Shown: in pieces, positions 1 to 64,000 of the stretch
Layout: each line of letters begins with the position of its first letter
Numbering within the stretch: position 1 is the stretch's first letter
NCBI RefSeq assembly: GCF_000427405.1
Contig: NZ_KE386491.1
Span: forward strand, 4,751,302-4,815,301
Length of the DNA: 64,000 nt
DNA from: Flectobacillus major DSM 103
Lineage (GTDB): Bacteria > Bacteroidota > Bacteroidia > Cytophagales > Spirosomataceae
Direction of reading: 5' to 3'
Translations under genes and position numbers: made by a program
Notes under the pieces: model-generated
Databases searched by the model: none
Told to the model about the DNA's origin: nothing
The model's input: the letters and a program-made list of their open reading frames with translations, nothing else

Positions 1-1
1 T

Positions 2-766
2 CAAGAGGTAAGCTTTACATTAGCAAACCCATTTTTATTTGAAAAAGGCTATACTGTTAACTTGTTTGAAAATAGCATAAAAAAAGCAGAAGGATTAGTT
101 ACAGACATTGAAGAAGATGCCATCGTAATCAAATTCCCACAAGGTATCCAAGCCGAAAAAATCACGTCTATTCACATCAGCGAACGTACTAAAGAAGCTA
201 TAAAAAAATTCCAAGCTATTCAATCAAGAGAAGAGCTTGGAGCAGTACTAAAACTGTTCCATAATTCGTCTTTAGCTGTTGAAGTGAAAGATTGTATCAA
301 TCAGTATGAACTTTTAGCAGACCATACAATACGTTTAAATAATAATAATAATTGTCTGCCCAGTGCTGCCTTTAAAACCCTTAGTTTAAAAGATAATATC
401 AGTATTTCTGTAAAAATTCCCGATGGCTATTTTTATGATATTTTTGATGTAACAGCTACCAATGGTGTAAGAAGTTGTTACCTTATGCAAGACCCCAATA
501 CAGATGATACAGTTCCTTTATTTCGCACTCAACAACCTGACAATAATATATTTCGTTCCAAGATAACTCCACCGCTGGGTGCTTCTGCTTTATGGGTAGT
601 CATGAGTGATGTTGCCTTTGATGGTCACTACCTTAAAGAGTATCTCTTTGATAGTGACCCCAAGCAAAACACCCCATTACAAGAATATCAAAAATATCAA
701 CTTTGGGAAATAATTAAACATATTCGCTATTTCCATGAGATAAAATATACCGTAGTGGAAAAATAA
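2..766 (+). CDS. Hypothetical protein, 5'-truncated by window edge
   Basis: The reading frame is open from the first complete codon of the window, so the gene starts upstream; the TTG at 62 is not a convincing start because the preceding 20 codons are also coding-like. 254 residues are visible. I recognise no family. The visible part is soluble-looking, with no signal peptide or membrane segment, a short run of asparagines encoded by an AAT microsatellite near position 340, and a hydrophobic C-terminal half with the motif ALWVVMSD. It converges on the caspase-TPR gene with only 6 bp between the stop codons, so the two genes probably share a termination zone. Function unknown. Confidence 0.75.
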   Translation, partial: QEVSFTLANPFLFEKGYTVNLFENSIKKAEGLVTDIEEDAIVIKFPQGIQAEKITSIHISERTKEAIKKFQAIQSREELGAVLKLFHNSSLAVEVKDCINQYELLADHTIRLNNNNNCLPSAAFKTLSLKDNISISVKIPDGYFYDIFDVTATNGVRSCYLMQDPNTDDTVPLFRTQQPDNNIFRSKITPPLGASALWVVMSDVAFDGHYLKEYLFDSDPKQNTPLQEYQKYQLWEIIKHIRYFHEIKYTVVEK

Positions 767-772
767 GGCATT

Positions 773-3622
773 TTATTTTTGATATTTTTTGAGCAAAGTA
801 CTAAACTCTGGTAAAGCCCGAATATTATCTAAATCTGTATCTTCTTTGATATAGGCAAAATCGTTATAGCCTTTTTGTAAAGCTTGCTCAAGATAAGATA
901 AAGCTTCTTTGGGCTGGTTTTGTAGGGAGTGTAGGCGAGATAGGTTGTAGTAGGCGTTAGTAATATTAGGATTTAGGGCTATTACTTTTTTATAACAAGC
1001 GATAGCATTTGTATTTTGGTGAATTATTGAACAACGAGATCCTTTATTATAGAAAGCCTCTATGTAATCGTTTTTATAATAAATTGCTTTGTCGTAAGCA
1101 TCAATAGCGTCTTGGTGTTTCCCCATTTGACCTAATGTACAGCCTTTATTATAATAGATAAGAGCATTTTCTGGATTTAATGAAATAGCTACATTGTAAA
1201 ACTCAATGGCTTTATCGTAGTTCTTCAAATCCGCTAATACATTAGCTTTATTAATATAAGCATCTATATTATACCTATCAAATTCTATTCCTTTACTGTA
1301 ATACTCTGATGCCTTATTATAATTACCTAACTCATACATAAGTAATCCCTTATTTACATTAAAAACTGAGTTCATGGGTTCTATCTCAAGTGCCCTATCA
1401 TAATAAATTAAAGCTTTTGAATACTTTTTTTGATTTTTCAGAATATTCCCCGCTGTAGAATAGGCATCAGCAAAATCATCTTTCAACATAATTACCTTAT
1501 TTAATGATTTTAATGCCTCTTCTTCTTCACCTAATTTTTTCAAAAGTAAACCTTTGTTATAATACGAATAAGGATATTCAGGTTTTATTGTAATAACAGT
1601 ATCATAGCATACTAATGCTTTGTCATTCTGAGAGAATAGTTCAAATAATATAGCCTTACCCATGTAAGCTTCCACAAAATCCTTTTTTATAAAAATAGCC
1701 TTATTATACAACTCCATTGCGTGATTGTATTTCTGTAATGTGGTAAAGACCTCAGCTTTGTTATAGTATGCAAGATATTCGTCGGGCATCTGCTCGATAG
1801 CAATATTATAACATTTAATAGCATCCTCATAAGAGCCTAATTTCTCTAAACAGACACCTTTATTTGTATATAATTGCGGAATTGTGTTATCTATAGAAAT
1901 AGCTAAGTCATAATAATCTAAGGCTTCCCTAAATCTACCTAGTTCTTTTAAAATTCGAGCTTTATTATAAAAAAGAGTAAAGGTTCTCTCTTTTAAAGAG
2001 ATTGCTTTATCAACATACTCAATAGCTTCCATATTCTTTCCTAAATTTGAAAGAGCTACAGCCTTATTATTCAATAAAAAAATCCATTCTGGAGACAATT
2101 TTAATGCTCTGTCAAAAATGTTAAGTGCTTCTTTATATTTTTGCTGCTTATTATATATAAACCCTAATTCATTATAACTATATATAGCTCGGTTGTTGTG
2201 AAGAATAGATTCTTGCATTTTAGCTGTTGCAAATAGTAAATCGTTTCGGTAAATTCTACTTAAAAGTCCTTCAAAATAGTTGATTTCTGCTAATAAATTA
2301 TTATACCGATAATCACGGACTCCAAATAAAACTAAACTGTAATTTAGACTTTGAATAATTTGCTCAATTTTTTCCTTACTTATGGGTTTATTATCATTCG
2401 CTAAATATTTTGATAAATGTTCATAACTATCATCAACCAACCCTGCAATTAGTTCCAGTTTGATAAGATTTTTTGCTGTTTGGTCAGTGGTTGTCTTAGC
2501 TAATAACTCATAGTCTTGGATGGCTTTATCCATAAAACCTAAGTCCAAATTATTCACAAAACGAGTATAAGCAGTTTGGCATTCTTGGCTCAGTTGCTTT
2601 ATAAAATGTTCACCAAAGCTTTTTGGATAAACCTTTCCTTCCCTTACCACAATGGGTTCATTCTTGATAAGTTCATTCAAGGTTACACTATCTACCACTG
2701 CCAGTACAGTGTTGTCTTGTCCCTCTTTTTCAGGTGTCTGTACATTCATTAACAGGTCTTTAGCAATCCAATCTGTTATATAATGTTTTATTTCACGAAC
2801 CATCACAATACCATCAGGTTTATCATTTCTGTATTCTTGACCATCCGCTAATCCCATTAAGCCTCTTAAAAGATAATAGGTAAATATTCCATTTTCCCAT
2901 TTCTTCCCTTCATAAGCACTCTGATTGTCGAGACAAGCAACTATTTTTGTGATATTATTATACCTCCATTTCCTGTATAATTCTTCTTTCAAGATTGAGC
3001 TTTGAGTACGACTTATCAATGCTCCACTTCTGCAAGCATCTATATATAAATTAACCGATACTTTTTTCTTTAAAAAAGCAACATCCTCTGCATAATCCTT
3101 CAAAAAAGGCAATGCCAAAAATCTATCTTTATAGCCTGGGCTTGTATCGTGCAAACATAAAATACCATGCGTAGCAGTGTCTTGTTTATAGACGATTTTA
3201 TCCTCGTAGCCATGTGAGGAAAAAAAGAGTATAACCTTAATTTGATATTTGCTTGTGTCAATTTTATTAGATAAAGCACTTGCCTTCAACCATTCTAATT
3301 GGGTCGTAACCCTTCCAAAAGTTGCGTCTTCATTTGTCAGTATTACAATATTACTATCAGGCACACTGCCTCCAGCCTTTAATCGTAAATAGGCTTTAAA
3401 ATCACGAGCATCTTTATCTGCATATTTCAATCCCTCAATCTCTCTGTATTTGCTCACACCAACAATAAAGGCTAAGGTATATACCTGTTTAGGCTTAGGG
3501 GCTGGGATAATAACAGGATCTACCAAAGGAGACTTTGCCTTAACCTGAGCCTCTGTTTTCCAACCCATCAAAAAATTAAAAAAGATAAGACCTACTAACG
3601 AAAGAAGTGATTGAGTTTTCAT
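773..3622 (-). CDS. Secreted caspase-like (peptidase C14) protein with TPR array
   Basis: A 949-residue protein counted from ATG at 3622; the frame also extends to a TTG at 3640, but ATG sits directly before a signal peptide (MKTQSLLSLVGLIFFNFLMG, cleavage near TEAQ). The caspase-fold domain spans about residues 45-300, with catalytic His137 in SSHGY and Cys197 in DACRSG, and an early VGVSKYREI strand typical of bacterial C14 peptidases. From about residue 460 to the end there are roughly 13 tetratricopeptide repeats, usually a protein-binding scaffold. The signal peptide suggests envelope export, unlike the cytoplasmic caspases of defence systems. The substrate is unknown. It lies next to the truncated gene at the left edge and close to other putative cysteine-peptidase-fold genes. 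Confidence 0.9.
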   Translation of the reverse strand: MKTQSLLSLVGLIFFNFLMGWKTEAQVKAKSPLVDPVIIPAPKPKQVYTLAFIVGVSKYREIEGLKYADKDARDFKAYLRLKAGGSVPDSNIVILTNEDATFGRVTTQLEWLKASALSNKIDTSKYQIKVILFFSSHGYEDKIVYKQDTATHGILCLHDTSPGYKDRFLALPFLKDYAEDVAFLKKKVSVNLYIDACRSGALISRTQSSILKEELYRKWRYNNITKIVACLDNQSAYEGKKWENGIFTYYLLRGLMGLADGQEYRNDKPDGIVMVREIKHYITDWIAKDLLMNVQTPEKEGQDNTVLAVVDSVTLNELIKNEPIVVREGKVYPKSFGEHFIKQLSQECQTAYTRFVNNLDLGFMDKAIQDYELLAKTTTDQTAKNLIKLELIAGLVDDSYEHLSKYLANDNKPISKEKIEQIIQSLNYSLVLFGVRDYRYNNLLAEINYFEGLLSRIYRNDLLFATAKMQESILHNNRAIYSYNELGFIYNKQQKYKEALNIFDRALKLSPEWIFLLNNKAVALSNLGKNMEAIEYVDKAISLKERTFTLFYNKARILKELGRFREALDYYDLAISIDNTIPQLYTNKGVCLEKLGSYEDAIKCYNIAIEQMPDEYLAYYNKAEVFTTLQKYNHAMELYNKAIFIKKDFVEAYMGKAILFELFSQNDKALVCYDTVITIKPEYPYSYYNKGLLLKKLGEEEEALKSLNKVIMLKDDFADAYSTAGNILKNQKKYSKALIYYDRALEIEPMNSVFNVNKGLLMYELGNYNKASEYYSKGIEFDRYNIDAYINKANVLADLKNYDKAIEFYNVAISLNPENALIYYNKGCTLGQMGKHQDAIDAYDKAIYYKNDYIEAFYNKGSRCSIIHQNTNAIACYKKVIALNPNITNAYYNLSRLHSLQNQPKEALSYLEQALQKGYNDFAYIKEDTDLDNIRALPEFSTLLKKYQK

Positions 3623-3767
3623 GGTGTGATTTATGGCCAAAAGATTTGTAAATAAAAATAAGAATTTTTCAATAGAAACTCACAGAGCTTCTATAAAAAG
3701 CTATTTAAAGTTGAAGCCTCCAGAAGGGGTTTGTAATTCATAAACTTTAATAAAAACTTTTATTACC

Positions 3768-4286
3768 ATGAAAAAATTAGCAGTAACCTTAATCATCTTT
3801 ATCTCTGCTTTAATCGCAGGACAAGTCCATGCTCAAGCCTTTCAGCAGGGCGATAAATTATTAAATCTGGGTCTAGGACTCAATTCTTATTATAGCGGAG
3901 GTGTTCCCTTTGGTGCTTCCTTTGAAGTAGGTATTGATGATGACCTTAGTGTTGGTGCGAATGTAGATTATCTCTCAACATCAAATTATGGTTATCGATT
4001 TACTGCCCTATATTTTGGAGGAAGAGGTTCATATCACTTCAACAGGATATTGAACATCAAAGATGAAAAGTTCGACCTATACGCAGGAGCAGGCTTAGGA
4101 TACAGAAGTTTTAGTTGGGCAGACTCTTATGCAGGAATATCAATAGATGCCTATGGGAGTGGCATATACTTGGGAGCACATTTAGGGGCTAAATACTATT
4201 TTTCGGACACAACAGGGGCATTCGCTGAATTGGGGGCTGTTGGTTCAACCAATGCAAGAATTGGGGTAGGGTTTAAATTAAAGTAG
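3768..4286 (+). CDS. Outer-membrane beta-barrel protein (intact paralogue)
   Basis: 172 residues: a signal peptide (MKKLAVTLIIFISALIAGQ, cleavage near VHAQA), then alternating glycine- and aromatic-rich strands and a C-terminal strand ending GVGFKLK, as in small Bacteroidota porin-like barrels (OmpW / PF13568 type). It is the intact twin of the broken gene at 19174-19691; the proteins are nearly identical over long stretches such as DLSVGANVDYLSTSNYGYRF. A hairpin terminator follows the stop. The exact role (pore, adhesin or structural) cannot be told from sequence. Confidence 0.85.
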   Translation: MKKLAVTLIIFISALIAGQVHAQAFQQGDKLLNLGLGLNSYYSGGVPFGASFEVGIDDDLSVGANVDYLSTSNYGYRFTALYFGGRGSYHFNRILNIKDEKFDLYAGAGLGYRSFSWADSYAGISIDAYGSGIYLGAHLGAKYYFSDTTGAFAELGAVGSTNARIGVGFKLK

Positions 4287-4295
4287 TTTGGATTT

Positions 4296-4322
4296 ATTGC
4301 TCACTGCTATGCGGTGAGCAAT
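4296..4322 (+). terminator. Hairpin terminator after barrel gene
   Basis: A perfect 9-bp stem (ATTGCTCAC / GTGAGCAAT) with an 8-9 nt loop lies 10 bp after the stop codon at 4286 and is followed by a T-rich stretch, as expected of an intrinsic terminator. Confidence 0.7.
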
Positions 4323-4493
4323 CTTGTTTATTTTGTCAACTCATTCAAAATAATTACCATCAATACACCATGTTGATATACCCCTTATTATTGCAGAATG
4401 TAACAATTTGAGAATAATTTATTTTCATTAATACTCACAGAGAAGCTATAATTCCTGATATATAAATAGTACAAAATATAAACATCAGATGCT

Positions 4494-5177
4494 ATGACAC
4501 ATAATTTTTATTACCTCAAAAATCCAGGGATAGAGTTCCTTCAGATTTATAAAACCGAATACGAAGCTTTGTCGAAGACAGAAGTTTCAATTGATTATTT
4601 ACAAAAAGCAGATACATATTGCTTCTTTTCTGGCCCTAAAATGGTTGGGGGACTTGTACTCGCTTCTGCATCAAATGGTAACTCATTCCGATACTTTAGT
4701 ATTTTCGAAGGGAACGAAGATGGAGTTGGTACTCTAAGAGCCTTAAAAAGAAAGTTCGGTGTTAATGAAAAAGAGGCAGTCGAAATCTCTTGTATTTGGA
4801 TGAAGCGAAAAATAATCCCTAAATATAGAATATTCTTTTATCGCATTATGCTATCTGAAACACTTAAACTCGTAAAAGAAAAAGGGTACAGATATATTTT
4901 TGGAGGCTCTGTAGAATTACACATTCAACAATTTCAGGAGCAATTCTTTTCGAAGGTATTTTATCTTGGTATGAAACCTCCACAGGTTAAAGGAACCCTT
5001 AGTAAATCTGGAGGAATAGCTGTCATGATTTATTTTTTAGATGCTGGCTCATTACGTTTTCAAGCATTACGTTTGCTTTATAATCTAATATGGAGTAATA
5101 TCTACAGTAAACTCAAATCAATATTAAAGATAAGGTGGAACTCAGTTTTCAAGAAAACAAAAGTAACATTAGGGTAA
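4494..5177 (+). CDS. Hypothetical protein, possibly acyltransferase (GNAT)-like
   Basis: 227 residues, ATG start, no signal peptide. I cannot assign a family with confidence. A central segment (MVGGLVLAS, then VEISCIWM, then a basic helix leading to KEKGYRYIFGG) has the order of strands and helix seen in GNAT-fold N-acyltransferases, including autoinducer-synthase-like proteins. The C-terminal 50 residues are basic and amphipathic. It converges with a LuxR-type regulator gene across a shared hairpin terminator. The GNAT reading is inference from pattern only. Confidence 0.7.
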   Translation: MTHNFYYLKNPGIEFLQIYKTEYEALSKTEVSIDYLQKADTYCFFSGPKMVGGLVLASASNGNSFRYFSIFEGNEDGVGTLRALKRKFGVNEKEAVEISCIWMKRKIIPKYRIFFYRIMLSETLKLVKEKGYRYIFGGSVELHIQQFQEQFFSKVFYLGMKPPQVKGTLSKSGGIAVMIYFLDAGSLRFQALRLLYNLIWSNIYSKLKSILKIRWNSVFKKTKVTLG

Positions 5178-5185
5178 AATTATTC

Positions 5186-5226
5186 ATAACATGAGGTAAA
5201 TCCAGATGCTATTTACTTCATGTTAT
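5186..5226. terminator. Bidirectional hairpin between convergent genes
   Basis: The arms 5186-5201 and 5211-5226 form a 16-bp stem with one G-T mismatch and a 9-nt loop. It overlaps the stop codon of the minus-strand regulator (5223-5225) and follows the plus-strand stop at 5177, so it probably terminates both transcripts. Confidence 0.7.
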
Positions 5227-6038
5227 TTTAAAAGACCTTGTTTGCTCATAAATTTAGCCACATCCAATGCTGTATATAAAGGTAAATCCTCTCCAAAAAG
5301 TTGTTTTGCTTTTTCAAGAATATTTTTATTATAACTATTAATAGTGTTGATTTTAAGTCCTTGACTTTCTGCCAAATCTTTGGAAGACCTCGCTCCATTA
5401 ACGTACTCTTTTAAAATTAATAATTCACGAGGCGAAAACGGATTATCTGCTGGTTTTAGTTGATTGAAATTCCTATTAAATTCTCGTAAAATTAAATTAG
5501 AGTATTCTTCAGGTAGGTCTTTTATCCTTGGATTTAAGGGTTCAAAATCATAAGTTTTAATTACAGTAAATTCTGCTACATAAGCGGTAATTTTCCCACA
5601 TTTAGTTATTTGCCATGGAGATATAGTTCGCTTCACAAGAAAATGCACATCCTCTTCATGTTTAAATTTCATAGGTATTTGAACAATAAAGGATGGCTTC
5701 AAAAAAGCCATAAGATGAGATTTGGCTTTAAGAAAGGTCTGTTCTCCTAAAAGCTGTAATAAAGAGGTGATTCCTTTAGATGGAATCATTTGGAAATATG
5801 TTTTGAGTGAGAAGGTTTTAGAATCGAAACCAAACTCTTCCAAACCTCCGTGGTCAATAATCTTGAAATTAAGTAAGTCAATGATAATAAAAAATTGTTC
5901 TTGCCTTATTCCCTTTTTTAAACGGTGTATCTCTGTCTGTTGAGTTTCTTGTGAAACGATAAACTCATAGTCTGATTTTTTATTGTAGTGTTCATCAGCA
6001 AAGGCCTTTACGCTCAAATATACAGCATTTGTATCCAT
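5223..6038 (-). CDS. LuxR-type HTH transcriptional regulator with PAS-like N-terminus
   Basis: 271 residues. The C-terminal ~65 residues are a LuxR/GerE helix-turn-helix: FSPRELLILKEYVNG, then SKDLAESQGLKINTINSYNKNI, the scissor and recognition helices. The N-terminal ~170 residues resemble a PAS-like sensory fold common in Bacteroidota regulators (an IIDLLNFKIIDHGG strand, then YFQMIP). It is not an acyl-homoserine-lactone-binding domain that I can recognise, and no phosphoreceiver is present. A motif (6098-6120) shared with another place in the island lies 60 bp upstream of its start. The target genes are unknown; neighbours in the island are plausible. Confidence 0.85.
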   Translation of the reverse strand: MDTNAVYLSVKAFADEHYNKKSDYEFIVSQETQQTEIHRLKKGIRQEQFFIIIDLLNFKIIDHGGLEEFGFDSKTFSLKTYFQMIPSKGITSLLQLLGEQTFLKAKSHLMAFLKPSFIVQIPMKFKHEEDVHFLVKRTISPWQITKCGKITAYVAEFTVIKTYDFEPLNPRIKDLPEEYSNLILREFNRNFNQLKPADNPFSPRELLILKEYVNGARSSKDLAESQGLKINTINSYNKNILEKAKQLFGEDLPLYTALDVAKFMSKQGLLK

Positions 6039-6375
6039 TTTAATTAAGGTAATACTAAAGATTAATTTTTAATATAATAATACTATTTTTTTTAAAAAAT
6101 AGCCCTAGGATAGGGTAAAATTTTATATTAAATCATCTATTATTTTGTAACCGTAGATAATACTTGATTTGTAAGGGATGGAGGTATACGGAAAGATAAT
6201 ATAAGTCTTTATTGTCAAGTTAAAGATTTGATTAGAGACAGCTTACATATTATATTTTCTATCGTAGCGGTAGAATAATTTCTACACAATAACATAGCTA
6301 TCAAGAAGGTGGATTCCCATGCTTGAATCAAATCATTAACACAGAAGTTGTGTAGTTAGTATAAATTTAACAGAT
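6039..6375. other. Intergenic region with a repeated motif
   Basis: 337 bp, very AT-rich and without a plausible gene. It contains the regulator's promoter region and the 23-bp motif at 6098-6120 that recurs at 18927-18950. A small imperfect inverted repeat (CTATCGTAGCGGTAG) near 6260 is visible. I see nothing else. Confidence 0.6.
6098..6120. promoter_or_regulatory. Motif shared with 18927-18950
   Basis: The core AGCCCTAGGATAGGGTAAA recurs at 18927-18950 with one substitution and one inserted G. Both copies sit in non-coding DNA 225-280 bp upstream of plus-strand genes; this one is also 60 bp upstream of the minus-strand LuxR-type gene. It could be a protein-binding site or a relic of a duplicated segment. 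Confidence 0.35.
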
Positions 6376-6600
6376 ATGAAAACTGAAATAAAAACTAAAA
6401 AATGGCATAATAGTATTTTTTTTATTTATGCCATTTGTGTCATTTTATTCCCAGTAGGGATATACAAAATATGGAGAATCTCCCATTTGAACGCAATAAT
6501 TAAAATAGTTATTACTTTTCTTTCACCTTTTGCCAACTTATTATTCGTTATTTTTTTTTGCATCGGTTATTTTAAAAAATCGCAATACACAAAAAGATGA
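6376..6600 (+). CDS. Small two-helix membrane protein
   Basis: 74 residues with an ATG start, a basic N-terminus and two hydrophobic segments (about residues 14-30 and 40-65), ending FKKSQYTKR. The layout suggests a small inner-membrane protein with both ends in the cytoplasm. No family is recognised. It is immediately upstream of a broken TPR gene in another frame; the frame of that TPR gene continues back into the end of this ORF, so the two may once have been one longer gene. Confidence 0.45.
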   Translation: MKTEIKTKKWHNSIFFIYAICVILFPVGIYKIWRISHLNAIIKIVITFLSPFANLLFVIFFCIGYFKKSQYTKR

Positions 6601-6616
6601 TGTAACCTTTACCACA

Positions 6617-7195
6617 ATGATGGATGCTTCTGCCAGACACGCTAAAAGACTTCTTTCCATCGCTGTTGCAGATTCTAAAATGGAAGAGGGAAAATTTATC
6701 TAAGCTGCAAAAAACTATAGTGAATTATTAAAAGATATTAATACAACTGATCTCTTAGTAAAGCGAGCAGAATGTTACGTTAAACTCAAAAAGTTTACAG
6801 AAGCCAGAAAAGATTATGACTTAGCAATTACTACAGACTCAACCGATTCAAATATATATTTTAGTAGAGCATCAAATCTATATCTTGATAAAAATGATAA
6901 TACTATTTTGGCAGAACCAGATTCATGCTTAAATGATTTTTCAAAGGCAATTCATTTTGATTCTAATAATTATAAGTATTATATATATCGTGGTGAATTA
7001 TATAAGAATATGAATAAAAATGAATTGGCAATAAAAGATTATACTAATGCAATAAAAGCTAATCCGATAAGTCTTACCTATTTAAAAAGAGATGAATTAT
7101 ATTACAAACTTGAAAAATTCAAGCAAGCAAAAAAAGATTTTGATCAAGCTAAAAAGCTAGATCCAGAATATTTTAAGAAATTTTATCATCACTAA
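6617..7195 (+). pseudogene. TPR protein gene interrupted by an in-frame TAA
   Basis: Frame 2 reads coherently from about 6602 (with ATGATG at 6617) to the stop at 7195, broken only by TAA at 6701-6703. Before the stop it reads DASARHAKRLLSIAVADS and after it AAKNYSELLKDINTTDLL, followed by at least three tetratricopeptide repeats (KRAECYVKLKKFTEARKDY and two more). A single base change from GAA or CAA would explain the stop. The intact downstream ORF from TTG 6908 covers only the last two repeats. It is probably inactive, or a shortened protein is made from an internal start. Confidence 0.7.
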
Positions 7196-7302
7196 TCTTA
7201 ATAAGATGGATAAAATGACACTAATTATGGCAAATACTTTATGTAAATCATTTACTTCTAAGGTAGAGTAGTATCAGACTTAAAAAATTACGAAAATTTC
7301 CT

Positions 7303-8235
7303 ATGAAAGTTATGCGCTTTTTACTTTTAATCTTTTGTCTGTTTTTCTTTAATCTGCCTTACAAGTCAAACGCACAGGATAATTCCCCCCTTTGTACTAA
7401 AGGAGTTACATACGGAGAATTAATTAGTTTTTTTCAGATTCCTACGTCTGATAAATTGGTCAACACTATCCAACAGAAATGCTTTGAAGAGTTTGATGAA
7501 GGGCATTTGTCAGGATTCAAGATATATGAAAGGAAATATTCTAAAGTAGATTATAATACTACAACAGATTATAATGAACACTTAATTACAAAGTATGGCA
7601 AAGCCTTTGAGTATAGGTGTTCAGAGTTTGAGCTATGTACAAAGCTTCTAAAACAAATAAATGACAATGCTATTTATTTTTGTCAATCTTTGATCGATAC
7701 AAATGTATATATTTATCTACTCAAAGATAGAATACATGCAATTGAAATGAGAGATATTCCTGATGCAAATATAGGATATGCTTATGGATTCAAGTATAGA
7801 AATATCACTACTTTGGACTGGAAGAGATATAAAGACTCAAAGTTGATAGACGACTTTCCAAAATCAGCGATGGAAAGATTGAGGTTAGAATACAGGTATG
7901 AAAGAATTGACTCATTCAATAATCCAACCACAATTTACCTTAATATCGGAGATAAAGTTTATATGGAAGCTGGTGGTGAAATAACCCTTGGTACCTTTGC
8001 TGGTAATGGAGAACCTCCAGGTATTGATGGTTATACTAGTTATAACAGGATAGAGGGCTTCAAGCATGGTAGTTTATTGTTTAGGGTTGGTAATAAAAAT
8101 TGGGATTCAGTAAATTATGAAAAAATATTTACTGTAAGAGAGAATGGTAATTTACAGTTTATTGTAAACGATAGTGACCCATCAAATAATAGTGGATATT
8201 ACTGGATAAATATTAAAATCATTCGTTCAAAATAG
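7303..8235 (+). CDS. Secreted hypothetical protein
   Basis: 310 residues with a clear signal peptide (basic MKVMR, hydrophobic LLLIFCLFFFNLPY, cleavage near SNAQ). The mature protein has four cysteines in its first half (LCTKGV, QKCFEE, YRCSEF, LCTKLL), suggesting disulfides in the periplasm. The C-terminal half is beta-rich (IYLNIGDKVYMEAGGEITLG, then a glycine/aspartate-rich turn). That part resembles the beta-sandwich of lectin-like PA-IL sugar-binding domains (G-x-F-x-G-N-x-x-P), but this is only a resemblance. Function unknown. Confidence 0.75.
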   Translation: MKVMRFLLLIFCLFFFNLPYKSNAQDNSPLCTKGVTYGELISFFQIPTSDKLVNTIQQKCFEEFDEGHLSGFKIYERKYSKVDYNTTTDYNEHLITKYGKAFEYRCSEFELCTKLLKQINDNAIYFCQSLIDTNVYIYLLKDRIHAIEMRDIPDANIGYAYGFKYRNITTLDWKRYKDSKLIDDFPKSAMERLRLEYRYERIDSFNNPTTIYLNIGDKVYMEAGGEITLGTFAGNGEPPGIDGYTSYNRIEGFKHGSLLFRVGNKNWDSVNYEKIFTVRENGNLQFIVNDSDPSNNSGYYWINIKIIRSK

Positions 8236-8652
8236 TGCCTATAAATGAATTCTAAAGCTTTATACAATTCTGTTTTTATGCAGGTTTATCCAAAAATGAA
8301 AGCATCTTTATAACCGGTTAAATTCATCAGACAAAATATTCTATTATTTGATATAATAATTTAGTGGATAACATTAAATCAATTTTACATGCTTCAAGTT
8401 TGGCTTTATGTCCTATTCTAATAGTTGGAAATTACTTTTTATGAAATATTAGAAGCTATTCTGAATCATGCCTACAGCCTAATGTGTAATACTTCATTCT
8501 TAGATTAATTGATTGCTATTGCTAAAGTCTGAATACTGATTCGTAAGTGGTTAAACGAATGATTAAAGATCTAAATTATAGTATTTTACCTTTTGAATTG
8601 AATACGTATAACATTATAATAATATTGATCACAATAATTAATTTTACTAAAA
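8236..8652. other. Intergenic region, nothing recognised
   Basis: 417 bp, AT-rich, with stops in all frames and no convincing hairpin. A TACCTTTTG sequence near 8588, close to the -7 element of Bacteroidota, lies 60 bp before the next start and may be its promoter. Confidence 0.5.
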
Positions 8653-9978
8653 ATGGAATACAGGAAATATAGCCTTAGCTTTTCTAAATGCTTTGTATGT
8701 TTATTTCTATTACTAAATTGTGTTGACACAAGAGCACAACTCCCCAAATTATTAAAAGATGCTTCAGAAACCTTTAAAAATGGGGCAGAGGCTATAAAAA
8801 GTTTGGGAGGGCTCATTGATGCAACAAAACGTACTAGCGCTGAATTTAACAAATCCGTTAAAGTTGTAAAAGATAACTCGTTTCAATCTTCAGTTTCTGA
8901 AAGTCAACAGACAAAACCTAAATTTAAAAAAGGAGTCTTCACAAATTTTAAATGGGAGCCGGTTGCATATTTTGAAAATCAACTTTTTCCATCCGTTATT
9001 ATTAGTATGGCAACATATAAAGGAGAGGTAGACGATCCAATGATGAATTCTATTAAAAGTAGTTCATTAGGTTTTAGATTCAATAGTGATAAATCCTTTA
9101 TTCCGGTTAGATGGGAAATAGAAAGTGTTGATAAACAGTACTTCGATAAGGTGAGTGGTGATTTTATGTTTCAACAAGCACGGCAAGAAATATATTTTAT
9201 GCCTTCTGTTCCATGGAATGTCTCCACCCTCGCTAAACAATTGAGCAGCACACCAATCAATGTAGTTTTTAGGATATTTGATAGTGATGGCAATAAAGAA
9301 GAAAAATCTGTCCCTCTTTTTATGAGAAGTATAAATGACTGTTTATTTAGCTATAAAGATAAAAAACTTGACTTCCTTTTTACCTCGTATATACAAGAGC
9401 AACATCCAGAGGTAGACAAAATCCTAAAAGAAGCATTGAATACTAAAATGATTACTTCAGTGTCTGGCTATCAAGGAGATGAGTTAAATACGCTTCACCA
9501 AGTTGCCGCAGTATGGAAAGTCCTTCATGATAGAGGGTTTCAATATAGCAGTACTACAGAAACATCAACAAATAGCACAATTGATTTTCAAAGTCAACAG
9601 GTTAGAACCTTCGATAATGCTTTAAAAACACAACAGGCAAACTGTGTGGATGGTACTGTTGTTTTCGCTTCAATTTTGAGAGCAATGGGGATTTCTACTT
9701 TAATGGTATTGACTCATGATCATTGCTTTTTAGGTTTTTATACTAGCAACAGGAAAGATAGAAAACGCCTATATTTAGAAACAACCATGCTTTCGTCATC
9801 AGATATAATAGACAAAGCTAAAACCCCTTCTGAGAAAAAGAATGCTTATTTTAACCAGTTTTTGTACGCACTTAATTACGCAACAAAGAAAGAGTATCCA
9901 GAATATAAAGCCGCAAATGATTTGATTGAAGTAGACGTAAACTACTACAGAAATTTTGTAAGGCCTTTACCTTTTTAG
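8653..9978 (+). CDS. Secreted protein with transglutaminase-like domain
   Basis: 441 residues. The N-terminal hydrophobic stretch (CFVCLFLLLNCVDTRAQ) looks like a signal peptide, possibly read as a lipobox. The C-terminal third has a transglutaminase-like cysteine-peptidase fold: Cys331 in NCVDGTVVFASILRAMGI, His357 in HDHCFLGFY, and an acidic Glu376 in LETTM, the order Cys-His-acid of the family. In bacterial secreted proteins such domains usually act as peptidases or amidases rather than crosslinkers. The middle region is beta-rich and unassigned. It has no obvious operon partner. Confidence 0.8.
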   Translation: MEYRKYSLSFSKCFVCLFLLLNCVDTRAQLPKLLKDASETFKNGAEAIKSLGGLIDATKRTSAEFNKSVKVVKDNSFQSSVSESQQTKPKFKKGVFTNFKWEPVAYFENQLFPSVIISMATYKGEVDDPMMNSIKSSSLGFRFNSDKSFIPVRWEIESVDKQYFDKVSGDFMFQQARQEIYFMPSVPWNVSTLAKQLSSTPINVVFRIFDSDGNKEEKSVPLFMRSINDCLFSYKDKKLDFLFTSYIQEQHPEVDKILKEALNTKMITSVSGYQGDELNTLHQVAAVWKVLHDRGFQYSSTTETSTNSTIDFQSQQVRTFDNALKTQQANCVDGTVVFASILRAMGISTLMVLTHDHCFLGFYTSNRKDRKRLYLETTMLSSSDIIDKAKTPSEKKNAYFNQFLYALNYATKKEYPEYKAANDLIEVDVNYYRNFVRPLPF

Positions 9979-10406
9979 CAGGTTGGATGCTGTAACAATT
10001 AAGTGGTGAAGTTATTTGATTTTCTGATTATTTATTTTGAAATCTATATACTATTTAATCGTATTAAATGAAGAAGGGTGACATTGTTATTGATCTTCTA
10101 GCGAAAACGAGATGAAGCTATTTTCTCTCATTTCTAATTAAAGAGAGTATTATGTCTATATAATAATGCACGTATATGGATATGGGTTAACTATTTTAAG
10201 TTTTTAGATAATCTCTTTCCTAATTTAATGCTATCGAGTCAAAACTAGTGATCATTCTAAATGAAAGATTAATTACAACGCTTGTCAGGGTGACATTGAA
10301 AATGCTTTAAAAGAATGTGACAAAGAAGCATCGCCAAGTTACATAACAGAATAATTGTGTTTTATTTTATAAGAATTGTATACCTTCAAAGCAAAATATA
10401 TTTCAT
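9979..10406. other. Intergenic region with a possible gene fragment
   Basis: 428 bp without an intact gene. A stretch at about 10268-10354 reads as coding (NYNACQGDIENALKECDK, ending with a stop after SYITE) but is preceded by a stop, so it may be the tail of a decayed gene. Nothing else is recognised. Confidence 0.4.
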
Positions 10407-10619
10407 ATGAGAAATAAACTTTTTTTAGGTTTTTCATCCTTTGGTATTCTAATATTATCTTTAATTGTACTGTGTTGGCCTACAAGTAAAGAGTCCCAAT
10501 TTGAATTGTACGCTTTGGAGGGTTTAGTTGGTCTCGCTTTATTGATTCTTTCCATTGTTTTATTTCTATCATTTTTAATATCTATTCTTCTAGATAGGAA
10601 GAATAAAAATAAAGACTAA
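10407..10619 (+). CDS. Small two-helix membrane protein
   Basis: 70 residues from ATG. Two hydrophobic helices (about residues 6-24 and 36-61) flank a short polar loop, and the basic tail is DRKNKNKD. It could be a small inner-membrane protein or holin-like peptide, but no family is recognised. It stands alone 150 bp upstream of the FHA gene and on the same strand. Confidence 0.45.
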   Translation: MRNKLFLGFSSFGILILSLIVLCWPTSKESQFELYALEGLVGLALLILSIVLFLSFLISILLDRKNKNKD

Positions 10620-10769
10620 ACTCATAATTATGATATAGCGTCAATTGTATTTTCGAAACAATCGACTATAGCTGTTTAATAAAGTCCTTGAGATTTGTGA
10701 CTGGATAACAGGTGACTAAACACCAACTTCTTATATAGGAAAATTTGTACCATCAATTAATTAAGAATC

Positions 10770-11348
10770 ATGGCAAATACCAAATTGAATAACTATTCCG
10801 CTCAAAATGGAGGAACAATTCCCATTCAAAATAGTGAAGGAGGAAATATGAAAAGTGGTGGCACAATTATCGCTGGTCACGAGGATGATCATAAATCGGA
10901 AAATCCAGAAGGTGTCAATACATTAGTAGGTTTCCTTGTATCTTACTCTAAGACAGAACTTGGGGAGTACTGGGTACTAAGAGAAGGTAATAACTTTCTT
11001 GGAAAAGAAAACGATTGTAACATAAAACTTAACGAAGGTACTGTCTCAAGTAAACATGCTACACTCAATATTACTCGAAATGAGGACGAAAATAAATTTG
11101 ATGTGGTGCTTATTGACACAGCTTCAGCCAATGGTACATTTTTGAATGGCAAGAAAATATTAGCCTATAATGGTATTATCGCTAAAAATAATGATAAGTT
11201 AAGAATAGGCAATTATGAATTGAAGCTTATGATAGTTGATAAATACGCCGAAAATCTAAAGAAGAGCGATATTTTTAGAGGAATTGTTGATTATGATTAT
11301 TCTTCAAGAGAGTTCAATTCAGACGGGACAAAACCTATGAATTACTAA
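10770..11348 (+). CDS. Soluble FHA-domain protein
   Basis: 192 residues. The FHA domain (about residues 70-150) shows FLGKENDCNI, then SSKHA and NGTFLNG, the phosphothreonine-binding set (Ser, His, Asn). The N-terminal tail is low-complexity and carries two matching GGTI motifs (Thr16 and Thr32), similar in position to the phosphorylated tails of GarA/OdhI, FHA regulators switched by Ser/Thr kinases. No membrane segment is present. The kinase gene starts 27 bp after the stop, so it is probably the first gene of the phosphosignalling operon 10770-17756. A role as kinase substrate and adaptor is inferred. Confidence 0.88.
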   Translation: MANTKLNNYSAQNGGTIPIQNSEGGNMKSGGTIIAGHEDDHKSENPEGVNTLVGFLVSYSKTELGEYWVLREGNNFLGKENDCNIKLNEGTVSSKHATLNITRNEDENKFDVVLIDTASANGTFLNGKKILAYNGIIAKNNDKLRIGNYELKLMIVDKYAENLKKSDIFRGIVDYDYSSREFNSDGTKPMNY

Positions 11349-11374
11349 GCCCTTTCACTAAAAATCTCTTGTAT

Positions 11375-13627
11375 ATGTCGTATATCAAACTCAAAGGCGA
11401 TAATAATACCTATATATTCAACCCCAAAGATGTCAATAGCTTTTTAGGCGCTGGGGGTATGGGACGTGTTTTCAGTGGAAAAAAAGTAAACACGAATAAC
11501 GAGAATGAAGAGGTAAATGTAGCTATTAAGGTGTTGTTCAGAGACCTTACCGAAAATGTTAATAATGTAGAGAGGGTAAAGCGAGCTTCAGAAATTAAAA
11601 TAAAACATGATAATTTAATTGAAATGCTTGATTTTGTTGAACAAGACGGCATTTATCACGATGTGAGCGTTTTTGTTCCAGGTGAAAATTTAAGCGATAA
11701 AATAGCTTCTAATAAAATCCAAAACAAAGTATTTTCCTACGATGAAGCCAAACCAATTATAAATGGGGTATTGAATGGTTTAGAGGTTTTACATCAAAAT
11801 GGAATAATCCACCGAGATATTGATCCTTCTAATATTCGTATATGTAGTGATGGTAGTGTAAAACTGATGGATTATGGAGTCGTTAGAATAACAGGGGGAA
11901 AAACAAAATCTTTAACAGGAGTAGGTACGTTGATTGGTAAACCGAATTATTCACCTCCCGAACAAATCAAAGGTGAGAATGATAAAATAAAAGAAACTAC
12001 CGATTTATATGCTTTAGGTATCACTATTTACGAAATGCTTACAGGGAATCCACCCTTTGAAAAGGGAAATGAATTTGATACAATGCAAGCCCAAGTAAGT
12101 AGCCCATTACCTAAAAATAGTATTTTGAGTGACGCAATCTATGATTTTTTAGATAAAGCGACTGCAAAAGAACCAATAAATCGTTTCCAAAGTGTAGCAG
12201 AGTTTCGTAACGCTTTAAACAATCCCCAAGCAATAGATTGGTGGAGGAAAAAGCAGGTTCAAATTATGGGACTTTGTGGTATTGTTGTAACCTTGGGAGT
12301 GATTGGTTTCTATCTAAATCATAATCACAAAATCACTCATCATCAGGAAAACTACCAAAAAGCAAGTGATTTTTTAGAAATTGCCCATTACGATAGTGCA
12401 ACAGTTTATTTTGATAAAGCTCTCGAATACATTGATGCTGACTCTACTAAACAAAAATCTGCAATGCTACATGAATTAGTTCCTGCTATGTCTGCGTTTT
12501 ACAATGCAAAATATAAAGAAGCATTCTCAAAACTACAAAAAGCAAGTGATTTAGGCTCTGGGGATGCTGATTACTATTTAGGAGAATTAACGTATAATGG
12601 CTTAGGGACTGTAAAAGACTATAACAAAGGCTGGGAATATACCAATAAAGCTATTAAAAAAGGTTTTAAAATGGCGTATTGGAGAATTGCAAATGCCTAT
12701 CAAACAGGTAAAGGTGTATTAAAGGACCCAGAAAAAGCTGACAGATATTATTTGGAGGCAATTGAAGCCATGAAAAAATTAGCAGAATCAGGAGATCCAG
12801 AAGCCTTAGGAAACCTAGGCGCAATGTATTCTAGTGGGGATGGTGTTTCTAAAAATAATAAAATAGCATTTGAGTATTACCTGAAATCCGCGAACAAAGA
12901 ATATGCCTTCATCCAATCAAATCTAGCACAAATGTATTTTTATGGTAATGGGACAGACATTAATTTTGAAGAAGCTGCAAAATGGTATAAAAAGTCGGCA
13001 GAAAAGGGGCATCCAACGGCACAATTAGCATTAGGAAACATGTATTTAGAAGGTATTGGAATGCCCCAAGATATAATCAAAGGGTTAGAATTAATAAACA
13101 GTGCCGCCAAACAAAATTATTCTAGTGCTTTATCAAGATTAGGCTATTTATACTACATGGGGAAATATGTGGCCACCGACTATGAACGCTCGTTTCAATA
13201 TACAAAGAAAGCAGTTGACTATGACAATGATAACATAACAGCCATCGAAAACTTAGCTTTCGATTATAAAGAAGGGACTGGCGTTGAGAAAGATTATGCT
13301 GAGGCAAAAAAATACTATTTAAAAGCCATTAAGCAAGATAGTTCTACAGCTGGAAAAAATTACCTTAGAATAGCACTTTTATATCTTAAAGGTGGATATA
13401 AATTGAAAAGCAGCGAATCTGAGTTTATAATATTTTGTGAGTTATCCGAACAACATGGGAATGTCGATGCCACTAAACTTTTAGGGATATACTATAACGA
13501 AAATGGTGTAAAATACTATAATAGTAGCAGTTACATTATGGCGAGAGATTATTTCGAAAAAGCAATTGCAAAAGGGAATGTCCAAGCAAAGAATAACCTT
13601 AGAATTATGAACTTAAACGAACGCTAA
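11375..13627 (+). CDS. Membrane Ser/Thr protein kinase with Sel1 repeats
   Basis: 750 residues from ATG 11375; a TTG two codons earlier is possible. The kinase domain (1-285) has a glycine loop LGAGGMGRVF, Lys52 in VAIKV, an APE-like SPPEQIKGE, and the catalytic loop HRDIDPSN: Asp150 replaces the usual Lys, and the Mg loop is DYG (166-168) rather than DFG. A membrane helix follows (about 295-313, MGLCGIVVTLGVIGFYL), then about ten Sel1-type repeats (YYLGELTYNGLGTVKDYNKG and similar) predicted outside the cytoplasm. It may be a weak kinase or pseudokinase. It is a tandem paralogue of the next gene, one base apart. Confidence 0.92.
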   Translation: MSYIKLKGDNNTYIFNPKDVNSFLGAGGMGRVFSGKKVNTNNENEEVNVAIKVLFRDLTENVNNVERVKRASEIKIKHDNLIEMLDFVEQDGIYHDVSVFVPGENLSDKIASNKIQNKVFSYDEAKPIINGVLNGLEVLHQNGIIHRDIDPSNIRICSDGSVKLMDYGVVRITGGKTKSLTGVGTLIGKPNYSPPEQIKGENDKIKETTDLYALGITIYEMLTGNPPFEKGNEFDTMQAQVSSPLPKNSILSDAIYDFLDKATAKEPINRFQSVAEFRNALNNPQAIDWWRKKQVQIMGLCGIVVTLGVIGFYLNHNHKITHHQENYQKASDFLEIAHYDSATVYFDKALEYIDADSTKQKSAMLHELVPAMSAFYNAKYKEAFSKLQKASDLGSGDADYYLGELTYNGLGTVKDYNKGWEYTNKAIKKGFKMAYWRIANAYQTGKGVLKDPEKADRYYLEAIEAMKKLAESGDPEALGNLGAMYSSGDGVSKNNKIAFEYYLKSANKEYAFIQSNLAQMYFYGNGTDINFEEAAKWYKKSAEKGHPTAQLALGNMYLEGIGMPQDIIKGLELINSAAKQNYSSALSRLGYLYYMGKYVATDYERSFQYTKKAVDYDNDNITAIENLAFDYKEGTGVEKDYAEAKKYYLKAIKQDSSTAGKNYLRIALLYLKGGYKLKSSESEFIIFCELSEQHGNVDATKLLGIYYNENGVKYYNSSSYIMARDYFEKAIAKGNVQAKNNLRIMNLNER

Positions 13628-13628
13628 T

Positions 13629-14513
13629 ATGCCTGAAATATATTTAAAAGGCCGAAACGCTTCTTACAATTTCAACCCATTTCCTCCCAATAGTCCTATT
13701 GGACAAGGTGGGATGGGTAAGGTTTATGCAGGTAAACATTCAGATGGCACACCCGTAGCTATCAAAGTTCTTTTTGCTGAGTTGGCTACCGAAAGTCAGT
13801 TTGTTGAACGATTTGTAAAAGAAGCTCTAATTCAAACAAATCTCAACCATCCTAATATTATTAAAAGTTATGATTTTGTTGTTGCTAATGGTAAATACCA
13901 CATCATCAGTCGGTTAATTAATGGGAGTTCGATAGAACAATACCTGAAAAGTAATCAAGAAATAGAAACCAAAATTAAACTATTTGGCGAGGTGCTTGAT
14001 GCACTAGATTTTTTACATTCACAAAATCCTAAAATTATACATCGTGATATAAAACCAGCAAACATCATGGTAGAGAACGGTAAAGCCATCGTAATGGATT
14101 TAGGGGTAGCCAAAGTTACAGGAGGCAAGCGTCAAACCAAAGTGGGTCTACTTATGGGTACTCCTCAATACTCTCCTCCAGAACAAATAAGGGGGGAAAG
14201 CCACAACATCAATCCTACTACTGATATTTACGCTACGGGTATTACTTTCTACGAGCTTTTGGCGGGTCATCCACCTTTTGACGGAACAAACGAGTATTCG
14301 ATTATGGAAATGCAGGTAAAGAACACTATTCCTCTACATCGTTCGATACCCCTCAACATATACAATGTTCTTAGAAAAGCAACCGCAAAACAGCAAAACC
14401 AACGTTACCAAAGTGCTTTGGAGTTTAAGAATGCCCTATTAAAGGCTATTGATCAAGAAGAAGATTGGTGGGGTAAATTAAAATCTATTTTGGTTAAAAA
14501 TATTACTCAATGA
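13629..14513 (+). CDS. Soluble Ser/Thr protein kinase
   Basis: 294 residues, a complete Hanks-type kinase: IGQGGMGKVY glycine loop, VAIKVL lysine, canonical HRDIKPAN catalytic loop, a DLG magnesium loop, GTPQYSPPEQ activation segment and DIYATGITFYELLAG. No membrane helix; it ends shortly after the domain with EEDWWGKLK, mirroring the DWWRKK before the membrane helix of the upstream kinase and supporting duplication. The ATGA overlap with the next gene indicates translational coupling to the phosphatase. It is likely the catalytically competent kinase of the operon. Confidence 0.93.
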   Translation: MPEIYLKGRNASYNFNPFPPNSPIGQGGMGKVYAGKHSDGTPVAIKVLFAELATESQFVERFVKEALIQTNLNHPNIIKSYDFVVANGKYHIISRLINGSSIEQYLKSNQEIETKIKLFGEVLDALDFLHSQNPKIIHRDIKPANIMVENGKAIVMDLGVAKVTGGKRQTKVGLLMGTPQYSPPEQIRGESHNINPTTDIYATGITFYELLAGHPPFDGTNEYSIMEMQVKNTIPLHRSIPLNIYNVLRKATAKQQNQRYQSALEFKNALLKAIDQEEDWWGKLKSILVKNITQ

Positions 14514-15739
14514 TACAAAATAATCAATTCAAAACGGTTTCTAAATCGGCCATAGGTGGCAGAAGGGAAAACCAAGATAGTGAGGGAAGCCTAATGACAA
14601 AATTAGGATTCTTATGTGTCGTATGCGATGGTATGGGAGGAGCAGCAGGAGGAAAAACAGCTTCGGCAATGGCTGTAAATATTATATTACAGGAAGTTGC
14701 CAATACCACAATATTACATCCAGGACAAGCTTTGTTGACAGCAATCAACAAAGCTAATCATGAAATATTTAGTCGTGGTCGCCAACAGACCGAACTACGT
14801 GGTATGGGAACAACTGTGACCGCACTAATTCTAAATAATGATAAAGCAACTATCGCCCACGCAGGCGATAGTCGTATATATTTATTGCGTGATGGAGAGA
14901 AAGTGTTTAGGACAAATGACCACTCGAAAGTATTTGAACTGGTAAAACGAGGAATTTTGACAGAAGAACAAGCGAGGCTATCAGAAGAATCAAATGTAAT
15001 ACAAAGGGCGTTAGGAATAGCTCCTGATATTGAAGTTGAGATAAACGATAATATCCCTTTCTTAAAAAACGACCTATTCATGCTTTGTACGGATGGTGTT
15101 TGTGGAGCAGTATCCGAAGAAAACCTCTTACAAATGCTTACAAAAGACAAAGATATTAGAGCCTTAGCAGAAAAAATAATTACACAAATTGATACACTTG
15201 GCAATAGACAAGGCGGTGGACATGACAACCTAACTGTTTCTTTTGTTCAACCATTAGTCAACTCAAAATTAGAAGTTAAAATTGATATGAAAACCAAACT
15301 TATTATATACGCACTCAGTACAGTCCTCGCCTTGTTTGCAGGTTTAGCAGGTTATCTGTTTTTCTCCAGAAACCCCCAAACAGATACTTCAAAGTTTGAA
15401 ACTGAGATAGCCACATTAAAAACAGATACAACTCAATTAAGAGCAGTCTTACGAAAATTTATACAAGAACTGGATTCATTGAAATCGAAAAAAAATAACA
15501 GCTCTCACGCGTCCATCACATCCACAGAGTCGATTTCTAGGGCAGGGAATTCATTGCCTCCTTCCAATCCCACGATTCAGAAAGATCTTCCTTCTACGGA
15601 TAAAAAGAAGAAAGATGTTAGACAAACTGTGCCAAATAATGAAAATGCTGACGGTCGAGATACAAAATTAGATAACAATATTGCTCCTAAAGACTCCAGT
15701 GAGCGGCAAAAAAAAAAGGATTTGTCTTCTACACAGTAA
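14510..15739 (+). CDS. Membrane PP2C-type Ser/Thr phosphatase
   Basis: 409 residues. The PP2C domain (1-250) has the metal-binding motifs RRENQDSEG, VCDGMGGAAGG, AHAGDSRIYLLRDG, CTDGV and GGGHDNLTVS. A membrane helix follows (about 264-284, LIIYALSTVLALFAGLAGYLFF), then a coiled segment and a Ser/Thr/Lys-rich linker. The frame stops at 15739, seven codons after an A10 run; in the -1 frame the sequence continues as a LysM domain to 15894. The start codon overlaps the kinase stop (ATGA). It probably reverses phosphorylation by the two kinases. Confidence 0.93.
   Translation: MIQNNQFKTVSKSAIGGRRENQDSEGSLMTKLGFLCVVCDGMGGAAGGKTASAMAVNIILQEVANTTILHPGQALLTAINKANHEIFSRGRQQTELRGMGTTVTALILNNDKATIAHAGDSRIYLLRDGEKVFRTNDHSKVFELVKRGILTEEQARLSEESNVIQRALGIAPDIEVEINDNIPFLKNDLFMLCTDGVCGAVSEENLLQMLTKDKDIRALAEKIITQIDTLGNRQGGGHDNLTVSFVQPLVNSKLEVKIDMKTKLIIYALSTVLALFAGLAGYLFFSRNPQTDTSKFETEIATLKTDTTQLRAVLRKFIQELDSLKSKKNNSSHASITSTESISRAGNSLPPSNPTIQKDLPSTDKKKKDVRQTVPNNENADGRDTKLDNNIAPKDSSERQKKKDLSSTQ
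15708..15718 (+). promoter_or_regulatory. A10 slippery tract, possible -1 frameshift site
   Basis: Ten adenines followed by G contain the heptamer A AAA AAG in the phosphatase reading frame, the same slippery sequence used in E. coli dnaX. A -1 slip here joins residue 403 to 58 further residues ending at 15892-15894 (461 in total) that form a LysM domain. A weak stem (AGATCT at 15739-15744 and 15757-15762) lies about 20 nt downstream, further than the usual stimulator. Transcript slippage, phase variation, a fixed mutation or a read error are alternatives. Confidence 0.5.
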
Positions 15740-15894
15740 GATCTCTTGATACAGGAAGATCTATTTTGAGGCATTTTAATATTAGGGACTCAGATGAGAA
15801 TTTACGAGAATTGGTAGTCTTAAACAAAAAAATTGATTGGGAAAACCTTAAAATAGGTAAGAAGTACAAAATACAACTTCCCAAAAAAAAATAA
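15718..15894 (+). other. LysM domain coding sequence in -1 frame of PP2C gene
   Basis: The frame starting at 15718 has no start codon of its own but reads as a LysM peptidoglycan-binding module: FYTVRSLDTGRSILRHFNI, then ENLRELVVLNKKI and NLKIGKKYKIQLP, matching the family order YxVkxGDTlxxIAxxf, LxxlNxxi and LkvGqkLxi. The stop is at 15892-15894. It continues the C-terminal linker of the phosphatase, so the ancestral or frameshifted protein would be PP2C-membrane helix-LysM. Confidence 0.7.
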
Positions 15895-16340
15895 AGGCTA
15901 TTAAACAGCTAGTTGAATACGCCGATAGAGTATTTGTATACACCGTGCAAAGATAAAGTTTGGGATTAAACAGCGATAAAGTGAGACTATAAGATATACT
16001 ATTTAAAACAGATAGTTCTATTTAATGAACTTTGAAAAATCATCCTACTCGATACATCACACTTAAGCTAGTTTCATTCAAATGTAACTATTGAAATCTT
16101 TGGAAACTTAACTTTGACCAATAGGAGCGCTAGTCAAACGCAAGTTATCTCTACTCATCTGAGGTAATAATCCTTGTGTTTTGTTACATTGGATTTGAAT
16201 GACCAAATAAGTTCATAAAAGTTTTACTCTTTTCTTTATGCTTTTATTGATTAATACTCATTTAACAAACCTATCATAGTTAGAAACCAAATTACTTAGG
16301 TCCGCGAGGAAGATTATTAACACTCAAAACGCATAATACA
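15895..16340. other. Intergenic region before FHA-protease gene
   Basis: 446 bp without an intact gene. Near 15930-15960 the sequence reads VFVYTVQR then a stop and SLGL, which looks like the start of a second, decayed LysM module similar to the one just upstream. The rest is featureless and probably contains the promoter of the next gene. Confidence 0.4.
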
Positions 16341-17756
16341 ATGATATTAATCACTATTGGACGTGGCTCAAATAATCAAATTATCATCAATAATGCTCAT
16401 GTAAGTGGTAACCATGCTGAATTAAGCATAGATGATTTTGGCAATATAACGTTAACCGACCGGAGTCAAAACGGTACTACTGTAAATGGACGTAATATAC
16501 ATAATACTTCAACTTCTGTTAAAAGAGGTGATAGAATTCTTTTTGCTAATATTATTCATCTAGATTGGAATCAGGTACCTATATCATTAGTCAATAATGG
16601 TAACTTTAAACATATAATTACCGTAGGAAAAAATACAGATAATATAATTCAAGTTTACAACGACAACATAAGCCGCTATCATGCCACCATCAAAATTGAC
16701 AAAAAAGGGAACGTTTTTATAAATGACCAAAGTAGCAATGGCACATTTGTAAACGGAAGCCGTGTCTCAAAATATACAGATTTTCCAGTTAAAAGAGGTG
16801 ATAAAGTAAGTTTCGCCAATGTTCAAGATTTAGACTGGAAGCAGATACCCAAATCCAGTATAAGCCCTATTTATTATATTTTACCAATTTGTCTTGCCAT
16901 ACTTTCAGGAGTAACCTACTATGAGTACTTTGTTAAAACCGATGTATCAAAAAAATATGAAAATAGTATCGGTCTAATTTATAATTCATACTATTTGGCT
17001 TATATTGATGACAAAGATACTTTGTATTATATTGGAGCTGATGATGTAGTGGATATGAAAAACAATCCTAAATCAAAAGAAAGCTTAAGGCCAATAGAAA
17101 TCACTGGGTCAGGCTTTTATGTTAGCGAAGATGGTAATATTATTACCAATAAGCATGTGGTATCGCCTTGGGATAGTGAGCTGGCAATTGATAAAGAAGA
17201 AATTGAAAAAAGAATAAATATTATCCGAGCGATGAAAGGTGAGGCTTCAAAAAACTCACATGTAGAGGGTGTAATTGTAAAACTAGGTATTTTCCCAAAT
17301 GGGTCCTCTCTTAATAAATCGGACCCTCTTAAAAATATGCTTCCCTGTAAACTGGTCAAATTAGCAAGTGAAAAAGAATTGGATTTGGCATTAATTCAGT
17401 TAGATACTAAAAAAACACCAAGTAATTGTACACCAGTAACAGACATTATTAAGGGAAAAGAGCAAATTTCATTGGATGATGAAGTTAGTATTTTTGGATA
17501 CCCTTTTGGTCTTGATCTTGCTCTCAAAAATAGCGAAAGTCGAATCAAAGCGTCTTTTGATCATGGAAAAATTAGTAAAATATCAGATAAATACGAAATA
17601 CAGTACAACGCTCCTTCATTCCATGGAGCGAGTGGCTCACCAGTATTTAATCAAAAAGGGCAGTTAATTGCAGTGAATTACGCAGGAATGGAGAAAGCTC
17701 AGGGTTATAACTTTGGGATTATTGCAACCCATATAAACAAGTTACTTGACTTCTAG
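16341..17756 (+). CDS. FHA-FHA-membrane-trypsin-like serine protease
   Basis: 471 residues. Two FHA domains (about 1-75 and 85-160) each show the signature: IGRGSNNQI, SGNHAE, NGTTVNG, and VGKNTDNI, SRYHAT, NGTFVNG. A membrane helix follows (about 173-192, IYYILPICLAILSGVTYYEY). The C-terminal domain is a trypsin/DegP-type protease with His272 in TNKHVV, Asp348 in ELDLALIQL and Ser431 in GASGSPVF; no PDZ domain is visible. The predicted layout is cytoplasmic phosphothreonine readers and an envelope protease. It ends the signalling block and is the likely effector of the kinase-phosphatase pair; that role is inferred. Confidence 0.92.
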   Translation: MILITIGRGSNNQIIINNAHVSGNHAELSIDDFGNITLTDRSQNGTTVNGRNIHNTSTSVKRGDRILFANIIHLDWNQVPISLVNNGNFKHIITVGKNTDNIIQVYNDNISRYHATIKIDKKGNVFINDQSSNGTFVNGSRVSKYTDFPVKRGDKVSFANVQDLDWKQIPKSSISPIYYILPICLAILSGVTYYEYFVKTDVSKKYENSIGLIYNSYYLAYIDDKDTLYYIGADDVVDMKNNPKSKESLRPIEITGSGFYVSEDGNIITNKHVVSPWDSELAIDKEEIEKRINIIRAMKGEASKNSHVEGVIVKLGIFPNGSSLNKSDPLKNMLPCKLVKLASEKELDLALIQLDTKKTPSNCTPVTDIIKGKEQISLDDEVSIFGYPFGLDLALKNSESRIKASFDHGKISKISDKYEIQYNAPSFHGASGSPVFNQKGQLIAVNYAGMEKAQGYNFGIIATHINKLLDF

Positions 17757-18001
17757 TTCTTAAAATAAGAATACTATTAATAAAATCGATATGTATTCTC
17801 GGTGCTGTAATGTATGCCTAGAGCTTCTCTAGAATATTGATATTGGCTAACATTTGTTTGCCGCTTAAAAATTAATATTGAAAGCAAGATCATTAAAAAT
17901 TTTCTTTCAAAACTTCTAAGCAGACATTTAAATTTTGGAGGGGGTATGTCGGCCTCCCATTTTTAGTACAGTTTAAAAGATACATAATCTATCTGTTTTG
18001 A

Positions 18002-18800
18002 TTATGTTTTTAACCCATCTTGGGCTGAGTGTAGCACAGCGGAACGAAGCCCAAGATGGGTGTTTTGTTTTTTCATTCTATAATCCACCGGACTCATACT
18101 ATCCAAAAGGACATACGGACGCACGCAATAATAATCACTCATCCTTAGATAGATCTGTTTCATAGAGTATCTCCACCAAAGAATCAAAAGCATCTAATAC
18201 ATGTCTGCGGTAAGTTTGGTTGAATAGCTCAATGTAGGCATTCTGCATTGGTTTCCCTGGTTGATTACAGTGAAATACTATGTCAATACTCTGACTCCAT
18301 TCTTGCGCTAGTTTTACTTCAAATTCTGGGACATTATCCATTCGAATCTTAGTAGGCTTGCCAAATCACCCTACTACTCTTGAGCGAGTAGTATGTCTCT
18401 ATGAAAAGTATTTCTCGATTGTAATCATCTATCACATTAAAGCTTCGGAATGAACGCCCGTTAGTCAAAACATCACTCATGAAGTCTATGCTCCAAGTAT
18501 GAGTAAATCTCTGTGGAGTCTCTATAGGCTCTCTTATCCAAACCTCAAGACGGAATTAGCCTTTCTAAGAATAAGAAGGTGCAGGCTGCTCATATCCCCG
18601 ATGCACTCGCTAATAATTGAAGCTATTACCTGCACGGCTCATTCGGTAGTAAAACTTCCAAAAGTCTTCAAGAGATGGTCTTTGCTCAATTGAGATAATA
18701 CATCCATTAACAGTTGATCATACTTGACGGATTGATAGTATAAACTGTTTCGGCTCGTATTGATGAAACGGCATGGCATGTAAATATCTTTTGACTTAAT
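18002..18800 (-). mobile_element. Degenerate IS3-family transposase remnant
   Basis: Read on the minus strand from high to low coordinates, the pieces of an IS3 orfB integrase appear in order but in different frames and with several stops: FWKFYYRMSRAGNSFNY (~18665-18615), THTWSIDFMSDVLTNGRSF (~18515-18460), VIDDYNREILFIE, KIRMDNVPEFEVKLAQEW (~18355-18295), PGKPMQNAYIELFNQTYRR, then YYCVRPYVLLDSMSPVDYR. The DDE residues (IDF, MDN, IEL) are all recognisable. No intact ORF remains and I could not define terminal inverted repeats or target duplications, so it is dead. Confidence 0.85.
18013..18061. repeat. Perfect 14-bp inverted repeat at end of IS remnant
   Basis: The arms ACCCATCTTGGGCT (18013-18026) and AGCCCAAGATGGGT (18048-18061) are perfectly complementary with a 21-nt loop. 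It covers the last codons of the transposase remnant and is followed by T-rich DNA on the plus strand. It may be a transcription terminator protecting or ending the element, or a terminal structure of the IS. Confidence 0.7.
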
Positions 18801-18841
18801 CACACTCTTTAAATAGAAGCATATCGTTTTAGCTATTTTGC

Positions 18842-19173
18842 AATCTTCCTATTAACCCTTTTGGGGAAATTATACAAAAGTTACAATTCGGTAGATTTTA
18901 TGTGAAATTATCCTGTTTTTATTTCTAATAGCCTTAGGATAGGGGTAAATTCTAAGGTTTATTCCATTGAAATTTGTAATGAACAAATTAGAACTTAGAG
19001 TCATAAATTGATATTATTCTATAATTCTCCTTTGATTGTTACTATGGCTGGTTCTGACGGTGACAAATAAAATTTATTCAGTGTTGTCGCACCTAGAAGT
19101 TCTCATTTTTTCAACCCATTTAAGCAACACACTAATCATTTCAAAAAAAAATTAAACACTAACTTTTTTTACT
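18842..19173. other. Intergenic region before broken barrel gene
   Basis: About 330 bp with no gene. It holds the second copy of the shared motif at 18927-18950 and presumably the former promoter of the barrel gene at 19174. Confidence 0.5.
18927..18950. promoter_or_regulatory. Second copy of motif at 6098-6120
   Basis: The core AGCCTTAGGATAGGGGTAAA differs from the other copy by one substitution and one extra G. It is about 225 bp upstream of the frameshifted barrel gene, in the same orientation as the first copy. Confidence 0.35.
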
Positions 19174-19691
19174 ATGAAAAGAATAACAGTACTAACGCTA
19201 GTCATTTTTTTTTCTGCTCTAATTACTGAGCAATCTTTCGGACAATCGTTTAAAAATGGCGAGAAATTATTGAACCTTGGATTAGGTCTCAATTCTTATT
19301 ATACTGGAGGTGTACCCATTGGTGCTTCTTTTGAAGTAGGTATCGACAAGGACCTGAGTGTGGGGGCAAATGTAGATTATCTCTCAACATCGAATTATGG
19401 ATATCGATTTACAGCCTTATATTTTGGAGGAAGAGGGTCAACTTCAACAGGGTTTTGAATATCAAAGATGAAAAGTTCGACCTTTATGGAGGTGCTGGTT
19501 TAGGATATAGAAGCTTTAGTTGGGCAGATTCCTATAATGGAATATCCATTGATTCTTATGGAAGTGGTATATACTTAGGAATACATTTGGGCGCTAAATA
19601 CTATTTTTCGGACACTGTAGGGGCATTTGCTGAAATTGGAGCTGTTGGTTCTACCAATGCAAGAATTGGGGTAGGGTTTAAATTAAAGTAA
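19174..19691 (+). pseudogene. Outer-membrane beta-barrel gene, frameshifted paralogue
   Basis: Aligned with the intact paralogue at 3768-4286, this copy lacks 4 bp: where the intact gene reads TTCATATCACTTCAAC this one reads GTCAACTTCAAC at about 19438. The first part (94 residues to the stop at 19458) keeps the signal peptide (MKRITVLTLVIFFSALIT) and three or four strands; the rest (from about 19455, NIKDEKFDLYGGAGLG to GVGFKLK) continues in another frame. Both halves are otherwise well preserved, so the damage is recent or a read error. A barrel cannot form from either piece alone. Confidence 0.85.
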
Positions 19692-19755
19692 ATCCTAAAA
19701 AGGAATAGACTGATTAATGAATAATCTATCAATTTAATTTAATTTAATAAGTAAA

Positions 19756-21066
19756 ATGAAAAAGATATTCTTCTCCAAACTTATTATTGCTTTTCTTTTA
19801 TGCTCCGCACTTTTTATGATCTCATGTAAGAATGAGAGTCCTGAAATTCAAGAATCAGTGGGCGATGCAACACCTGAGGAAATAATAAAACAATTTGATA
19901 AGTTTGATGTCATCCAGATTGATGCTTCAAACATAATAGGGATAAATGGTTTGACTACCTCGGAGTTTGATACCTATTTAAAGGAGAAATATGGTGATAA
20001 ATTTGGTAATAATGTTCCTAGTCACCAAAGAGTAAATGCAGTATCCTTAACACCAAATGAACAGCTCACTAATCTCACTAACAAGATTGCTTCCAACCAG
20101 GTAGTATTCACCTTAAGAGATGTTTATGCAAAGCTATACCCTAGCCAACCAAATGGATTAGCGTATGTCTTTGATGGAAAATCTGATCAGATTCATGCTC
20201 CTCATACAAAATCAAAGTGTAAAGAGAATCTTGCTGGTCTAGACTGTTCAGGAATGCTATATCAAGGAGCATTGAAAACTGGCATATATATATCAAAAGG
20301 AAATGCTATACAACAAGCGAATGTTGAAAATTGGAAGAAATGGTTAAGTGTATCAAACTACACATATATTAGTGCAGAAAAAACAGATATTAATTCATGG
20401 AATGATGACGATTGGAAAACGGGTGATATTATCATCTTTAACAATGGAAGCCATATAGGAACAATTAGTATTGCAGATAATAACAAAATTGTGATAATAC
20501 ACTCACAAGGAAGTGAAGAACATTCATGTGATCAGAATAAAGGTCCCAGAAGTGGACCTAAAGCAATGACATCAACAGATAAATATAATTGGGATGCTTT
20601 TACTAAGATGAAGTTAGCAAGATTAAGATTTGTGTTAAAAGACAGTTATAATATCTCCATAAGATGTTCTGGAATGAGTAATTATTTATATACTACCAAT
20701 CTCTCTATAGACATTACTAAGAATACTACTTTTGAAGATGAAGTTATCTTCAAAGACTATGATGGTTCTAAGAATCGTCAAAAGTTTAAAATTACATATG
20801 ATACTGATAAAAAGGAATTTTATATAGTCTCAGAAATGACAGATGATCAAGTACCAGGAGGGTTAAGAAAAGATGAACTTTCTATTCCATTGGCTTCAAT
20901 AGGGCAGCCTATAAGCTCAACTACAAGTTTTTTGGGGAATATGGAGGGATGTAATGCTGAAATTTTATTAGACAAAGGGTTTAGATATAATGCTGATATT
21001 AATTCAAAGCCCAGTAGAATAGTTGTAACTAAAAATGCCTGTTCATTCACGTACTCAAAAAAATAG
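19756..21066 (+). CDS. Lipoprotein with NlpC/P60-like peptidase domain
   Basis: 436 residues. The N-terminus is a lipoprotein signal with lipobox MISC (Cys near residue 24). The central domain has the NlpC/P60 (CHAP-like) pattern: Cys164 in GLDCSGMLYQGALKTGI, His233 in GDIIIFNNGSHIGTIS and a third polar His249 in IIHSQGS, suggesting a papain-like peptidoglycan endopeptidase or amidase at the cell surface. The C-terminal ~150 residues are beta-rich and unassigned. It follows the broken barrel gene by 64 bp on the same strand. Substrate inferred from family. Confidence 0.8.
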   Translation: MKKIFFSKLIIAFLLCSALFMISCKNESPEIQESVGDATPEEIIKQFDKFDVIQIDASNIIGINGLTTSEFDTYLKEKYGDKFGNNVPSHQRVNAVSLTPNEQLTNLTNKIASNQVVFTLRDVYAKLYPSQPNGLAYVFDGKSDQIHAPHTKSKCKENLAGLDCSGMLYQGALKTGIYISKGNAIQQANVENWKKWLSVSNYTYISAEKTDINSWNDDDWKTGDIIIFNNGSHIGTISIADNNKIVIIHSQGSEEHSCDQNKGPRSGPKAMTSTDKYNWDAFTKMKLARLRFVLKDSYNISIRCSGMSNYLYTTNLSIDITKNTTFEDEVIFKDYDGSKNRQKFKITYDTDKKEFYIVSEMTDDQVPGGLRKDELSIPLASIGQPISSTTSFLGNMEGCNAEILLDKGFRYNADINSKPSRIVVTKNACSFTYSKK

Positions 21067-21085
21067 CTAAGACACAATCATCTGA

Positions 21086-21232
21086 AAGATTTGCCATGAT
21101 TCCAAACAAATCAAAATTAGTTCCATTTTACCTAAGGGTATATACAGAATTATTGTACACTTTAATAGTCGAGGATATGGAACCTATGCAGATAGGGCTA
21201 TTGGGCAATCTACTAATTTAAAGAAAGTCTAG
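21086..21232 (+). pseudogene. Orphan 3' gene fragment
   Basis: A start-less frame of 48 codons reads as ordinary protein: ISSILPKGIYRIIVHFNS, then RGYGTYADRAIGQSTNLKKV and a stop at 21230-21232. It begins right after a stop codon (21083-21085) and has no start codon. It is likely the tail of a gene whose body was lost when the island was rearranged. The family is not recognised. Confidence 0.4.
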
Positions 21233-21488
21233 GAATTTAAGTAGGACTTTTGGAGAAGGGTAAAATAAAGTTGAGAAATATTCATGTTTTAAGGAATATT
21301 AATCCTTCATGAGTATGTTGAATGAAATGCTATTTCTTTAATATTTTGTAATTCTATAGTCGATTATGTAGTCGAAACAGCGATCAAAGTCATTAAAAGT
21401 TTAAACTATGTTTAAACTGAAAATCATAGGATAAACCAATATAAACAAAAAAGTCTCATAATCTATTGACTATGAGACTTTTAATCGG

Positions 21489-21562
21489 CGGTCTGGACGG
21501 GACTCGAACCCGCGACCCCATGCGTGACAGGCATGTATTCTAACCAGCTGAACTACCAAACC
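21489..21562 (-). tRNA. tRNA-Asp (GTC)
   Basis: On the minus strand the cloverleaf is complete: the acceptor arms GGTTTGG and CCAGACC pair (one G-T), the D-arm is AGTTCAGCTGGTTAGA, the anticodon loop CTGTCAC gives GTC, and the T-arm is GCGGGTTCGAGTCCCGT. The discriminator is G, as expected for Asp; CCA is not encoded. It is 74 nt long. Its 3' end points toward the accessory island, the usual side for tRNA-integrating elements. Confidence 0.95.
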
Positions 21563-21639
21563 TTTTACTTTTTAACAACTTGTTATTACTTCGTTGCTGA
21601 ATTGTGATGCAAAATTAGTGGTTTTTTTCTGTAATGCAA

Positions 21640-21647
21640 TACCTTTG
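21640..21647 (+). promoter_or_regulatory. Bacteroidota -7 element (TACCTTTG)
   Basis: An exact match to TAnnTTTG lies 22 bp before ATG 21670. It overlaps the longer reading of the DinB-like ORF (ATG 21634) and so supports the downstream start. No clear -33 TTTG is at the right distance. Confidence 0.5.
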
Positions 21648-21669
21648 TGAAAAAAAAAATAAAAAAACG

Positions 21670-22188
21670 ATGAGACAGGCCGAAAAAAATGAGTATCCAC
21701 AACATAAATATTTCTCAAGGTATATAGAGTATTCTGATAGTCAGGATGTTATTGAGATGCTTGTGAAGCAAAAAGAGGAGGTGTTTTTTTTATTAAAAAA
21801 TTTGACAGAAATCCAACAAAGCTATCGTTATGCCGAAGGAAAGTGGTCGATTAAGGAGTTGGTAGGACATATTACCGATACAGAACGCATTTTTTCGTAC
21901 CGTTCGTTGTGTATTGCTCGTGGTGAAAAAGCTCCTTTGCCAGGTTTTGATGAAAATGAATACATGGCTATGTCTAATTTTTCTGAACAAAGCTTTGAAT
22001 CTTTGCTCGAACAATACCGTTTAGTAAGAGAATCGTCTATTGCTTTGTACGCTTCTATGACAGAAGAAATTGCCTCTCGTATGGGCAATGCTAATGGCTT
22101 TGAGGTATCGGCAAGAGCCTATGCTTGGGCGATTGCTGGCCACGAGGCTCATCATATTAGTATTTTGAAAGAAAGATATTTGTCATAG
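21670..22188 (+). CDS. DinB/YfiT-like four-helix metalloprotein
   Basis: 172 residues from ATG 21670; an upstream ATG at 21634 would add 12 residues of lysine-rich sequence that overlaps the promoter. The DinB-fold metal site is visible: the first His in ELVGHITDTERIF and the pair in GHEAHHISILKERY. Proteins of this superfamily include bacillithiol and mycothiol transferases, and many are unassigned; they are cytoplasmic. No partner gene is nearby; dapF follows 135 bp later with its own promoter-like sequence. The specific thiol substrate is unknown. Confidence 0.85.
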   Translation: MRQAEKNEYPQHKYFSRYIEYSDSQDVIEMLVKQKEEVFFLLKNLTEIQQSYRYAEGKWSIKELVGHITDTERIFSYRSLCIARGEKAPLPGFDENEYMAMSNFSEQSFESLLEQYRLVRESSIALYASMTEEIASRMGNANGFEVSARAYAWAIAGHEAHHISILKERYLS

Positions 22189-22323
22189 CTAATTGATGTT
22201 ATAAGCTAGAAAACGAAGTGTTTTGTGAAAGTCTTGATTAAATTGTCTAACTAATCTGGATTTATAACTAATCAAAATTGTGCCATCGTATTGTAGTACT
22301 TTGTGCCTTAATAATAGATAAAT

Positions 22324-23097
22324 ATGAAATTTTATAAATACCAAGGAGCTGGTAATGATTTTGTGGTGATTGACGACCGAGATAAATCGTTTCCTGTTTC
22401 TCAAGAATTAATTGCACTGATGTGCCATCGTCGTTTTGGCATTGGTGCCGATGGCCTAATGTTGTTGCAAAATGACGAGCAGTATGATTTTAGAATGGTT
22501 TATTTCAATTCTGATGGTACAGAAGGCTCGATGTGTGGCAATGGAGGACGTTGTTTGGTGCGTTTTGCTCATGATATTGGTGTAATTGGCAACACCACCA
22601 CTTTTATTGCTATCGATGGCGAACATGAGGCTTCGGTGAACCCCGATACCATTTCTTTAAAGATGATTGATGTTGCAGGGGTTGAGCAGACAGTGAAGTA
22701 TGATTTTATGAATACAGGCTCTCCACATTATGTAGAGTTTGTGGAAAATTTGGCTCATTTCGATGTTTATACTACAGGCAAAAATATTAGATATGGAGAG
22801 CCTTTTGTGAGTAAAGGAGGAACAAACGTAAATTTTGTGGAAGTTATAGGACAAAATGCTTTGTCGGTACGTACTTATGAGCGTGGTGTGGAGGATGAAA
22901 CTTATGCTTGTGGAACGGGGGTTACAGCTTGTGCTCTATCTGCCAATTTACGACTTGGCTTTGAAAAATTTGTTGATGTAAAAGTACTTGGAGGAGATTT
23001 AAGAATTGAGTTTTCTAAAAAAGCTGATAATACTTTTGAGAATATCTATTTAATTGGCCCTGCTGTTCAGGTATTTATAGGAGAGTGGAGAAATTAG
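22324..23097 (+). CDS. dapF: Diaminopimelate epimerase
   Basis: 257 residues. It converts LL- to meso-diaminopimelate in lysine and peptidoglycan synthesis, in the cytoplasm. The N-terminal signature YQGAGNDFVVIDDRD and the two catalytic cysteine motifs MCGNGGRC and ACGTGVTAC are present, with the ERGVEDET strand before the second. Length is normal for the family. A TACTTTG sequence close to the Bacteroidota -7 element lies about 20 bp upstream. It stands alone between the DinB-like gene and the convergent tamB-like gene. Confidence 0.97.
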   Translation: MKFYKYQGAGNDFVVIDDRDKSFPVSQELIALMCHRRFGIGADGLMLLQNDEQYDFRMVYFNSDGTEGSMCGNGGRCLVRFAHDIGVIGNTTTFIAIDGEHEASVNPDTISLKMIDVAGVEQTVKYDFMNTGSPHYVEFVENLAHFDVYTTGKNIRYGEPFVSKGGTNVNFVEVIGQNALSVRTYERGVEDETYACGTGVTACALSANLRLGFEKFVDVKVLGGDLRIEFSKKADNTFENIYLIGPAVQVFIGEWRN

Positions 23098-23260
23098 TTT
23101 AATAGAGAGGGGGGAGCTGTTAATGAGTAAGTTAGTGATTTTTAATTGAGTCAATTGTGAGTGGATTGTTAGTTAAGGCCAAATGCCATCTCAATATTTT
23201 GAGTTCTTCAAATACCAACTTTTTTCAAAAAAATCACTAAATCACTCATCAGAATTAACA

Positions 23261-26200
23261 CTAAGGATTACTCAGAAAGTCGATTTGGTTGGTTTTTTCT
23301 TGACCATCGCTTAATGAAGCTGCATTTTTGAGTTTTTGCTTGTTGGGAAAAAGGTAGTTAAAGCTTTTTGAATAAAGTACCGACATCCCGCCAGAAGTGA
23401 ACGTTTGGTATTGAGTATTGAATGAACCTAAAATAGAGGTTTGTACATTTCGGTTATAGGTTTTGAGCCTCAAACTTCCATCTCTTTTGATAAACCACTC
23501 TAGCGACCAGTCTCCGATAAGCGATAGGGCATTGGTTTGGTTAAGAGCCGTAGTAAAGCCACCACTTCTTGTGATACGGAAACGGTCGTTGAAATTGTAC
23601 GAAAACCTTAATTGTAGGTTATTAATCAAATCTTGATTAAGGCCATTACCATTGAGCGATAAGTCTACATTAAGGTTCTGGTCAATTTTTGAGAATACAT
23701 TACTCAATTGGTTCGAGGCCAACTCCATGAGGTTATTAACCAAATTGACGGAAGCAAATGCTGCAGCACTATTAGAAACCATTTGTCCTAATAACAACAC
23801 ATTGCTAACCTGTCGGTTGAGTTCTTGCTCGTCGGTTCTGATACGGTTCTGAAATGCTGTTACCCCCGAATTAAATTCTGGGTTTTGAGGGTAATCGTGT
23901 AGTTTTAAATCAAATGAAATATTGGGTTGTAACAGACGGTCTTTAAGATTAATAATGACATCTACTGGATAACGACGGGTAAACTCTGCCCGATTTTTGT
24001 AGGTACTAGAACCCTGAGCCGAGGTATCGATAACCGAGCCAAGGTAATTGACGTTTTGCGTATAGGCAGCTTTAATATCCAAAATAGCATCGTAAGGGCT
24101 ACCCGACCAGCTAATTCGGCTGCCACGTTGAATCGTAAATTTCTTATTAATAATATTTTGGAAAGTAAAGGTATAATCTCCTCGTTCTATGGCGTATTCG
24201 CCTGTCATACTAAAATCGCCTTTGGTATCTACTTTTAGGTTGATTTTTCCTGTTCCATTTACTCGCATGATATCGCCAGTTTGTTTGTCAAACTGTACTT
24301 CACCATAAGCATCAGGGTTAAAATCGAATTTGAAATCCATTTTGATACGGCTATCGCTAGTCTCGATTTTTTGTGTGGTCGTAGCCGACGAATCTTTGGT
24401 TTGTGCTGCCAAAAACTCTATTTCTTCTTGGTTGCCTGCATCTTGTGCTTTGTCGAGCGGAATAAATAAACGTGTGCCTCTATCGCTGCGAATATCAGCA
24501 TCTATATTGAGGTTGCTGGGTGTACCAGTAATGCCGATGCGTCCACTGGCATAGCCTACACCGTAGTAAGTATCATTGTCTTTACGGGTTGTATTCAAAA
24601 TCTTGAAACGATTCATATTGGCGTTGAGCTGTAGCGTAAAGGTTTTGTCACCATCATAATACACCCCACCCGACAAGGTAGCTTTATTGCCTTCTTCGTC
24701 GGTTAGGCGGAGGCTTTTGGCACGAATTTCATCGGGTTCAAATACCAGTTTGTCCTCAAAATTCAAAGTAGTTTTGAGGTAATCAAAGAACAATGAGCCT
24801 TTTTTTAGATCAATAGTGCCATTGACAATAGGGTGGCGTAAATTTCCTGAAATATTTAAGTCGCCACTAGCAGAGCCTTTGAGTTTTGAAAAAAGACCTT
24901 TGGTAAAAGGTTCGAGGATTTGAAGGCTGGTTTGGTTGAGGTTGGCTGTCAAATTCAGCGAGTTTTCTTGTTGTTTAGGGTCATAGGTTCCTCGCATTTT
25001 TAGTACATGATTGCTCAAACGTTCGAGGTTATAATCAATTCGGACAATCTGGGCTTCTTGGTCGTACATGCCTGTTCCTTCCAAATTACCAATCAAAAAG
25101 TTATCTAAGGTTAAGCCATCGATACGTAATTGAGAATCGGCGTTGACATGGTTGTATACTTCTTTTAGTGACACGTCGGCATTGACAATGCCTCCAAAGT
25201 TGAAGGCAATAATAGGAGCGAGGGTTTCGAGGCTAAAGTTTTTTGCCTTAAAATTCATTACTTCTGTGGAGTCGGTCGATATTTTGCCATTGAGCGATAC
25301 AAATTGGTCGTCGTTGCCTACTACTAAATTTTGTGCACTCAACTCTTTCCCCATCACACTAATAAGGTTTTCGGGATTGATTGTCCACACTTGGTCGAGC
25401 ATCCTGAATTTTGACCGAATAAATTGTAACGAAATACCTTCTTGGATAAACCTTAGAGTACCATTGAGATTGGCCTGATTAGTAGCATTTTCTTGTTTGA
25501 TATTACTAGTAAATCTGATTTTGTCTTGGTCCCACGAGGCTTCTAAATCTAAATTTTCGGTAGGTTGCAAAATGCTTATTTTTTGATTTTTTGAAGAAAT
25601 AATAAGCGATGCTAGTACTTCGGGTGTATTATAGAATTTTGAGCTATTGAGGTCGATATGCGAACGATAAAACTGATATTTATTACCCAATAAAAGGGTG
25701 TCTATGGTCGACTCCAACGAAAATGTCGAGGTATTACTAATACCGAATGTACCATTGATTTGGGTATTTTTAGCTACTTTCCCTTCAGGATATACCAAGG
25801 CCATTACAGGGTAAAAATCTTTCAGTAAAAACTTATAGTCGATTCTGTAAGGCATTGGGGTAAAGCTGAGTTTATGGGCATAGTAGCTTTGTCGTGCTTT
25901 TTCGTCGCCCGTAAAGTACAACTTATATTCCTGTACCAACTGCTGTAAATCTCTGACAGCCTTACTTGGTTTGAAGTCGCCAGAAAAGGCAAAATTAGCC
26001 ACCTCCGACTCCAAAGCCCAACGCCGATGATTGGGGTTAATTTCAGATACAATACGGATAGAGTCGAGAAACAAATCTCGTCGTTCAAAACCAATAGTTG
26101 TATTATAAAACTTAGCTTTTCCGATGGCCTTGTCTATTTCATAACCCTTGAGTTGTACATCCAAAATGGTAGTAAAACGCCAATCGTCTTTGGTAAAGTT

Positions 26201-27814
26201 GAGTTCACGAAGGTTGGATTTTGATAGCTTCCCGATAAGGTCAATTTGGTCTTTATTATTTCTAAAATCAACTTTGCCAAATAGGTCAAAAATCAGGTTG
26301 GTATCTTTTACGGCCACACGCCCTTCAAAAAGCTTTTTGGCGAGCTGGCCATTTACATAAATATTTTTGTACTGATACTGGTTAAAATCAATCTGATTGA
26401 CATCTCCATCAAATTTTAATACTGCATCGTTCCACGAAAAACCTTTACCTTCTATTTTGCCTGCCAAGGTCAAATTACCTAGTATATTCTGCTGGTCGAT
26501 GAGTTTGCCTAAGTTAAAATCTTTGGCTTTTACCGAGCCACTGTACGATGATCTTGCCGAGTTGTCTTGCAAAAGCATACTTACATCCATGTCTAATTTC
26601 CCCAATTCAGATTCCAATAAACCTTTTGTTTTGAAATTAGAGGTAGTGCCTACAAAGTTGCCATCAAATATGATATGGCCAAATTGCTGAATACTCGAAA
26701 CCGTTTCTTTTCCGATATAATTTGCCAAATCTTGAACCTGCACATGTGATTTATTCATACGAAGATTCATTTGAGTTTTTGGAATAGAAGGTAAGCCATC
26801 GAAGGCAAAATCGCCATGAAGTTTTGATTTTTTACCGAAATATAAATCAAATTGTGAAAGCCTAAATTTATTGACAGTGCCATCAAAATTACCATTAAGG
26901 TAATAGGTATCTTTAAATTGATACATATCGTTGACAAATCTGCCAAGGTCGTCCGAGCTTACCACTGTCGAATCAAAATTAGCTCGCATGCGTACCTTTG
27001 CATTCCATTTCTTAAAATCTTTTTGACTATTGAACGACATCACGATCTGGTTTCTTACCACCGAATTATTCAGTTTTAATAGCAATTTATCAAACCGCAT
27101 TTGGGTATCCGAAATCAAGAAATTGGTTTGAAGAGTTTTGATACGAGTATCAGAAAAACGGTCATAACCCTTGAGGGTTGTTTTGAAAGAAATCGTATCT
27201 CGAATAAGCGTAAAGTCATTGAGGTGAGCCTCTAGCTCGTGTAAAGTAAAATGATAGTGGTCAAATGACTTTCGATTGTTGAGATATGGCTCAGACTCAT
27301 CGTTCAGCGTAAATACACCATCGACAATATCGGCTTCTTTGATAATAAAAGGCGAAGGATGCGGGTTTTTTGGGCGAGGCTTGGGGGGGGCTAACAGTTT
27401 ATTGATTCGACGAATAAATTCATCTATATTCAAATCACCGTTTTTGTCAATCACCAAAACTACTTTTGGACGATACAAGCGCACATAATCTAATTGATTT
27501 TGGGTGGTATCTAAGGCTAGATTTTGTATTTGAAAGTCTAGATCAAGCTTGTCAATATCAATCATCTGATAACCCTGATAGTCTTTTACCCGAACACCTT
27601 CTAAGGTAGCTTCGTCAAAAAAATGTATAGTAACTTTGTCTATTTCAATAGGATAGCCCAAAGCCTTAGAGATTTTGGGGGCATAATATTGGGCTAGTTT
27701 GGTCTGAATATAGGAAGTTCTCAGAATAGCAGCCAGCAAAACAGCTATCAACAAAAAGCCTACAATGGTGTATAGGACAGTTTTAGTAGATATTTTGAGG
27801 GCATTGAAAATCAT
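23261..27814 (-). CDS. tamB: TamB-like translocation/assembly protein
   Basis: 1517 residues. An N-terminal membrane anchor (VGFLLIAVLLAAIL) is followed by a very long repetitive beta-structure of the AsmA/TamB type, rich in patterns such as LNGKISTDSTEVMNFKAKN, and a C-terminal DUF490/TamB domain (about 1150-1480; YAIERGDYTFTFQNIINKKF, VIINLKDRLLQPNISFDLKL). TamB-like proteins bridge the inner and outer membranes for barrel assembly and lipid transport; in Bacteroidota they are large and single. No tamA lies beside it. It converges with dapF and is divergent from tsaD. Confidence 0.9.
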   Translation of the reverse strand: MIFNALKISTKTVLYTIVGFLLIAVLLAAILRTSYIQTKLAQYYAPKISKALGYPIEIDKVTIHFFDEATLEGVRVKDYQGYQMIDIDKLDLDFQIQNLALDTTQNQLDYVRLYRPKVVLVIDKNGDLNIDEFIRRINKLLAPPKPRPKNPHPSPFIIKEADIVDGVFTLNDESEPYLNNRKSFDHYHFTLHELEAHLNDFTLIRDTISFKTTLKGYDRFSDTRIKTLQTNFLISDTQMRFDKLLLKLNNSVVRNQIVMSFNSQKDFKKWNAKVRMRANFDSTVVSSDDLGRFVNDMYQFKDTYYLNGNFDGTVNKFRLSQFDLYFGKKSKLHGDFAFDGLPSIPKTQMNLRMNKSHVQVQDLANYIGKETVSSIQQFGHIIFDGNFVGTTSNFKTKGLLESELGKLDMDVSMLLQDNSARSSYSGSVKAKDFNLGKLIDQQNILGNLTLAGKIEGKGFSWNDAVLKFDGDVNQIDFNQYQYKNIYVNGQLAKKLFEGRVAVKDTNLIFDLFGKVDFRNNKDQIDLIGKLSKSNLRELNFTKDDWRFTTILDVQLKGYEIDKAIGKAKFYNTTIGFERRDLFLDSIRIVSEINPNHRRWALESEVANFAFSGDFKPSKAVRDLQQLVQEYKLYFTGDEKARQSYYAHKLSFTPMPYRIDYKFLLKDFYPVMALVYPEGKVAKNTQINGTFGISNTSTFSLESTIDTLLLGNKYQFYRSHIDLNSSKFYNTPEVLASLIISSKNQKISILQPTENLDLEASWDQDKIRFTSNIKQENATNQANLNGTLRFIQEGISLQFIRSKFRMLDQVWTINPENLISVMGKELSAQNLVVGNDDQFVSLNGKISTDSTEVMNFKAKNFSLETLAPIIAFNFGGIVNADVSLKEVYNHVNADSQLRIDGLTLDNFLIGNLEGTGMYDQEAQIVRIDYNLERLSNHVLKMRGTYDPKQQENSLNLTANLNQTSLQILEPFTKGLFSKLKGSASGDLNISGNLRHPIVNGTIDLKKGSLFFDYLKTTLNFEDKLVFEPDEIRAKSLRLTDEEGNKATLSGGVYYDGDKTFTLQLNANMNRFKILNTTRKDNDTYYGVGYASGRIGITGTPSNLNIDADIRSDRGTRLFIPLDKAQDAGNQEEIEFLAAQTKDSSATTTQKIETSDSRIKMDFKFDFNPDAYGEVQFDKQTGDIMRVNGTGKINLKVDTKGDFSMTGEYAIERGDYTFTFQNIINKKFTIQRGSRISWSGSPYDAILDIKAAYTQNVNYLGSVIDTSAQGSSTYKNRAEFTRRYPVDVIINLKDRLLQPNISFDLKLHDYPQNPEFNSGVTAFQNRIRTDEQELNRQVSNVLLLGQMVSNSAAAFASVNLVNNLMELASNQLSNVFSKIDQNLNVDLSLNGNGLNQDLINNLQLRFSYNFNDRFRITRSGGFTTALNQTNALSLIGDWSLEWFIKRDGSLRLKTYNRNVQTSILGSFNTQYQTFTSGGMSVLYSKSFNYLFPNKQKLKNAASLSDGQEKTNQIDFLSNP

Positions 27815-28255
27815 GAATACTTTATTACGAAAGAGAAAGAGATTGTATCAATAGTAAGTACTTATACGTTTGGTGCCATCTTTATTGGGCAGCGGCAACA
27901 ACTCATTTTTATAGGTTAATGTAATATCGCTAAATCATAGAGGCATAATCGTACAATTAAATACTTAAATAACAAAAATTTAGAAAAATGATTAGTACTA
28001 TTCCTATAATCAACGATTGAACGAAAAAATAAGTATTATCAAAAAGGCTGTTTGCAAAATATTGAAGCATTTCATTCAAAATAACTTTATCTTGAAACTT
28101 AGGATTATTCTCTTTTACTATTTCTCAAAGCTATAATTAATTTGTATGCTAGCAAAAAACATTTATTGATAACAAATAGCCTAAATATACTCTTCTGATT
28201 GTGTAAGATACTCAGCTTAATAAATGATTGGTTATCTTTGTGAAAAAATTAGATT
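27815..28255. other. Divergent intergenic region tamB-tsaD
   Basis: 441 bp between the starts of two divergent genes, without ORFs or strong hairpins. It must hold both promoters; TATCTTTG at 28233-28240 fits the tsaD side. Confidence 0.6.
28233..28240 (+). promoter_or_regulatory. Bacteroidota -7 element before tsaD (TATCTTTG)
   Basis: Exact TAnnTTTG match 15 bp before the tsaD ATG. This leaves a very short leader, which is common in the phylum. A -33 TTTG is not evident at the expected spacing. Confidence 0.5.
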
Positions 28256-29254
28256 ATGACCATTTTAGCCATAGAATCATCTTGTGACGATAGCTCAGCG
28301 GCTGTTATAATAGATGGCAAACTTCATTCCAATATTGTGGCAAGCCAAGCCATTCATCAAAAATGGGGTGGAGTTGTTCCCGAACTAGCAAGTCGTGCTC
28401 ATCAGCAACATATCGTACCCGTAGTAGCCGAGGCTCTACAAACAGCGAAGATAACAAAATCTGACCTAAATGCCATAGCATTTACTCGTGGACCAGGACT
28501 TTTAGGTTCATTATTGGTAGGTACTTCTTTTGCCAAAGCATTGGCTATGGGTTTGGGTATTCCATTGATAGACGTTCACCACATGCAAGCTCATGTTTTG
28601 GCACATTTTATTGATGACCCCAAGCCTCAATTTCCCTTCCTTTGCCTAACCGTTAGCGGTGGACATACACAGATTGTGTTGGTTCGTTCGCCATTAGATA
28701 TGGAAATTATTGGCGAAACCCAAGACGATGCCGTAGGAGAGGCATTCGATAAAACGGCCAAGCTTTTGAATTTGCCTTATCCTGGTGGGCCATTGATTGA
28801 CAAATACGCCAAAGAAGGTAATCCTTCAAGGTTTGAGTTTCCGATGGTTGAAATGCAAGGACTTAATTACTCATTTTCGGGTATTAAAACAGCTTTCCTC
28901 TATTTCTTACAAAAAGAAACAGCCAAAAGCCCTCAGTTTGTCGAAGAGAATTTAGCGGATATTTGTGCTTCAATGCAAAACACCCTGATAAAGATTTTGT
29001 TGCAAAAGCTCAAAAAAGCAGCAAAGCAATACAAAATTAAGGAAATTGCTATTGCTGGAGGTGTTTCGGCCAATTCAGGTTTGCGTGCTGAATTACAAAA
29101 TTTAGGACAAGAGTTGGGCTGGAATGTGTATATTCCTCAGTTTCAGTATTGTACCGACAACGCAGGCATGATTGCAATGGCTGCCCATTTCAAGGCCGAA
29201 ATAGGGGAGTTCTGTGGGCAAGATGTTAGCCCTATGCCTCGAATGGCTTGGTAA
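28256..29254 (+). CDS. tsaD: tRNA threonylcarbamoyladenosine transferase subunit
   Basis: 332 residues. TsaD transfers the threonylcarbamoyl group to A37 of ANN-decoding tRNAs together with TsaB and TsaE. The ASKHA-fold motifs are present: AIESSCDDSSAA at the N-terminus, the metal site VHHMQAHVLAH, SGGHTQIVLV, the PYPGGPLIDKYA segment, GGVSANSGLR and CTDNAGMIA near the C-terminus. Length is normal. A hairpin terminator follows. It is essential in most bacteria; the partners are elsewhere. Confidence 0.98.
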   Translation: MTILAIESSCDDSSAAVIIDGKLHSNIVASQAIHQKWGGVVPELASRAHQQHIVPVVAEALQTAKITKSDLNAIAFTRGPGLLGSLLVGTSFAKALAMGLGIPLIDVHHMQAHVLAHFIDDPKPQFPFLCLTVSGGHTQIVLVRSPLDMEIIGETQDDAVGEAFDKTAKLLNLPYPGGPLIDKYAKEGNPSRFEFPMVEMQGLNYSFSGIKTAFLYFLQKETAKSPQFVEENLADICASMQNTLIKILLQKLKKAAKQYKIKEIAIAGGVSANSGLRAELQNLGQELGWNVYIPQFQYCTDNAGMIAMAAHFKAEIGEFCGQDVSPMPRMAW

Positions 29255-29260
29255 TAGAGG

Positions 29261-29298
29261 TTTTGCCTTTGGGATGATTTTTTATCTCAAAGGCAAAA
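29261..29298 (+). terminator. Hairpin terminator after tsaD
   Basis: An 11-bp perfect stem (TTTTGCCTTTG / CAAAGGCAAAA) with a loop of about 16 nt starts 7 bp after the tsaD stop. Confidence 0.7.
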
Positions 29299-29363
29299 TT
29301 CTATGAGAATCGGGCATATAACTTAAAGGCAGCCTGCTTAATCCAGTTTATGCCGATACTTTT

Positions 29364-29927
29364 TTAAGCAAATAAAATCTTCATGGCAGCCCAAAGGGCT
29401 TTTTTGCAATTAAGGTCGTCTTTAATCTCACCAAGTGCATCCGAATAAAGTAATTTGACTCCCTGAATTTCTCGGGTTTGGTAAGGTGTTAGTGGTATTT
29501 CGAGGTTGATTTTAAATAATGAAACCCCAAAGGTCAAAAGCTGATTTACTGATTTTTCGGTTAGTAAGGCTTTTAAGCTAGCATTGCCAATTTTAGATAA
29601 ATCCAATAAGTCAACCTGATTGATTTGGAGATTGACAGCATTCAAAATTTTTGTTAAAAATGCCAATTCTTCTTCGTTGATATGTTGTACAATAACCAAT
29701 ACTTGGTGTTTGGGATTGTAAGGGATAGAATCTGGCTCGGCTACTGGTGCAACAGGGGCTGTAGTTACATTTTCTATATTTTGTACTTTTACAGGATTTT
29801 CGGAGTTGTGCCTAGTGGCTATTTCGTTCTTTACATCGGGTTTTGCCAAAACCTCTTTGTTTGGAATGAAGTAAACGGTTTCTTCCGAAAATAAATACTG
29901 TAAATATGTTTTATCTACTTCTGTCAT
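29364..29927 (-). CDS. Hypothetical protein, faintly like DNA polymerase III psi (HolD)
   Basis: 187 residues from ATG 29927; the frame runs 10 codons further to a TTG. The N-terminal ~70 residues are variable, followed by an alpha/beta domain: HQVLVIVQHI, then EEELAFLTKILNAVNLQINQ, LLTFGVSLF, and the end LLYSDALGEIKDDLNCKKALW. The order of an opening strand, a helix, and a final SxALxxIxxDxxxKxALW resembles HolD, the psi subunit of the clamp loader, which uses a uracil-glycosylase-like fold. That is only pattern similarity; it may simply be an uncharacterised Bacteroidota protein. Confidence 0.75.
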   Translation of the reverse strand: MTEVDKTYLQYLFSEETVYFIPNKEVLAKPDVKNEIATRHNSENPVKVQNIENVTTAPVAPVAEPDSIPYNPKHQVLVIVQHINEEELAFLTKILNAVNLQINQVDLLDLSKIGNASLKALLTEKSVNQLLTFGVSLFKINLEIPLTPYQTREIQGVKLLYSDALGEIKDDLNCKKALWAAMKILFA

Positions 29928-30001
29928 GAACTGATGCTTGGGACATTTGAACAACAAATATCGGAACTGTTGCCCAAAAACATTTTGCTTTTATTTTTTT
30001 T

Positions 30002-30754
30002 CTACTGAATCACGCGTAGATTTTTTGCTCGGTATTGTTCCAACAGCTGCTTATCGGCATTGTAGTCGGTAATAAGTGTATGGATTAAGGTGAGAGGAGC
30101 AAACTGGAAATAAGCATTTTTTTCAAGTTTGCTAGCATCGCATAGCAAAAAAACTTCTTTTGATTGGCTTGCCATAGCAGTGGCAATACTCGCTTCTTTT
30201 TCACTGGCAGCACTTAGGCCGTTGTGTAGCGATATGCCATCTACCCCAATAAAAGCCTTGTCGGCATGATAACGTGCCAGATGCTCTAGGGCAATACTTC
30301 CATGTACCGCTTGGCGCTGGTGGTCAACTTCGCCCCCTACCAAATTAATAGAAATACTCGTATTGATTAATTCGTACAATACTGGTAATGAATTGGTTAT
30401 TACTTTGATACGTTTGTGTTTAATAAAAGGGCAAAGCCTAAACAAAGTACTGCCACAATCAACAAATATGGTATCGCCTTCCTGAATAAATTCATTGGCC
30501 TTTTGACAGATATAGTCTTTTTCGGTGGCATGTGTAGCTGTTTTGTTACTAAAACTAATAGGATTTTGGGTCAAGCTCAGCTTCATTGCTCCGCCATGTG
30601 TTCGATATAACAAACCTTGCTCGGCCAAAATAGCCAAATCACGCCGTACTGTGATTTCGGAAGTCTGTAATATTTCGGCTAAATCCTTGACTTCTACCGA
30701 GCCTTGAGATTCTACCGTTTGTAAAATAAGCTGTTTTCTTATTTGGAAATTCAT
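30002..30754 (-). CDS. DeoR/GlpR-family transcriptional regulator
   Basis: 250 residues. The N-terminal HTH (about 1-55) contains LAEILQTSEITVRRDLAILAEQGLLYRTHGG, the DeoR signature. The C-terminal sugar-phosphate-sensing domain shows FVDCGSTLFRLCPF, TNSLPVLYEL, GGEVDHQRQAVHG, AFIGVDGIS and CDASKLEKNAYFQFAPL. Such repressors respond to a phosphorylated sugar. It is divergent from nudK over 66 bp that contain two direct repeats, so it probably controls itself and nudK. Confidence 0.93.
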   Translation of the reverse strand: MNFQIRKQLILQTVESQGSVEVKDLAEILQTSEITVRRDLAILAEQGLLYRTHGGAMKLSLTQNPISFSNKTATHATEKDYICQKANEFIQEGDTIFVDCGSTLFRLCPFIKHKRIKVITNSLPVLYELINTSISINLVGGEVDHQRQAVHGSIALEHLARYHADKAFIGVDGISLHNGLSAASEKEASIATAMASQSKEVFLLCDASKLEKNAYFQFAPLTLIHTLITDYNADKQLLEQYRAKNLRVIQ

Positions 30755-30782
30755 AGTAATCTATTTTCTTTGTTAAAAATAA

Positions 30783-30818
30783 TCATAAATAATCAAAATC
30801 GTTCATAAATAATCAAAA
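30783..30818. promoter_or_regulatory. Two direct repeats, probable DeoR-type operator
   Basis: TCATAAATAATCAAAA occurs at 30783-30798 and again at 30803-30818, exactly 20 bp apart (about two helical turns), in the divergent space between the DeoR-family gene and nudK. The second copy ends 2 bp before the nudK ATG. Spacing and place suit repressor binding. Confidence 0.6.
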
Positions 30819-30820
30819 AA

Positions 30821-31402
30821 ATGATTCCTAAAATAGAAATTAAAGAAGAACAATTATTATCGGATAACTGGTATATTCTTAAAAAAATTACTTACGATTA
30901 CTTTCGCAAAAATGGGAAAGTAGAAACTCAGTCAAGAGAAGTGTATGACCGAGGTAATGGGGCAACGATATTGTTGTACAATACCGAGCAGAAAACGGTT
31001 ATTTTGACCAATCAGTTTCGTTTACCAACTTATGTGAATGGCAATACAACAGGAATGTTGATAGAGACTTGTGCAGGTTTGCTAGACTATGATAATCCTG
31101 AGGTAGCCATAAAAAGAGAAACAGAAGAAGAAACGGGCTATAAAATAGAACATGTACACAAGGTATATGAAGCTTATATGAGTCCTGGATCTGTTACAGA
31201 GATTTTGTATTTTTTTGTGGCCGAATACAGCAAAGATACTGCCCGTGTTGCTGGTGGTGGAATAGAGGAAGAAGAAATTGAGGTACTCGAAATACCCTTT
31301 GAAAAGGCTTATAAGATGATAAAAACAGGTGAGATTAAAGACGGTAAAACGATTATGCTGTTGCAGTATTTGAAGCTTGAGGAGCTATTAGTTACTACTT
31401 AA
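30821..31402 (+). CDS. nudK: NudK-type Nudix hydrolase (GDP-mannose pyrophosphatase)
   Basis: 193 residues. NudK cleaves GDP-mannose to GMP and mannose-1-phosphate. The match to E. coli NudK extends over the whole length: [36 protein letters not shown], the Nudix core [28 protein letters not shown] and [13 protein letters not shown], and the tail [18 protein letters not shown]. The short gap between the Nudix glycine and RE is normal for NudK. It is divergent from the DeoR-type regulator and probably under its control; a bidirectional terminator separates it from purA. Confidence 0.93.
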
Positions 31403-31422
31403 ATTATATTTATGATACTCAT

Positions 31423-31460
31423 AAAAAAGGTTCGACAAATACAATTGCCGAACCTTTTTT
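31423..31460. terminator. Bidirectional terminator nudK / purA
   Basis: The stem AAAAAAGGTTCG / CGAACCTTTTTT (12 bp, 14-nt loop) lies between the convergent stops at 31402 and 31483, with A and T tracts on both sides so that it can work in both directions. Confidence 0.85.
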
Positions 31461-31482
31461 TGGAAATCAATATGATAATCAA

Positions 31483-32763
31483 TTATGCCAATGCACCTCT
31501 CAATACACACTCGTCACGGTCTGGGCCAGTCGAGATAAAGTTGATAGGCAAGCCCAATTTTGCTTCTAAGAAAGCAATGTATTCTGTCAATTCTTGAGGA
31601 AGGCTTTCAAAAGTTCTTAAACCAGCCAAAGAAGTATTCCAGCCTTTCAATGTTTCGTAGACAGGTTCTACCTTTGTATCAGTCATATCGTAAGGTAGTT
31701 GGTCGGTTAAAGTACCATCTTCTAATTTATAGCCAGTACATATTTGAATTTCTTCAAAGATATTCAATACGTCGACTTTCATCATAACCAACTGCGTAAC
31801 GCCATTAATCATCATGGCATATTTAAGGGCAGGTAAGTCAATCCAGCCACAACGACGAGGACGACCTGTGGTTGAGCCAAATTCACGACCTTCTTGACGC
31901 ATACGCTCGCCAACTTCATCCAAAAGCTCGGTAGGGAATGGGCCAGAACCTACACGAGTAGCGTAAGCTTTGAAAATACCATATACCTCACCAATATTTT
32001 TTGGAGCAACACCTAAACCTGTACAAGCTCCAGCCGTAATAGTATTAGAAGAAGTCACAAAAGGATATGAACCAAAGTCAACATCGAGCAAAGAGCCCTG
32101 AGCCCCTTCTGCTAAGATTGTTTTGCCTGCTTCAAGAGCCTGATTTACAGAGTATTCAGAATCAACCAAGTTGAATTGTTTCATAAACTCAACAGCTTCA
32201 AAGAATTCTTTTTCGGCTGCTTCGAGGTCATATTCAAACTGATATACATCCAAAATACCCTTATGACGAGCTACTAAGTTATCATATTTGGCTTTGAAAT
32301 TTGGAGAAATCATATCACCTACACGCAAACCTTGACGAGAGATTTTGTCGGTATAAGTTGGGCCAATACCTTTCAAAGTTGAGCCAATTTTAGCATCACC
32401 TTTGGCTTTTTCATAAGCGGCATCCAACAAGCGGTGTGTAGGAAGAATGATAGAAGCTTTTTTAGAAACTTCGAGGTTTTTTTGAATGGGCAAATTGTAT
32501 TTGGCCAAACCTTCAATTTCTTTTTTGAAGATGATTGGGTCAAGAACCACCCCGTTTCCGATGATGTTTTGAACCTCTTGACGGAAAATTCCTGAAGGAA
32601 TTTGATGCAAAACGTGTTTGAACCCGTCAAATTCTAGTGTGTGTCCAGCGTTTGGCCCACCTTGAAAGCGTGCAACTACTTGATATTTAGGAGCTAAAAC
32701 ATCTACGATTTTGCCCTTGCCTTCATCGCCCCACTGCAAACCCAACAATACATCTACTGCCAT
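31483..32763 (-). CDS. purA: Adenylosuccinate synthetase
   Basis: 426 residues. It joins IMP and aspartate using GTP in AMP synthesis. The N-terminal P-loop LGLQWGDEGKGKIVD, the GPNAGHTL segment, GIGPTYTDKISR, the LAEGAQGSLLDVDFG strand and the TGRPRRCGWIDLPAL motif are all present. Length and order are normal. The direction is opposite to nudK, with a shared terminator. It starts at ATG 32763, and no neighbouring purine gene is present. Confidence 0.98.
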   Translation of the reverse strand: MAVDVLLGLQWGDEGKGKIVDVLAPKYQVVARFQGGPNAGHTLEFDGFKHVLHQIPSGIFRQEVQNIIGNGVVLDPIIFKKEIEGLAKYNLPIQKNLEVSKKASIILPTHRLLDAAYEKAKGDAKIGSTLKGIGPTYTDKISRQGLRVGDMISPNFKAKYDNLVARHKGILDVYQFEYDLEAAEKEFFEAVEFMKQFNLVDSEYSVNQALEAGKTILAEGAQGSLLDVDFGSYPFVTSSNTITAGACTGLGVAPKNIGEVYGIFKAYATRVGSGPFPTELLDEVGERMRQEGREFGSTTGRPRRCGWIDLPALKYAMMINGVTQLVMMKVDVLNIFEEIQICTGYKLEDGTLTDQLPYDMTDTKVEPVYETLKGWNTSLAGLRTFESLPQELTEYIAFLEAKLGLPINFISTGPDRDECVLRGALA

Positions 32764-32956
32764 TTTTATTACTTTGTATCACAGGCTAAGGCCCGTATTT
32801 TAGAGTTACGAAAAATTACAGGCCATAGCCTGCGGTACGAAATGAGTGGCAAAGATAAGTAAACTTAAAAGAAAAACCCTGCAAGATTAGGGAAATTTGA
32901 TAAAAGCTATATGCCTTATCGTTTCTTGACTAGGGGTGTTTGCTTGTTTGCCAAGG

Positions 32957-33448
32957 TTATTCGTTATTGACAGACAACTGCTGTTGCAAGGCTTTTTTGT
33001 GTTCGCAATCAGTTTTGGTACACGACCCATAAAAAATTAATGAGTGGTGCATCACATTAAATTGAAGCATTTCGCCTACCATAGATTGTATCGTTTGGAC
33101 ACGTGGGTCGCAAAACTCAGTAACATGGTGGCAGTCGGTACAAATAAGGTGGTCGTGTTGACGACGGCCATAAGATTTTTCGTACTGGGCTATATTTCTT
33201 CCAAACTGATGTTTTGTAACAAGGTCACACTCAACCAATACGTCGAGGGTATTATAGACCGTTGCACGCGAAACCTGATATTTCTTGTTTTTCATAGAAA
33301 TATAAAGCTCTTCCACATCGAAGTGGTCGTCGCGTGAATAGATTTCTTCCAAAATCGCAAAGCGTTCTGGTGTCTTTCTCAATCCTTTATTTTCAAGATA
33401 TGCCGTAAAAATTTTCTTTACAGACTCTAAATTGGCGTTTGATGGCAT
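32957..33448 (-). CDS. Fur-family metalloregulator
   Basis: 163 residues. The winged-helix N-terminus ([27 protein letters not shown], then [15 protein letters not shown]) and the C-terminal dimer domain with metal ligands ([19 protein letters not shown] and the second Cys pair SCTKTDCEH) define the Fur superfamily. Whether it senses iron (Fur), peroxide (PerR) or zinc cannot be fixed; the [10 protein letters not shown] layout is the common Bacteroidota Fur type. It acts as a cytoplasmic DNA-binding dimer and lies between purA and the RelA/SpoT gene on the same strand. Confidence 0.93.
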
Positions 33449-33697
33449 TGTTCAAGTGCTTCTGTGCTTAGTAATTTTTTTAACAAATAAATGTTAATAT
33501 TTTAATAAACACTCAATAATTCGTGAAGATTCATTTTTAGACTAAATCCATTTAATCTTACAAATTAACTGAATTTCAGATAAAAATGGAAATTTAGTTT
33601 TATGTGATTTGTGGGAAGATAATCTATCTGCTTGCTCTAAGCCTTAGGTAGTTTCTGACATTTGTTACCGAACCTAGTGCTAGGAGGCTTTGCTGGA

Positions 33698-33738
33698 AAG
33701 GAGGCTTATTAGAGAGTTTGGTTAAAATAAGCCTCCTT
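33698..33738 (-). terminator. Hairpin after RelA/SpoT gene
   Basis: A perfect 13-bp stem (AAGGAGGCTTATT / AATAAGCCTCCTT) with a 15-nt loop directly follows the stop codon of the minus-strand gene ending at 33744. Confidence 0.7.
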
Positions 33739-33743
33739 GGGTA

Positions 33744-35999
33744 TTATTCGCCACGTACAATTTCGACTACACCACTTACCTGTTCAAGCGATACAACGAG
33801 TTTTTCAAGATGAACGGTATCGTTGACCATTAGAGCGATTTTCCCTTCAAAAATACCATCTTTTACTCCAATCGAAAGGTTTTGGATATTCACTTGGAGT
33901 TCTTGCGAAATCACCCGTGTAACATCGTTCATAAGCCCCATACGATCGGTACCTTTGATAATAAGGTGAGCCACAAACGACATATTGACTTTTGATGCCC
34001 AAACTGCCTTTAGTACACGGTCGCCGTGTCGTGACAACAGCTCTGAGGCATTCGGGCAAGAGGTTCTATGGATTTTGATACCTTCGTTGATAGTGACAAA
34101 GCCAAATACATCGTCGCCTGCAATAGGATTACAGCATTTGGCCAATGTATAGTCGATTTTGTCCATATCCTCGCCAATCAAAATAGCATCGGCATCCTTG
34201 CGGTCGCCATGAAGTTTTTTGAGTTCCTTTACAACATTTTTGGTGTTGGTTAATGGCTCTTGAATAGCTTTGGCTGCTTGTTTGCGTTCATGAGCCTCAC
34301 GGTCGGACTTCCATTTTTTGAGTTCGTCGAGTTGGATATAGCCTTTTCCAAAACGATAAAATAAGTCGTTGGCATCTTTGGCATTGAAATAGGCTCGGAG
34401 CTGGTTGGTCACTTCCAATGTAAGAGTATTGACACCAATAATCTTGAGGCGGTGCTCAATCATATCACGCCCCATTACCACGTGTTGTTTGTTGGCCTCC
34501 TTGATATAATCCTTAATTCTGGATTTGGCTTTTGTTGTAACAACATAATTGAGCCAATCTTCAGAAGGCTTTTGTTTCGACGAAGTGATACACTCAATAA
34601 TATCTCCCGTTTTTAGCTTATAACTGAGTGGTACTAGTTTGGTATTTACTTTAGCTCCTATACATCGAGCCCCCACTTCTGTGTGGATTTCAAAGGCAAA
34701 GTCTAAGGCTGTAGCACCATCTTTGAGTACAATAAGCTTTCCTTTTGGTGTATAAACAAATACCTCTTCGTTGTACAAGCTACTACGAATGTCGTCGACA
34801 AGTTCGACAGCCGATTGTTGTGATTTATCTGAATTGTCTAAGGCTTCACGAATTTGCGAAAGCCACGATTCAAAAGCTTTATTGGTACGAGTATCGTTAC
34901 CCTTGTATTTCCAGTGGGCGGCAAAGCCTTTTTCAGCAATTTCGTCCATCCGTGTGGTACGGATTTGTACCTCTACCCATCGTCCTCGTTTGCCAGAACT
35001 CATTACAGTAGTGTGCAACGATTCGTAGCCATTTGATTTAGGGTTTGAAATCCAGTCTTTAAGGCGGTCGGGATTGGGTTTATAATGGTCGGTAACCATA
35101 GAATAAACAGCCCAGCAAGCCGATTTTTCTTGTTCTTTGGGTACTTCCAAAATTACCCGAACGGCAAAAAGGTCATAGATTTCGTCAAAAGGAACATGGT
35201 TCTTTTTGAGTTTATTATAAATAGAAAAAATGGATTTAGGTCGCCCTTTGATCACATGCTTGAGTCCAAGGTCTTGTAAGCTTTTTTCGATTGGTCTGAT
35301 AAAGTTCTGGATGAATTTTTCACGAGACGCTTTCGTTTCTTTGAGCTTTTTGGCAATGTCTTTATATACCTCTGGCTCGGTATATTTGAGGCACAAATCT
35401 TCTAGTTCCGACTTAATGGCATGAAGCCCCAAACGGTGAGCGAGTGGTGCATAAAGGTAAAAAGTTTCTGAACTAATTTTGAGTTGCTTGTCACGAGCCA
35501 TGCTTACCAAAGTACGCATATTGTGCAGGCGGTCGGCTAGTTTGATGAGAATAACCCTAATATCGTCTGATAGGGTCAAAAGCATCTTTCTAAAGTTTTC
35601 GGCTTGTTGCGATGAGCCATATTCAAAAACACCTGATATTTTGGTGAGGCCATCTATAATTTTAGCTACTTTTTTGCCAAATTTTTCTTCAATTTCATCA
35701 AGAGTTATTTCGGTATCTTCTACAACATCATGCAAGAGGGCACAGATAATCGAGGTGGCCCCTAGTCCAATTTCGTCTATACAAATTTGAGCAACAGCAA
35801 TAGGGTGGTAAATATAAGGTTCACCCGACTTACGACGCATATCTTTGTGTGCGTCCATTGATATCAAAAATGCTTGTTTGATTAATTTGGCATCGTTATC
35901 TTGTAGATAAGGTTTTGCGGATAAAAGCAATTTCCTGTACCGTTTCAGAATTTCTTTTCTTTCTAGTTCTAAGTCTATCGCTACTGCTTCTACGGACAT
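33744..35999 (-). CDS. spoT: RelA/SpoT-family (p)ppGpp synthetase/hydrolase
   Basis: 751 residues. Domain order: HD hydrolase (about 45-200; HPIAVAQICIDEIG and ALLHDVVEDTE, with LADRLHNM), synthetase (about 240-360; GRPKSIFSIYNKLKK, YDLFAVRVIL, NGYESLHTTVM), TGS (about 400-460; VFVYTPKGKLIVLKDGATALDFA), a helical region with a Cys-bearing CCNPIAGDD segment, and a C-terminal ACT domain. An intact HD motif indicates that hydrolase activity is kept, so it is bifunctional. It adjusts growth to starvation. Confidence 0.97.
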   Translation of the reverse strand: MSVEAVAIDLELERKEILKRYRKLLLSAKPYLQDNDAKLIKQAFLISMDAHKDMRRKSGEPYIYHPIAVAQICIDEIGLGATSIICALLHDVVEDTEITLDEIEEKFGKKVAKIIDGLTKISGVFEYGSSQQAENFRKMLLTLSDDIRVILIKLADRLHNMRTLVSMARDKQLKISSETFYLYAPLAHRLGLHAIKSELEDLCLKYTEPEVYKDIAKKLKETKASREKFIQNFIRPIEKSLQDLGLKHVIKGRPKSIFSIYNKLKKNHVPFDEIYDLFAVRVILEVPKEQEKSACWAVYSMVTDHYKPNPDRLKDWISNPKSNGYESLHTTVMSSGKRGRWVEVQIRTTRMDEIAEKGFAAHWKYKGNDTRTNKAFESWLSQIREALDNSDKSQQSAVELVDDIRSSLYNEEVFVYTPKGKLIVLKDGATALDFAFEIHTEVGARCIGAKVNTKLVPLSYKLKTGDIIECITSSKQKPSEDWLNYVVTTKAKSRIKDYIKEANKQHVVMGRDMIEHRLKIIGVNTLTLEVTNQLRAYFNAKDANDLFYRFGKGYIQLDELKKWKSDREAHERKQAAKAIQEPLTNTKNVVKELKKLHGDRKDADAILIGEDMDKIDYTLAKCCNPIAGDDVFGFVTINEGIKIHRTSCPNASELLSRHGDRVLKAVWASKVNMSFVAHLIIKGTDRMGLMNDVTRVISQELQVNIQNLSIGVKDGIFEGKIALMVNDTVHLEKLVVSLEQVSGVVEIVRGE

Positions 36000-36140
36000 A
36001 TCGGCTTAATGGGGACTAAGTGATCAGTATATATTTAGATTGTTTTTTGTGAGTAAAACGGCCAATTTTAGCGTGGTCTAGGCTCAAAATAAGGGCTAAT
36101 TACATATACTAAGTTAAGAATTTTAAGAGCAAAAACAAAT

Positions 36141-36167
36141 AAAAAAGCTCGTATTTGCGGTACGAGC
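36141..36167 (-). terminator. Intrinsic terminator after DUF6089-like gene
   Basis: On the minus strand GCTCGTA pairs with TACGAGC around a 7-nt loop and is followed by TTTTTT, a textbook Rho-independent terminator 25 bp after the stop at 36192. Confidence 0.85.
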
Positions 36168-36191
36168 GTTATGAAAGTAAGTTTTCAGGAC

Positions 36192-37232
36192 TTATTTAAG
36201 TTTGGGGCACTTGATAGATGGCGTGATATGATATACCAGTTTGATAGTTGTTAATAAATAGCTATCATTGATTTTAGCCGTAGAATTACGGGTAAAGTTT
36301 CGGTCAAATCCATCTGGATTAACAATGCTGTTTAATGGAAAATTTGGGTCGGCATAAAGGGGATTACCTACTGCGGCAAACCATGCTCGAATACCGGGCT
36401 CTCGGTCATTCCCTGTTCTGATAGCATACTTTTCTAGTTCTCGGTGGCCAAAAGCAAAAGCGGTCAGATTACTGTTCTGTAGGTCATCAGGATTGGCATA
36501 CGCTCCCCCAATGTCGTCGAGGTAGTCGGTAAAACTGTATCGTAAACTTACTTCAAAGCCAATGTCCCATGTTTTATTTAGTTTGTACGAAACCCCCGCA
36601 CCTAATGGAATACTTGCCGAAATAAGGCTATAGGGTTGTGCATATCCTGGCAAGCCCTGTCCTTCTGTACCAAGTGGCTGTAGGCTTACCCATTCTTTGG
36701 GTTGTATGTCGTTGAGGCCACTTGGAGCCATGGCTACGGGGTTATGGTGAAAAATAGCCAAGCCACCAAACAAATAGGGTATCCATTGAGGGCGGTTGTA
36801 CGAATTTCGGTTTTCTTTAATGATATTATAAACTCCCATTACCGATAATTCTTGGAGGTCGTTTCTAAAATGAGCATTTCGCATAAATAGCTGTTCAAAA
36901 CCTGCCTTTCCTTGAAAATGGTTGTCATCGCCAGCAATTCTTACCCAAGTAAATCCAAGGCGTAATGCCCAATGGGGTGACAAATGGCGTTGAAAAGCAA
37001 CACCTGCATTCCAGCGAATATCTTGAATAAGCGAAGGTACAACATTGGTGTATGGAGCAATGTCGCCAAAATAATGAGAAGTACCCAGCCCAAAAGCTAA
37101 GGACGAATGCTTTTCGTATAGTTTTTTTCTTTGCGGCTCTCTGTTCTTTTTGAACGAAAAGAAAGACTGCGAATGAACGTCTAATATAGCGATTACACTT
37201 AGAATGACGCTAAAAAGGTAAAGTTTTCTCAT
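36192..37232 (-). CDS. Outer-membrane barrel protein, DUF6089-like
   Basis: 346 residues with a signal peptide (MRKLYLFSVILSVIAILDVHSQ). The beginning of the barrel, SSLAFGLGTSHYFGDIAPY followed by SLIQDIRWNAGVAFQRHLSPHW and ALRLGFTWVRIAGDDN, is the pattern of the DUF6089 family of Bacteroidota surface barrels. The C-terminal part is longer than in most members and ends SIKCPKLK. Function unknown; probably structural or involved in surface biogenesis. Confidence 0.85.
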   Translation of the reverse strand: MRKLYLFSVILSVIAILDVHSQSFFSFKKNREPQRKKLYEKHSSLAFGLGTSHYFGDIAPYTNVVPSLIQDIRWNAGVAFQRHLSPHWALRLGFTWVRIAGDDNHFQGKAGFEQLFMRNAHFRNDLQELSVMGVYNIIKENRNSYNRPQWIPYLFGGLAIFHHNPVAMAPSGLNDIQPKEWVSLQPLGTEGQGLPGYAQPYSLISASIPLGAGVSYKLNKTWDIGFEVSLRYSFTDYLDDIGGAYANPDDLQNSNLTAFAFGHRELEKYAIRTGNDREPGIRAWFAAVGNPLYADPNFPLNSIVNPDGFDRNFTRNSTAKINDSYLLTTIKLVYHITPSIKCPKLK

Positions 37233-37368
37233 TATTATAGGATTTGCTATAACATATTAAACGAGGTTGTTTCTTTTTTATGTTAAGCTTAATACTAATT
37301 TTCTGAAAACAAGTTCAGAAAAGAGTATGTGGTTTATTTATAGTTCAAGTAAGTATGCAAAATAAAAT

Positions 37369-37638
37369 ATGATGCTTTCTGAGGCAACGCTAGAAGGCAT
37401 AAGGTGTTTTTTATCACTTAATAAATGGAGGTGCTTGGAATATTGGGGTAAAGGTGCTGGTAAGCATCGCGAATTTTTGTCAAAAATAACAAAAAAGTTG
37501 TTTAGACAAATTGGGGTTTATGATAAGGCTATAATACAAAAACAAAAAATGTATGTTTGTATAGACGCTCGTTTTTCCAATGAAATTGTTCAAACTTGTT
37601 TCAGGATAAGTTTGAAATCTCTGAAACACTACTCGTAA
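37369..37638 (+). CDS. Doubtful small ORF
   Basis: 89 codons from ATG with no recognisable domain; the predicted peptide is basic, Cys-containing and lacks a signal or membrane segment. It lies in an otherwise empty interval between two minus-strand genes. The 16-bp hairpin downstream fits the minus-strand neighbour equally well. It may not be expressed. Confidence 0.2.
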   Translation: MMLSEATLEGIRCFLSLNKWRCLEYWGKGAGKHREFLSKITKKLFRQIGVYDKAIIQKQKMYVCIDARFSNEIVQTCFRISLKSLKHYS

Positions 37639-37689
37639 TCAGGATATTACGATTAATTAATTTTCAGAATCCCTACCCTCTCAAACGTA

Positions 37690-37733
37690 TTTACCTATTA
37701 TCTGGCAATTATTCTTACCAGATAATAGGTAAA
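37690..37733. terminator. Perfect 16-bp hairpin
   Basis: TTTACCTATTATCTGG (37690-37705) and its exact complement (37718-37733) surround a 12-nt loop, 52 bp after the stop of the minus-strand gene at 37785. It is probably a terminator. Confidence 0.7.
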
Positions 37734-37784
37734 TTGTATTTCATGGAGTTTTTGATTCAGTTTTATAAAACGTAGCCATTCTCT

Positions 37785-39695
37785 TTATCCACCGATATTT
37801 TTGAGGTTTTGTTTAGCAGCTTCGTTGTTGGGCTGGAGGCTAAGTACTTGCTTGAAGTCGCGAATAGCCCCTTGGCGGTCGCCAAGTTGTTGGCGAGCTA
37901 GGGCACGGTTAAACCACAAAAGGGGGTCGTTGATACCTTCTTTATCGATAAGGTTGTTATAGGCATCAAGAGATTTTTGTACATTGCCTGTTGCCAAATA
38001 AGCCGCTGCCAAGAAAGTACGACTTTGAAGGATTTTTTTATTGGGCAAAGTCAAAGATTTTTCAAAATCAGGTAATGCTTTTTGAGGTTGCTGAAGGGTA
38101 AAGTAAGCAATCCCTCGGTTCATATAGGCTTCGCCAGTTTTAGCTCCTCGGCGAATTGCCTCATCAAAATATTTTAGGGCAGTTGGTGTATCGCCTTTCA
38201 TACCATAAGCTGTACCGAGGTTTTCCCAAGGCCCCGAATCGTCTTTATAGCCTAATTCAATAGCTTTGAGGTTATTTTGAATCGACTCATCAAGTCGCCC
38301 TTCTTTTTCACCTAAGTATTTACCCAAAGTATGGTAGGCACGGTAGTCGTTGGGATATACCCGAATAATTTGTCCGAATAGAGTTCCTGTATTTTGCCAA
38401 ATAGCTACTTGTGATTTGGTCTGGAAAAAGCAAAAACCTACAAAGGCAAAGCCCATAATCCAAACAGCTTGTTTGAGTGACGCATTTTTTTCGGCAATGG
38501 TTTGTAGTCCCATGCCTAGTAAAAAAAATAAGCCTATATAAGGAATATAAGTGTAGCGGTCGGCCATAATAGCAGCTCCCACCGAAATAAATTGTAACAC
38601 CAATGCTACTGTAACAGCAAAAAAGCCGATGCTAAAAAATACCAATTTTGAGCGTTTGTATAACAAAACTGTGGCCACCAAGGTAATAAGCATAATAACC
38701 AAGCCAATTGAATAGAATTTGACATTGGGGCCTGTGGATTCGTAAGGATAAAAGGCTGATAAATTTAGGGGCAAAAACAAATGATAAAAATACATCAAGA
38801 AACCATAGCCAGCGTATTGTAAACGTTGAAACAAACTAAATACTTGTAAATTGAGGGCTGTGCGTTGTTCGCCAATAATATGAATAGTGCCATGAAAATC
38901 GCCTCCACTCTGAATGTTTGTAGCAATAAGCCCAAAAAGCAAGGAACAAATGAAAAATGGAGCTTTTTCGAGGACAGATTTCAGGTCAAATTTACGGTTT
39001 CGCCAGTAGTCAAGTAAAAGTAATACAACAGGTAATACCACTGCCTGAGCCTTAGAAAGGCACGATAAAAAGAATAGGATAAAACTCCATATAAGGTATT
39101 TTTTCTGATAACCTTTATCTATGTAATACAAATAAGCAATACTCGATGCAATAAAAAACAAGCCGTATAGTACATCTTTTCGTTCTGAAACCCACGTTAC
39201 TGACTCGACCCTCATAGGATGTATCGCAAATAGAAGAGCCGCAAAAAAGGAAGGGAGGAGTTGGCGACCTGATAGTAATAATACCAACCAAAAAACCAAT
39301 AAAACATTGACAGAATGAATCAGATAATTGGTTACAATAAAAGCCTTGGCCGATTCAACCCCTGAAAGGCTAGCGTTTACCATGAGCGACCAAATTGTAA
39401 GTGGGTGATAGTTGAGGGCTACATGGCTTTTGAAGGCTTCGGCCCAATGTCCTTTAGGCTGAGTAACAAGGTAGTTGTTTTCGATATAAACGTGGTCGTC
39501 CCAATCTACAAATTGATTTTTGAATCCTCCCGAAAAAGCGGCGAATACCACAACAAGAAGTATCACAATAGCGAACCATTTGGCTATAGGCTGTGCTTCA
39601 AAGGCTATTGATGTGCTGGCAGGAGAAGGTTTTTCTTGAGCAAAGGCTTTAGGCGACAAACTGTTAGGCTTGCTTGTTTTTTGTTTTTTTGACAT
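37785..39695 (-). CDS. TMTC-like polytopic membrane protein with C-terminal TPRs
   Basis: 636 residues. About ten membrane helices (50-440) precede five tetratricopeptide repeats (about 455-636; TLGKYLGEKEGRLDESI to AIRDFKQVLSLQPNNEAAKQ). The first loop has FVDWDDHVYIENNYLV, whose acidic pair is the catalytic-loop motif of GT-C glycosyltransferases of the PMT/TMTC type, and HPMRVESVTWVSERKDVLYG is the conserved TMTC loop. A lipid-linked sugar donor and protein O-glycosylation are likely from the family; no substrate is known. Confidence 0.88.
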   Translation of the reverse strand: MSKKQKTSKPNSLSPKAFAQEKPSPASTSIAFEAQPIAKWFAIVILLVVVFAAFSGGFKNQFVDWDDHVYIENNYLVTQPKGHWAEAFKSHVALNYHPLTIWSLMVNASLSGVESAKAFIVTNYLIHSVNVLLVFWLVLLLSGRQLLPSFFAALLFAIHPMRVESVTWVSERKDVLYGLFFIASSIAYLYYIDKGYQKKYLIWSFILFFLSCLSKAQAVVLPVVLLLLDYWRNRKFDLKSVLEKAPFFICSLLFGLIATNIQSGGDFHGTIHIIGEQRTALNLQVFSLFQRLQYAGYGFLMYFYHLFLPLNLSAFYPYESTGPNVKFYSIGLVIMLITLVATVLLYKRSKLVFFSIGFFAVTVALVLQFISVGAAIMADRYTYIPYIGLFFLLGMGLQTIAEKNASLKQAVWIMGFAFVGFCFFQTKSQVAIWQNTGTLFGQIIRVYPNDYRAYHTLGKYLGEKEGRLDESIQNNLKAIELGYKDDSGPWENLGTAYGMKGDTPTALKYFDEAIRRGAKTGEAYMNRGIAYFTLQQPQKALPDFEKSLTLPNKKILQSRTFLAAAYLATGNVQKSLDAYNNLIDKEGINDPLLWFNRALARQQLGDRQGAIRDFKQVLSLQPNNEAAKQNLKNIGG

Positions 39696-40172
39696 AATAG
39701 ATAAATAATTGTATGGTTTTCAGCTAAGTAAGTGTTGTCGGGTTTCTCTACAATAAAGCAGTAATTATGCAAAAATTCTGGATTCGGCCTAATAAATCAT
39801 GATGAGTCCTCAAAATTTCACATTAGCACTTCTACTTATATAGGCTTTGCCCCTAATCATTTTACAGCATGAGGTATCAACTACCATTAGGCCATGTACT
39901 AGGTTTTAAATCTACTTCAAATAGCATTCCAAAATACAAAAAGTAGAAAAATTTTAGAGGTAAGATATCGGCTTTCAGATTTATTCGGTTTGTTCTACTT
40001 GTATAAAGGAAGCAAAGCCATTTTAGCTCTATTCCGAAATTCTCAACCTGAAAAAGCATTTAAACTTTCGTGTACATTTATTTTAAAAAAACAGGAATAA
40101 TTTTTTACTTTTCATGTAAAGTAACCATCTTTTTCAAGATTTTTGTTGCCAACACTTCATCAAATAACTCAA
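39696..40172. other. Divergent intergenic region
   Basis: 477 bp between the TMTC-like gene and the GNAT gene. No believable ORF, RNA or strong hairpin is seen; the one minus-strand ORF of 60 codons has no recognisable content. Confidence 0.5.
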
Positions 40173-40679
40173 ATGAAATTTACACTAAGAGCTTTTCGGT
40201 ATGGCGATGAAGAATCTATCGCTTTTTATGCCAATAACTCCAAAATAGCCCAAAATGTCCGAGACAGCTTCCCCAATCCTTACACCATCGACGATGCTAC
40301 TTGGTGGGTGAGTTTCAACCAAACGATAGCTCCACCACTAGCATCTTTGGCTATTGATGTCGATGGACAAGTAATAGGAGGAATCGGTATTATAGTGGGT
40401 ACAGACGTACATCGCTGTTCGGCCGAAATTGGCTATTGGCTAGGAGAGCCGTATTGGGGCATGGGTATTATGACCGAGGCCGTTAGGCAAATGGTAACCT
40501 ATACATTTACACATTTTCAGGAAATAGAGCGGATTTATGCAGGTGTATTTGATTATAACAAGTCTTCTATGAAAGTGCTAGAAAAGGCAGGCTTTACCTT
40601 AGAATCTATTCAGAAAAAAGCGATTATCAAAAATGGCCTTGTATTTGATAGTTGGGTTTTTGTGCAGTTGAGGCAATAA
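40173..40679 (+). CDS. GNAT N-acetyltransferase (RimJ/RimL-like)
   Basis: 168 residues from ATG 40173; the frame also reaches a TTG at 40143, but the fold starts at MKFTLRAFRYGDEESI. The GNAT core is clear: GGIGIIVGTD, then AEIGYWLGEPYWGMGIMTEAV (pyrophosphate-binding loop), ERIYAGVFDYNKSSMKVLEKAGF. This is the RimJ-type subgroup that acetylates ribosomal proteins, amines or antibiotics; the substrate here cannot be told. A shared hairpin separates it from ispF. Confidence 0.92.
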   Translation: MKFTLRAFRYGDEESIAFYANNSKIAQNVRDSFPNPYTIDDATWWVSFNQTIAPPLASLAIDVDGQVIGGIGIIVGTDVHRCSAEIGYWLGEPYWGMGIMTEAVRQMVTYTFTHFQEIERIYAGVFDYNKSSMKVLEKAGFTLESIQKKAIIKNGLVFDSWVFVQLRQ

Positions 40680-40698
40680 CCATACTAAAAAACAGATA

Positions 40699-40741
40699 GT
40701 GCATTAGGCCAATATATACTACCTAATGCACCAACAAAACC
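40699..40741. terminator. Bidirectional hairpin GNAT / ispF
   Basis: A perfect 10-bp stem (GTGCATTAGG / CCTAATGCAC) lies in the 66 bp between the convergent stops at 40679 and 40746. Confidence 0.75.
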
Positions 40742-40745
40742 GCAA

Positions 40746-41222
40746 TTATTTATATATCAAGGCCACACACTGAGCCGCAATACCTTCTCCACGGCCTACA
40801 AAACCAATATGTTCGGAAGTAGTAGCTTTTATAGCAAGGTCTTCTTCGTCGATATTCATTACTTGGGCAAGTACAGTTTTCATCTGAGGAATATGTGGGT
40901 TCAGTTTGGGTACTTGCAAAATAATCGTTACATCGACATTGTTTACTTCCCAACCTGCTTCACGAATCATTTCCATGACCTTTTTGAGCAAAATCTTAGA
41001 ATCCACGCCTTTCCATTGAGGGTCTTTATCAGAAAAATGGTAACCAATATTTCGCATATTGGCGGCCCCCAATAAGGCATCACAAATTACGTGGCAAACA
41101 ATGTCAGCGTCCGAATGACCGACAGCCCCATGCGTATGAGGTACTAAAATACCCCCAAGCCAAAAATCTCGTCCTTCTTCCAGACGATGTACGTCGTAGC
41201 CTTGTCCTACTCTAATCTTCAT
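40746..41222 (-). CDS. ispF: 2-C-methyl-D-erythritol 2,4-cyclodiphosphate synthase
   Basis: 158 residues from ATG 41222 (a TTG four codons earlier is in frame). IspF makes the cyclic diphosphate in the non-mevalonate isoprenoid pathway. The zinc site Asp/His of VGQGYDVHRL and His of GAVGHSDADIVCH, the DALLGA segment, HFSDKDPQWKG and KATTSEHIGFVGRGEGIA are all conserved. Length is normal. Its start is 45 bp from the stop of the M16 peptidase on the same strand, so they may be cotranscribed. Confidence 0.98.
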   Translation of the reverse strand: MKIRVGQGYDVHRLEEGRDFWLGGILVPHTHGAVGHSDADIVCHVICDALLGAANMRNIGYHFSDKDPQWKGVDSKILLKKVMEMIREAGWEVNNVDVTIILQVPKLNPHIPQMKTVLAQVMNIDEEDLAIKATTSEHIGFVGRGEGIAAQCVALIYK

Positions 41223-41266
41223 AATAATATCCAATTCTTAATTGATGTAATGGCCTATTTGATAGG

Positions 41267-42505
41267 CTATTGAACTGCACGGTAATACATAGTTGAGCAA
41301 TGGTTAGGGTCAAAAATTGCCTTAGCTTGTTGGCTGAGTTCGTCGAGTGTTACCGCCTGAATTTTTTCAGCCTCTTGATTTACCCATTCAACATTGCCAG
41401 CATTGGCCGCCATAGCCAAATTCATAGCCCTATTGAGCAGCTCTACCTCCGAAAATACCAAAGTTGACTCAGCTTGGTTTCTAACTTTATTTAGTTCTGT
41501 TTCGTTAATAGCATTTTGGGTAAAATCTTGTAATAAATCATTGATAGCGGCATCGCCTTCTTCAATACTTATACCTTGGTTGAGATTACCCTGTATTACT
41601 ACCAAGCCGGGGTCGAGCGAAGATGTAACATAGGCATTGATAGAGTTGAAAATAGAATGTTCTTTTACCAACTTATTATACAACCTCGATGACTTGCTAC
41701 GCCCTAAAATATCGCTTGCCAAGTCGACAGCATGAAAGCCCTCGGCATAACGAGCAGGCGTATGATATACCTTGTATAGGGCATCTAAAGGTACTGGTGC
41801 TTGGGTTTCGAGAAAACGAGCAGCCGTTTGCTTGGGTTCTTGAGGCAGATTTCTGACAGGAGCATTCCCAGCAGGAATAGGCTCAAACCACTTTTTACAC
41901 AATTGCTTGACTTGTTCAACCGTGACATCGCCAGCTACCACCAATACGGCATTGTTAGGCAAATAGTGTTTATAGAAAAACGCCTTTACGTCGTCCATGG
42001 TAGCATTTTCTATATGCGAAATCTCCTTGCCAATCGTTGCCCACTTGTAGGGGTGAGTGGTATACGCCAAAGGACGAAGTTTGAGCCAAACATCGCCATA
42101 AGGCTGATTGAGGTAACGTTGTTTGAACTCTTCAATAACTACTTTTTGTTGTACTTCCAAAACCTTTGGGTCAAAAGACAGCGACAGCATTCGGTCAGAT
42201 TCCAACCAAAAAGCTGTTTCTAAATTGGCCGACGGAAGTGTAATATAATAGTTGGTAATATCGGGCGAGGTAAAAGCATTGTTTTCGCCCCCAACCAATT
42301 GGAGATGAGTATCGTAGGAAGCAATATTTTTTGAACCTCCAAACATCAAATGTTCAAATAAATGAGCAAAGCCTGTTTTATTTTCATCTTCATCGCGCGA
42401 GCCAACATTATATAATATATTTACCGCCGCAATGGGCGTAGAGTGGTCTTCATGAACATACACCTTGAGGCCATTGTTCAACATAAAATGTGAGTAGCTT
42501 ATCAT
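41267..42505 (-). CDS. M16-family zinc peptidase
   Basis: 412 residues, one M16 unit of two homologous halves. The inverted zinc motif HLFEH (in TGFAHLFEHLMFGG) with the downstream ExxxxxxxE in the N-terminal half is intact, and the C-terminal half has the R-Y-type region near SSRLYNKLVKE. No signal peptide, so it is cytoplasmic or exported by another route. In many Bacteroidota such subunits come in pairs with an inactive partner; none is adjacent here. Confidence 0.92.
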   Translation of the reverse strand: MISYSHFMLNNGLKVYVHEDHSTPIAAVNILYNVGSRDEDENKTGFAHLFEHLMFGGSKNIASYDTHLQLVGGENNAFTSPDITNYYITLPSANLETAFWLESDRMLSLSFDPKVLEVQQKVVIEEFKQRYLNQPYGDVWLKLRPLAYTTHPYKWATIGKEISHIENATMDDVKAFFYKHYLPNNAVLVVAGDVTVEQVKQLCKKWFEPIPAGNAPVRNLPQEPKQTAARFLETQAPVPLDALYKVYHTPARYAEGFHAVDLASDILGRSKSSRLYNKLVKEHSIFNSINAYVTSSLDPGLVVIQGNLNQGISIEEGDAAINDLLQDFTQNAINETELNKVRNQAESTLVFSEVELLNRAMNLAMAANAGNVEWVNQEAEKIQAVTLDELSQQAKAIFDPNHCSTMYYRAVQ

Positions 42506-42738
42506 ATTTCTATTGGGCTAAAACTATCTGACATCCTGAATGTTAGTAAACCTCAGGAATGGTATTCAGATAAGTTTTGGAAAAAAAGTTCATCAATAAG
42601 TGGTGAAAAGTACTGGTTCAAGACAATAATAACAACAAATGTACATAATAAGGTTTGATTTGTATTAAAACACTTATCCTCATATATTGCTAATAGTATA
42701 GACTCCATTATAAATTGCATCAAGCCATAATGTATAAC

Positions 42739-43854
42739 ATGAAAAAACTTTTTTTTTCTCTACTTCTCCTCAATACGCTGTTTGTTTTAAAAATACATGC
42801 ACAGATTTTATCAGACCCACAAGCCCGCCAGCAAATTCAAATAGGGTTAGAAAAAATGTATTCCTACGATTTTAAGGAATCGGCTGATACTTTTTTGAGG
42901 TTAAAAACCAAGTACCCTCAGCACCCTGTGTATTATACACTTATGGCTATCCAAACCGAATTACAGTATTTTCCTTTAAAAGAATACCCATCTCACCAAA
43001 AAACATACTTGGCGTATCTCAACCAAAGCAGGGCATTGGCAGAGGCAATGCTCGACAAAAATGAAGATGACATTGAAGCCAATTTTTTTGAATTAGCCAC
43101 ATTGGGTTACTTGGCTGCTTACGATGCCGATAATCAGGAATTTATGAAGGCCGTTGGGGTTGCTAAAAAAGCTTATACATACCTGAAAAGAGGCTTGGAG
43201 TGGACAGAAAAACAGCCAGAGTTTTTGTACTCGTCGGGTATTTATAACTATTATCGAATAGAATACCCCGAAACCCATTCGTTAATTAAGCCATTTATGT
43301 TCTTTTTTGCAGATGGTAACAAAAAGTTAGGTTTACAACAATTGGATTTAGCAACACGAAAAACCATTTTTGTAAAAAATGAAGCTACTTTTTATGCGGG
43401 TTATGTTTATATGAAATATGAATCGAACCCCCATAAAGCATTGACTTACAATAATATTTTGATAGAAAAATATCCTGATAATTTATTGTACCAAATGCAA
43501 CGAGCCGAAATTTTGACCGCAGTAGGCAAATATGAAGAAGCAGAGGTATATGTAGATAAACTCATGAAGCAAAAAGGAGTGATGTTTCAATGTGCCGCCC
43601 ACATATTTAAGGGTATACAAGCCGAAAAAGAACATAAAGACGACCGTTTGGCAGAAAGCTATTTGTTAAAAGCCCTAAAAATGCCTTACGACGAACGTTT
43701 TACCAAAGACTATCACGCAGTAGCATATTTGAGTTTAGCAAGAATAGCGAAGCGAGCAGGACAACCCGACAAGATGAAGGAATATGCCAAAAAGGCCAGT
43801 AAATTAGCCGAATACAAATCGACGCTAGCCGAAGCCAAGAGTTTATTAAAATAA
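42739..43854 (+). CDS. Secreted TPR-like protein
   Basis: 371 residues from ATG 42739, where a signal peptide begins (MKKLFFSLLLLNTLFVLKIHAQ); the frame extends to TTG 42715. The mature part is all helical with degenerate tetratricopeptide repeats (MYSYDFKESADTFLRLKTKYPQ at the start, then YNNILIEKYPDNLLYQMQRA and YHAVAYLSLARIAKRAGQPDK). It is probably a periplasmic or surface scaffold. Families of this sort are usually annotated only as TPR proteins. A convergent hairpin follows. Confidence 0.8.
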   Translation: MKKLFFSLLLLNTLFVLKIHAQILSDPQARQQIQIGLEKMYSYDFKESADTFLRLKTKYPQHPVYYTLMAIQTELQYFPLKEYPSHQKTYLAYLNQSRALAEAMLDKNEDDIEANFFELATLGYLAAYDADNQEFMKAVGVAKKAYTYLKRGLEWTEKQPEFLYSSGIYNYYRIEYPETHSLIKPFMFFFADGNKKLGLQQLDLATRKTIFVKNEATFYAGYVYMKYESNPHKALTYNNILIEKYPDNLLYQMQRAEILTAVGKYEEAEVYVDKLMKQKGVMFQCAAHIFKGIQAEKEHKDDRLAESYLLKALKMPYDERFTKDYHAVAYLSLARIAKRAGQPDKMKEYAKKASKLAEYKSTLAEAKSLLK

Positions 43855-43894
43855 ATCATCCCTACTATCTATTGAAAAAGGTAGTGGGGATGAT
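43855..43894. terminator. Imperfect hairpin between convergent genes
   Basis: The arms ATCATCCCTACTATC and its near complement GGTAGTGGGGATGAT form a stem with G-T pairs, directly after the stop at 43854 and before the opposite stop at 43898. Confidence 0.6.
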
Positions 43895-43897
43895 GGT

Positions 43898-44542
43898 TTA
43901 TGGGCATACTATTTTAGTATTGCTAAAATAACCGTCATTATTCACTGTTACTCTCCAACAAGACCCATCTGGAGATTTTAGGATAATACCTTTGGATGGA
44001 TTATCAATGTAAACATCGCCATTGGTTATTTGAAGTTTACTGGAGGGGGTAGATGTTCCGATACCAACGTAACCGTTACTATCGATAAGCATTCGTTCAT
44101 TGGAGTCGCCATTTTGAGCTGTACCTGTCATGAATTTAATAACACCTTCAGGAGTATTACTAGAACCTGCACGAAGAATTAATCCCGACCCTGTAGACCA
44201 TAGCTGTCCAAAATTAGCATATTTTAATCCATAATAGTCGGTACCATAACTTGCCGAAGCATGATTCAAGAAAGTCGAAGAATTACTAATTCCAGCTTTG
44301 ATTTGAATATTAGTTACAGAAGCAGTACTTTCTTGTGTATTTTTAAGGAATAAATAGGTTCGATTATCATTTAAAGGGTCACCGCCACTATTACTACCTT
44401 CTAGGGTAAGTTTGTAGTCGGGGGTAAATGTGCCAATACCTACGTAATTTGAGAAAGAAATTTTGTCTGAACTTTGACTAAATGCCGAAGAGGATAATGA
44501 TAATAATAACCCTAGTACGATTATTCTGGGTAAAGTTTTCAT
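43898..44542 (-). CDS. Secreted fibre-like protein with GIGT-STP repeats
   Basis: 214 residues with a signal peptide (MKTLPRIIVLGLLLSLSSSAFSQ). Two copies of the motif YVGIGTxTPxxKLxL/I (YVGIGTFTPDYKLTLEGS and YVGIGTSTPSSKLQITNG) flank a beta-rich middle. This motif is typical of trimeric tail-fibre-like surface proteins of Bacteroidota, often with a C-terminal S74 chaperone domain; none is present here, so this is a short member. Surface display is inferred. Confidence 0.75.
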   Translation of the reverse strand: MKTLPRIIVLGLLLSLSSSAFSQSSDKISFSNYVGIGTFTPDYKLTLEGSNSGGDPLNDNRTYLFLKNTQESTASVTNIQIKAGISNSSTFLNHASASYGTDYYGLKYANFGQLWSTGSGLILRAGSSNTPEGVIKFMTGTAQNGDSNERMLIDSNGYVGIGTSTPSSKLQITNGDVYIDNPSKGIILKSPDGSCWRVTVNNDGYFSNTKIVCP

Positions 44543-44609
44543 TTTTGTAACTAAATATTAAAGTATATACTTATATTATAATACCCCTAAATTATTCATA
44601 TAAATTGAA

Positions 44610-44617
44610 TATTTTTG
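44610..44617 (+). promoter_or_regulatory. Bacteroidota -7 element (TATTTTTG)
   Basis: Exact TAnnTTTG match 20 bp before ATG 44638. It lies inside the longer TTG-started frame and supports the ATG start of the methyltransferase gene; it is the likely promoter of the glycan cluster. Confidence 0.5.
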
Positions 44618-44637
44618 TAAAAAAACTACAAAATTTC

Positions 44638-45603
44638 ATGCGTATGAAATGTAGAATTTGTGAAAATTCTAAAGAAAATAAATCATATCAGGTTAGAGAG
44701 ATGATGTTTGGTACACGAGATACTTTTGAGTATGTTGCCTGTGCCAATTGTGGCTGTGTTCAAATAAAAGATTATCCATTAGATGTAGGAAAATATTATG
44801 CTCCTCATGGCAAAGCCTATTATTCCTTCCAGCCAAGGCATAAGTCGAGCTGGGATAAATGGATAGAGCGTAAGCATTTTGAGCAGGGTATAGGTAAAAC
44901 CTCTATTGTTGGAGCTTTATTACAGTGGAAAAGAGGAACATACCAAGTAAGTGACTGGATGCGGCTGTCGGAAACGAAGCCTGAAAGTAAAATCTTAGAT
45001 ATTGGTTCTGGGGTAGGCAATTTGTTACTAACCTTGGCAGGGTTAGGTTATCAAAACTTATTAGGAATTGACCCTTTCGTAGATAAAGATATCGAATACC
45101 CTCAAGCGAATATTAAGGTGCTGAAAAAGAGTATCGAAGAGCTTGATGGCGAGTATGATACCATTATGCTACATCATGTATTCGAGCATCTACCCAATCC
45201 ACAGGCAGCTTTAGTACATATAGCTAAATTATTGCCCAAAGGAGGAAAGTTGATTATTCGTATTCCTGTGGCAGGAGCATACGCTTGGCGTACTTATCAA
45301 GAAAATTGGGTACAGCTAGATGCTCCTCGCCATTTTTATTTGCATACCGAAAAGAGCTTGGGATTATTGTTACAACAAACAGGGTTTGTCATAGACCAAG
45401 TTGTTTTTGACTCAGGAACTTTTCAATTCTGGGGTAGCGAGCAGTTCAAAAATAACGTAGCTACCAATAGCCCCGATTCATTGAATAAGCTATCTAATCG
45501 TTTGAAAGTAATCCCCATTTTGCGAAAATATAAGAAGCAAGCCCAATTATTGAATGAGGCAAAAGATGGCGACCAAGCGTGTTTTTATATTCGTAAACTT
45601 TAA
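44638..45603 (+). CDS. SAM-dependent methyltransferase with N-terminal zinc ribbon
   Basis: 321 residues from ATG 44638 (a second ATG is two codons on). The N-terminus has two Cys pairs (KCRICEN and CANCGC), a zinc-ribbon as in sugar C-methyltransferases. The class I methyltransferase core follows: ILDIGSGVGNLLLTLAGLGY (motif I), GIDPF, then MLHHVFEHLPNPQAAL. The C-terminal part (DAPRHFYLHTEKSLGLLLQQ) is typical of polysaccharide-cluster enzymes. It opens a same-strand cluster of glycan genes and has a Bacteroidota -7 element just upstream. Confidence 0.88.
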   Translation: MRMKCRICENSKENKSYQVREMMFGTRDTFEYVACANCGCVQIKDYPLDVGKYYAPHGKAYYSFQPRHKSSWDKWIERKHFEQGIGKTSIVGALLQWKRGTYQVSDWMRLSETKPESKILDIGSGVGNLLLTLAGLGYQNLLGIDPFVDKDIEYPQANIKVLKKSIEELDGEYDTIMLHHVFEHLPNPQAALVHIAKLLPKGGKLIIRIPVAGAYAWRTYQENWVQLDAPRHFYLHTEKSLGLLLQQTGFVIDQVVFDSGTFQFWGSEQFKNNVATNSPDSLNKLSNRLKVIPILRKYKKQAQLLNEAKDGDQACFYIRKL

Positions 45604-45617
45604 TAATACGCTTTTTT

Positions 45618-46556
45618 ATGCTAGAAAATATTTGGGTAATTGTAGTGCATTATAATGGAGAACAGTGGATAACGCAATGTTTGGACAGCTTAAAAATATA
45701 CGCTCATGAGGCTCGGGTTGTGGTGGTAGACAATAATTCTCCGATAAAAATAGGAGTAGATATTATTAAAAAGCAATATCCAGAAGTACACTTACTAGAG
45801 AGTAAAGAAAATATAGGTTTTGGACGTGCCAATAACCTTGGAATAGCACTAGCTTTGCAAAATAATGCCTCTCATGTCTTTTTATTAAACCAAGATGCGT
45901 GGATTTTACCCAACTGTTTAGAACAACTCTATCATGTGGCTCAGGAGTACCCAGAGTATGGTTTAATTAGTCCTATTCACTTCGATTCAACTCAACAAGA
46001 GCTTGATGGAGGGTTTGCCCATTATGTTTGGCAGAGTACTGGATTGTCAACCAAAGAGGCTGTTTGTGCAACTACTCACCAAAAATTATATGAATTAGCT
46101 TTTGTTAATGCAGCAGGATGGTTTATTTCTCAAAAATGTCTTGATATTGTGGGCGGATTCGACGAGCTATTTTTTATGTATGGTGAAGACGTAGACTATA
46201 TCAATCGGGTTAAATATCATCAATTTAAAGTTGGGTTTACACCTTTGGCTCATATTTGCCACGATAGAGAAAATCGTAGCAAAAAAGTAAACCCCAAAGA
46301 GTTGTCTATTTCAGAGCAATTTCAGGTAAAGGGTCAGCTTTTAGCATTACTAAAAAACATTAACTACTCATTTGTTCAAGCAATGTTTATGTTTGGCTTT
46401 CATAGCCATCGGCTAATTTGGACAGAAATAAAAAGAGGGTATTTTAAAAGAGCTGTTTTGGTATTCAAACAAGTGTGGAGATTGCTAGCTGGGTATCCAG
46501 CCATAGCTAAGTCCAATCGCCAGAATAGGCAAAAAACAAGATTATTTAAAAATTAG
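45618..46556 (+). CDS. Family 2 glycosyltransferase (rhamnosyltransferase-like)
   Basis: 312 residues. The GT-A fold motifs are IVVHYNGEQWITQCLDSL, VVVDNNSP, ENIGFGRANNLGIALA, FLLNQDAW (the metal-binding DXD equivalent), and AAGWFISQKCLDIVGGFDELFFMYGEDVDY, the GT2 signature of rhamnosyltransferase-type enzymes. The C-terminal hydrophobic stretch suggests membrane association. It starts 14 bp after the methyltransferase stop. Confidence 0.93.
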   Translation: MLENIWVIVVHYNGEQWITQCLDSLKIYAHEARVVVVDNNSPIKIGVDIIKKQYPEVHLLESKENIGFGRANNLGIALALQNNASHVFLLNQDAWILPNCLEQLYHVAQEYPEYGLISPIHFDSTQQELDGGFAHYVWQSTGLSTKEAVCATTHQKLYELAFVNAAGWFISQKCLDIVGGFDELFFMYGEDVDYINRVKYHQFKVGFTPLAHICHDRENRSKKVNPKELSISEQFQVKGQLLALLKNINYSFVQAMFMFGFHSHRLIWTEIKRGYFKRAVLVFKQVWRLLAGYPAIAKSNRQNRQKTRLFKN

Positions 46557-46600
46557 TATTCAACAAAATAGAATAAACCCTCAAGGTTATTCTTTCCTTC

Positions 46601-48112
46601 ATGGGCATTATCATTCGTCAAGGATTAAAAAATTCGGTCGTAACGTATGCGGGTACGGCGGTTGGCGTTTTAAACGTACTTGTTATTTATAACAAATTTC
46701 TGACACAAGAGCAGTTTGGGTTGTATGCTTCTGCTATGGTGAGTTTCACAACGGTATTTGCGTCTTTTGCTCAGATTGGTCTTCCTCATATTACAACTCG
46801 GTATTTCAATCGGTTTTGTAATGATGATACTCGGCACAATGGTTTTTTAGGTTTTTTGTTGGTAACACCGCTTATTGGCTTATTCATATTTACTATTCTG
46901 TACCTTTCGTTGCAGGGTGTTTTTAATAGTATTTATGAAAGTAAATCGCCTTTGCTGATTCAGTATTATTATTATATGCTTCCTCTTACTTTTTGTATAG
47001 CGTATATTTCGGTATTGGAGTCGTATTCAAAAGTTCACCTTCGTATTGTTGTTCCTGCTATTATTCGCGAGTTGGGGCTTCGGCTATCCAATGGGGCGTT
47101 GGTGATAGCCTTTGGTTTAGGCTATATTTCTTTTGAGCAGCTCATTGCTATTACCATTTTTACATACGTTTTGGGTATTGTAGCTTTGTTATTGTATATC
47201 AAGCTATTGGGCAAGTTGTATTTGACCATTGACTGGCAGATTTACAAAAACCCTCTCTTCAAAGAGATGTATCAGTATGGTTTGTGGGTTTTGCTGGCAG
47301 GGGCAAGTTTTACGTTGATTCAGCATGTCGAAAAAATTATGTTGCCTGCTTATGATGGAGGGCTCAATACTACGGCTATTTTTGATATAGCCTCACGCAT
47401 AGCCTTGGTAATTGCTATTCCTCGCAATGCCATTGCTTCTATTAGCTTACCTCTTTTGGCCGAATCTTGGCAGAAAAATGATATTGCACACATAGAAGAA
47501 CTCTACAAGAAATCCTCCTTGATTTTGTTTATTGTTGGGGCCTTTTTATTCTTGGGGATTTGGTGCAATGTCGATGAAATTTTTGAGTTATTACCCAAAG
47601 CTGATATTTATTCGCAAGGTCGTTGGGTAGTGTTTTTCTTTGGTCTTAGCAAAGTCATCGATATGGCTACGGGGCTTAATTCCGAAATTTTAATCAATTC
47701 TAAATACTATCGTTACGATTTGGCATTTTATGTACTTTTGGCCATCTTGATAGTTATTACCAACCTGATATTGATTCCGATTTATAGCTTCAATGGAGCA
47801 GCTTTGGCGGCTCTTACGTCGGTAGTGGTGTACAACGGAACGAAATTCCTTTTTATCAAAATCAAACTTGATTTACAGCCCTTTACTTGGGATACCGTCA
47901 AAGTATTGGCCTTATTTTTGGGGACATATTTTTTAGTATTGCTTGTTCCTCGAATAGGCACTGGTTTTGTTGGAAATGTAACTACTATCGTGATTCGTTC
48001 GGTGATTATTTGTGTAATATTTGGTGGAGGTGTTTTGTATTTTAATATCTCGGACGATGCTACCAAGACAGTAAAAAGTATTTTGCGAAAATTAAGAATT
48101 ATGAAAAAATAG
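46601..48112 (+). CDS. Polysaccharide flippase (MATE/MOP, Wzx-like)
   Basis: 503 residues with about 14 membrane helices (GLKNSVVTYAGTAVGVLNVLVIYNKFLTQEQFGLYA at the start). This is the layout of the MOP-superfamily oligosaccharide exporters that turn lipid-linked glycans across the inner membrane. No conserved catalytic motif is expected. It follows the GT2 gene by 44 bp and precedes a GT4 gene by 100 bp, which supports a role in exporting the product of this cluster. Confidence 0.92.
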   Translation: MGIIIRQGLKNSVVTYAGTAVGVLNVLVIYNKFLTQEQFGLYASAMVSFTTVFASFAQIGLPHITTRYFNRFCNDDTRHNGFLGFLLVTPLIGLFIFTILYLSLQGVFNSIYESKSPLLIQYYYYMLPLTFCIAYISVLESYSKVHLRIVVPAIIRELGLRLSNGALVIAFGLGYISFEQLIAITIFTYVLGIVALLLYIKLLGKLYLTIDWQIYKNPLFKEMYQYGLWVLLAGASFTLIQHVEKIMLPAYDGGLNTTAIFDIASRIALVIAIPRNAIASISLPLLAESWQKNDIAHIEELYKKSSLILFIVGAFLFLGIWCNVDEIFELLPKADIYSQGRWVVFFFGLSKVIDMATGLNSEILINSKYYRYDLAFYVLLAILIVITNLILIPIYSFNGAALAALTSVVVYNGTKFLFIKIKLDLQPFTWDTVKVLALFLGTYFLVLLVPRIGTGFVGNVTTIVIRSVIICVIFGGGVLYFNISDDATKTVKSILRKLRIMKK

Positions 48113-48212
48113 TAGTAATTGTTTTAGCAGAAGGTATAGAGTGGTAAATAAGGGTATTTAAGGTGTTGATAATGAGAGCGAAACCCTTGTTTTCCCGATA
48201 ATAAAAAGTATT

Positions 48213-49436
48213 ATGAAGGTTTTATTCACATTTGGCGGACTGCCACATTATTATAATTTGGTACTTAATCGACTCAACCAAGTTGAGGGGCAAGAAATTG
48301 TTGTGATTGCTCCTAAAAGCGACGGCAAAAGTGTTGGGGCAGGGGTACATCAAACTTTGGAAGGAATAGCGTTCAAAGTGCATTTTTTGGAAGAATACAA
48401 AACTCCTTGGGGAAAGCCTTTTTTTAAGAACTTTCTCGCAACAATAGAACAGGAAAAGCCCGACGTTATTGTTACTATTTGGCCTTATATTCTCACTTTT
48501 GTATATAACCCTTGGCTGTTATGGAAAATTAGAAGAATGGGTATCAAATTGATTTTGAAGGAAATACCTTTTAATATTCCTAAGTTTCAAGAGGCTTTGG
48601 ACTATTATGCCAAGGGTGGAGCCGTAACCGAAACCCTCAAAACTGAGCTGAATCCCAATAGCCTAGCATTTAAGTTGAAATATACTTTGCTGAAATATAC
48701 CTATCAACGGGCGTTTAATTTGGTAGATGCTCATGTGGATTATACTGAGGAGGCTTTCGAGATTTTTGGAAGTTATGGTGTACCCAAAGAAAAAATCTTT
48801 ATCATTTACAACTCTCCTGATACGGATATAATCTTTAGAGAAAAAGCCAAAATAGAAGGTGTAAATACCGTTTTGCCAGACAATCCACTACGGCTTTTAC
48901 ATGTTGGGCGTTTGGTGAAATGGAAACGAGTAGATATGCTGATAGAGGTTTTTGCCAAGCTTTTACAGCAATTTCCGACGGCCAAACTCGCCATTGTTGG
49001 TACAGGGCCAGAACTTGAAAACTTACAAAAACAAGCTTACAGTTTGGGTATTCAGGAGCAGGTTGAGTTTGTTGGTGCAGTTTATGAAATGACTCAGCTT
49101 GGACAATACTTCAATGCTTCGTTGGTGTATGTGTTGGCAGGAATGGGCGGCTTGTCTATCAACGATGCTATGTGTTTTGATAAACCAATCGTGTGTTCGG
49201 TGGCCGATGGAACAGAGAAAAAGTTGGTTCGAGATGGTTACAATGGTTATATTTTCAAGGATGGCGATGCCGAAGATTTGTACACCAAGCTAGCATCGAT
49301 GTTGGCTAATCCTGAAAAAACACGGGAAATGGGTCGGAATTCGGGTAATATTATCAACAAAGAGGTGAATATCAATGTGGTTATCAACAACTACGGGAAA
49401 GCCTTCAGGTATGTTACCAATCAGCCCACAAAATAA
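48213..49436 (+). CDS. Family 4 glycosyltransferase
   Basis: 407 residues. The Rossmann-type donor half has LLHVGRLVKWKRVDMLIEVF, LAIVGTGPELENLQKQA, VEFVGAVYE and the acceptor-phosphate region SLVYVLAGMGGLSINDAMCFDKPIV, the GT4 E-x7-E region in a variant form (the usual first Glu is replaced around AGMGG). The N-terminal half binds the acceptor (FTFGGLPHYYNLVLNRL). It is a cytoplasmic or membrane-associated retaining transferase; the donor sugar is unknown. Confidence 0.92.
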   Translation: MKVLFTFGGLPHYYNLVLNRLNQVEGQEIVVIAPKSDGKSVGAGVHQTLEGIAFKVHFLEEYKTPWGKPFFKNFLATIEQEKPDVIVTIWPYILTFVYNPWLLWKIRRMGIKLILKEIPFNIPKFQEALDYYAKGGAVTETLKTELNPNSLAFKLKYTLLKYTYQRAFNLVDAHVDYTEEAFEIFGSYGVPKEKIFIIYNSPDTDIIFREKAKIEGVNTVLPDNPLRLLHVGRLVKWKRVDMLIEVFAKLLQQFPTAKLAIVGTGPELENLQKQAYSLGIQEQVEFVGAVYEMTQLGQYFNASLVYVLAGMGGLSINDAMCFDKPIVCSVADGTEKKLVRDGYNGYIFKDGDAEDLYTKLASMLANPEKTREMGRNSGNIINKEVNINVVINNYGKAFRYVTNQPTK

Positions 49437-49537
49437 TTAAGAAAGTTACAAAACAGCAAACCTCAAATGAGTAGTATTGGCCTGATTATCATAGTATTAT
49501 TTATTAGCCCACTCATTTGTTCAATAACTTATCAGGT

Positions 49538-50347
49538 ATGTTATTTGCCCTAAAATATTTTTTAAAATATCCTTATCATTATTTGCGTACGCCCGAAGCC
49601 AGAGAAATGCTGACATTGATGGCCAAAATTGGTACTGTGCCACGTTATCAGGCTCGAACAGTACGTTTTCAGGGATGTACCTTTACTGTACCCGACTGTA
49701 TGTCGTTTTTGTTTCAGTACGAAGAAATATTCTTTTCACAGAGTTATCGCTTTGCCAGCAAAAACCCTCGCCCAGTTATATTAGACTGCGGGGCAAATAT
49801 TGGTACAAGTTGTTTGTTTTTCAAAAAAATATATCCACAAGCTCAAATTACAGCTTTTGAGGCCGACCCACAGATAGCCGCTATTTTGACCCAAAACTTA
49901 ACCTCTAATGGTATTCAAGATATTAATATTGTCAGTAAAGCCGTTTGGACACACAGCGACGGCATCGACTTTGTAACCGAAGGTTCAGACGGAGCGTCGA
50001 TTTATGGCGAAGGCGAAAAGCAGCATATCGAATCGGTTCGGCTAAAGGGTTATCTACAACAATATGCCCAAATAGATATGCTAAAAATGGATATTGAAGG
50101 AGCAGAAGTAGAGGTTTTTAAAGACTGTCAAGACGATTTAGGCCATATTAATCATATTTTTATTGAGTACCATTCGTTTCCGAACAGACCACAGGATTTG
50201 GATGTATTATTGAGTATTTTGACTAAAAATGGCTTTCGTTATTTTATCAGAGATGCCCAAGACCGCCCAATTCCTTTTATTAATCGTACCTATAGCAATA
50301 GCCCATCGATGGATTTACAATTAAATATATTTGCTGTTAAATCATAA
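49538..50347 (+). CDS. FkbM-family methyltransferase
   Basis: 269 residues from ATG 49538; the frame reaches a TTG at 49517. Motif I VILDCGANIGTSCLFFKK, ITAFEADPQIAAILTQNL, and the family hallmark IDMLKMDIEGAEVEVF are all present, with the C-terminal IFIEYHSFPNRPQDL. FkbM enzymes methylate hydroxyls of sugars or polyketides; here O-methylation of the surface glycan is likely. Confidence 0.93.
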   Translation: MLFALKYFLKYPYHYLRTPEAREMLTLMAKIGTVPRYQARTVRFQGCTFTVPDCMSFLFQYEEIFFSQSYRFASKNPRPVILDCGANIGTSCLFFKKIYPQAQITAFEADPQIAAILTQNLTSNGIQDINIVSKAVWTHSDGIDFVTEGSDGASIYGEGEKQHIESVRLKGYLQQYAQIDMLKMDIEGAEVEVFKDCQDDLGHINHIFIEYHSFPNRPQDLDVLLSILTKNGFRYFIRDAQDRPIPFINRTYSNSPSMDLQLNIFAVKS

Positions 50348-50568
50348 CATGGTTTAAATAGTATGTTGTTGATTATTATCAGGATTTACAAGATTTTAGC
50401 GTTAATGGAATGTAGAAAACAATCTTTTAGCCTTGATGTTGCGGCTATTTAAACTTTATTTTATCAGGCCGAAATAAGATTAAATAGCCTTATTGTTGAC
50501 GTTTATTTATTACGAATATATATTTCCTCTGCTTTTAGCAATCCATTTCAACAATAATTCTCTTTTCT

Positions 50569-51318
50569 ATGAAAGTATCCGTTAATAGTAATCTACAATC
50601 AGCGTACAGCAATCAGTACCTCAACGAAACAGCACAATGGCGAGGCTTGGGGGCTATTCAAAAAGCCCAAAATATCAAAGATATTACCCAAGGATATACT
50701 TTCAATAAGGTATTGGAAGTAGGAGCAGGCGATGGCAGTGTATTACTAGAACTTAGCAAGGTATCGTTTGCCAAAGAGTTTTCAGCTTTAGAAATTTCGG
50801 AAAGTGGTGTGGACAAAATCAAAGAAAAGCAGATTCCCAATTTGGTATCGGTAATGTTATTTGATGGGTATTCATTACCTTTTGCAGACAAATCCTTTGA
50901 TTTGGTGATACTGACGCACGTTCTAGAGCACGTAGAACACGAACGCCTCTTACTAAAAGAACTGCATCGGGTAGCAAAGTATTTGGTCATAGAAGTACCT
51001 AAAGACTATAGGTTTGGGGCAGACAAAAAGGTAAAACACTTTTTGTCGTATGGTCATATCAACCTTTATACACCTACATCGTTGAAGTTTTTACTAAAAA
51101 CCGAAAACTTTATTATCCATCGCGAGCTTACCCGCCTTTATAACAAAGGTACTTTCTTGTTTGGCAAAACCTCTTTTATACATCGGCTAAAGGCTTATCT
51201 GGTTTATTATTTCAAGTATGTTTTTATCAATACGCCTTTTCCGTATATCAATCATAAATTTATTAATACCATTACCTTGCTGGTAGAAGCCGAAAATACC
51301 AGTATCTCTATTTTCTAA
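50569..51318 (+). CDS. Class I SAM methyltransferase
   Basis: 249 residues. The Methyltransf_11 core shows [68 protein letters not shown], and a C-terminal region with a hydrophobic basic tail that may touch the membrane. It lies in the glycan cluster after a 220-bp gap containing no gene and is followed 5 bp later by a CPBP protease gene, so the two are cotranscribed. Confidence 0.9.
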
Positions 51319-51323
51319 ACGCT

Positions 51324-52184
51324 ATGGAAACAAAGAATGCCTTTATTGAGCAAGCCAACCTTGGAGAAAACAAACTTTGGCAATATATAGTAGGCTTTGT
51401 GGTGGTACTATTGGGTTTAATCCTATTTTCGTATCCACAAGTACTTGTTACCGACCTTCATACCCAAAAACCTACGGTGGCTTCTCACTGGTATTTGATG
51501 ATAGCTATTTTGAGCTTTATTGGAGGTATTTTGGCATTATGGTTTTGGCTTTCGCAAATGCACCGCAGGCCATTAGTATCGCTAATAACTCCCAATAGTA
51601 GCGTGAATTGGACACGGGTGCTGTATTCGGGCTTGTTGTGGTTTGGGTGTACTGTTGTTATAGAAATGGTTTTTTATGGTTTTGACCCAAGTATGTATCG
51701 TTTTAGCCTAAACTTAGAGCAATGGATACCTACATTTGTGGTAGGAATAATATTTATTCCTATTCAATCATCGTGCGAAGAGTTGATTTTCAGAGGGTAT
51801 TTATTGCAAGGTATTGGTTCTCGAAATATTGTGGTGGGGGTACTCGTAAGTTCTATCCTGTTTGGGCTTATGCACAGTTTTAACCCCGAAACCCAGAAGG
51901 TGGGTTTTGCTTTGGCCATGAGTTATTACATAAGTGTAGGGTTATTTTTTGCCCTATTAACCTATTTTGACCAAAAAATGGAACTTGCTTTAGGGATTCA
52001 TGCTTCTAATAATATCTATTCGTTTCTGTTTGTTTCGTATCCCGATAGTGCTTTGCCTTCACCATCTGTGTTTTCGTTAACGTCGCTTAATTTTTCTTTG
52101 ATGATTTTGGGCTGGGGTATTGCTGTTGTATTATATGTGCTGATTGCCAGAAAGGTGTTTCATTTGAAGTTTGGGACAAACTAA
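51324..52184 (+). CDS. CPBP-family intramembrane metalloprotease
   Basis: 286 residues with about eight membrane helices. The CAAX-protease/Abi motifs are complete: SCEELIFRGYLLQGI (motif 1 EExxxR), FGLMHSFNP (motif 2 FxxxH) and LGIHASNNIYSF (motif 3 HxxxN). Its roles in bacteria range from peptide maturation to bacteriocin immunity; there is no bacteriocin gene nearby. It starts 5 bp after the methyltransferase stop. Confidence 0.93.
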   Translation: METKNAFIEQANLGENKLWQYIVGFVVVLLGLILFSYPQVLVTDLHTQKPTVASHWYLMIAILSFIGGILALWFWLSQMHRRPLVSLITPNSSVNWTRVLYSGLLWFGCTVVIEMVFYGFDPSMYRFSLNLEQWIPTFVVGIIFIPIQSSCEELIFRGYLLQGIGSRNIVVGVLVSSILFGLMHSFNPETQKVGFALAMSYYISVGLFFALLTYFDQKMELALGIHASNNIYSFLFVSYPDSALPSPSVFSLTSLNFSLMILGWGIAVVLYVLIARKVFHLKFGTN

Positions 52185-52323
52185 AAATCACTAAGCAGAG
52201 TAGATACAAACCAGAGGATTATTCTACTATTTGGCAAAATTTAAAATTGAGTAGAAGCCCCATTTTAATCGCTCAGTTACCTCTAAAATTACATATTATT
52301 TTATATCGTCATTATCAGTAGCT

Positions 52324-53154
52324 ATGCAACTATCAGAAATCTGGATTTATCCTATAAAATCATTGGGTGGTATTCGTCTAACACAAGCAAACATTTTGGA
52401 AAGAGGTTTGGAAAATGACCGCAGGTGGATGCTTGTTGATGAAAAAGGTGTTTTTTTGACACAACGACAGTTTGCTCAATTGGCCTTATTTCAGCCAAGT
52501 ATTCAACATGGGCAAGTAACCGTTGTCCATCGTCCTAGTAATGAGGCTATTATTTTTGGTATCAACGAATATTTGGCCGAGCAATTTGATGTAATAGTGT
52601 GGGACGATACCATGCCTGCCAACGAGGTGAATACAAAGGTGAGTGATTGGTTTTCAAAAAAACTAGATATGTCGGTACGTTTGGTATATATGCCCGATAC
52701 CACAGAGCGAAAAGTAGACCCTCAGTATGCCTTGAATACAGCCGATATTACGTCTTTTTCAGATGGTTATCCTATCCTTATTATAGGCCAAGCCTCTTTG
52801 GACGACCTCAATAATAAACTTTCTTCGCCTATTCCGATTAATCGCTTTCGTCCAAATTTTGTCTTTACTAGTGGACAGCCATTTGAGGAAGAAACATGGC
52901 ATGAATTTACGATAGGCACAACTACCTTTTGGGGAGTAAAACCCTGTTCAAGGTGTATTATGACGACAGTCGACCATGAGAAGGGAGAAAAAACAGGGAA
53001 AGACCCACTTTACACTTTGTCGAAATACCGAAAAGTAGGTAACAAAATATTATTTGGTCAAAACCTTTTGATTGGAAACACAGGAACTGTAACTGTTGGT
53101 GATGCTATTGTGGTACAATCAACTAGAGTTTTACCAAAGTTTAAAATAGATTAA
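52324..53154 (+). CDS. MOSC-domain molybdoenzyme-like protein (YcbX/mARC type)
   Basis: 276 residues. The N-terminal MOSC_N beta-barrel (SEIWIYPIKSLGGIRLTQANI, GLENDRRWMLVDEKG) and the C-terminal MOSC domain (NRFRPNFVF, VKPCSRCIMTTVDHEKGEK, with the cofactor-binding Cys) match the YcbX/mARC family that reduces N-hydroxylated compounds using a molybdenum cofactor. The ferredoxin domain that E. coli YcbX has at its end is absent, so an outside electron donor is needed. Confidence 0.93.
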   Translation: MQLSEIWIYPIKSLGGIRLTQANILERGLENDRRWMLVDEKGVFLTQRQFAQLALFQPSIQHGQVTVVHRPSNEAIIFGINEYLAEQFDVIVWDDTMPANEVNTKVSDWFSKKLDMSVRLVYMPDTTERKVDPQYALNTADITSFSDGYPILIIGQASLDDLNNKLSSPIPINRFRPNFVFTSGQPFEEETWHEFTIGTTTFWGVKPCSRCIMTTVDHEKGEKTGKDPLYTLSKYRKVGNKILFGQNLLIGNTGTVTVGDAIVVQSTRVLPKFKID

Positions 53155-53219
53155 CCCCTATTCAAAACAGAAGAAGTCTGGATATTTACCAATATCCTCT
53201 GTGGCGTTAGGGCAACTGA

Positions 53220-54056
53220 ATGAGGAATACCAATATCTTGAAAATATTGAATTATTTAAGCTTAGACGTAGCTCTGGGTGCAATGGTTTGTCATGCCACA
53301 TTCACGAAGCTACCCGATGGGCATCATTATATAGACAGCATTAGTACCTATTTGTTGGGCGTGTCGGTTTTTATTATTTATACCCTCGACCGCCTGCTTG
53401 ACAATAAGAAAATCGGGCAAATTCCTACACAACGCCATTTGTTTCATAAACAGTTTGAGAAACCCCTCAAGTTGGCAGTGGTGTTGAGCCTTTTGGCAGG
53501 ATTATTATTACTAAGCAAAATTTCGTACCCAACGCTAATGCTTGGTTTTAGTATTAGCTTTATTACAATAATCTATTTGTCTATTGTCAGTAAGCTCTCG
53601 ATAGATAGCATTCTACAAGCTTATAAAGAACCAATTACAGCCCTAGTATATGCAGCAGGTGTATGGGGTACAGCTATGGTGCAACACCCACACGAATTAT
53701 CGCTGGCAGATTGGATGATTGGACTAGTTTTTTTGTTAATTGCTTTTCAAAACCTATTATTGTTTTCTACTTACGAGCAAAAAAACTTTCCTCAAGTACA
53801 TTCGTTGGCATCGGTGTGGGGCTTTGAGAGGTCTAAAAATATCATTCGATTATTGTTTGGATTGGTGTTATCAATAGCCCTGTGGAATTATTATGGTATA
53901 ACGTCTAGTTTTCAGAAAAACATATTTGTCATTGAAACGGCCATGAGCTTAGTGCTGTTTGTGGTGTGCAATATAGAGTCTTTTTTTATCAAAAATGAAC
54001 GGTATCGTTGGATTGGCGATGCCATCTTCTTTTTTCCTATCTTACTTTTAATATGA
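53220..54056 (+). CDS. Divergent UbiA-like membrane protein
   Basis: 278 residues with about eight membrane helices. It resembles UbiA prenyltransferases in the two signature places but not fully: YTLDRLLDNKK for the first aspartate-rich motif and EQKNFPQVHSLASVWGFERSK for the second, where the usual DxxxD aspartates are replaced. This may be an inactive or altered-substrate relative. Its end overlaps the next gene by the ATGA arrangement, which suggests translational coupling to the MFS transporter. Confidence 0.75.
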   Translation: MRNTNILKILNYLSLDVALGAMVCHATFTKLPDGHHYIDSISTYLLGVSVFIIYTLDRLLDNKKIGQIPTQRHLFHKQFEKPLKLAVVLSLLAGLLLLSKISYPTLMLGFSISFITIIYLSIVSKLSIDSILQAYKEPITALVYAAGVWGTAMVQHPHELSLADWMIGLVFLLIAFQNLLLFSTYEQKNFPQVHSLASVWGFERSKNIIRLLFGLVLSIALWNYYGITSSFQKNIFVIETAMSLVLFVVCNIESFFIKNERYRWIGDAIFFFPILLLI

Positions 54057-55324
54057 TGAGTAAACCACCACCACCCCATGAAATAAAGGTTAGGCAGTCG
54101 CCGTATATTGCCTTAAAATATCCACAGTTTGTGGCATACATGTTTGCCAATAGTCTTTTTACTATGGCTTTATTGATTCAGGAAGTAATTCTTGGATACG
54201 AGCTTTACAAAATTACGCACGACCCTCTTGCTTTGGGGCTTATAGGTTTAGCAGAGGCTTTACCCTATATTTCACTGGCATTATTTGGCGGGCATTTTGC
54301 CGATCGTCGCAACAAAAAAACCATCTTGATGGTAAGCTTATCGGTGATTATATTGGGGTCAGTCATTTTGGTATGGGCTACACATTCTAGTGCAAAGCTA
54401 GCACATGAGCAAATGCTCTTTTTGATTTATAGCGTTATCTTTTTGATTGGTTTGGCTAAAGGGTTTTATAGCCCAGCGTCGTCGTCGCTCAATCCCTTTT
54501 TAGTACCTATCGAAGTATTTGCCAATGCAACAACGTGGTCGAGTTCTTTTTGGCAGGCAGGGGCTATTTTAGGGCCAGGGTTGGCAGGGTTTCTTTATGC
54601 GTATTTGGGTTTAACGCATTCTCTTTGGGTAGTTACGGGGTTGCTGTTGGTAGTGATGATTCTTATTAGTACAATCACCGCACCGCCAATTCCTGAGCAA
54701 AAGGAAGAAAAAGTTAATATTTTCAAGAGCCTGAAAGAAGGTATCGTGTTTGTTTTCAAAACCAAAATAATATTATATTCTATTTCATTAGACTTGTTTT
54801 CGGTATTATTTGGTGGGGTAATAGCCTTGCTACCTATTTTTGCCGAAGATATTCTAAAAGTAGGAGCAGAGGGCTTGGGTATTTTGCGGGCTGCTCCATC
54901 GGTTGGGGCTATACTTACTATGTTTGTTATGGTATATTTCCCTCCATTAAACAACGCTTGGCGAAACTTATTGCTAGCAGTAGTAGGCTTTGGCTTAGCT
55001 ACATTGGTATTTGCATTATCTACCAATTTTTGGTTATCGGTCATAGCTCTATTTCTTACGGGAGCATTTGATAGTGTTAGCGTTATTATTCGTCAAACAG
55101 TACTACGCTTTTTTACACCCGACGAAATGCGAGGAAGGGTATCGGCTGTAAATGGTATTTTTGTAAGTTCATCCAACGAGCTAGGAGCATTTGAGTCGGG
55201 CTTATTGGCCAAGCTGATGGGTACAATACCATCGGTGGTATTTGGCGGAGCTATGACTGTCATCATCGTTTCGGTGGTGTGGCTTCGTTCAAAAGAACTT
55301 TTCAAAATGAAAATAGCCCATTGA
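54053..55324 (+). CDS. MFS transporter (EntS/exporter-like)
   Basis: 423 residues from ATG 54053, which overlaps the upstream TGA (ATGA); a TTG-started frame reaches 54008 but is nested in the previous gene. Twelve membrane helices, the MFS loop motif GGHFADRRNKKTILM after helix 2, and GLAKGFYSPASSSLNPFLVP identify the enterobactin-exporter-like MFS group (MFS_3). The substrate is unknown. Confidence 0.92.
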   Translation: MMSKPPPPHEIKVRQSPYIALKYPQFVAYMFANSLFTMALLIQEVILGYELYKITHDPLALGLIGLAEALPYISLALFGGHFADRRNKKTILMVSLSVIILGSVILVWATHSSAKLAHEQMLFLIYSVIFLIGLAKGFYSPASSSLNPFLVPIEVFANATTWSSSFWQAGAILGPGLAGFLYAYLGLTHSLWVVTGLLLVVMILISTITAPPIPEQKEEKVNIFKSLKEGIVFVFKTKIILYSISLDLFSVLFGGVIALLPIFAEDILKVGAEGLGILRAAPSVGAILTMFVMVYFPPLNNAWRNLLLAVVGFGLATLVFALSTNFWLSVIALFLTGAFDSVSVIIRQTVLRFFTPDEMRGRVSAVNGIFVSSSNELGAFESGLLAKLMGTIPSVVFGGAMTVIIVSVVWLRSKELFKMKIAH

Positions 55325-55728
55325 TAAAACGAAGGAATATTTTGTACGGTTTTCTTCTAAGATTCTAAAAGCTGTTTAAATCAAGAAGAAAAGTTTTTGA
55401 TTCAAAATATTATCTTTTTGCTAATTCATTCTTGTTCTTTGCCAACGAACTCACGCTTTTATAAAGGGGAAGGTTGAGTAACTTCCTTCTAAATATGGTG
55501 AAAATTGGCACGTTATTTGTTTTTTAACTAACAATTTCATTGCTCTTGATGAAAGACAAATACCCATAAAGTAGTTAAATATAAAGTATATAATTGTTTG
55601 TTGGTGAGGCTCAAACAATTTTTGTCGCCACTAAATGCCATTATTGTTAGGGCTAAATAATCTTATTAATATGTCAACTTTATGTCTTACTTACTTTGTA
55701 AAAACGATTTAGCCTAAGAAATCCCATC
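55325..55728. other. Intergenic region before PorE-like gene
   Basis: 404 bp, AT-rich, with no gene. TTACTTTG, one base off the Bacteroidota -7 consensus, about 35 bp before the next start is the likely promoter. Confidence 0.5.
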
Positions 55729-57996
55729 ATGAAAAAACAATTTAAAATATCTTATTATGTATCGTTGTTGTTTCTTTTGTCGAGCCAACTGTCGTTTGGT
55801 CAGGCAAAATTGAAAGCTGCCAACAAGGAATACGAGCAGTTGAGTTATGTCAGTGCTATTAAGTTGTATGAGGAAGTGCTAAGCGATACCAAGCTAGATG
55901 CCAACATAAAGAAAGAAGCCCTCAAAAAACTGGCCTATAGCTACAGAAGAGTTCAAGACGCTAAAAATGCAGAACGAGCTTATGCCGATTTATTGAAGAA
56001 TTATCCTGATGTAGAATCAGAGAATTATTTGTATTATGCCCAAGCTTTGGCTTCAAATGGCAAATACCGTGATTCACAAAAATACTATTCTATTTATGGC
56101 GAAAAGCAAACTGCCGATATGCGAAGCAAACGCTTTACGGTATCTTATATGGACATGAGTCGCTTTTACCGAGACTCATCGTCGTATCAGCTTGAATTTT
56201 TGCCTATTAATTCCCCACAGGCCGATTTTAGCCCAATGTATTACAAAGGTGGTTTGGTGTTTTGTTCGGCTCGTGATGAATCGGGGGCTATTAAACGTGT
56301 TTATAGTTGGAATCAAACGCCTTTTTTAGATTTGTATTTTGTACCCGACACCGCACAGCTTACTAGCTCCACTGTAGTACAGAAGGCCGCGGCATTGGGT
56401 GGGCTGTCGGCAAGTAATAGCAACAAAACCCTAAAAGCCGACGGAACAGCCTCTAACAAAGTAGAAGAGTTTAGCCGTGTTATCAATACCAAATATCACG
56501 AAGGGCCTTTGGCTTTTTTTAAAGGCGAACAAAAAGCTATTTTTACCAGAAATAACTTTAACAAAGGCCGAGCAAAGGAGTCGAAAGATGGCACTACCAA
56601 ATTGAAACTCTATATTGCCGATTATGTAAAAGAATCTTGGGCTAATATTAAAGAACTTCCTTTCAACTCTGATGAATATTCGTGCGGACACCCTGCCTTA
56701 GCTCCAGACAATACCAAGCTTTATTTTGTGTCGGATATGCCAGGAGGATATGGTGGTACTGATATTTATGTGGTCGAATACAACGATGGCAATTGGGGTA
56801 CACCTGTCAATATGGGCAAAGAAATCAATACCGAAGGTAATGAGATGTTTCCTTTTGTGGATGCCAATGGAAATCTCTATTTTGCTTCTGACGGCCATGA
56901 GGGCTTGGGTGGGCTAGATGTATTTTATGCCGAAATGAAAGATGGTATCGCTTACAAAGGCATCAATAATTTAGGAGCTCCTATCAATTCTGAAAAAGAT
57001 GATTTTGGTATTATTACCGATACGGGTCGTAATACAGGCTTTTTTGCCTCAAACCGTAAAGGTGGTATGAGCGATGACAATATTTATAGCTTCAAACGCA
57101 TCTGCCGTCCGTTAACTTTGATAGTGTATGATGCGGCTTCAAAACAACCTCTCGAAAATGTAGATGTTCGTTTGGCCGTCAATGCCGAAAATCGTGAGTT
57201 ACGGGTAACAGGTATCGACGGTGCTACAACGATTTGCTTGGAGTCTAATTCTGAATACGAATTCAAGGCTATCAAAGAAGGTTATCAAATGAACTCGGTG
57301 GCGTATTCTACCAAAAGCAATAGTGTTCAGAAAACTACCTTAGAACTATACCTCGAAAAAGCACCAGTTTCTATACTAAAAGGTGTTGTAAAATCGGAGG
57401 TAAACCAGCAGCCAATAGCAGGGGTACAGGTTACGCTTGAAAATGAAAACGATAAAACGAAGCAAACAGTAGTAACAGGAGCAGATGGTGGATACGAGTT
57501 TCAGGTAAAACCTGGTGCCGAACATAAGCTTACAGCTAAAAAAGACAAATATGCTACCAACAGAGAAAATATTGCAAAAGTGAAAAAAGGTAACCCTACT
57601 ATCGAGAATATACAAGGAATGTACGGTGAAGGCGATATTTTTAAGTTGAATAATATCTACTACGACTATGGAAAGTTCTTTATTCGTCCAGATGCGGCTC
57701 GTGAGTTAGAAAAAACGCTTTTGCCGTTATTAGTAAAATATCCAGAGATGAAAATAGAGATTCGTTCACATACAGACGCCCGTTCTAGCGATAACTTCAA
57801 TATGCAACTTTCGGCTAATAGAGCCAGAGCAGTAGTTGATTATCTTAGCCAACGAGGGATTTCTCCAAGTCGTATGATTTCAAATGGCTATGGCGAAACA
57901 GAATTGGTAAATGAATGTGTCGATGGTGTAGTATGCGATGAAAAGCAACATCAAGAAAACCGAAGAACAGAATTTAAAATTATTTCGGTAAAATAA
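55729..57996 (+). CDS. OmpA-family protein with TPR, PD40 and CRD domains (PorE-like)
   Basis: 755 residues with a signal peptide (MKKQFKISYYVSLLFLLSSQ). Domain order: TPR (25-140), PD40/beta-propeller (about 200-460; GHPALAPDNTKLYFVSDMPGG, GGLDVFYAE), two carboxypeptidase-regulatory-like folds (about 470-540 and 545-625), and an OmpA peptidoglycan-binding domain (640-755; IEIRSHTDARSSDNFNMQLSANRA). This is the architecture of PorE, the component of type IX secretion that binds peptidoglycan, although paralogues with other roles exist. No PorP/SprF partner is adjacent; a giant surface protein follows further downstream. Confidence 0.88.
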   Translation: MKKQFKISYYVSLLFLLSSQLSFGQAKLKAANKEYEQLSYVSAIKLYEEVLSDTKLDANIKKEALKKLAYSYRRVQDAKNAERAYADLLKNYPDVESENYLYYAQALASNGKYRDSQKYYSIYGEKQTADMRSKRFTVSYMDMSRFYRDSSSYQLEFLPINSPQADFSPMYYKGGLVFCSARDESGAIKRVYSWNQTPFLDLYFVPDTAQLTSSTVVQKAAALGGLSASNSNKTLKADGTASNKVEEFSRVINTKYHEGPLAFFKGEQKAIFTRNNFNKGRAKESKDGTTKLKLYIADYVKESWANIKELPFNSDEYSCGHPALAPDNTKLYFVSDMPGGYGGTDIYVVEYNDGNWGTPVNMGKEINTEGNEMFPFVDANGNLYFASDGHEGLGGLDVFYAEMKDGIAYKGINNLGAPINSEKDDFGIITDTGRNTGFFASNRKGGMSDDNIYSFKRICRPLTLIVYDAASKQPLENVDVRLAVNAENRELRVTGIDGATTICLESNSEYEFKAIKEGYQMNSVAYSTKSNSVQKTTLELYLEKAPVSILKGVVKSEVNQQPIAGVQVTLENENDKTKQTVVTGADGGYEFQVKPGAEHKLTAKKDKYATNRENIAKVKKGNPTIENIQGMYGEGDIFKLNNIYYDYGKFFIRPDAARELEKTLLPLLVKYPEMKIEIRSHTDARSSDNFNMQLSANRARAVVDYLSQRGISPSRMISNGYGETELVNECVDGVVCDEKQHQENRRTEFKIISVK

Positions 57997-58041
57997 CAAA
58001 AAGAAAGGCTGTAATTACTACAGCCTTTCTTTTTGTTATTT
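57991..58041. terminator. 23-bp perfect bidirectional terminator
   Basis: The left arm (57991-58013) and right arm (58019-58041) are exactly complementary over 23 bp around a 5-nt loop, with A and T tracts at the ends. It overlaps the stop codon of the PorE-like gene and lies just after the stop of htpG (58056) on the other strand. Confidence 0.9.
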
Positions 58042-58055
58042 GAACAATACTAATA

Positions 58056-59879
58056 TTACAAGCCTTGTGCAGTGCGTTGAATAAATGCGGTAAGGTCGGC
58101 ACCAGTCAATAAATTTTGAGATAACAACGCCAAATCGTACACTTGTTTAGCCAAACGTTTTTGCTCGTCGGACTCTGTTGTTTGCAAAATTTTGCTAATA
58201 GATGGGTGGTTGGCATTAATCGCAATTACATAGTTGTTTGGCATTGCACCAAACATACCCATGCCACCGCCACCAACACGAGACATGTCGCTCATACGAC
58301 GCATAAACTCATTTTGTGTAACAATTGCAGGGAGTTCATCTACCGACATAGCTTCTACCTGTACTGATTTGGTTTTATCATTGATAACCTCTTCAAATAC
58401 CTTTTTCACGTCTTCTTTTTGGCTATCAGATAATACAGCTTCAAGGGTAATCCCTTTATCGATAAGCTTTTCAATTGTATCGGCATCTACACGTTTTAGG
58501 CTTGTTTTTACCAACTTGGTTTCTAACATATTGATAAAATGGCCATCCAAAACGAGGTCAAGCTTCAGTACATCATAGCCTCTTTTAGTAGCAGATTGAA
58601 TGTAGCCATCCTGAGCCTTGATGTCGGTAGCATACAAATATACCACCTCGTCGTTTTTATCTTTCTGGTTTTCCTGAGCAAACTCAGCGTATTCATTAAA
58701 AGTATAATACTTACCTGTAGTACTTTGCAACAAACAGAAATCTTTGGCTTTGTCATAGAACTTTTCGTCTGAAATCATACCATATTTCACAAAAAGGCCA
58801 ATATTTTCAAATTTCTCCTCAAATCCAGCTCTATCATTTTTGAATAAGTCGCTCAATTTTTCAGCTACTTTTCTAGTAATATAACTGTTGATTTTTTTCA
58901 CATTTGAATCAGCCTGCAAGAAGCTTCTCGAAACGTTCAAAGGAATATCTGGTGAATCAATCACACCATGTAACAACATCAAGAATTCTGGAACAACATC
59001 TTTTACCTCGTCGGTAATAAATACTTGACGGCTATATAATTGGATTTTTTCACGTTGAAGCTGAAGTTCATTTTTTACTTTAGGGAAGTAAAGAATACCT
59101 GTTAAGTTGAAAGGGTAGTCAACATTGAGATGAATCCAGAACAACGGTTTTTCCGACATCGGGTACAGCTCTTCGTAGAATTTCAGATAATCTTCATCCG
59201 TTAATTCAGAAGGAGCTTTGGCCCAAATTGGATTAGGATTATTGATAGTTTTCTCCTCAAATTCGATTTCGATAGGGAGGAATTTACAGTATTTATCAAG
59301 AATTTGCTGTAATCTGAAGTTTTCGAGGAACTCTAGTGAATCTTCGGCAATATGCAGAACAATGTCAGTACCTCGGTCTTCACGAGTACCTTCCGACAAT
59401 TCAAATTCGGTAGATCCATCGCAAGTCCATTTGATAGCTTGGCTACCTTCTTTAAACGATTTGGAAATAATATCCACTCGTTCAGCTACCATAAATGCCG
59501 AATAAAACCCTAGTCCAAAGTGTCCAATAATAGCTTTTTCGTCGCCTTTATCTTTGTACTTTTCAATGAATTCGGTTGCACCAGAGAATGCAATTTGGTT
59601 GATATATTTTTTTACCTCATCGGCGGTCATACCTATTCCCGAATCTGAAATAGTAATAGTTTTTTCGTCTTTATTGAGGTTAACTTTAACTTTTAATTCG
59701 CCCAATTCGCCAGCATATTCGCCAATAGCCGAAAGGCGTTTGAGTTTTTGAGAAGCATCGACAGCATTAGAAACTAATTCACGAAGAAAGATTTCATGGT
59801 CAGAATAGAGGAACTTTTTAATAATCGGAAAAATGTTCTCGGTATGAATCGAGATATTACCTTTCTCTTGCATAGTCAT
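58056..59879 (-). CDS. htpG: Molecular chaperone HtpG (Hsp90)
   Basis: 607 residues. The N-terminal ATPase of the GHKL type is complete: FLRELVSNAVDASQKL, ISDSGIGMTADEV, GHFGLGFYSAFMVAERV. The middle domain (LQREKIQLYSRQVFITDEV, DSPDIPLNVSRSFLQ) and the C-terminal dimer domain follow. It is slightly shorter than E. coli HtpG, as in other Bacteroidota. It assists folding of cytoplasmic proteins under stress. An imperfect palindrome near 59994 lies upstream. Confidence 0.98.
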   Translation of the reverse strand: MTMQEKGNISIHTENIFPIIKKFLYSDHEIFLRELVSNAVDASQKLKRLSAIGEYAGELGELKVKVNLNKDEKTITISDSGIGMTADEVKKYINQIAFSGATEFIEKYKDKGDEKAIIGHFGLGFYSAFMVAERVDIISKSFKEGSQAIKWTCDGSTEFELSEGTREDRGTDIVLHIAEDSLEFLENFRLQQILDKYCKFLPIEIEFEEKTINNPNPIWAKAPSELTDEDYLKFYEELYPMSEKPLFWIHLNVDYPFNLTGILYFPKVKNELQLQREKIQLYSRQVFITDEVKDVVPEFLMLLHGVIDSPDIPLNVSRSFLQADSNVKKINSYITRKVAEKLSDLFKNDRAGFEEKFENIGLFVKYGMISDEKFYDKAKDFCLLQSTTGKYYTFNEYAEFAQENQKDKNDEVVYLYATDIKAQDGYIQSATKRGYDVLKLDLVLDGHFINMLETKLVKTSLKRVDADTIEKLIDKGITLEAVLSDSQKEDVKKVFEEVINDKTKSVQVEAMSVDELPAIVTQNEFMRRMSDMSRVGGGGMGMFGAMPNNYVIAINANHPSISKILQTTESDEQKRLAKQVYDLALLSQNLLTGADLTAFIQRTAQGL

Positions 59880-60600
59880 TTTGTCATTGTTTAAGTGTTA
59901 CTAAACGCTACTGAGTGTTGCAAAACCCCACGGTTTTTATGGCAACGATATACCTAACACTTTAACAAATTCAATTCCACAAGAGGATACTGTGTCAAAT
60001 TGGCAGAAATAAAATCGTAGAAAGCGACATAATATTTTGGGTACATATCCTTGATAATATGCAAAATGTTGATTTACTTTGCTGGCATTAAGCTAATATC
60101 GAATAAGATAGGTGCTTCGCTCGCAAATTGAATTTATATATATTCCTTTCATTAACCAATTGGTATTCCTTTCGGATAACATAACTACTTTTGTAGGTTG
60201 TTTTTCGTGTCTTATCTGTTTCATGTATTTTCAAAAGTACCATTGTTCTTGAATACTTTGGCACAGTTTTCGCTATACGGCAAAACCTTTTTGAGTTTTG
60301 TAAAAATTAGTGAAGTGTGTTCGGTAGTAACCAAGAAATAAATTATTCTAAATGATTAAATTTAGAGTAAATACCTGTATATAGGTTGTTTGGAGGTGTT
60401 TGTATATTGACATACTTTAATAGAGAAAAAAAGTAGCCTTTTTGGCACAATTTTGGAGGATTTCTGGAATAAATCATTGTGTTGAAAGACATTGATGTTA
60501 TTTAATCTTGAGCGTCCAAAGTTTTATAAAAAAGTGGTTGACAAAACAAGATTTTATATCCTCCTAAGTAATTAGTTGAAAAATTTTAACAAGAAAGCAG
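59880..60600. other. Long divergent intergenic region
   Basis: 721 bp between htpG and the surface-protein gene, free of ORFs. It holds both promoters and a dyad TGTCAAATTGGCA near 59995-60007 upstream of htpG. I see no RNA gene. The long leader before the surface protein may carry regulation. Confidence 0.5.
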
Positions 60601-63600
60601 ATGAAAAGAACTTCTACGTTCTCGAATAGCCTTTTGGGTCAGTCGAACATTACTTTTTCATCCTATGCTGAAGACCAGAAATTACAAAATTGTGGATTCA
60701 GTGATTGCAATACAACATTAATAACATTGACACAAGCCAAACCTGTGTTGGTAAGTGAATATTTGCTATTACTGAAAAAATCACAGCCTATAGGTACAAA
60801 TTTTGCGTCAGATCTTGTTAATAGTACTCCTTCCAATTGCTCAGCCCTTATCAGCAGTGAACATAGTCCTAGTAGTGAATATTATCAATTAAACATACAG
60901 CAAATGAATCTTTTTACTTATCTGACACGAGCGGCAAGTTTTTTCGTTCGACCTCATGTAGGGAAGTTCATGAACACAGTTCATTCCTTCTACAATATGG
61001 TGTTGAATACCGCTTTTGATTTGAACGCTTTTGGAGGGTTTACTCCAAACCAAAATAGCGTTTTATCAAATAAGGGCAATTTGTTTTCCTTCGGTCGCAC
61101 TTTGAACGGATATTTTTCTACACTTCGCTTTACCCTAGCGTTATTATTTCTTACCATATTTACTGTATTTGGAGCAAAGGCTGGCTTGCCCGACCTTTCG
61201 CTGACTAATTCTGTAAGCAATGCAAACCCTAGCCCTGGCGATGTAATTACTTATACTATTAAATTAAAGAATAGTAATCCAGACAAAGCAACTAATGTCA
61301 TTGTAAAAGATTCTTTACCATCGACTGTATCATTTGTGAGTGCCAATCCTGTTTCGGGTGTAGGTACTTATAATAGTACAACGCAGCGGTGGACAATCGG
61401 TCAGGTGGCAGGTAATTCCGAAATTATCCTTGAAGTTAAAGTGAGAGTTAAGGATGGCGATGCTGGTAGAGGTGTTGCCTATTCGAGTGCAGAGGTAATT
61501 CAGCAAGGAGAAGCCGATAGTGATTCGACCCCCAACAATCATAACCTAAATGAGGATGACCAAGCTGCTGTATGCTTCTCAGTCCCGATTTATTTTTATA
61601 CGGGCAACCTTTTTACTCTTTCAGTGCCTAGAGGATATACTAATGTAGTTTGGACTAAAAAAGTAGGGGAGTCGGGTGTCTCTGTGCCTATTACCAGTGC
61701 TACAGCAGGTGTTTATGTTAAAAATGATTCTTTGTTTATAGAAGGAGGCATTACTCAGTATACCGAGTTTGCCTTTACGGCTATGAATGCCACTTGCCCT
61801 ATTTCAGGATGCTGCCCTGTAAAATTCCTTCCTGGGGCTATGGGTTCTATTGGTGACTTGGTTTGGCGTGATGATAACGGTAATGGTGTCAAAGACTCAG
61901 CCGAGCCGGGTATTGCTGGTGTAAAAGTAGATTTATATTCAAGCACAAATACTTTTATTAAAACAGTAACTACCAACGCTTCGGGTATTTATACTTTCGA
62001 CAGCCTTCAGTCAGGTACTTATCAAGTAAGAGTTACAGCTCCAACAAAAAGTCAGTTTACAAAAGCTAATCAAGGTACTGATGATAAGCTCGACAGTGAT
62101 TTTGATTTCCTAGGGCGTAGTCATTTGATTACTATCAATGTTAATTTGGCTGTAACTGATACTTTACGCAATAACCCTCATGTAGATGCAGGTATTATAC
62201 CACTGGGTTCTATTGGCGACTATGTATTTAACGATAATAATAAAGATGGAATCCAAAATACAGGTGATACACCTGTAGCAGGCTTGAAAGTAATCTTGCT
62301 AGATAAAAATGGTAATGAAATTTCATCTACCAATACCGATAACAATGGTAAATACGAATTTATCGTTCCTAGTGGAGAATACTACGTGAAGTTTGATAAA
62401 CCTGCAGGTTCTTCTTTTACACAAACGGGTAAAGGTACACCTTCAACAGACTCCGATGCGGGTGCTGATGGAAAGAGCTCGTTGATTGTAATAGATGCAA
62501 CTAAGCCTGTCAATGATCCAGCACGCGATAATAAAGACATCGATGCAGGTATTATTCCTGTATGTAATGTTGGTGCGGGTACATTGTTGGCATCTGGTGG
62601 CGGAACACCACTTTGCTTACCAACAGGAGGCTCGTTGACCTTAACGGCAACTGTAGGCACATCGCCTGTAGTGCCAGCAGGGTTTAGTATCAAATATTTA
62701 TTGACAAAAGGCTCGAATTTGGTAATTCAGCAAACAGCTAATTCTCCTTCGTTCTCTGTCAATGCTGCTGATACATATAAGATTCATACTATAGTATATA
62801 ATGCTACAGAACTGAACTTGCCAACTTATATTTTCAACGGCGTTACCAGACTTTCTGATTTGCAAGCCACAATAACGACACTTGGTACTTGTGCTGCCGT
62901 GGATGTAACAGGAGCTAGCTTCAATATTAATTCAAATCCAGCCGCCCCAACAGTGTCAGGAAGTACTATCTGTGCAGGGGAGAATGTTAGCTTGACAGCT
63001 TCGGGTGGTACGTCTTTTAGTTGGTATACATTGCCAACAGGCGGCACTGCATTTGCAAGCACATCTACAGTACAAGTAACCCCAACGCAAACTACCAACT
63101 ATTATGTTGAGTCGACAAGCAATGGATGTGTGAGTTCACGTACGAGCGTGACAGTAACCGTTAATCCAAAGCCAGCTCAACCAACCGTCTTGGCGAGTTT
63201 GACGAATGCTTGTAGCCCAGTAGCCAAAACCACTGCCAACTTGAATGATGCCTTGAAGAGTACAGCATCAACTACGAATGGTGTATTTGAATGGCGAACA
63301 GGCAATAGCCCAAGCTCTGCCTTGGTGATAGACCCAAGCTCAGTAGTAGCAGGGACTTATTATGTTTTTGAAAAATCTACATCAAATTGCTACAGTGTAG
63401 CAGGAGTAGTAACAGTTACAATTACTAATTGTGACTGTCCAAATCCAGCGTCAGTACAGTTAGCGAGTTTGGTATCACAATGTTCGGGTACTTTCACTCA
63501 GTTGCAATTAGGAGCGACCTTGGGTGGTGGAGCAACCAGTGGAACATGGACAACCAATGGAACAGGAACCTTTGACAATGCCAATAGTCTTACTGCTAAA

Positions 63601-64000
63601 TATACTCCAACAGTAGCAGACGAAAATAGAGGTTCAATCGAATTTACATTCACAACCAACGACCCAGATGGTAGTGCGACAGCATGTTCTGCAATTTCAG
63701 CCAAAACAATTTTCACTTACAAAGCGAAGCCAGCTGCCCCAACAGTATCAGGAAGTACTATCTGTGCAGGGGAGAATGTTAGCTTGACAGCTTCGGGTGG
63801 TACGTCTTTTAGTTGGTATACATTGCCAACAGGCGGCACTGCATTTGCAAGCACATCTACAGTACAAGTAACCCCAACACAAACTACCAACTATTATGTT
63901 GAGTCGACAAGCAATGGATGTGTGAGTTCACGTACGAGCGTGACAGTAACCGTTAATCCAAAGCCAGCTCAACCAACCGTCTTGGCGAGTTTGACGAATG
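60601..64000 (+). CDS. Giant repetitive surface protein, 3' end outside window
   Basis: An open frame from ATG 60601 to the window edge, 1133 codons without a stop. A hydrophobic export signal lies unusually late (about residues 174-195, LALLFLTIFTVFGAKA) after 170 polar residues; ATGs at 60970 and 60997 would give a shorter N-terminus. Domains: DUF11-like (about 200-300; LPDLSLTNSVSNANPSPGDV), two SdrD_B-like folds (IGDLVWRDDNGNGVKDSAEP and IGDYVFNDNNKDGIQNTGDT), then Ig-like repeats of the CHU_C-associated type (SWYTLPTGGTAFASTSTVQV). It is probably a T9SS-exported adhesin related in style to SprB. Its C-terminal sorting domain is not visible. Confidence 0.9.
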   Translation, partial: MKRTSTFSNSLLGQSNITFSSYAEDQKLQNCGFSDCNTTLITLTQAKPVLVSEYLLLLKKSQPIGTNFASDLVNSTPSNCSALISSEHSPSSEYYQLNIQQMNLFTYLTRAASFFVRPHVGKFMNTVHSFYNMVLNTAFDLNAFGGFTPNQNSVLSNKGNLFSFGRTLNGYFSTLRFTLALLFLTIFTVFGAKAGLPDLSLTNSVSNANPSPGDVITYTIKLKNSNPDKATNVIVKDSLPSTVSFVSANPVSGVGTYNSTTQRWTIGQVAGNSEIILEVKVRVKDGDAGRGVAYSSAEVIQQGEADSDSTPNNHNLNEDDQAAVCFSVPIYFYTGNLFTLSVPRGYTNVVWTKKVGESGVSVPITSATAGVYVKNDSLFIEGGITQYTEFAFTAMNATCPISGCCPVKFLPGAMGSIGDLVWRDDNGNGVKDSAEPGIAGVKVDLYSSTNTFIKTVTTNASGIYTFDSLQSGTYQVRVTAPTKSQFTKANQGTDDKLDSDFDFLGRSHLITINVNLAVTDTLRNNPHVDAGIIPLGSIGDYVFNDNNKDGIQNTGDTPVAGLKVILLDKNGNEISSTNTDNNGKYEFIVPSGEYYVKFDKPAGSSFTQTGKGTPSTDSDAGADGKSSLIVIDATKPVNDPARDNKDIDAGIIPVCNVGAGTLLASGGGTPLCLPTGGSLTLTATVGTSPVVPAGFSIKYLLTKGSNLVIQQTANSPSFSVNAADTYKIHTIVYNATELNLPTYIFNGVTRLSDLQATITTLGTCAAVDVTGASFNINSNPAAPTVSGSTICAGENVSLTASGGTSFSWYTLPTGGTAFASTSTVQVTPTQTTNYYVESTSNGCVSSRTSVTVTVNPKPAQPTVLASLTNACSPVAKTTANLNDALKSTASTTNGVFEWRTGNSPSSALVIDPSSVVAGTYYVFEKSTSNCYSVAGVVTVTITNCDCPNPASVQLASLVSQCSGTFTQLQLGATLGGGATSGTWTTNGTGTFDNANSLTAKYTPTVADENRGSIEFTFTTNDPDGSATACSAISAKTIFTYKAKPAAPTVSGSTICAGENVSLTASGGTSFSWYTLPTGGTAFASTSTVQVTPTQTTNYYVESTSNGCVSSRTSVTVTVNPKPAQPTVLASLTN
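62938..63208 (+). repeat. Ig-like repeat block, copy 1 (792-bp period)
   Basis: This 271-bp block recurs at 63730-64000, 792 bp (264 codons) later, differing at three positions, all third-codon changes (GCC/GCT, GTG/GTA, ACG/ACA) that keep the protein unchanged. The period suggests a tandem array of a two-domain unit that continues beyond the window. Confidence 0.9.
63730..64000 (+). repeat. Ig-like repeat block, copy 2 (cut by window)
   Basis: Second copy of the 271-bp block at 62938-63208; the match continues to the last base of the window, so the repeat is longer than seen here. Confidence 0.9.

Follow-up and report, generated by a model that had tools for sequence, protein, structure and literature searches.

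Five genes on the + strand of the window (the whole stretch of 64,000 nucleotides analyzed here, from Flectobacillus major DSM 103) encode, in this order, an FHA protein, a Sel1-repeat kinase, a second kinase, a PP2C phosphatase, and an FHA-FHA-helix-protease protein. On balance, we favor the reading that they form one switch, in which the balance between kinases and phosphatase would control a predicted periplasmic protease through FHA binding. An earlier note on this DNA had read the region from 10770 to 17756 as an envelope phosphosignaling system with an FHA protease, a reading that our results partly support. All five genes lie where it had placed them, and the domains that it had named in the main reading frames are matched by Pfam with scores above the cut-off in every gene and with intact catalytic motifs in the kinases, the PP2C, and the protease. 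The first gene (10770 to 11348) encodes a soluble FHA protein of 192 amino acids with a flexible N-terminal tail (Pfam FHA, 1.6e-13), and the second (11369 to 13627) encodes a membrane Ser/Thr kinase with Sel1 repeats, here called kinase 1 (Sel1, 1.3e-46; Pkinase, 7.6e-41). They are followed by a soluble Ser/Thr kinase of 294 amino acids, kinase 2 (13629 to 14513; Pkinase, 1.2e-47), by the PP2C phosphatase with one helix (residues 264 to 282) and a long polar linker (14510 to 15739; PP2C_2, 1.4e-12), and by the HtrA-type serine protease of 471 amino acids (16341 to 17756; FHA in two stretches, 2.5e-30; Trypsin_2, 1.1e-19). The first four genes overlap or lie at most 26 bases apart, and the protease gene begins about 0.6 kb after the PP2C stop.

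Few genes of these kinds exist in the genome and many of them are found here, so their clustering exceeds chance. In the whole 6.2-Mb genome (7 contigs), FHA has four matches in three genes, with three of the matches inside the cluster; Pkinase has five, four of them over the cut-off, of which the cluster holds two; and PP2C_2 has three, of which it holds one. A promoter scan returned 44 candidates versus 35.3 in shuffles, and a terminator scan was no better than shuffled sequence (5 versus 4.4).

The synteny check that the earlier note had proposed turned out in its favor: a kinase, a PP2C, and another FHA gene recur beside FHA-fused proteases well beyond close relatives. For this comparison, contigs were scanned with an alignment of 43 proteases, and our own HMMs (FHA, kinase, PP2C, and protease) were run on the ORFs of the best 80 of 164 loci. 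An FHA-fused protease is present in 54 of these best 80 (31 from Bacteroidota, 1 from a Chlorobiaceae MAG, and 22 from Gemmatimonadota). Among the 32 fused loci from Bacteroidota and Chlorobiaceae, 31 carry all three partners within 6.5 kb; the sole exception, L078, has kinases without a PP2C or FHA gene in range, its PP2C lying farther off. The 22 Gemmatimonadota loci hold a PP2C in 20 cases, a kinase in 14, and all three partners in 13. Nine of them lack the combination of kinase and PP2C, five being cut on the left by a contig end within 7 kb (L110, L113, L118, L128, and L140), and four (L112, L115, L127, and L135) having about 10 kb on both sides and still no kinase or no PP2C in range. 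Of those among the best 80 that were scored as not FHA-fused, a control that mixes several phyla and in which 12 of 26 loci have a flank shorter than 6.5 kb, only 1 of 26 carries the full set, or 1 of the 14 with full flanks; in this locus, L141, the ORFs of FHA and protease overlap. With the set present at fused and nearly absent at nonfused loci, an FHA-fused protease and linkage to kinase and phosphatase genes go hand in hand. Genomes G001 and G008 have the genes in the identical order FHA-kinase-kinase-PP2C-protease, and so does G036, where kinase 2 is in two ORFs; between the PP2C and protease genes of G001 there is a transposase-like ORF. The split kinase 2 of G036 and this ORF count against the switch reading, as do the four Gemmatimonadota loci with long flanks.

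The phosphatase shows the usual PP2C motifs and scores 199.3 bits with the NCBIfam model Stp1_PP2C_phos, below the cut-off of 230, which makes it a close relative only. The earlier note had claimed a LysM in the -1 frame of this gene, and a LysM-like stretch is indeed found on the + strand at 15703 to 15894: its 63 residues are 46% identical over 57 amino acids to the in-frame C-terminal tail of another PP2C, P0125 (BLASTP, E 7e-13). On the coding strand, the PP2C frame ends at 15739, just past a run of ten A (15708 to 15717) that is a candidate slippage site, and the LysM frame has its own stop just upstream of the run (15700 to 15702). The run thus falls within the stretch between the two stops (15703 to 15736), with a domain recognizable in the LysM frame, an arrangement of the tssM type. 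The same offset is seen in three genomes, at A10 in the window, A10 in G001, and A9 in G008. Taking the G001 LysM frame as the reference, the window copy is 72% identical and the G008 copy 40%, and the latter still matches P0125 (E 2e-12). With the Pfam LysM model (cut-off, 20.9 bits), neither the window copy nor the G008 copy gave a match, and neither did the in-frame tails of P0125, P0127, P0128, and P0132; matches under the cut-off were obtained for the G001 frame (E 0.0061) and for the in-frame P0134 (6e-4) and P0137 (4e-4). The structural model of the G001 frame has a beta-alpha-alpha-beta arrangement (pLDDT 84); most of the solved structures nearest to it are LysM domains, at weak scores.

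The 17 closest PP2Cs (P0121 to P0137) fall into three groups: seven have, by eye, a LysM-like tail in frame, eight terminate at most 8 residues from a Lys-Lys pair, and two (P0126 and P0135) show neither. Three of the eight Lys-Lys-ending proteins are backed by DNA (the window, G001, and G008, whose protein nearly duplicates P0133); the remaining five are represented by protein only. Three consecutive lysines within the 25 residues before the LysM occur in none of the seven in-frame PP2Cs; if the run were phase-variable DNA and nothing more, the in-frame genes would be expected to have it as well. Together, these observations suggest slippage on the A-run that would yield two forms of the PP2C, a short one and a LysM-bearing one. 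The LysM-bearing form would be tethered to peptidoglycan, so that the state of the wall could set where the phosphatase works; if this is true, slippage would couple the off-switch to the wall through the ratio of the two isoforms.

Alternatively, the -1 frame LysM may be unexpressed, the PP2C genes having lost the domain by frameshift and now carrying a decaying remnant, and we regard this as a serious contender, although somewhat short of an even chance. The differences between the G000 and G001 LysM frames are spread evenly over the three codon positions (9, 10, and 9), as expected of relaxed selection, and those between G001 and G008 (35, 23, and 39) give a weak selection signal. Also in line with decay, the KKGD-type LysM start that G001 keeps is gone from the window copy, a further A-run (A9 at 15883; A8 in G001) lies inside the LysM frame, close to its end, and no RNA stem that would stimulate ribosomal frameshifting stands out at the A-run (z -0.03). 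If slippage occurs, this last result leans toward RNA-polymerase slippage, as in tssM. Decay fits less well with the shared offset at an A9 to A10 run in three genomes whose LysM frames have diverged and still align to an in-frame tail, or with the division of the closest PP2Cs into Lys-Lys-ending and in-frame forms described above. Moreover, the coding strand of the window ORFs of at least 120 amino acids has just two runs of at least nine A, at the PP2C and at 21650, the latter preceding the likely start of a DinB gene. Open shifted frames are common, with at least 40 open codons past the stop in 14 of 42 window ORFs (some of them the real next genes), so openness of the LysM frame alone proves nothing. 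A search for proteins with a P0125-type in-frame LysM tail returned P0125 alone. Among the family genomes, the locus of the junction was found in G000, G001, G008, and G036 only; the nearest other one among the best 80 of 164 loci is L065 (51%). No LysM frame was seen in G036 or in L065, whose gene carries a masked stretch.

Upstream of the phosphatase, the kinase 1 ORF opens at TTG 11369, and ATG 11375 is the more likely start; counted from there, the protein has a single hydrophobic helix at residues 295 to 313, and a search for such a helix found none in kinase 2 or in the soluble FHA protein. Both kinases have the glycine loop, the catalytic lysine, and the HRD and DxG motifs. A Pfam scan found no PASTA repeats in them, and their scores with the NCBIfam model PknB_PASTA_kin (180.8 and 226.4 bits) do not reach its cut-off of 450. 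In the sequence of the soluble FHA protein of the window, a lysine takes the place of the usual phosphate-contacting arginine. Its N-terminal tail has one motif of the type T-x(1-2)-[PQEAH]-G (TIIAG), and the tails of 18 cluster FHA proteins hold 28 such motifs, against a mean of 5.7 in shuffled tails (maximum 15 in 1,000 shuffles), a contrast inflated by our having picked the motif after inspecting these same tails. The 18 proteins are a selection from the loci, all from Bacteroidota, and 17 of them have at least one motif, L033 being the exception. We propose these motifs as putative kinase sites; the tails that bear them resemble the phosphorylatable N-terminal tail of GarA/OdhI.

The protease itself begins directly with its first FHA domain (FHA1) and has the composition FHA-FHA-trypsin, that is, two N-terminal FHA domains, one hydrophobic helix (residues 174 to 192), and a trypsin-family domain with the triad H272, D348, and S431. 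All of 43 homologues keep this His-Asp-Ser triad without exception, and a single helix is found in 117 of 120. FHA1 has the G-R, S-x-x-H, and N-G residues expected of a phospho-Thr reader, which are well conserved among the 43 homologues (Arg in 36, S in 42, H in 43, and N in 41). The second domain, FHA2, has the usual arginine in just 4 of 43 and a lysine in the window protein. The model of the protease has an HtrA/DegS fold without PDZ, and its best VIA structure matches, which span residues 193 to 471, are to DegS without PDZ. A Pfam scan likewise found no PDZ domain, and the NCBIfam DegS profile (30.2 bits; cut-off, 422.95) was not reached.

The earlier note had given kinase, phosphatase, and protease a common layout, with the phospho-domain inside, one helix, and an envelope domain outside. 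One helix is present in each, and the positive-inside rule clearly orients the PP2C (4.6 versus 2.1 K+R in its homologues; 103 proteins versus 8, with 8 ties). The same rule gives no answer for the protease (2.43 versus 2.42; 43 versus 48 proteins, with 26 ties). Relatives of the protease that lack FHA domains look exported, as judged from their sequences: most of the 13 inspected have charged residues followed by a helix at their start, and L104, L105, L106, and L111 appear by eye to be lipoprotein-like, with a signal peptide. Because these relatives look exported, the homologous domain in the window protein is predicted to lie outside the inner membrane, and the HtrA/DegS-type fold of the model would fit a periplasmic enzyme. 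In a tree of 47 protease domains, the window, G001, and G008 proteins group together, and a Saprospiraceae MAG joins them with less support (98/70); the tree is compatible with a single origin of the FHA fusion and also with several.

In the switch that we favor, the kinases would phosphorylate tail threonines of the soluble FHA protein, as well as themselves. FHA1 of the protease, with its canonical residues, would then dock on the phosphothreonines of this tail, docking would cluster the DegS-like domains and thereby switch proteolysis on the outside, and the PP2C would reset the system. Known HtrA/DegS proteases take orders from the periplasm, DegS being controlled by its periplasmic PDZ. 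The window protease is like them in its HtrA fold behind one helix and its catalytic triad, and differs in having no PDZ and two FHA domains before the helix. If the switch reading is true, an HtrA/DegS-type enzyme that bears phospho-readers before its membrane helix and is encoded in a conserved set with kinases and a phosphatase of its own would offer a route for sending a proteolytic order outward, and control of a DegS-like protease would come from inside the cell rather than from a periplasmic PDZ. More tentatively, with odds of perhaps one reading in three, the set could be a cross-phylum inside-out switch in which FHA-read cytoplasmic threonine phosphorylation turns on a DegS-like protease and the phosphatase exists in two slippage forms, only one of which would hold peptidoglycan.

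A simpler role for the FHA domains would be to hold the protease in a membrane complex with kinases and phosphatase, the protease being constitutive or cued from the periplasm like DegS, with no phospho-gating. We consider this unlikely, although several observations point toward it. FHA2 lacks the canonical arginine in 39 of 43 homologues, as does the soluble FHA protein of the window, and both of these also speak against the switch. The fold matches that of proteases that are switched from the periplasm, and in Bacteroidales clusters an exported-looking protein family encoded behind the protease in 17 loci could supply the periplasmic cue. Plain anchoring would not, however, need FHA fusion and kinase/PP2C linkage to coincide, and it leaves aside the canonical FHA1 in 36 of 43 homologues and the missing PDZ. 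As for the exported-looking family, one scanned member has a TonB_C domain, and a WG-repeat-type family is found in 10 Bacteroidales cluster loci. A domain shared between this family and the neighbor of the second cluster of our own genome (L030), suspected by eye, was rejected by BLASTP (E 1.4).

The surroundings of the cluster raise a further explanation, namely, a conflict or antiphage module with the kinases as infection sensors and the protease as a membrane effector. The cluster lies on accessory DNA to the left of a tRNA-Asp gene (21487 to 21562), and on the same flank G003 has nSTAND, WD40, and, by eye, caspase-like genes, as well as, between two tRNA-Asp genes, a pair that looks McrBC-like by eye and has an AAA_5 match; this flank is a hotspot of accessory DNA. 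Both kinases match the PADLOC PD-T4-6/MAD6 models, and an antiphage module of two kinases and a phosphatase exists in KKP, in which the PP2C comes first and the two kinases have C-terminal CSD and FHA domains (PMC11341870). The PADLOC matches are, however, confined to the kinase domain (best stretch in kinase 1, 21 to 287), and the defining features of KKP are absent: the present cluster shares two kinases and one PP2C with KKP, but its order is FHA-kinase-kinase-PP2C, its kinases lack CSD and FHA domains, and the accessible text on KKP names no protease (PMC11341870). In a census of 105 neighboring proteins, hand-picked from 163 (191 before four near-duplicate loci were dropped) and drawn from loci other than those of the window, G001, G008, and the Gemmatimonadota, 15 PADLOC families matched, each by one protein only. 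The same 105 gave seven matches to WG repeats, four to outer-membrane barrels, three to four to phage-integrase families, and two each to TonB_C and relaxase; the census leans toward envelope over defense. With no match of the protease in 50,697 phage records either, we hold the antiphage explanation to be improbable. An origin from phage or plasmid was rejected as well, just two plasmid records matching the protease, one of them at 29% across most of the protein (Phocaeicola). A threonine phosphorylation pathway of Fha, PpkA, and PppA is known from type VI secretion, and control of such a system was ruled out here, as our genome has no VipA/TssB (PF05591) and its TagH scores (26.4 and 43.3 bits) stay under the cut-off of 120.25.

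Among known systems, the mycobacterial FhaA/FhaB-PstP-PknA-PknB locus brings together FHA, two kinases, and PP2C with an envelope theme. The cluster here likewise has FHA, two kinases, and PP2C, and it differs in having no PASTA repeats and no RodA/PBP gene and, instead, a protease. In Mycobacterium tuberculosis, genes for FHA proteins, kinases, and phosphatases are stated to be clustered (PMC1262709). For the A-run, the closest parallel is tssM, in which an A11 run yields two TssM forms with about 20 to 25% frameshifting of the transcriptional kind (PMC4256274). Both genes have the run just before a premature stop of an inner-membrane protein gene, with a further domain in the other frame; the two forms are proven in tssM (PMC4256274), whereas the PP2C-LysM pair is predicted from sequence. 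A frameshift cluster named Kinase/Phosphatase, with 105 genes in 23 genera and direction +1, is listed in PMC3711429. The earlier note had also called an FHA-controlled protease unusual, and in this respect the architecture has a precedent: an FHA-FHA-Trypsin protein of Bacteroides thetaiotaomicron, NP_811686.1, with the same domain order of two FHA domains and then a trypsin-family domain, was given in 2008, in the portion available to us as a single protein listed by architecture, without neighborhood, topology, or tested function (PMC2605481). In our full-text search, which covered few subscription papers, we recognized no paper on the kinase/PP2C/FHA-protease cluster. Each part belongs to a known kind; what we did not find described is how they are combined, the occurrence of this combination across Bacteroidota and Gemmatimonadota, and the PP2C-LysM gene split between two frames.

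The distribution of the protease is patchy, and the set is rare near our own genome, which all of the following genome counts include. In 59 relatives, 13 matches were found at E 1e-3, with full-length proteins only in G000, G001, and G008 and one cut by a contig end in G036, and three further genomes of the genus (G002 to G004) gave no protease match. At wider ranks, the protease is present in 4 of 222 family genomes, a rarity that counts against the switch reading, and the counts for order, class, and phylum are 4 of 390, 2 of 395, and 8 of 395, with one protein at the order level and one at the phylum level lacking the FHA part. A protein database gave 457 matches at E 1e-3 among 7,996 candidates scored, 120 of which were listed. 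Besides other Bacteroidota and Gemmatimonadota, the carriers of the cluster among the best 80 of 164 loci include Bacteroidales under the names Prevotella, Alistipes, Bacteroides, and Phocaeicola.

Among the best 80 protease loci, kept out of 164 in the profile scan, FHA-less proteins from Flavobacterium and Chryseobacterium (loci L093, L094, L096 to L100, and L102) share 41 to 46% identity with the window protease over their best segment, while most FHA-fused Bacteroidales proteins reach only 26 to 35%. Nevertheless, in a tree of 47 protease domains the window protease still clusters with the FHA-fused proteins. In the congeneric genome G001, a transposase-like ORF, called by eye (locus L032, 9227-9784), separates the PP2C and protease genes; the window has no such ORF between these two genes.

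To the left of the cluster, the window encodes a caspase-TPR protein with a signal-peptide-like N terminus (773-3640; Peptidase_C14, 3.7e-10) and an exported-looking, transglutaminase-like protein (8653-9978; Transglut_core, 3e-4, slightly below the cut-off), which is kept beside the cluster in G001 as well. Two small exported-looking proteins resemble each other (3768-4286 and 19174-19458, the latter shortened to 94 amino acids), and a homologue lies in the right flank in G001 (L032, 5687-6232). Farther right, the window carries a single tRNA-Asp gene (21487-21562), whereas at the same place in G003, another congeneric genome, two tRNA-Asp genes bracket McrBC-like genes (locus L155, 12501-18257), marking this site as a likely integration hotspot in the genus.

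The F. major genome holds a second phospho-cluster (locus L030, 2146-15546; contig C6:1486145-1499545), comprising a PP2C, a kinase with a Sel1-like part, an FHA protein, an Hsp70-like protein, and two alanine/lysine-rich repeat proteins of 758 amino acids each. Elsewhere in this genome, a reverse-transcriptase domain and a kinase-like domain are joined in one protein (locus L031, 5848-8364; C6:4707847-4710363; RVT_1, 4.6e-7; Pkinase, 1.7e-10), flanked on one side by an ORF that looks vWA-like by eye and, farther along the other, by a PP2C and a PLD-like ORF.
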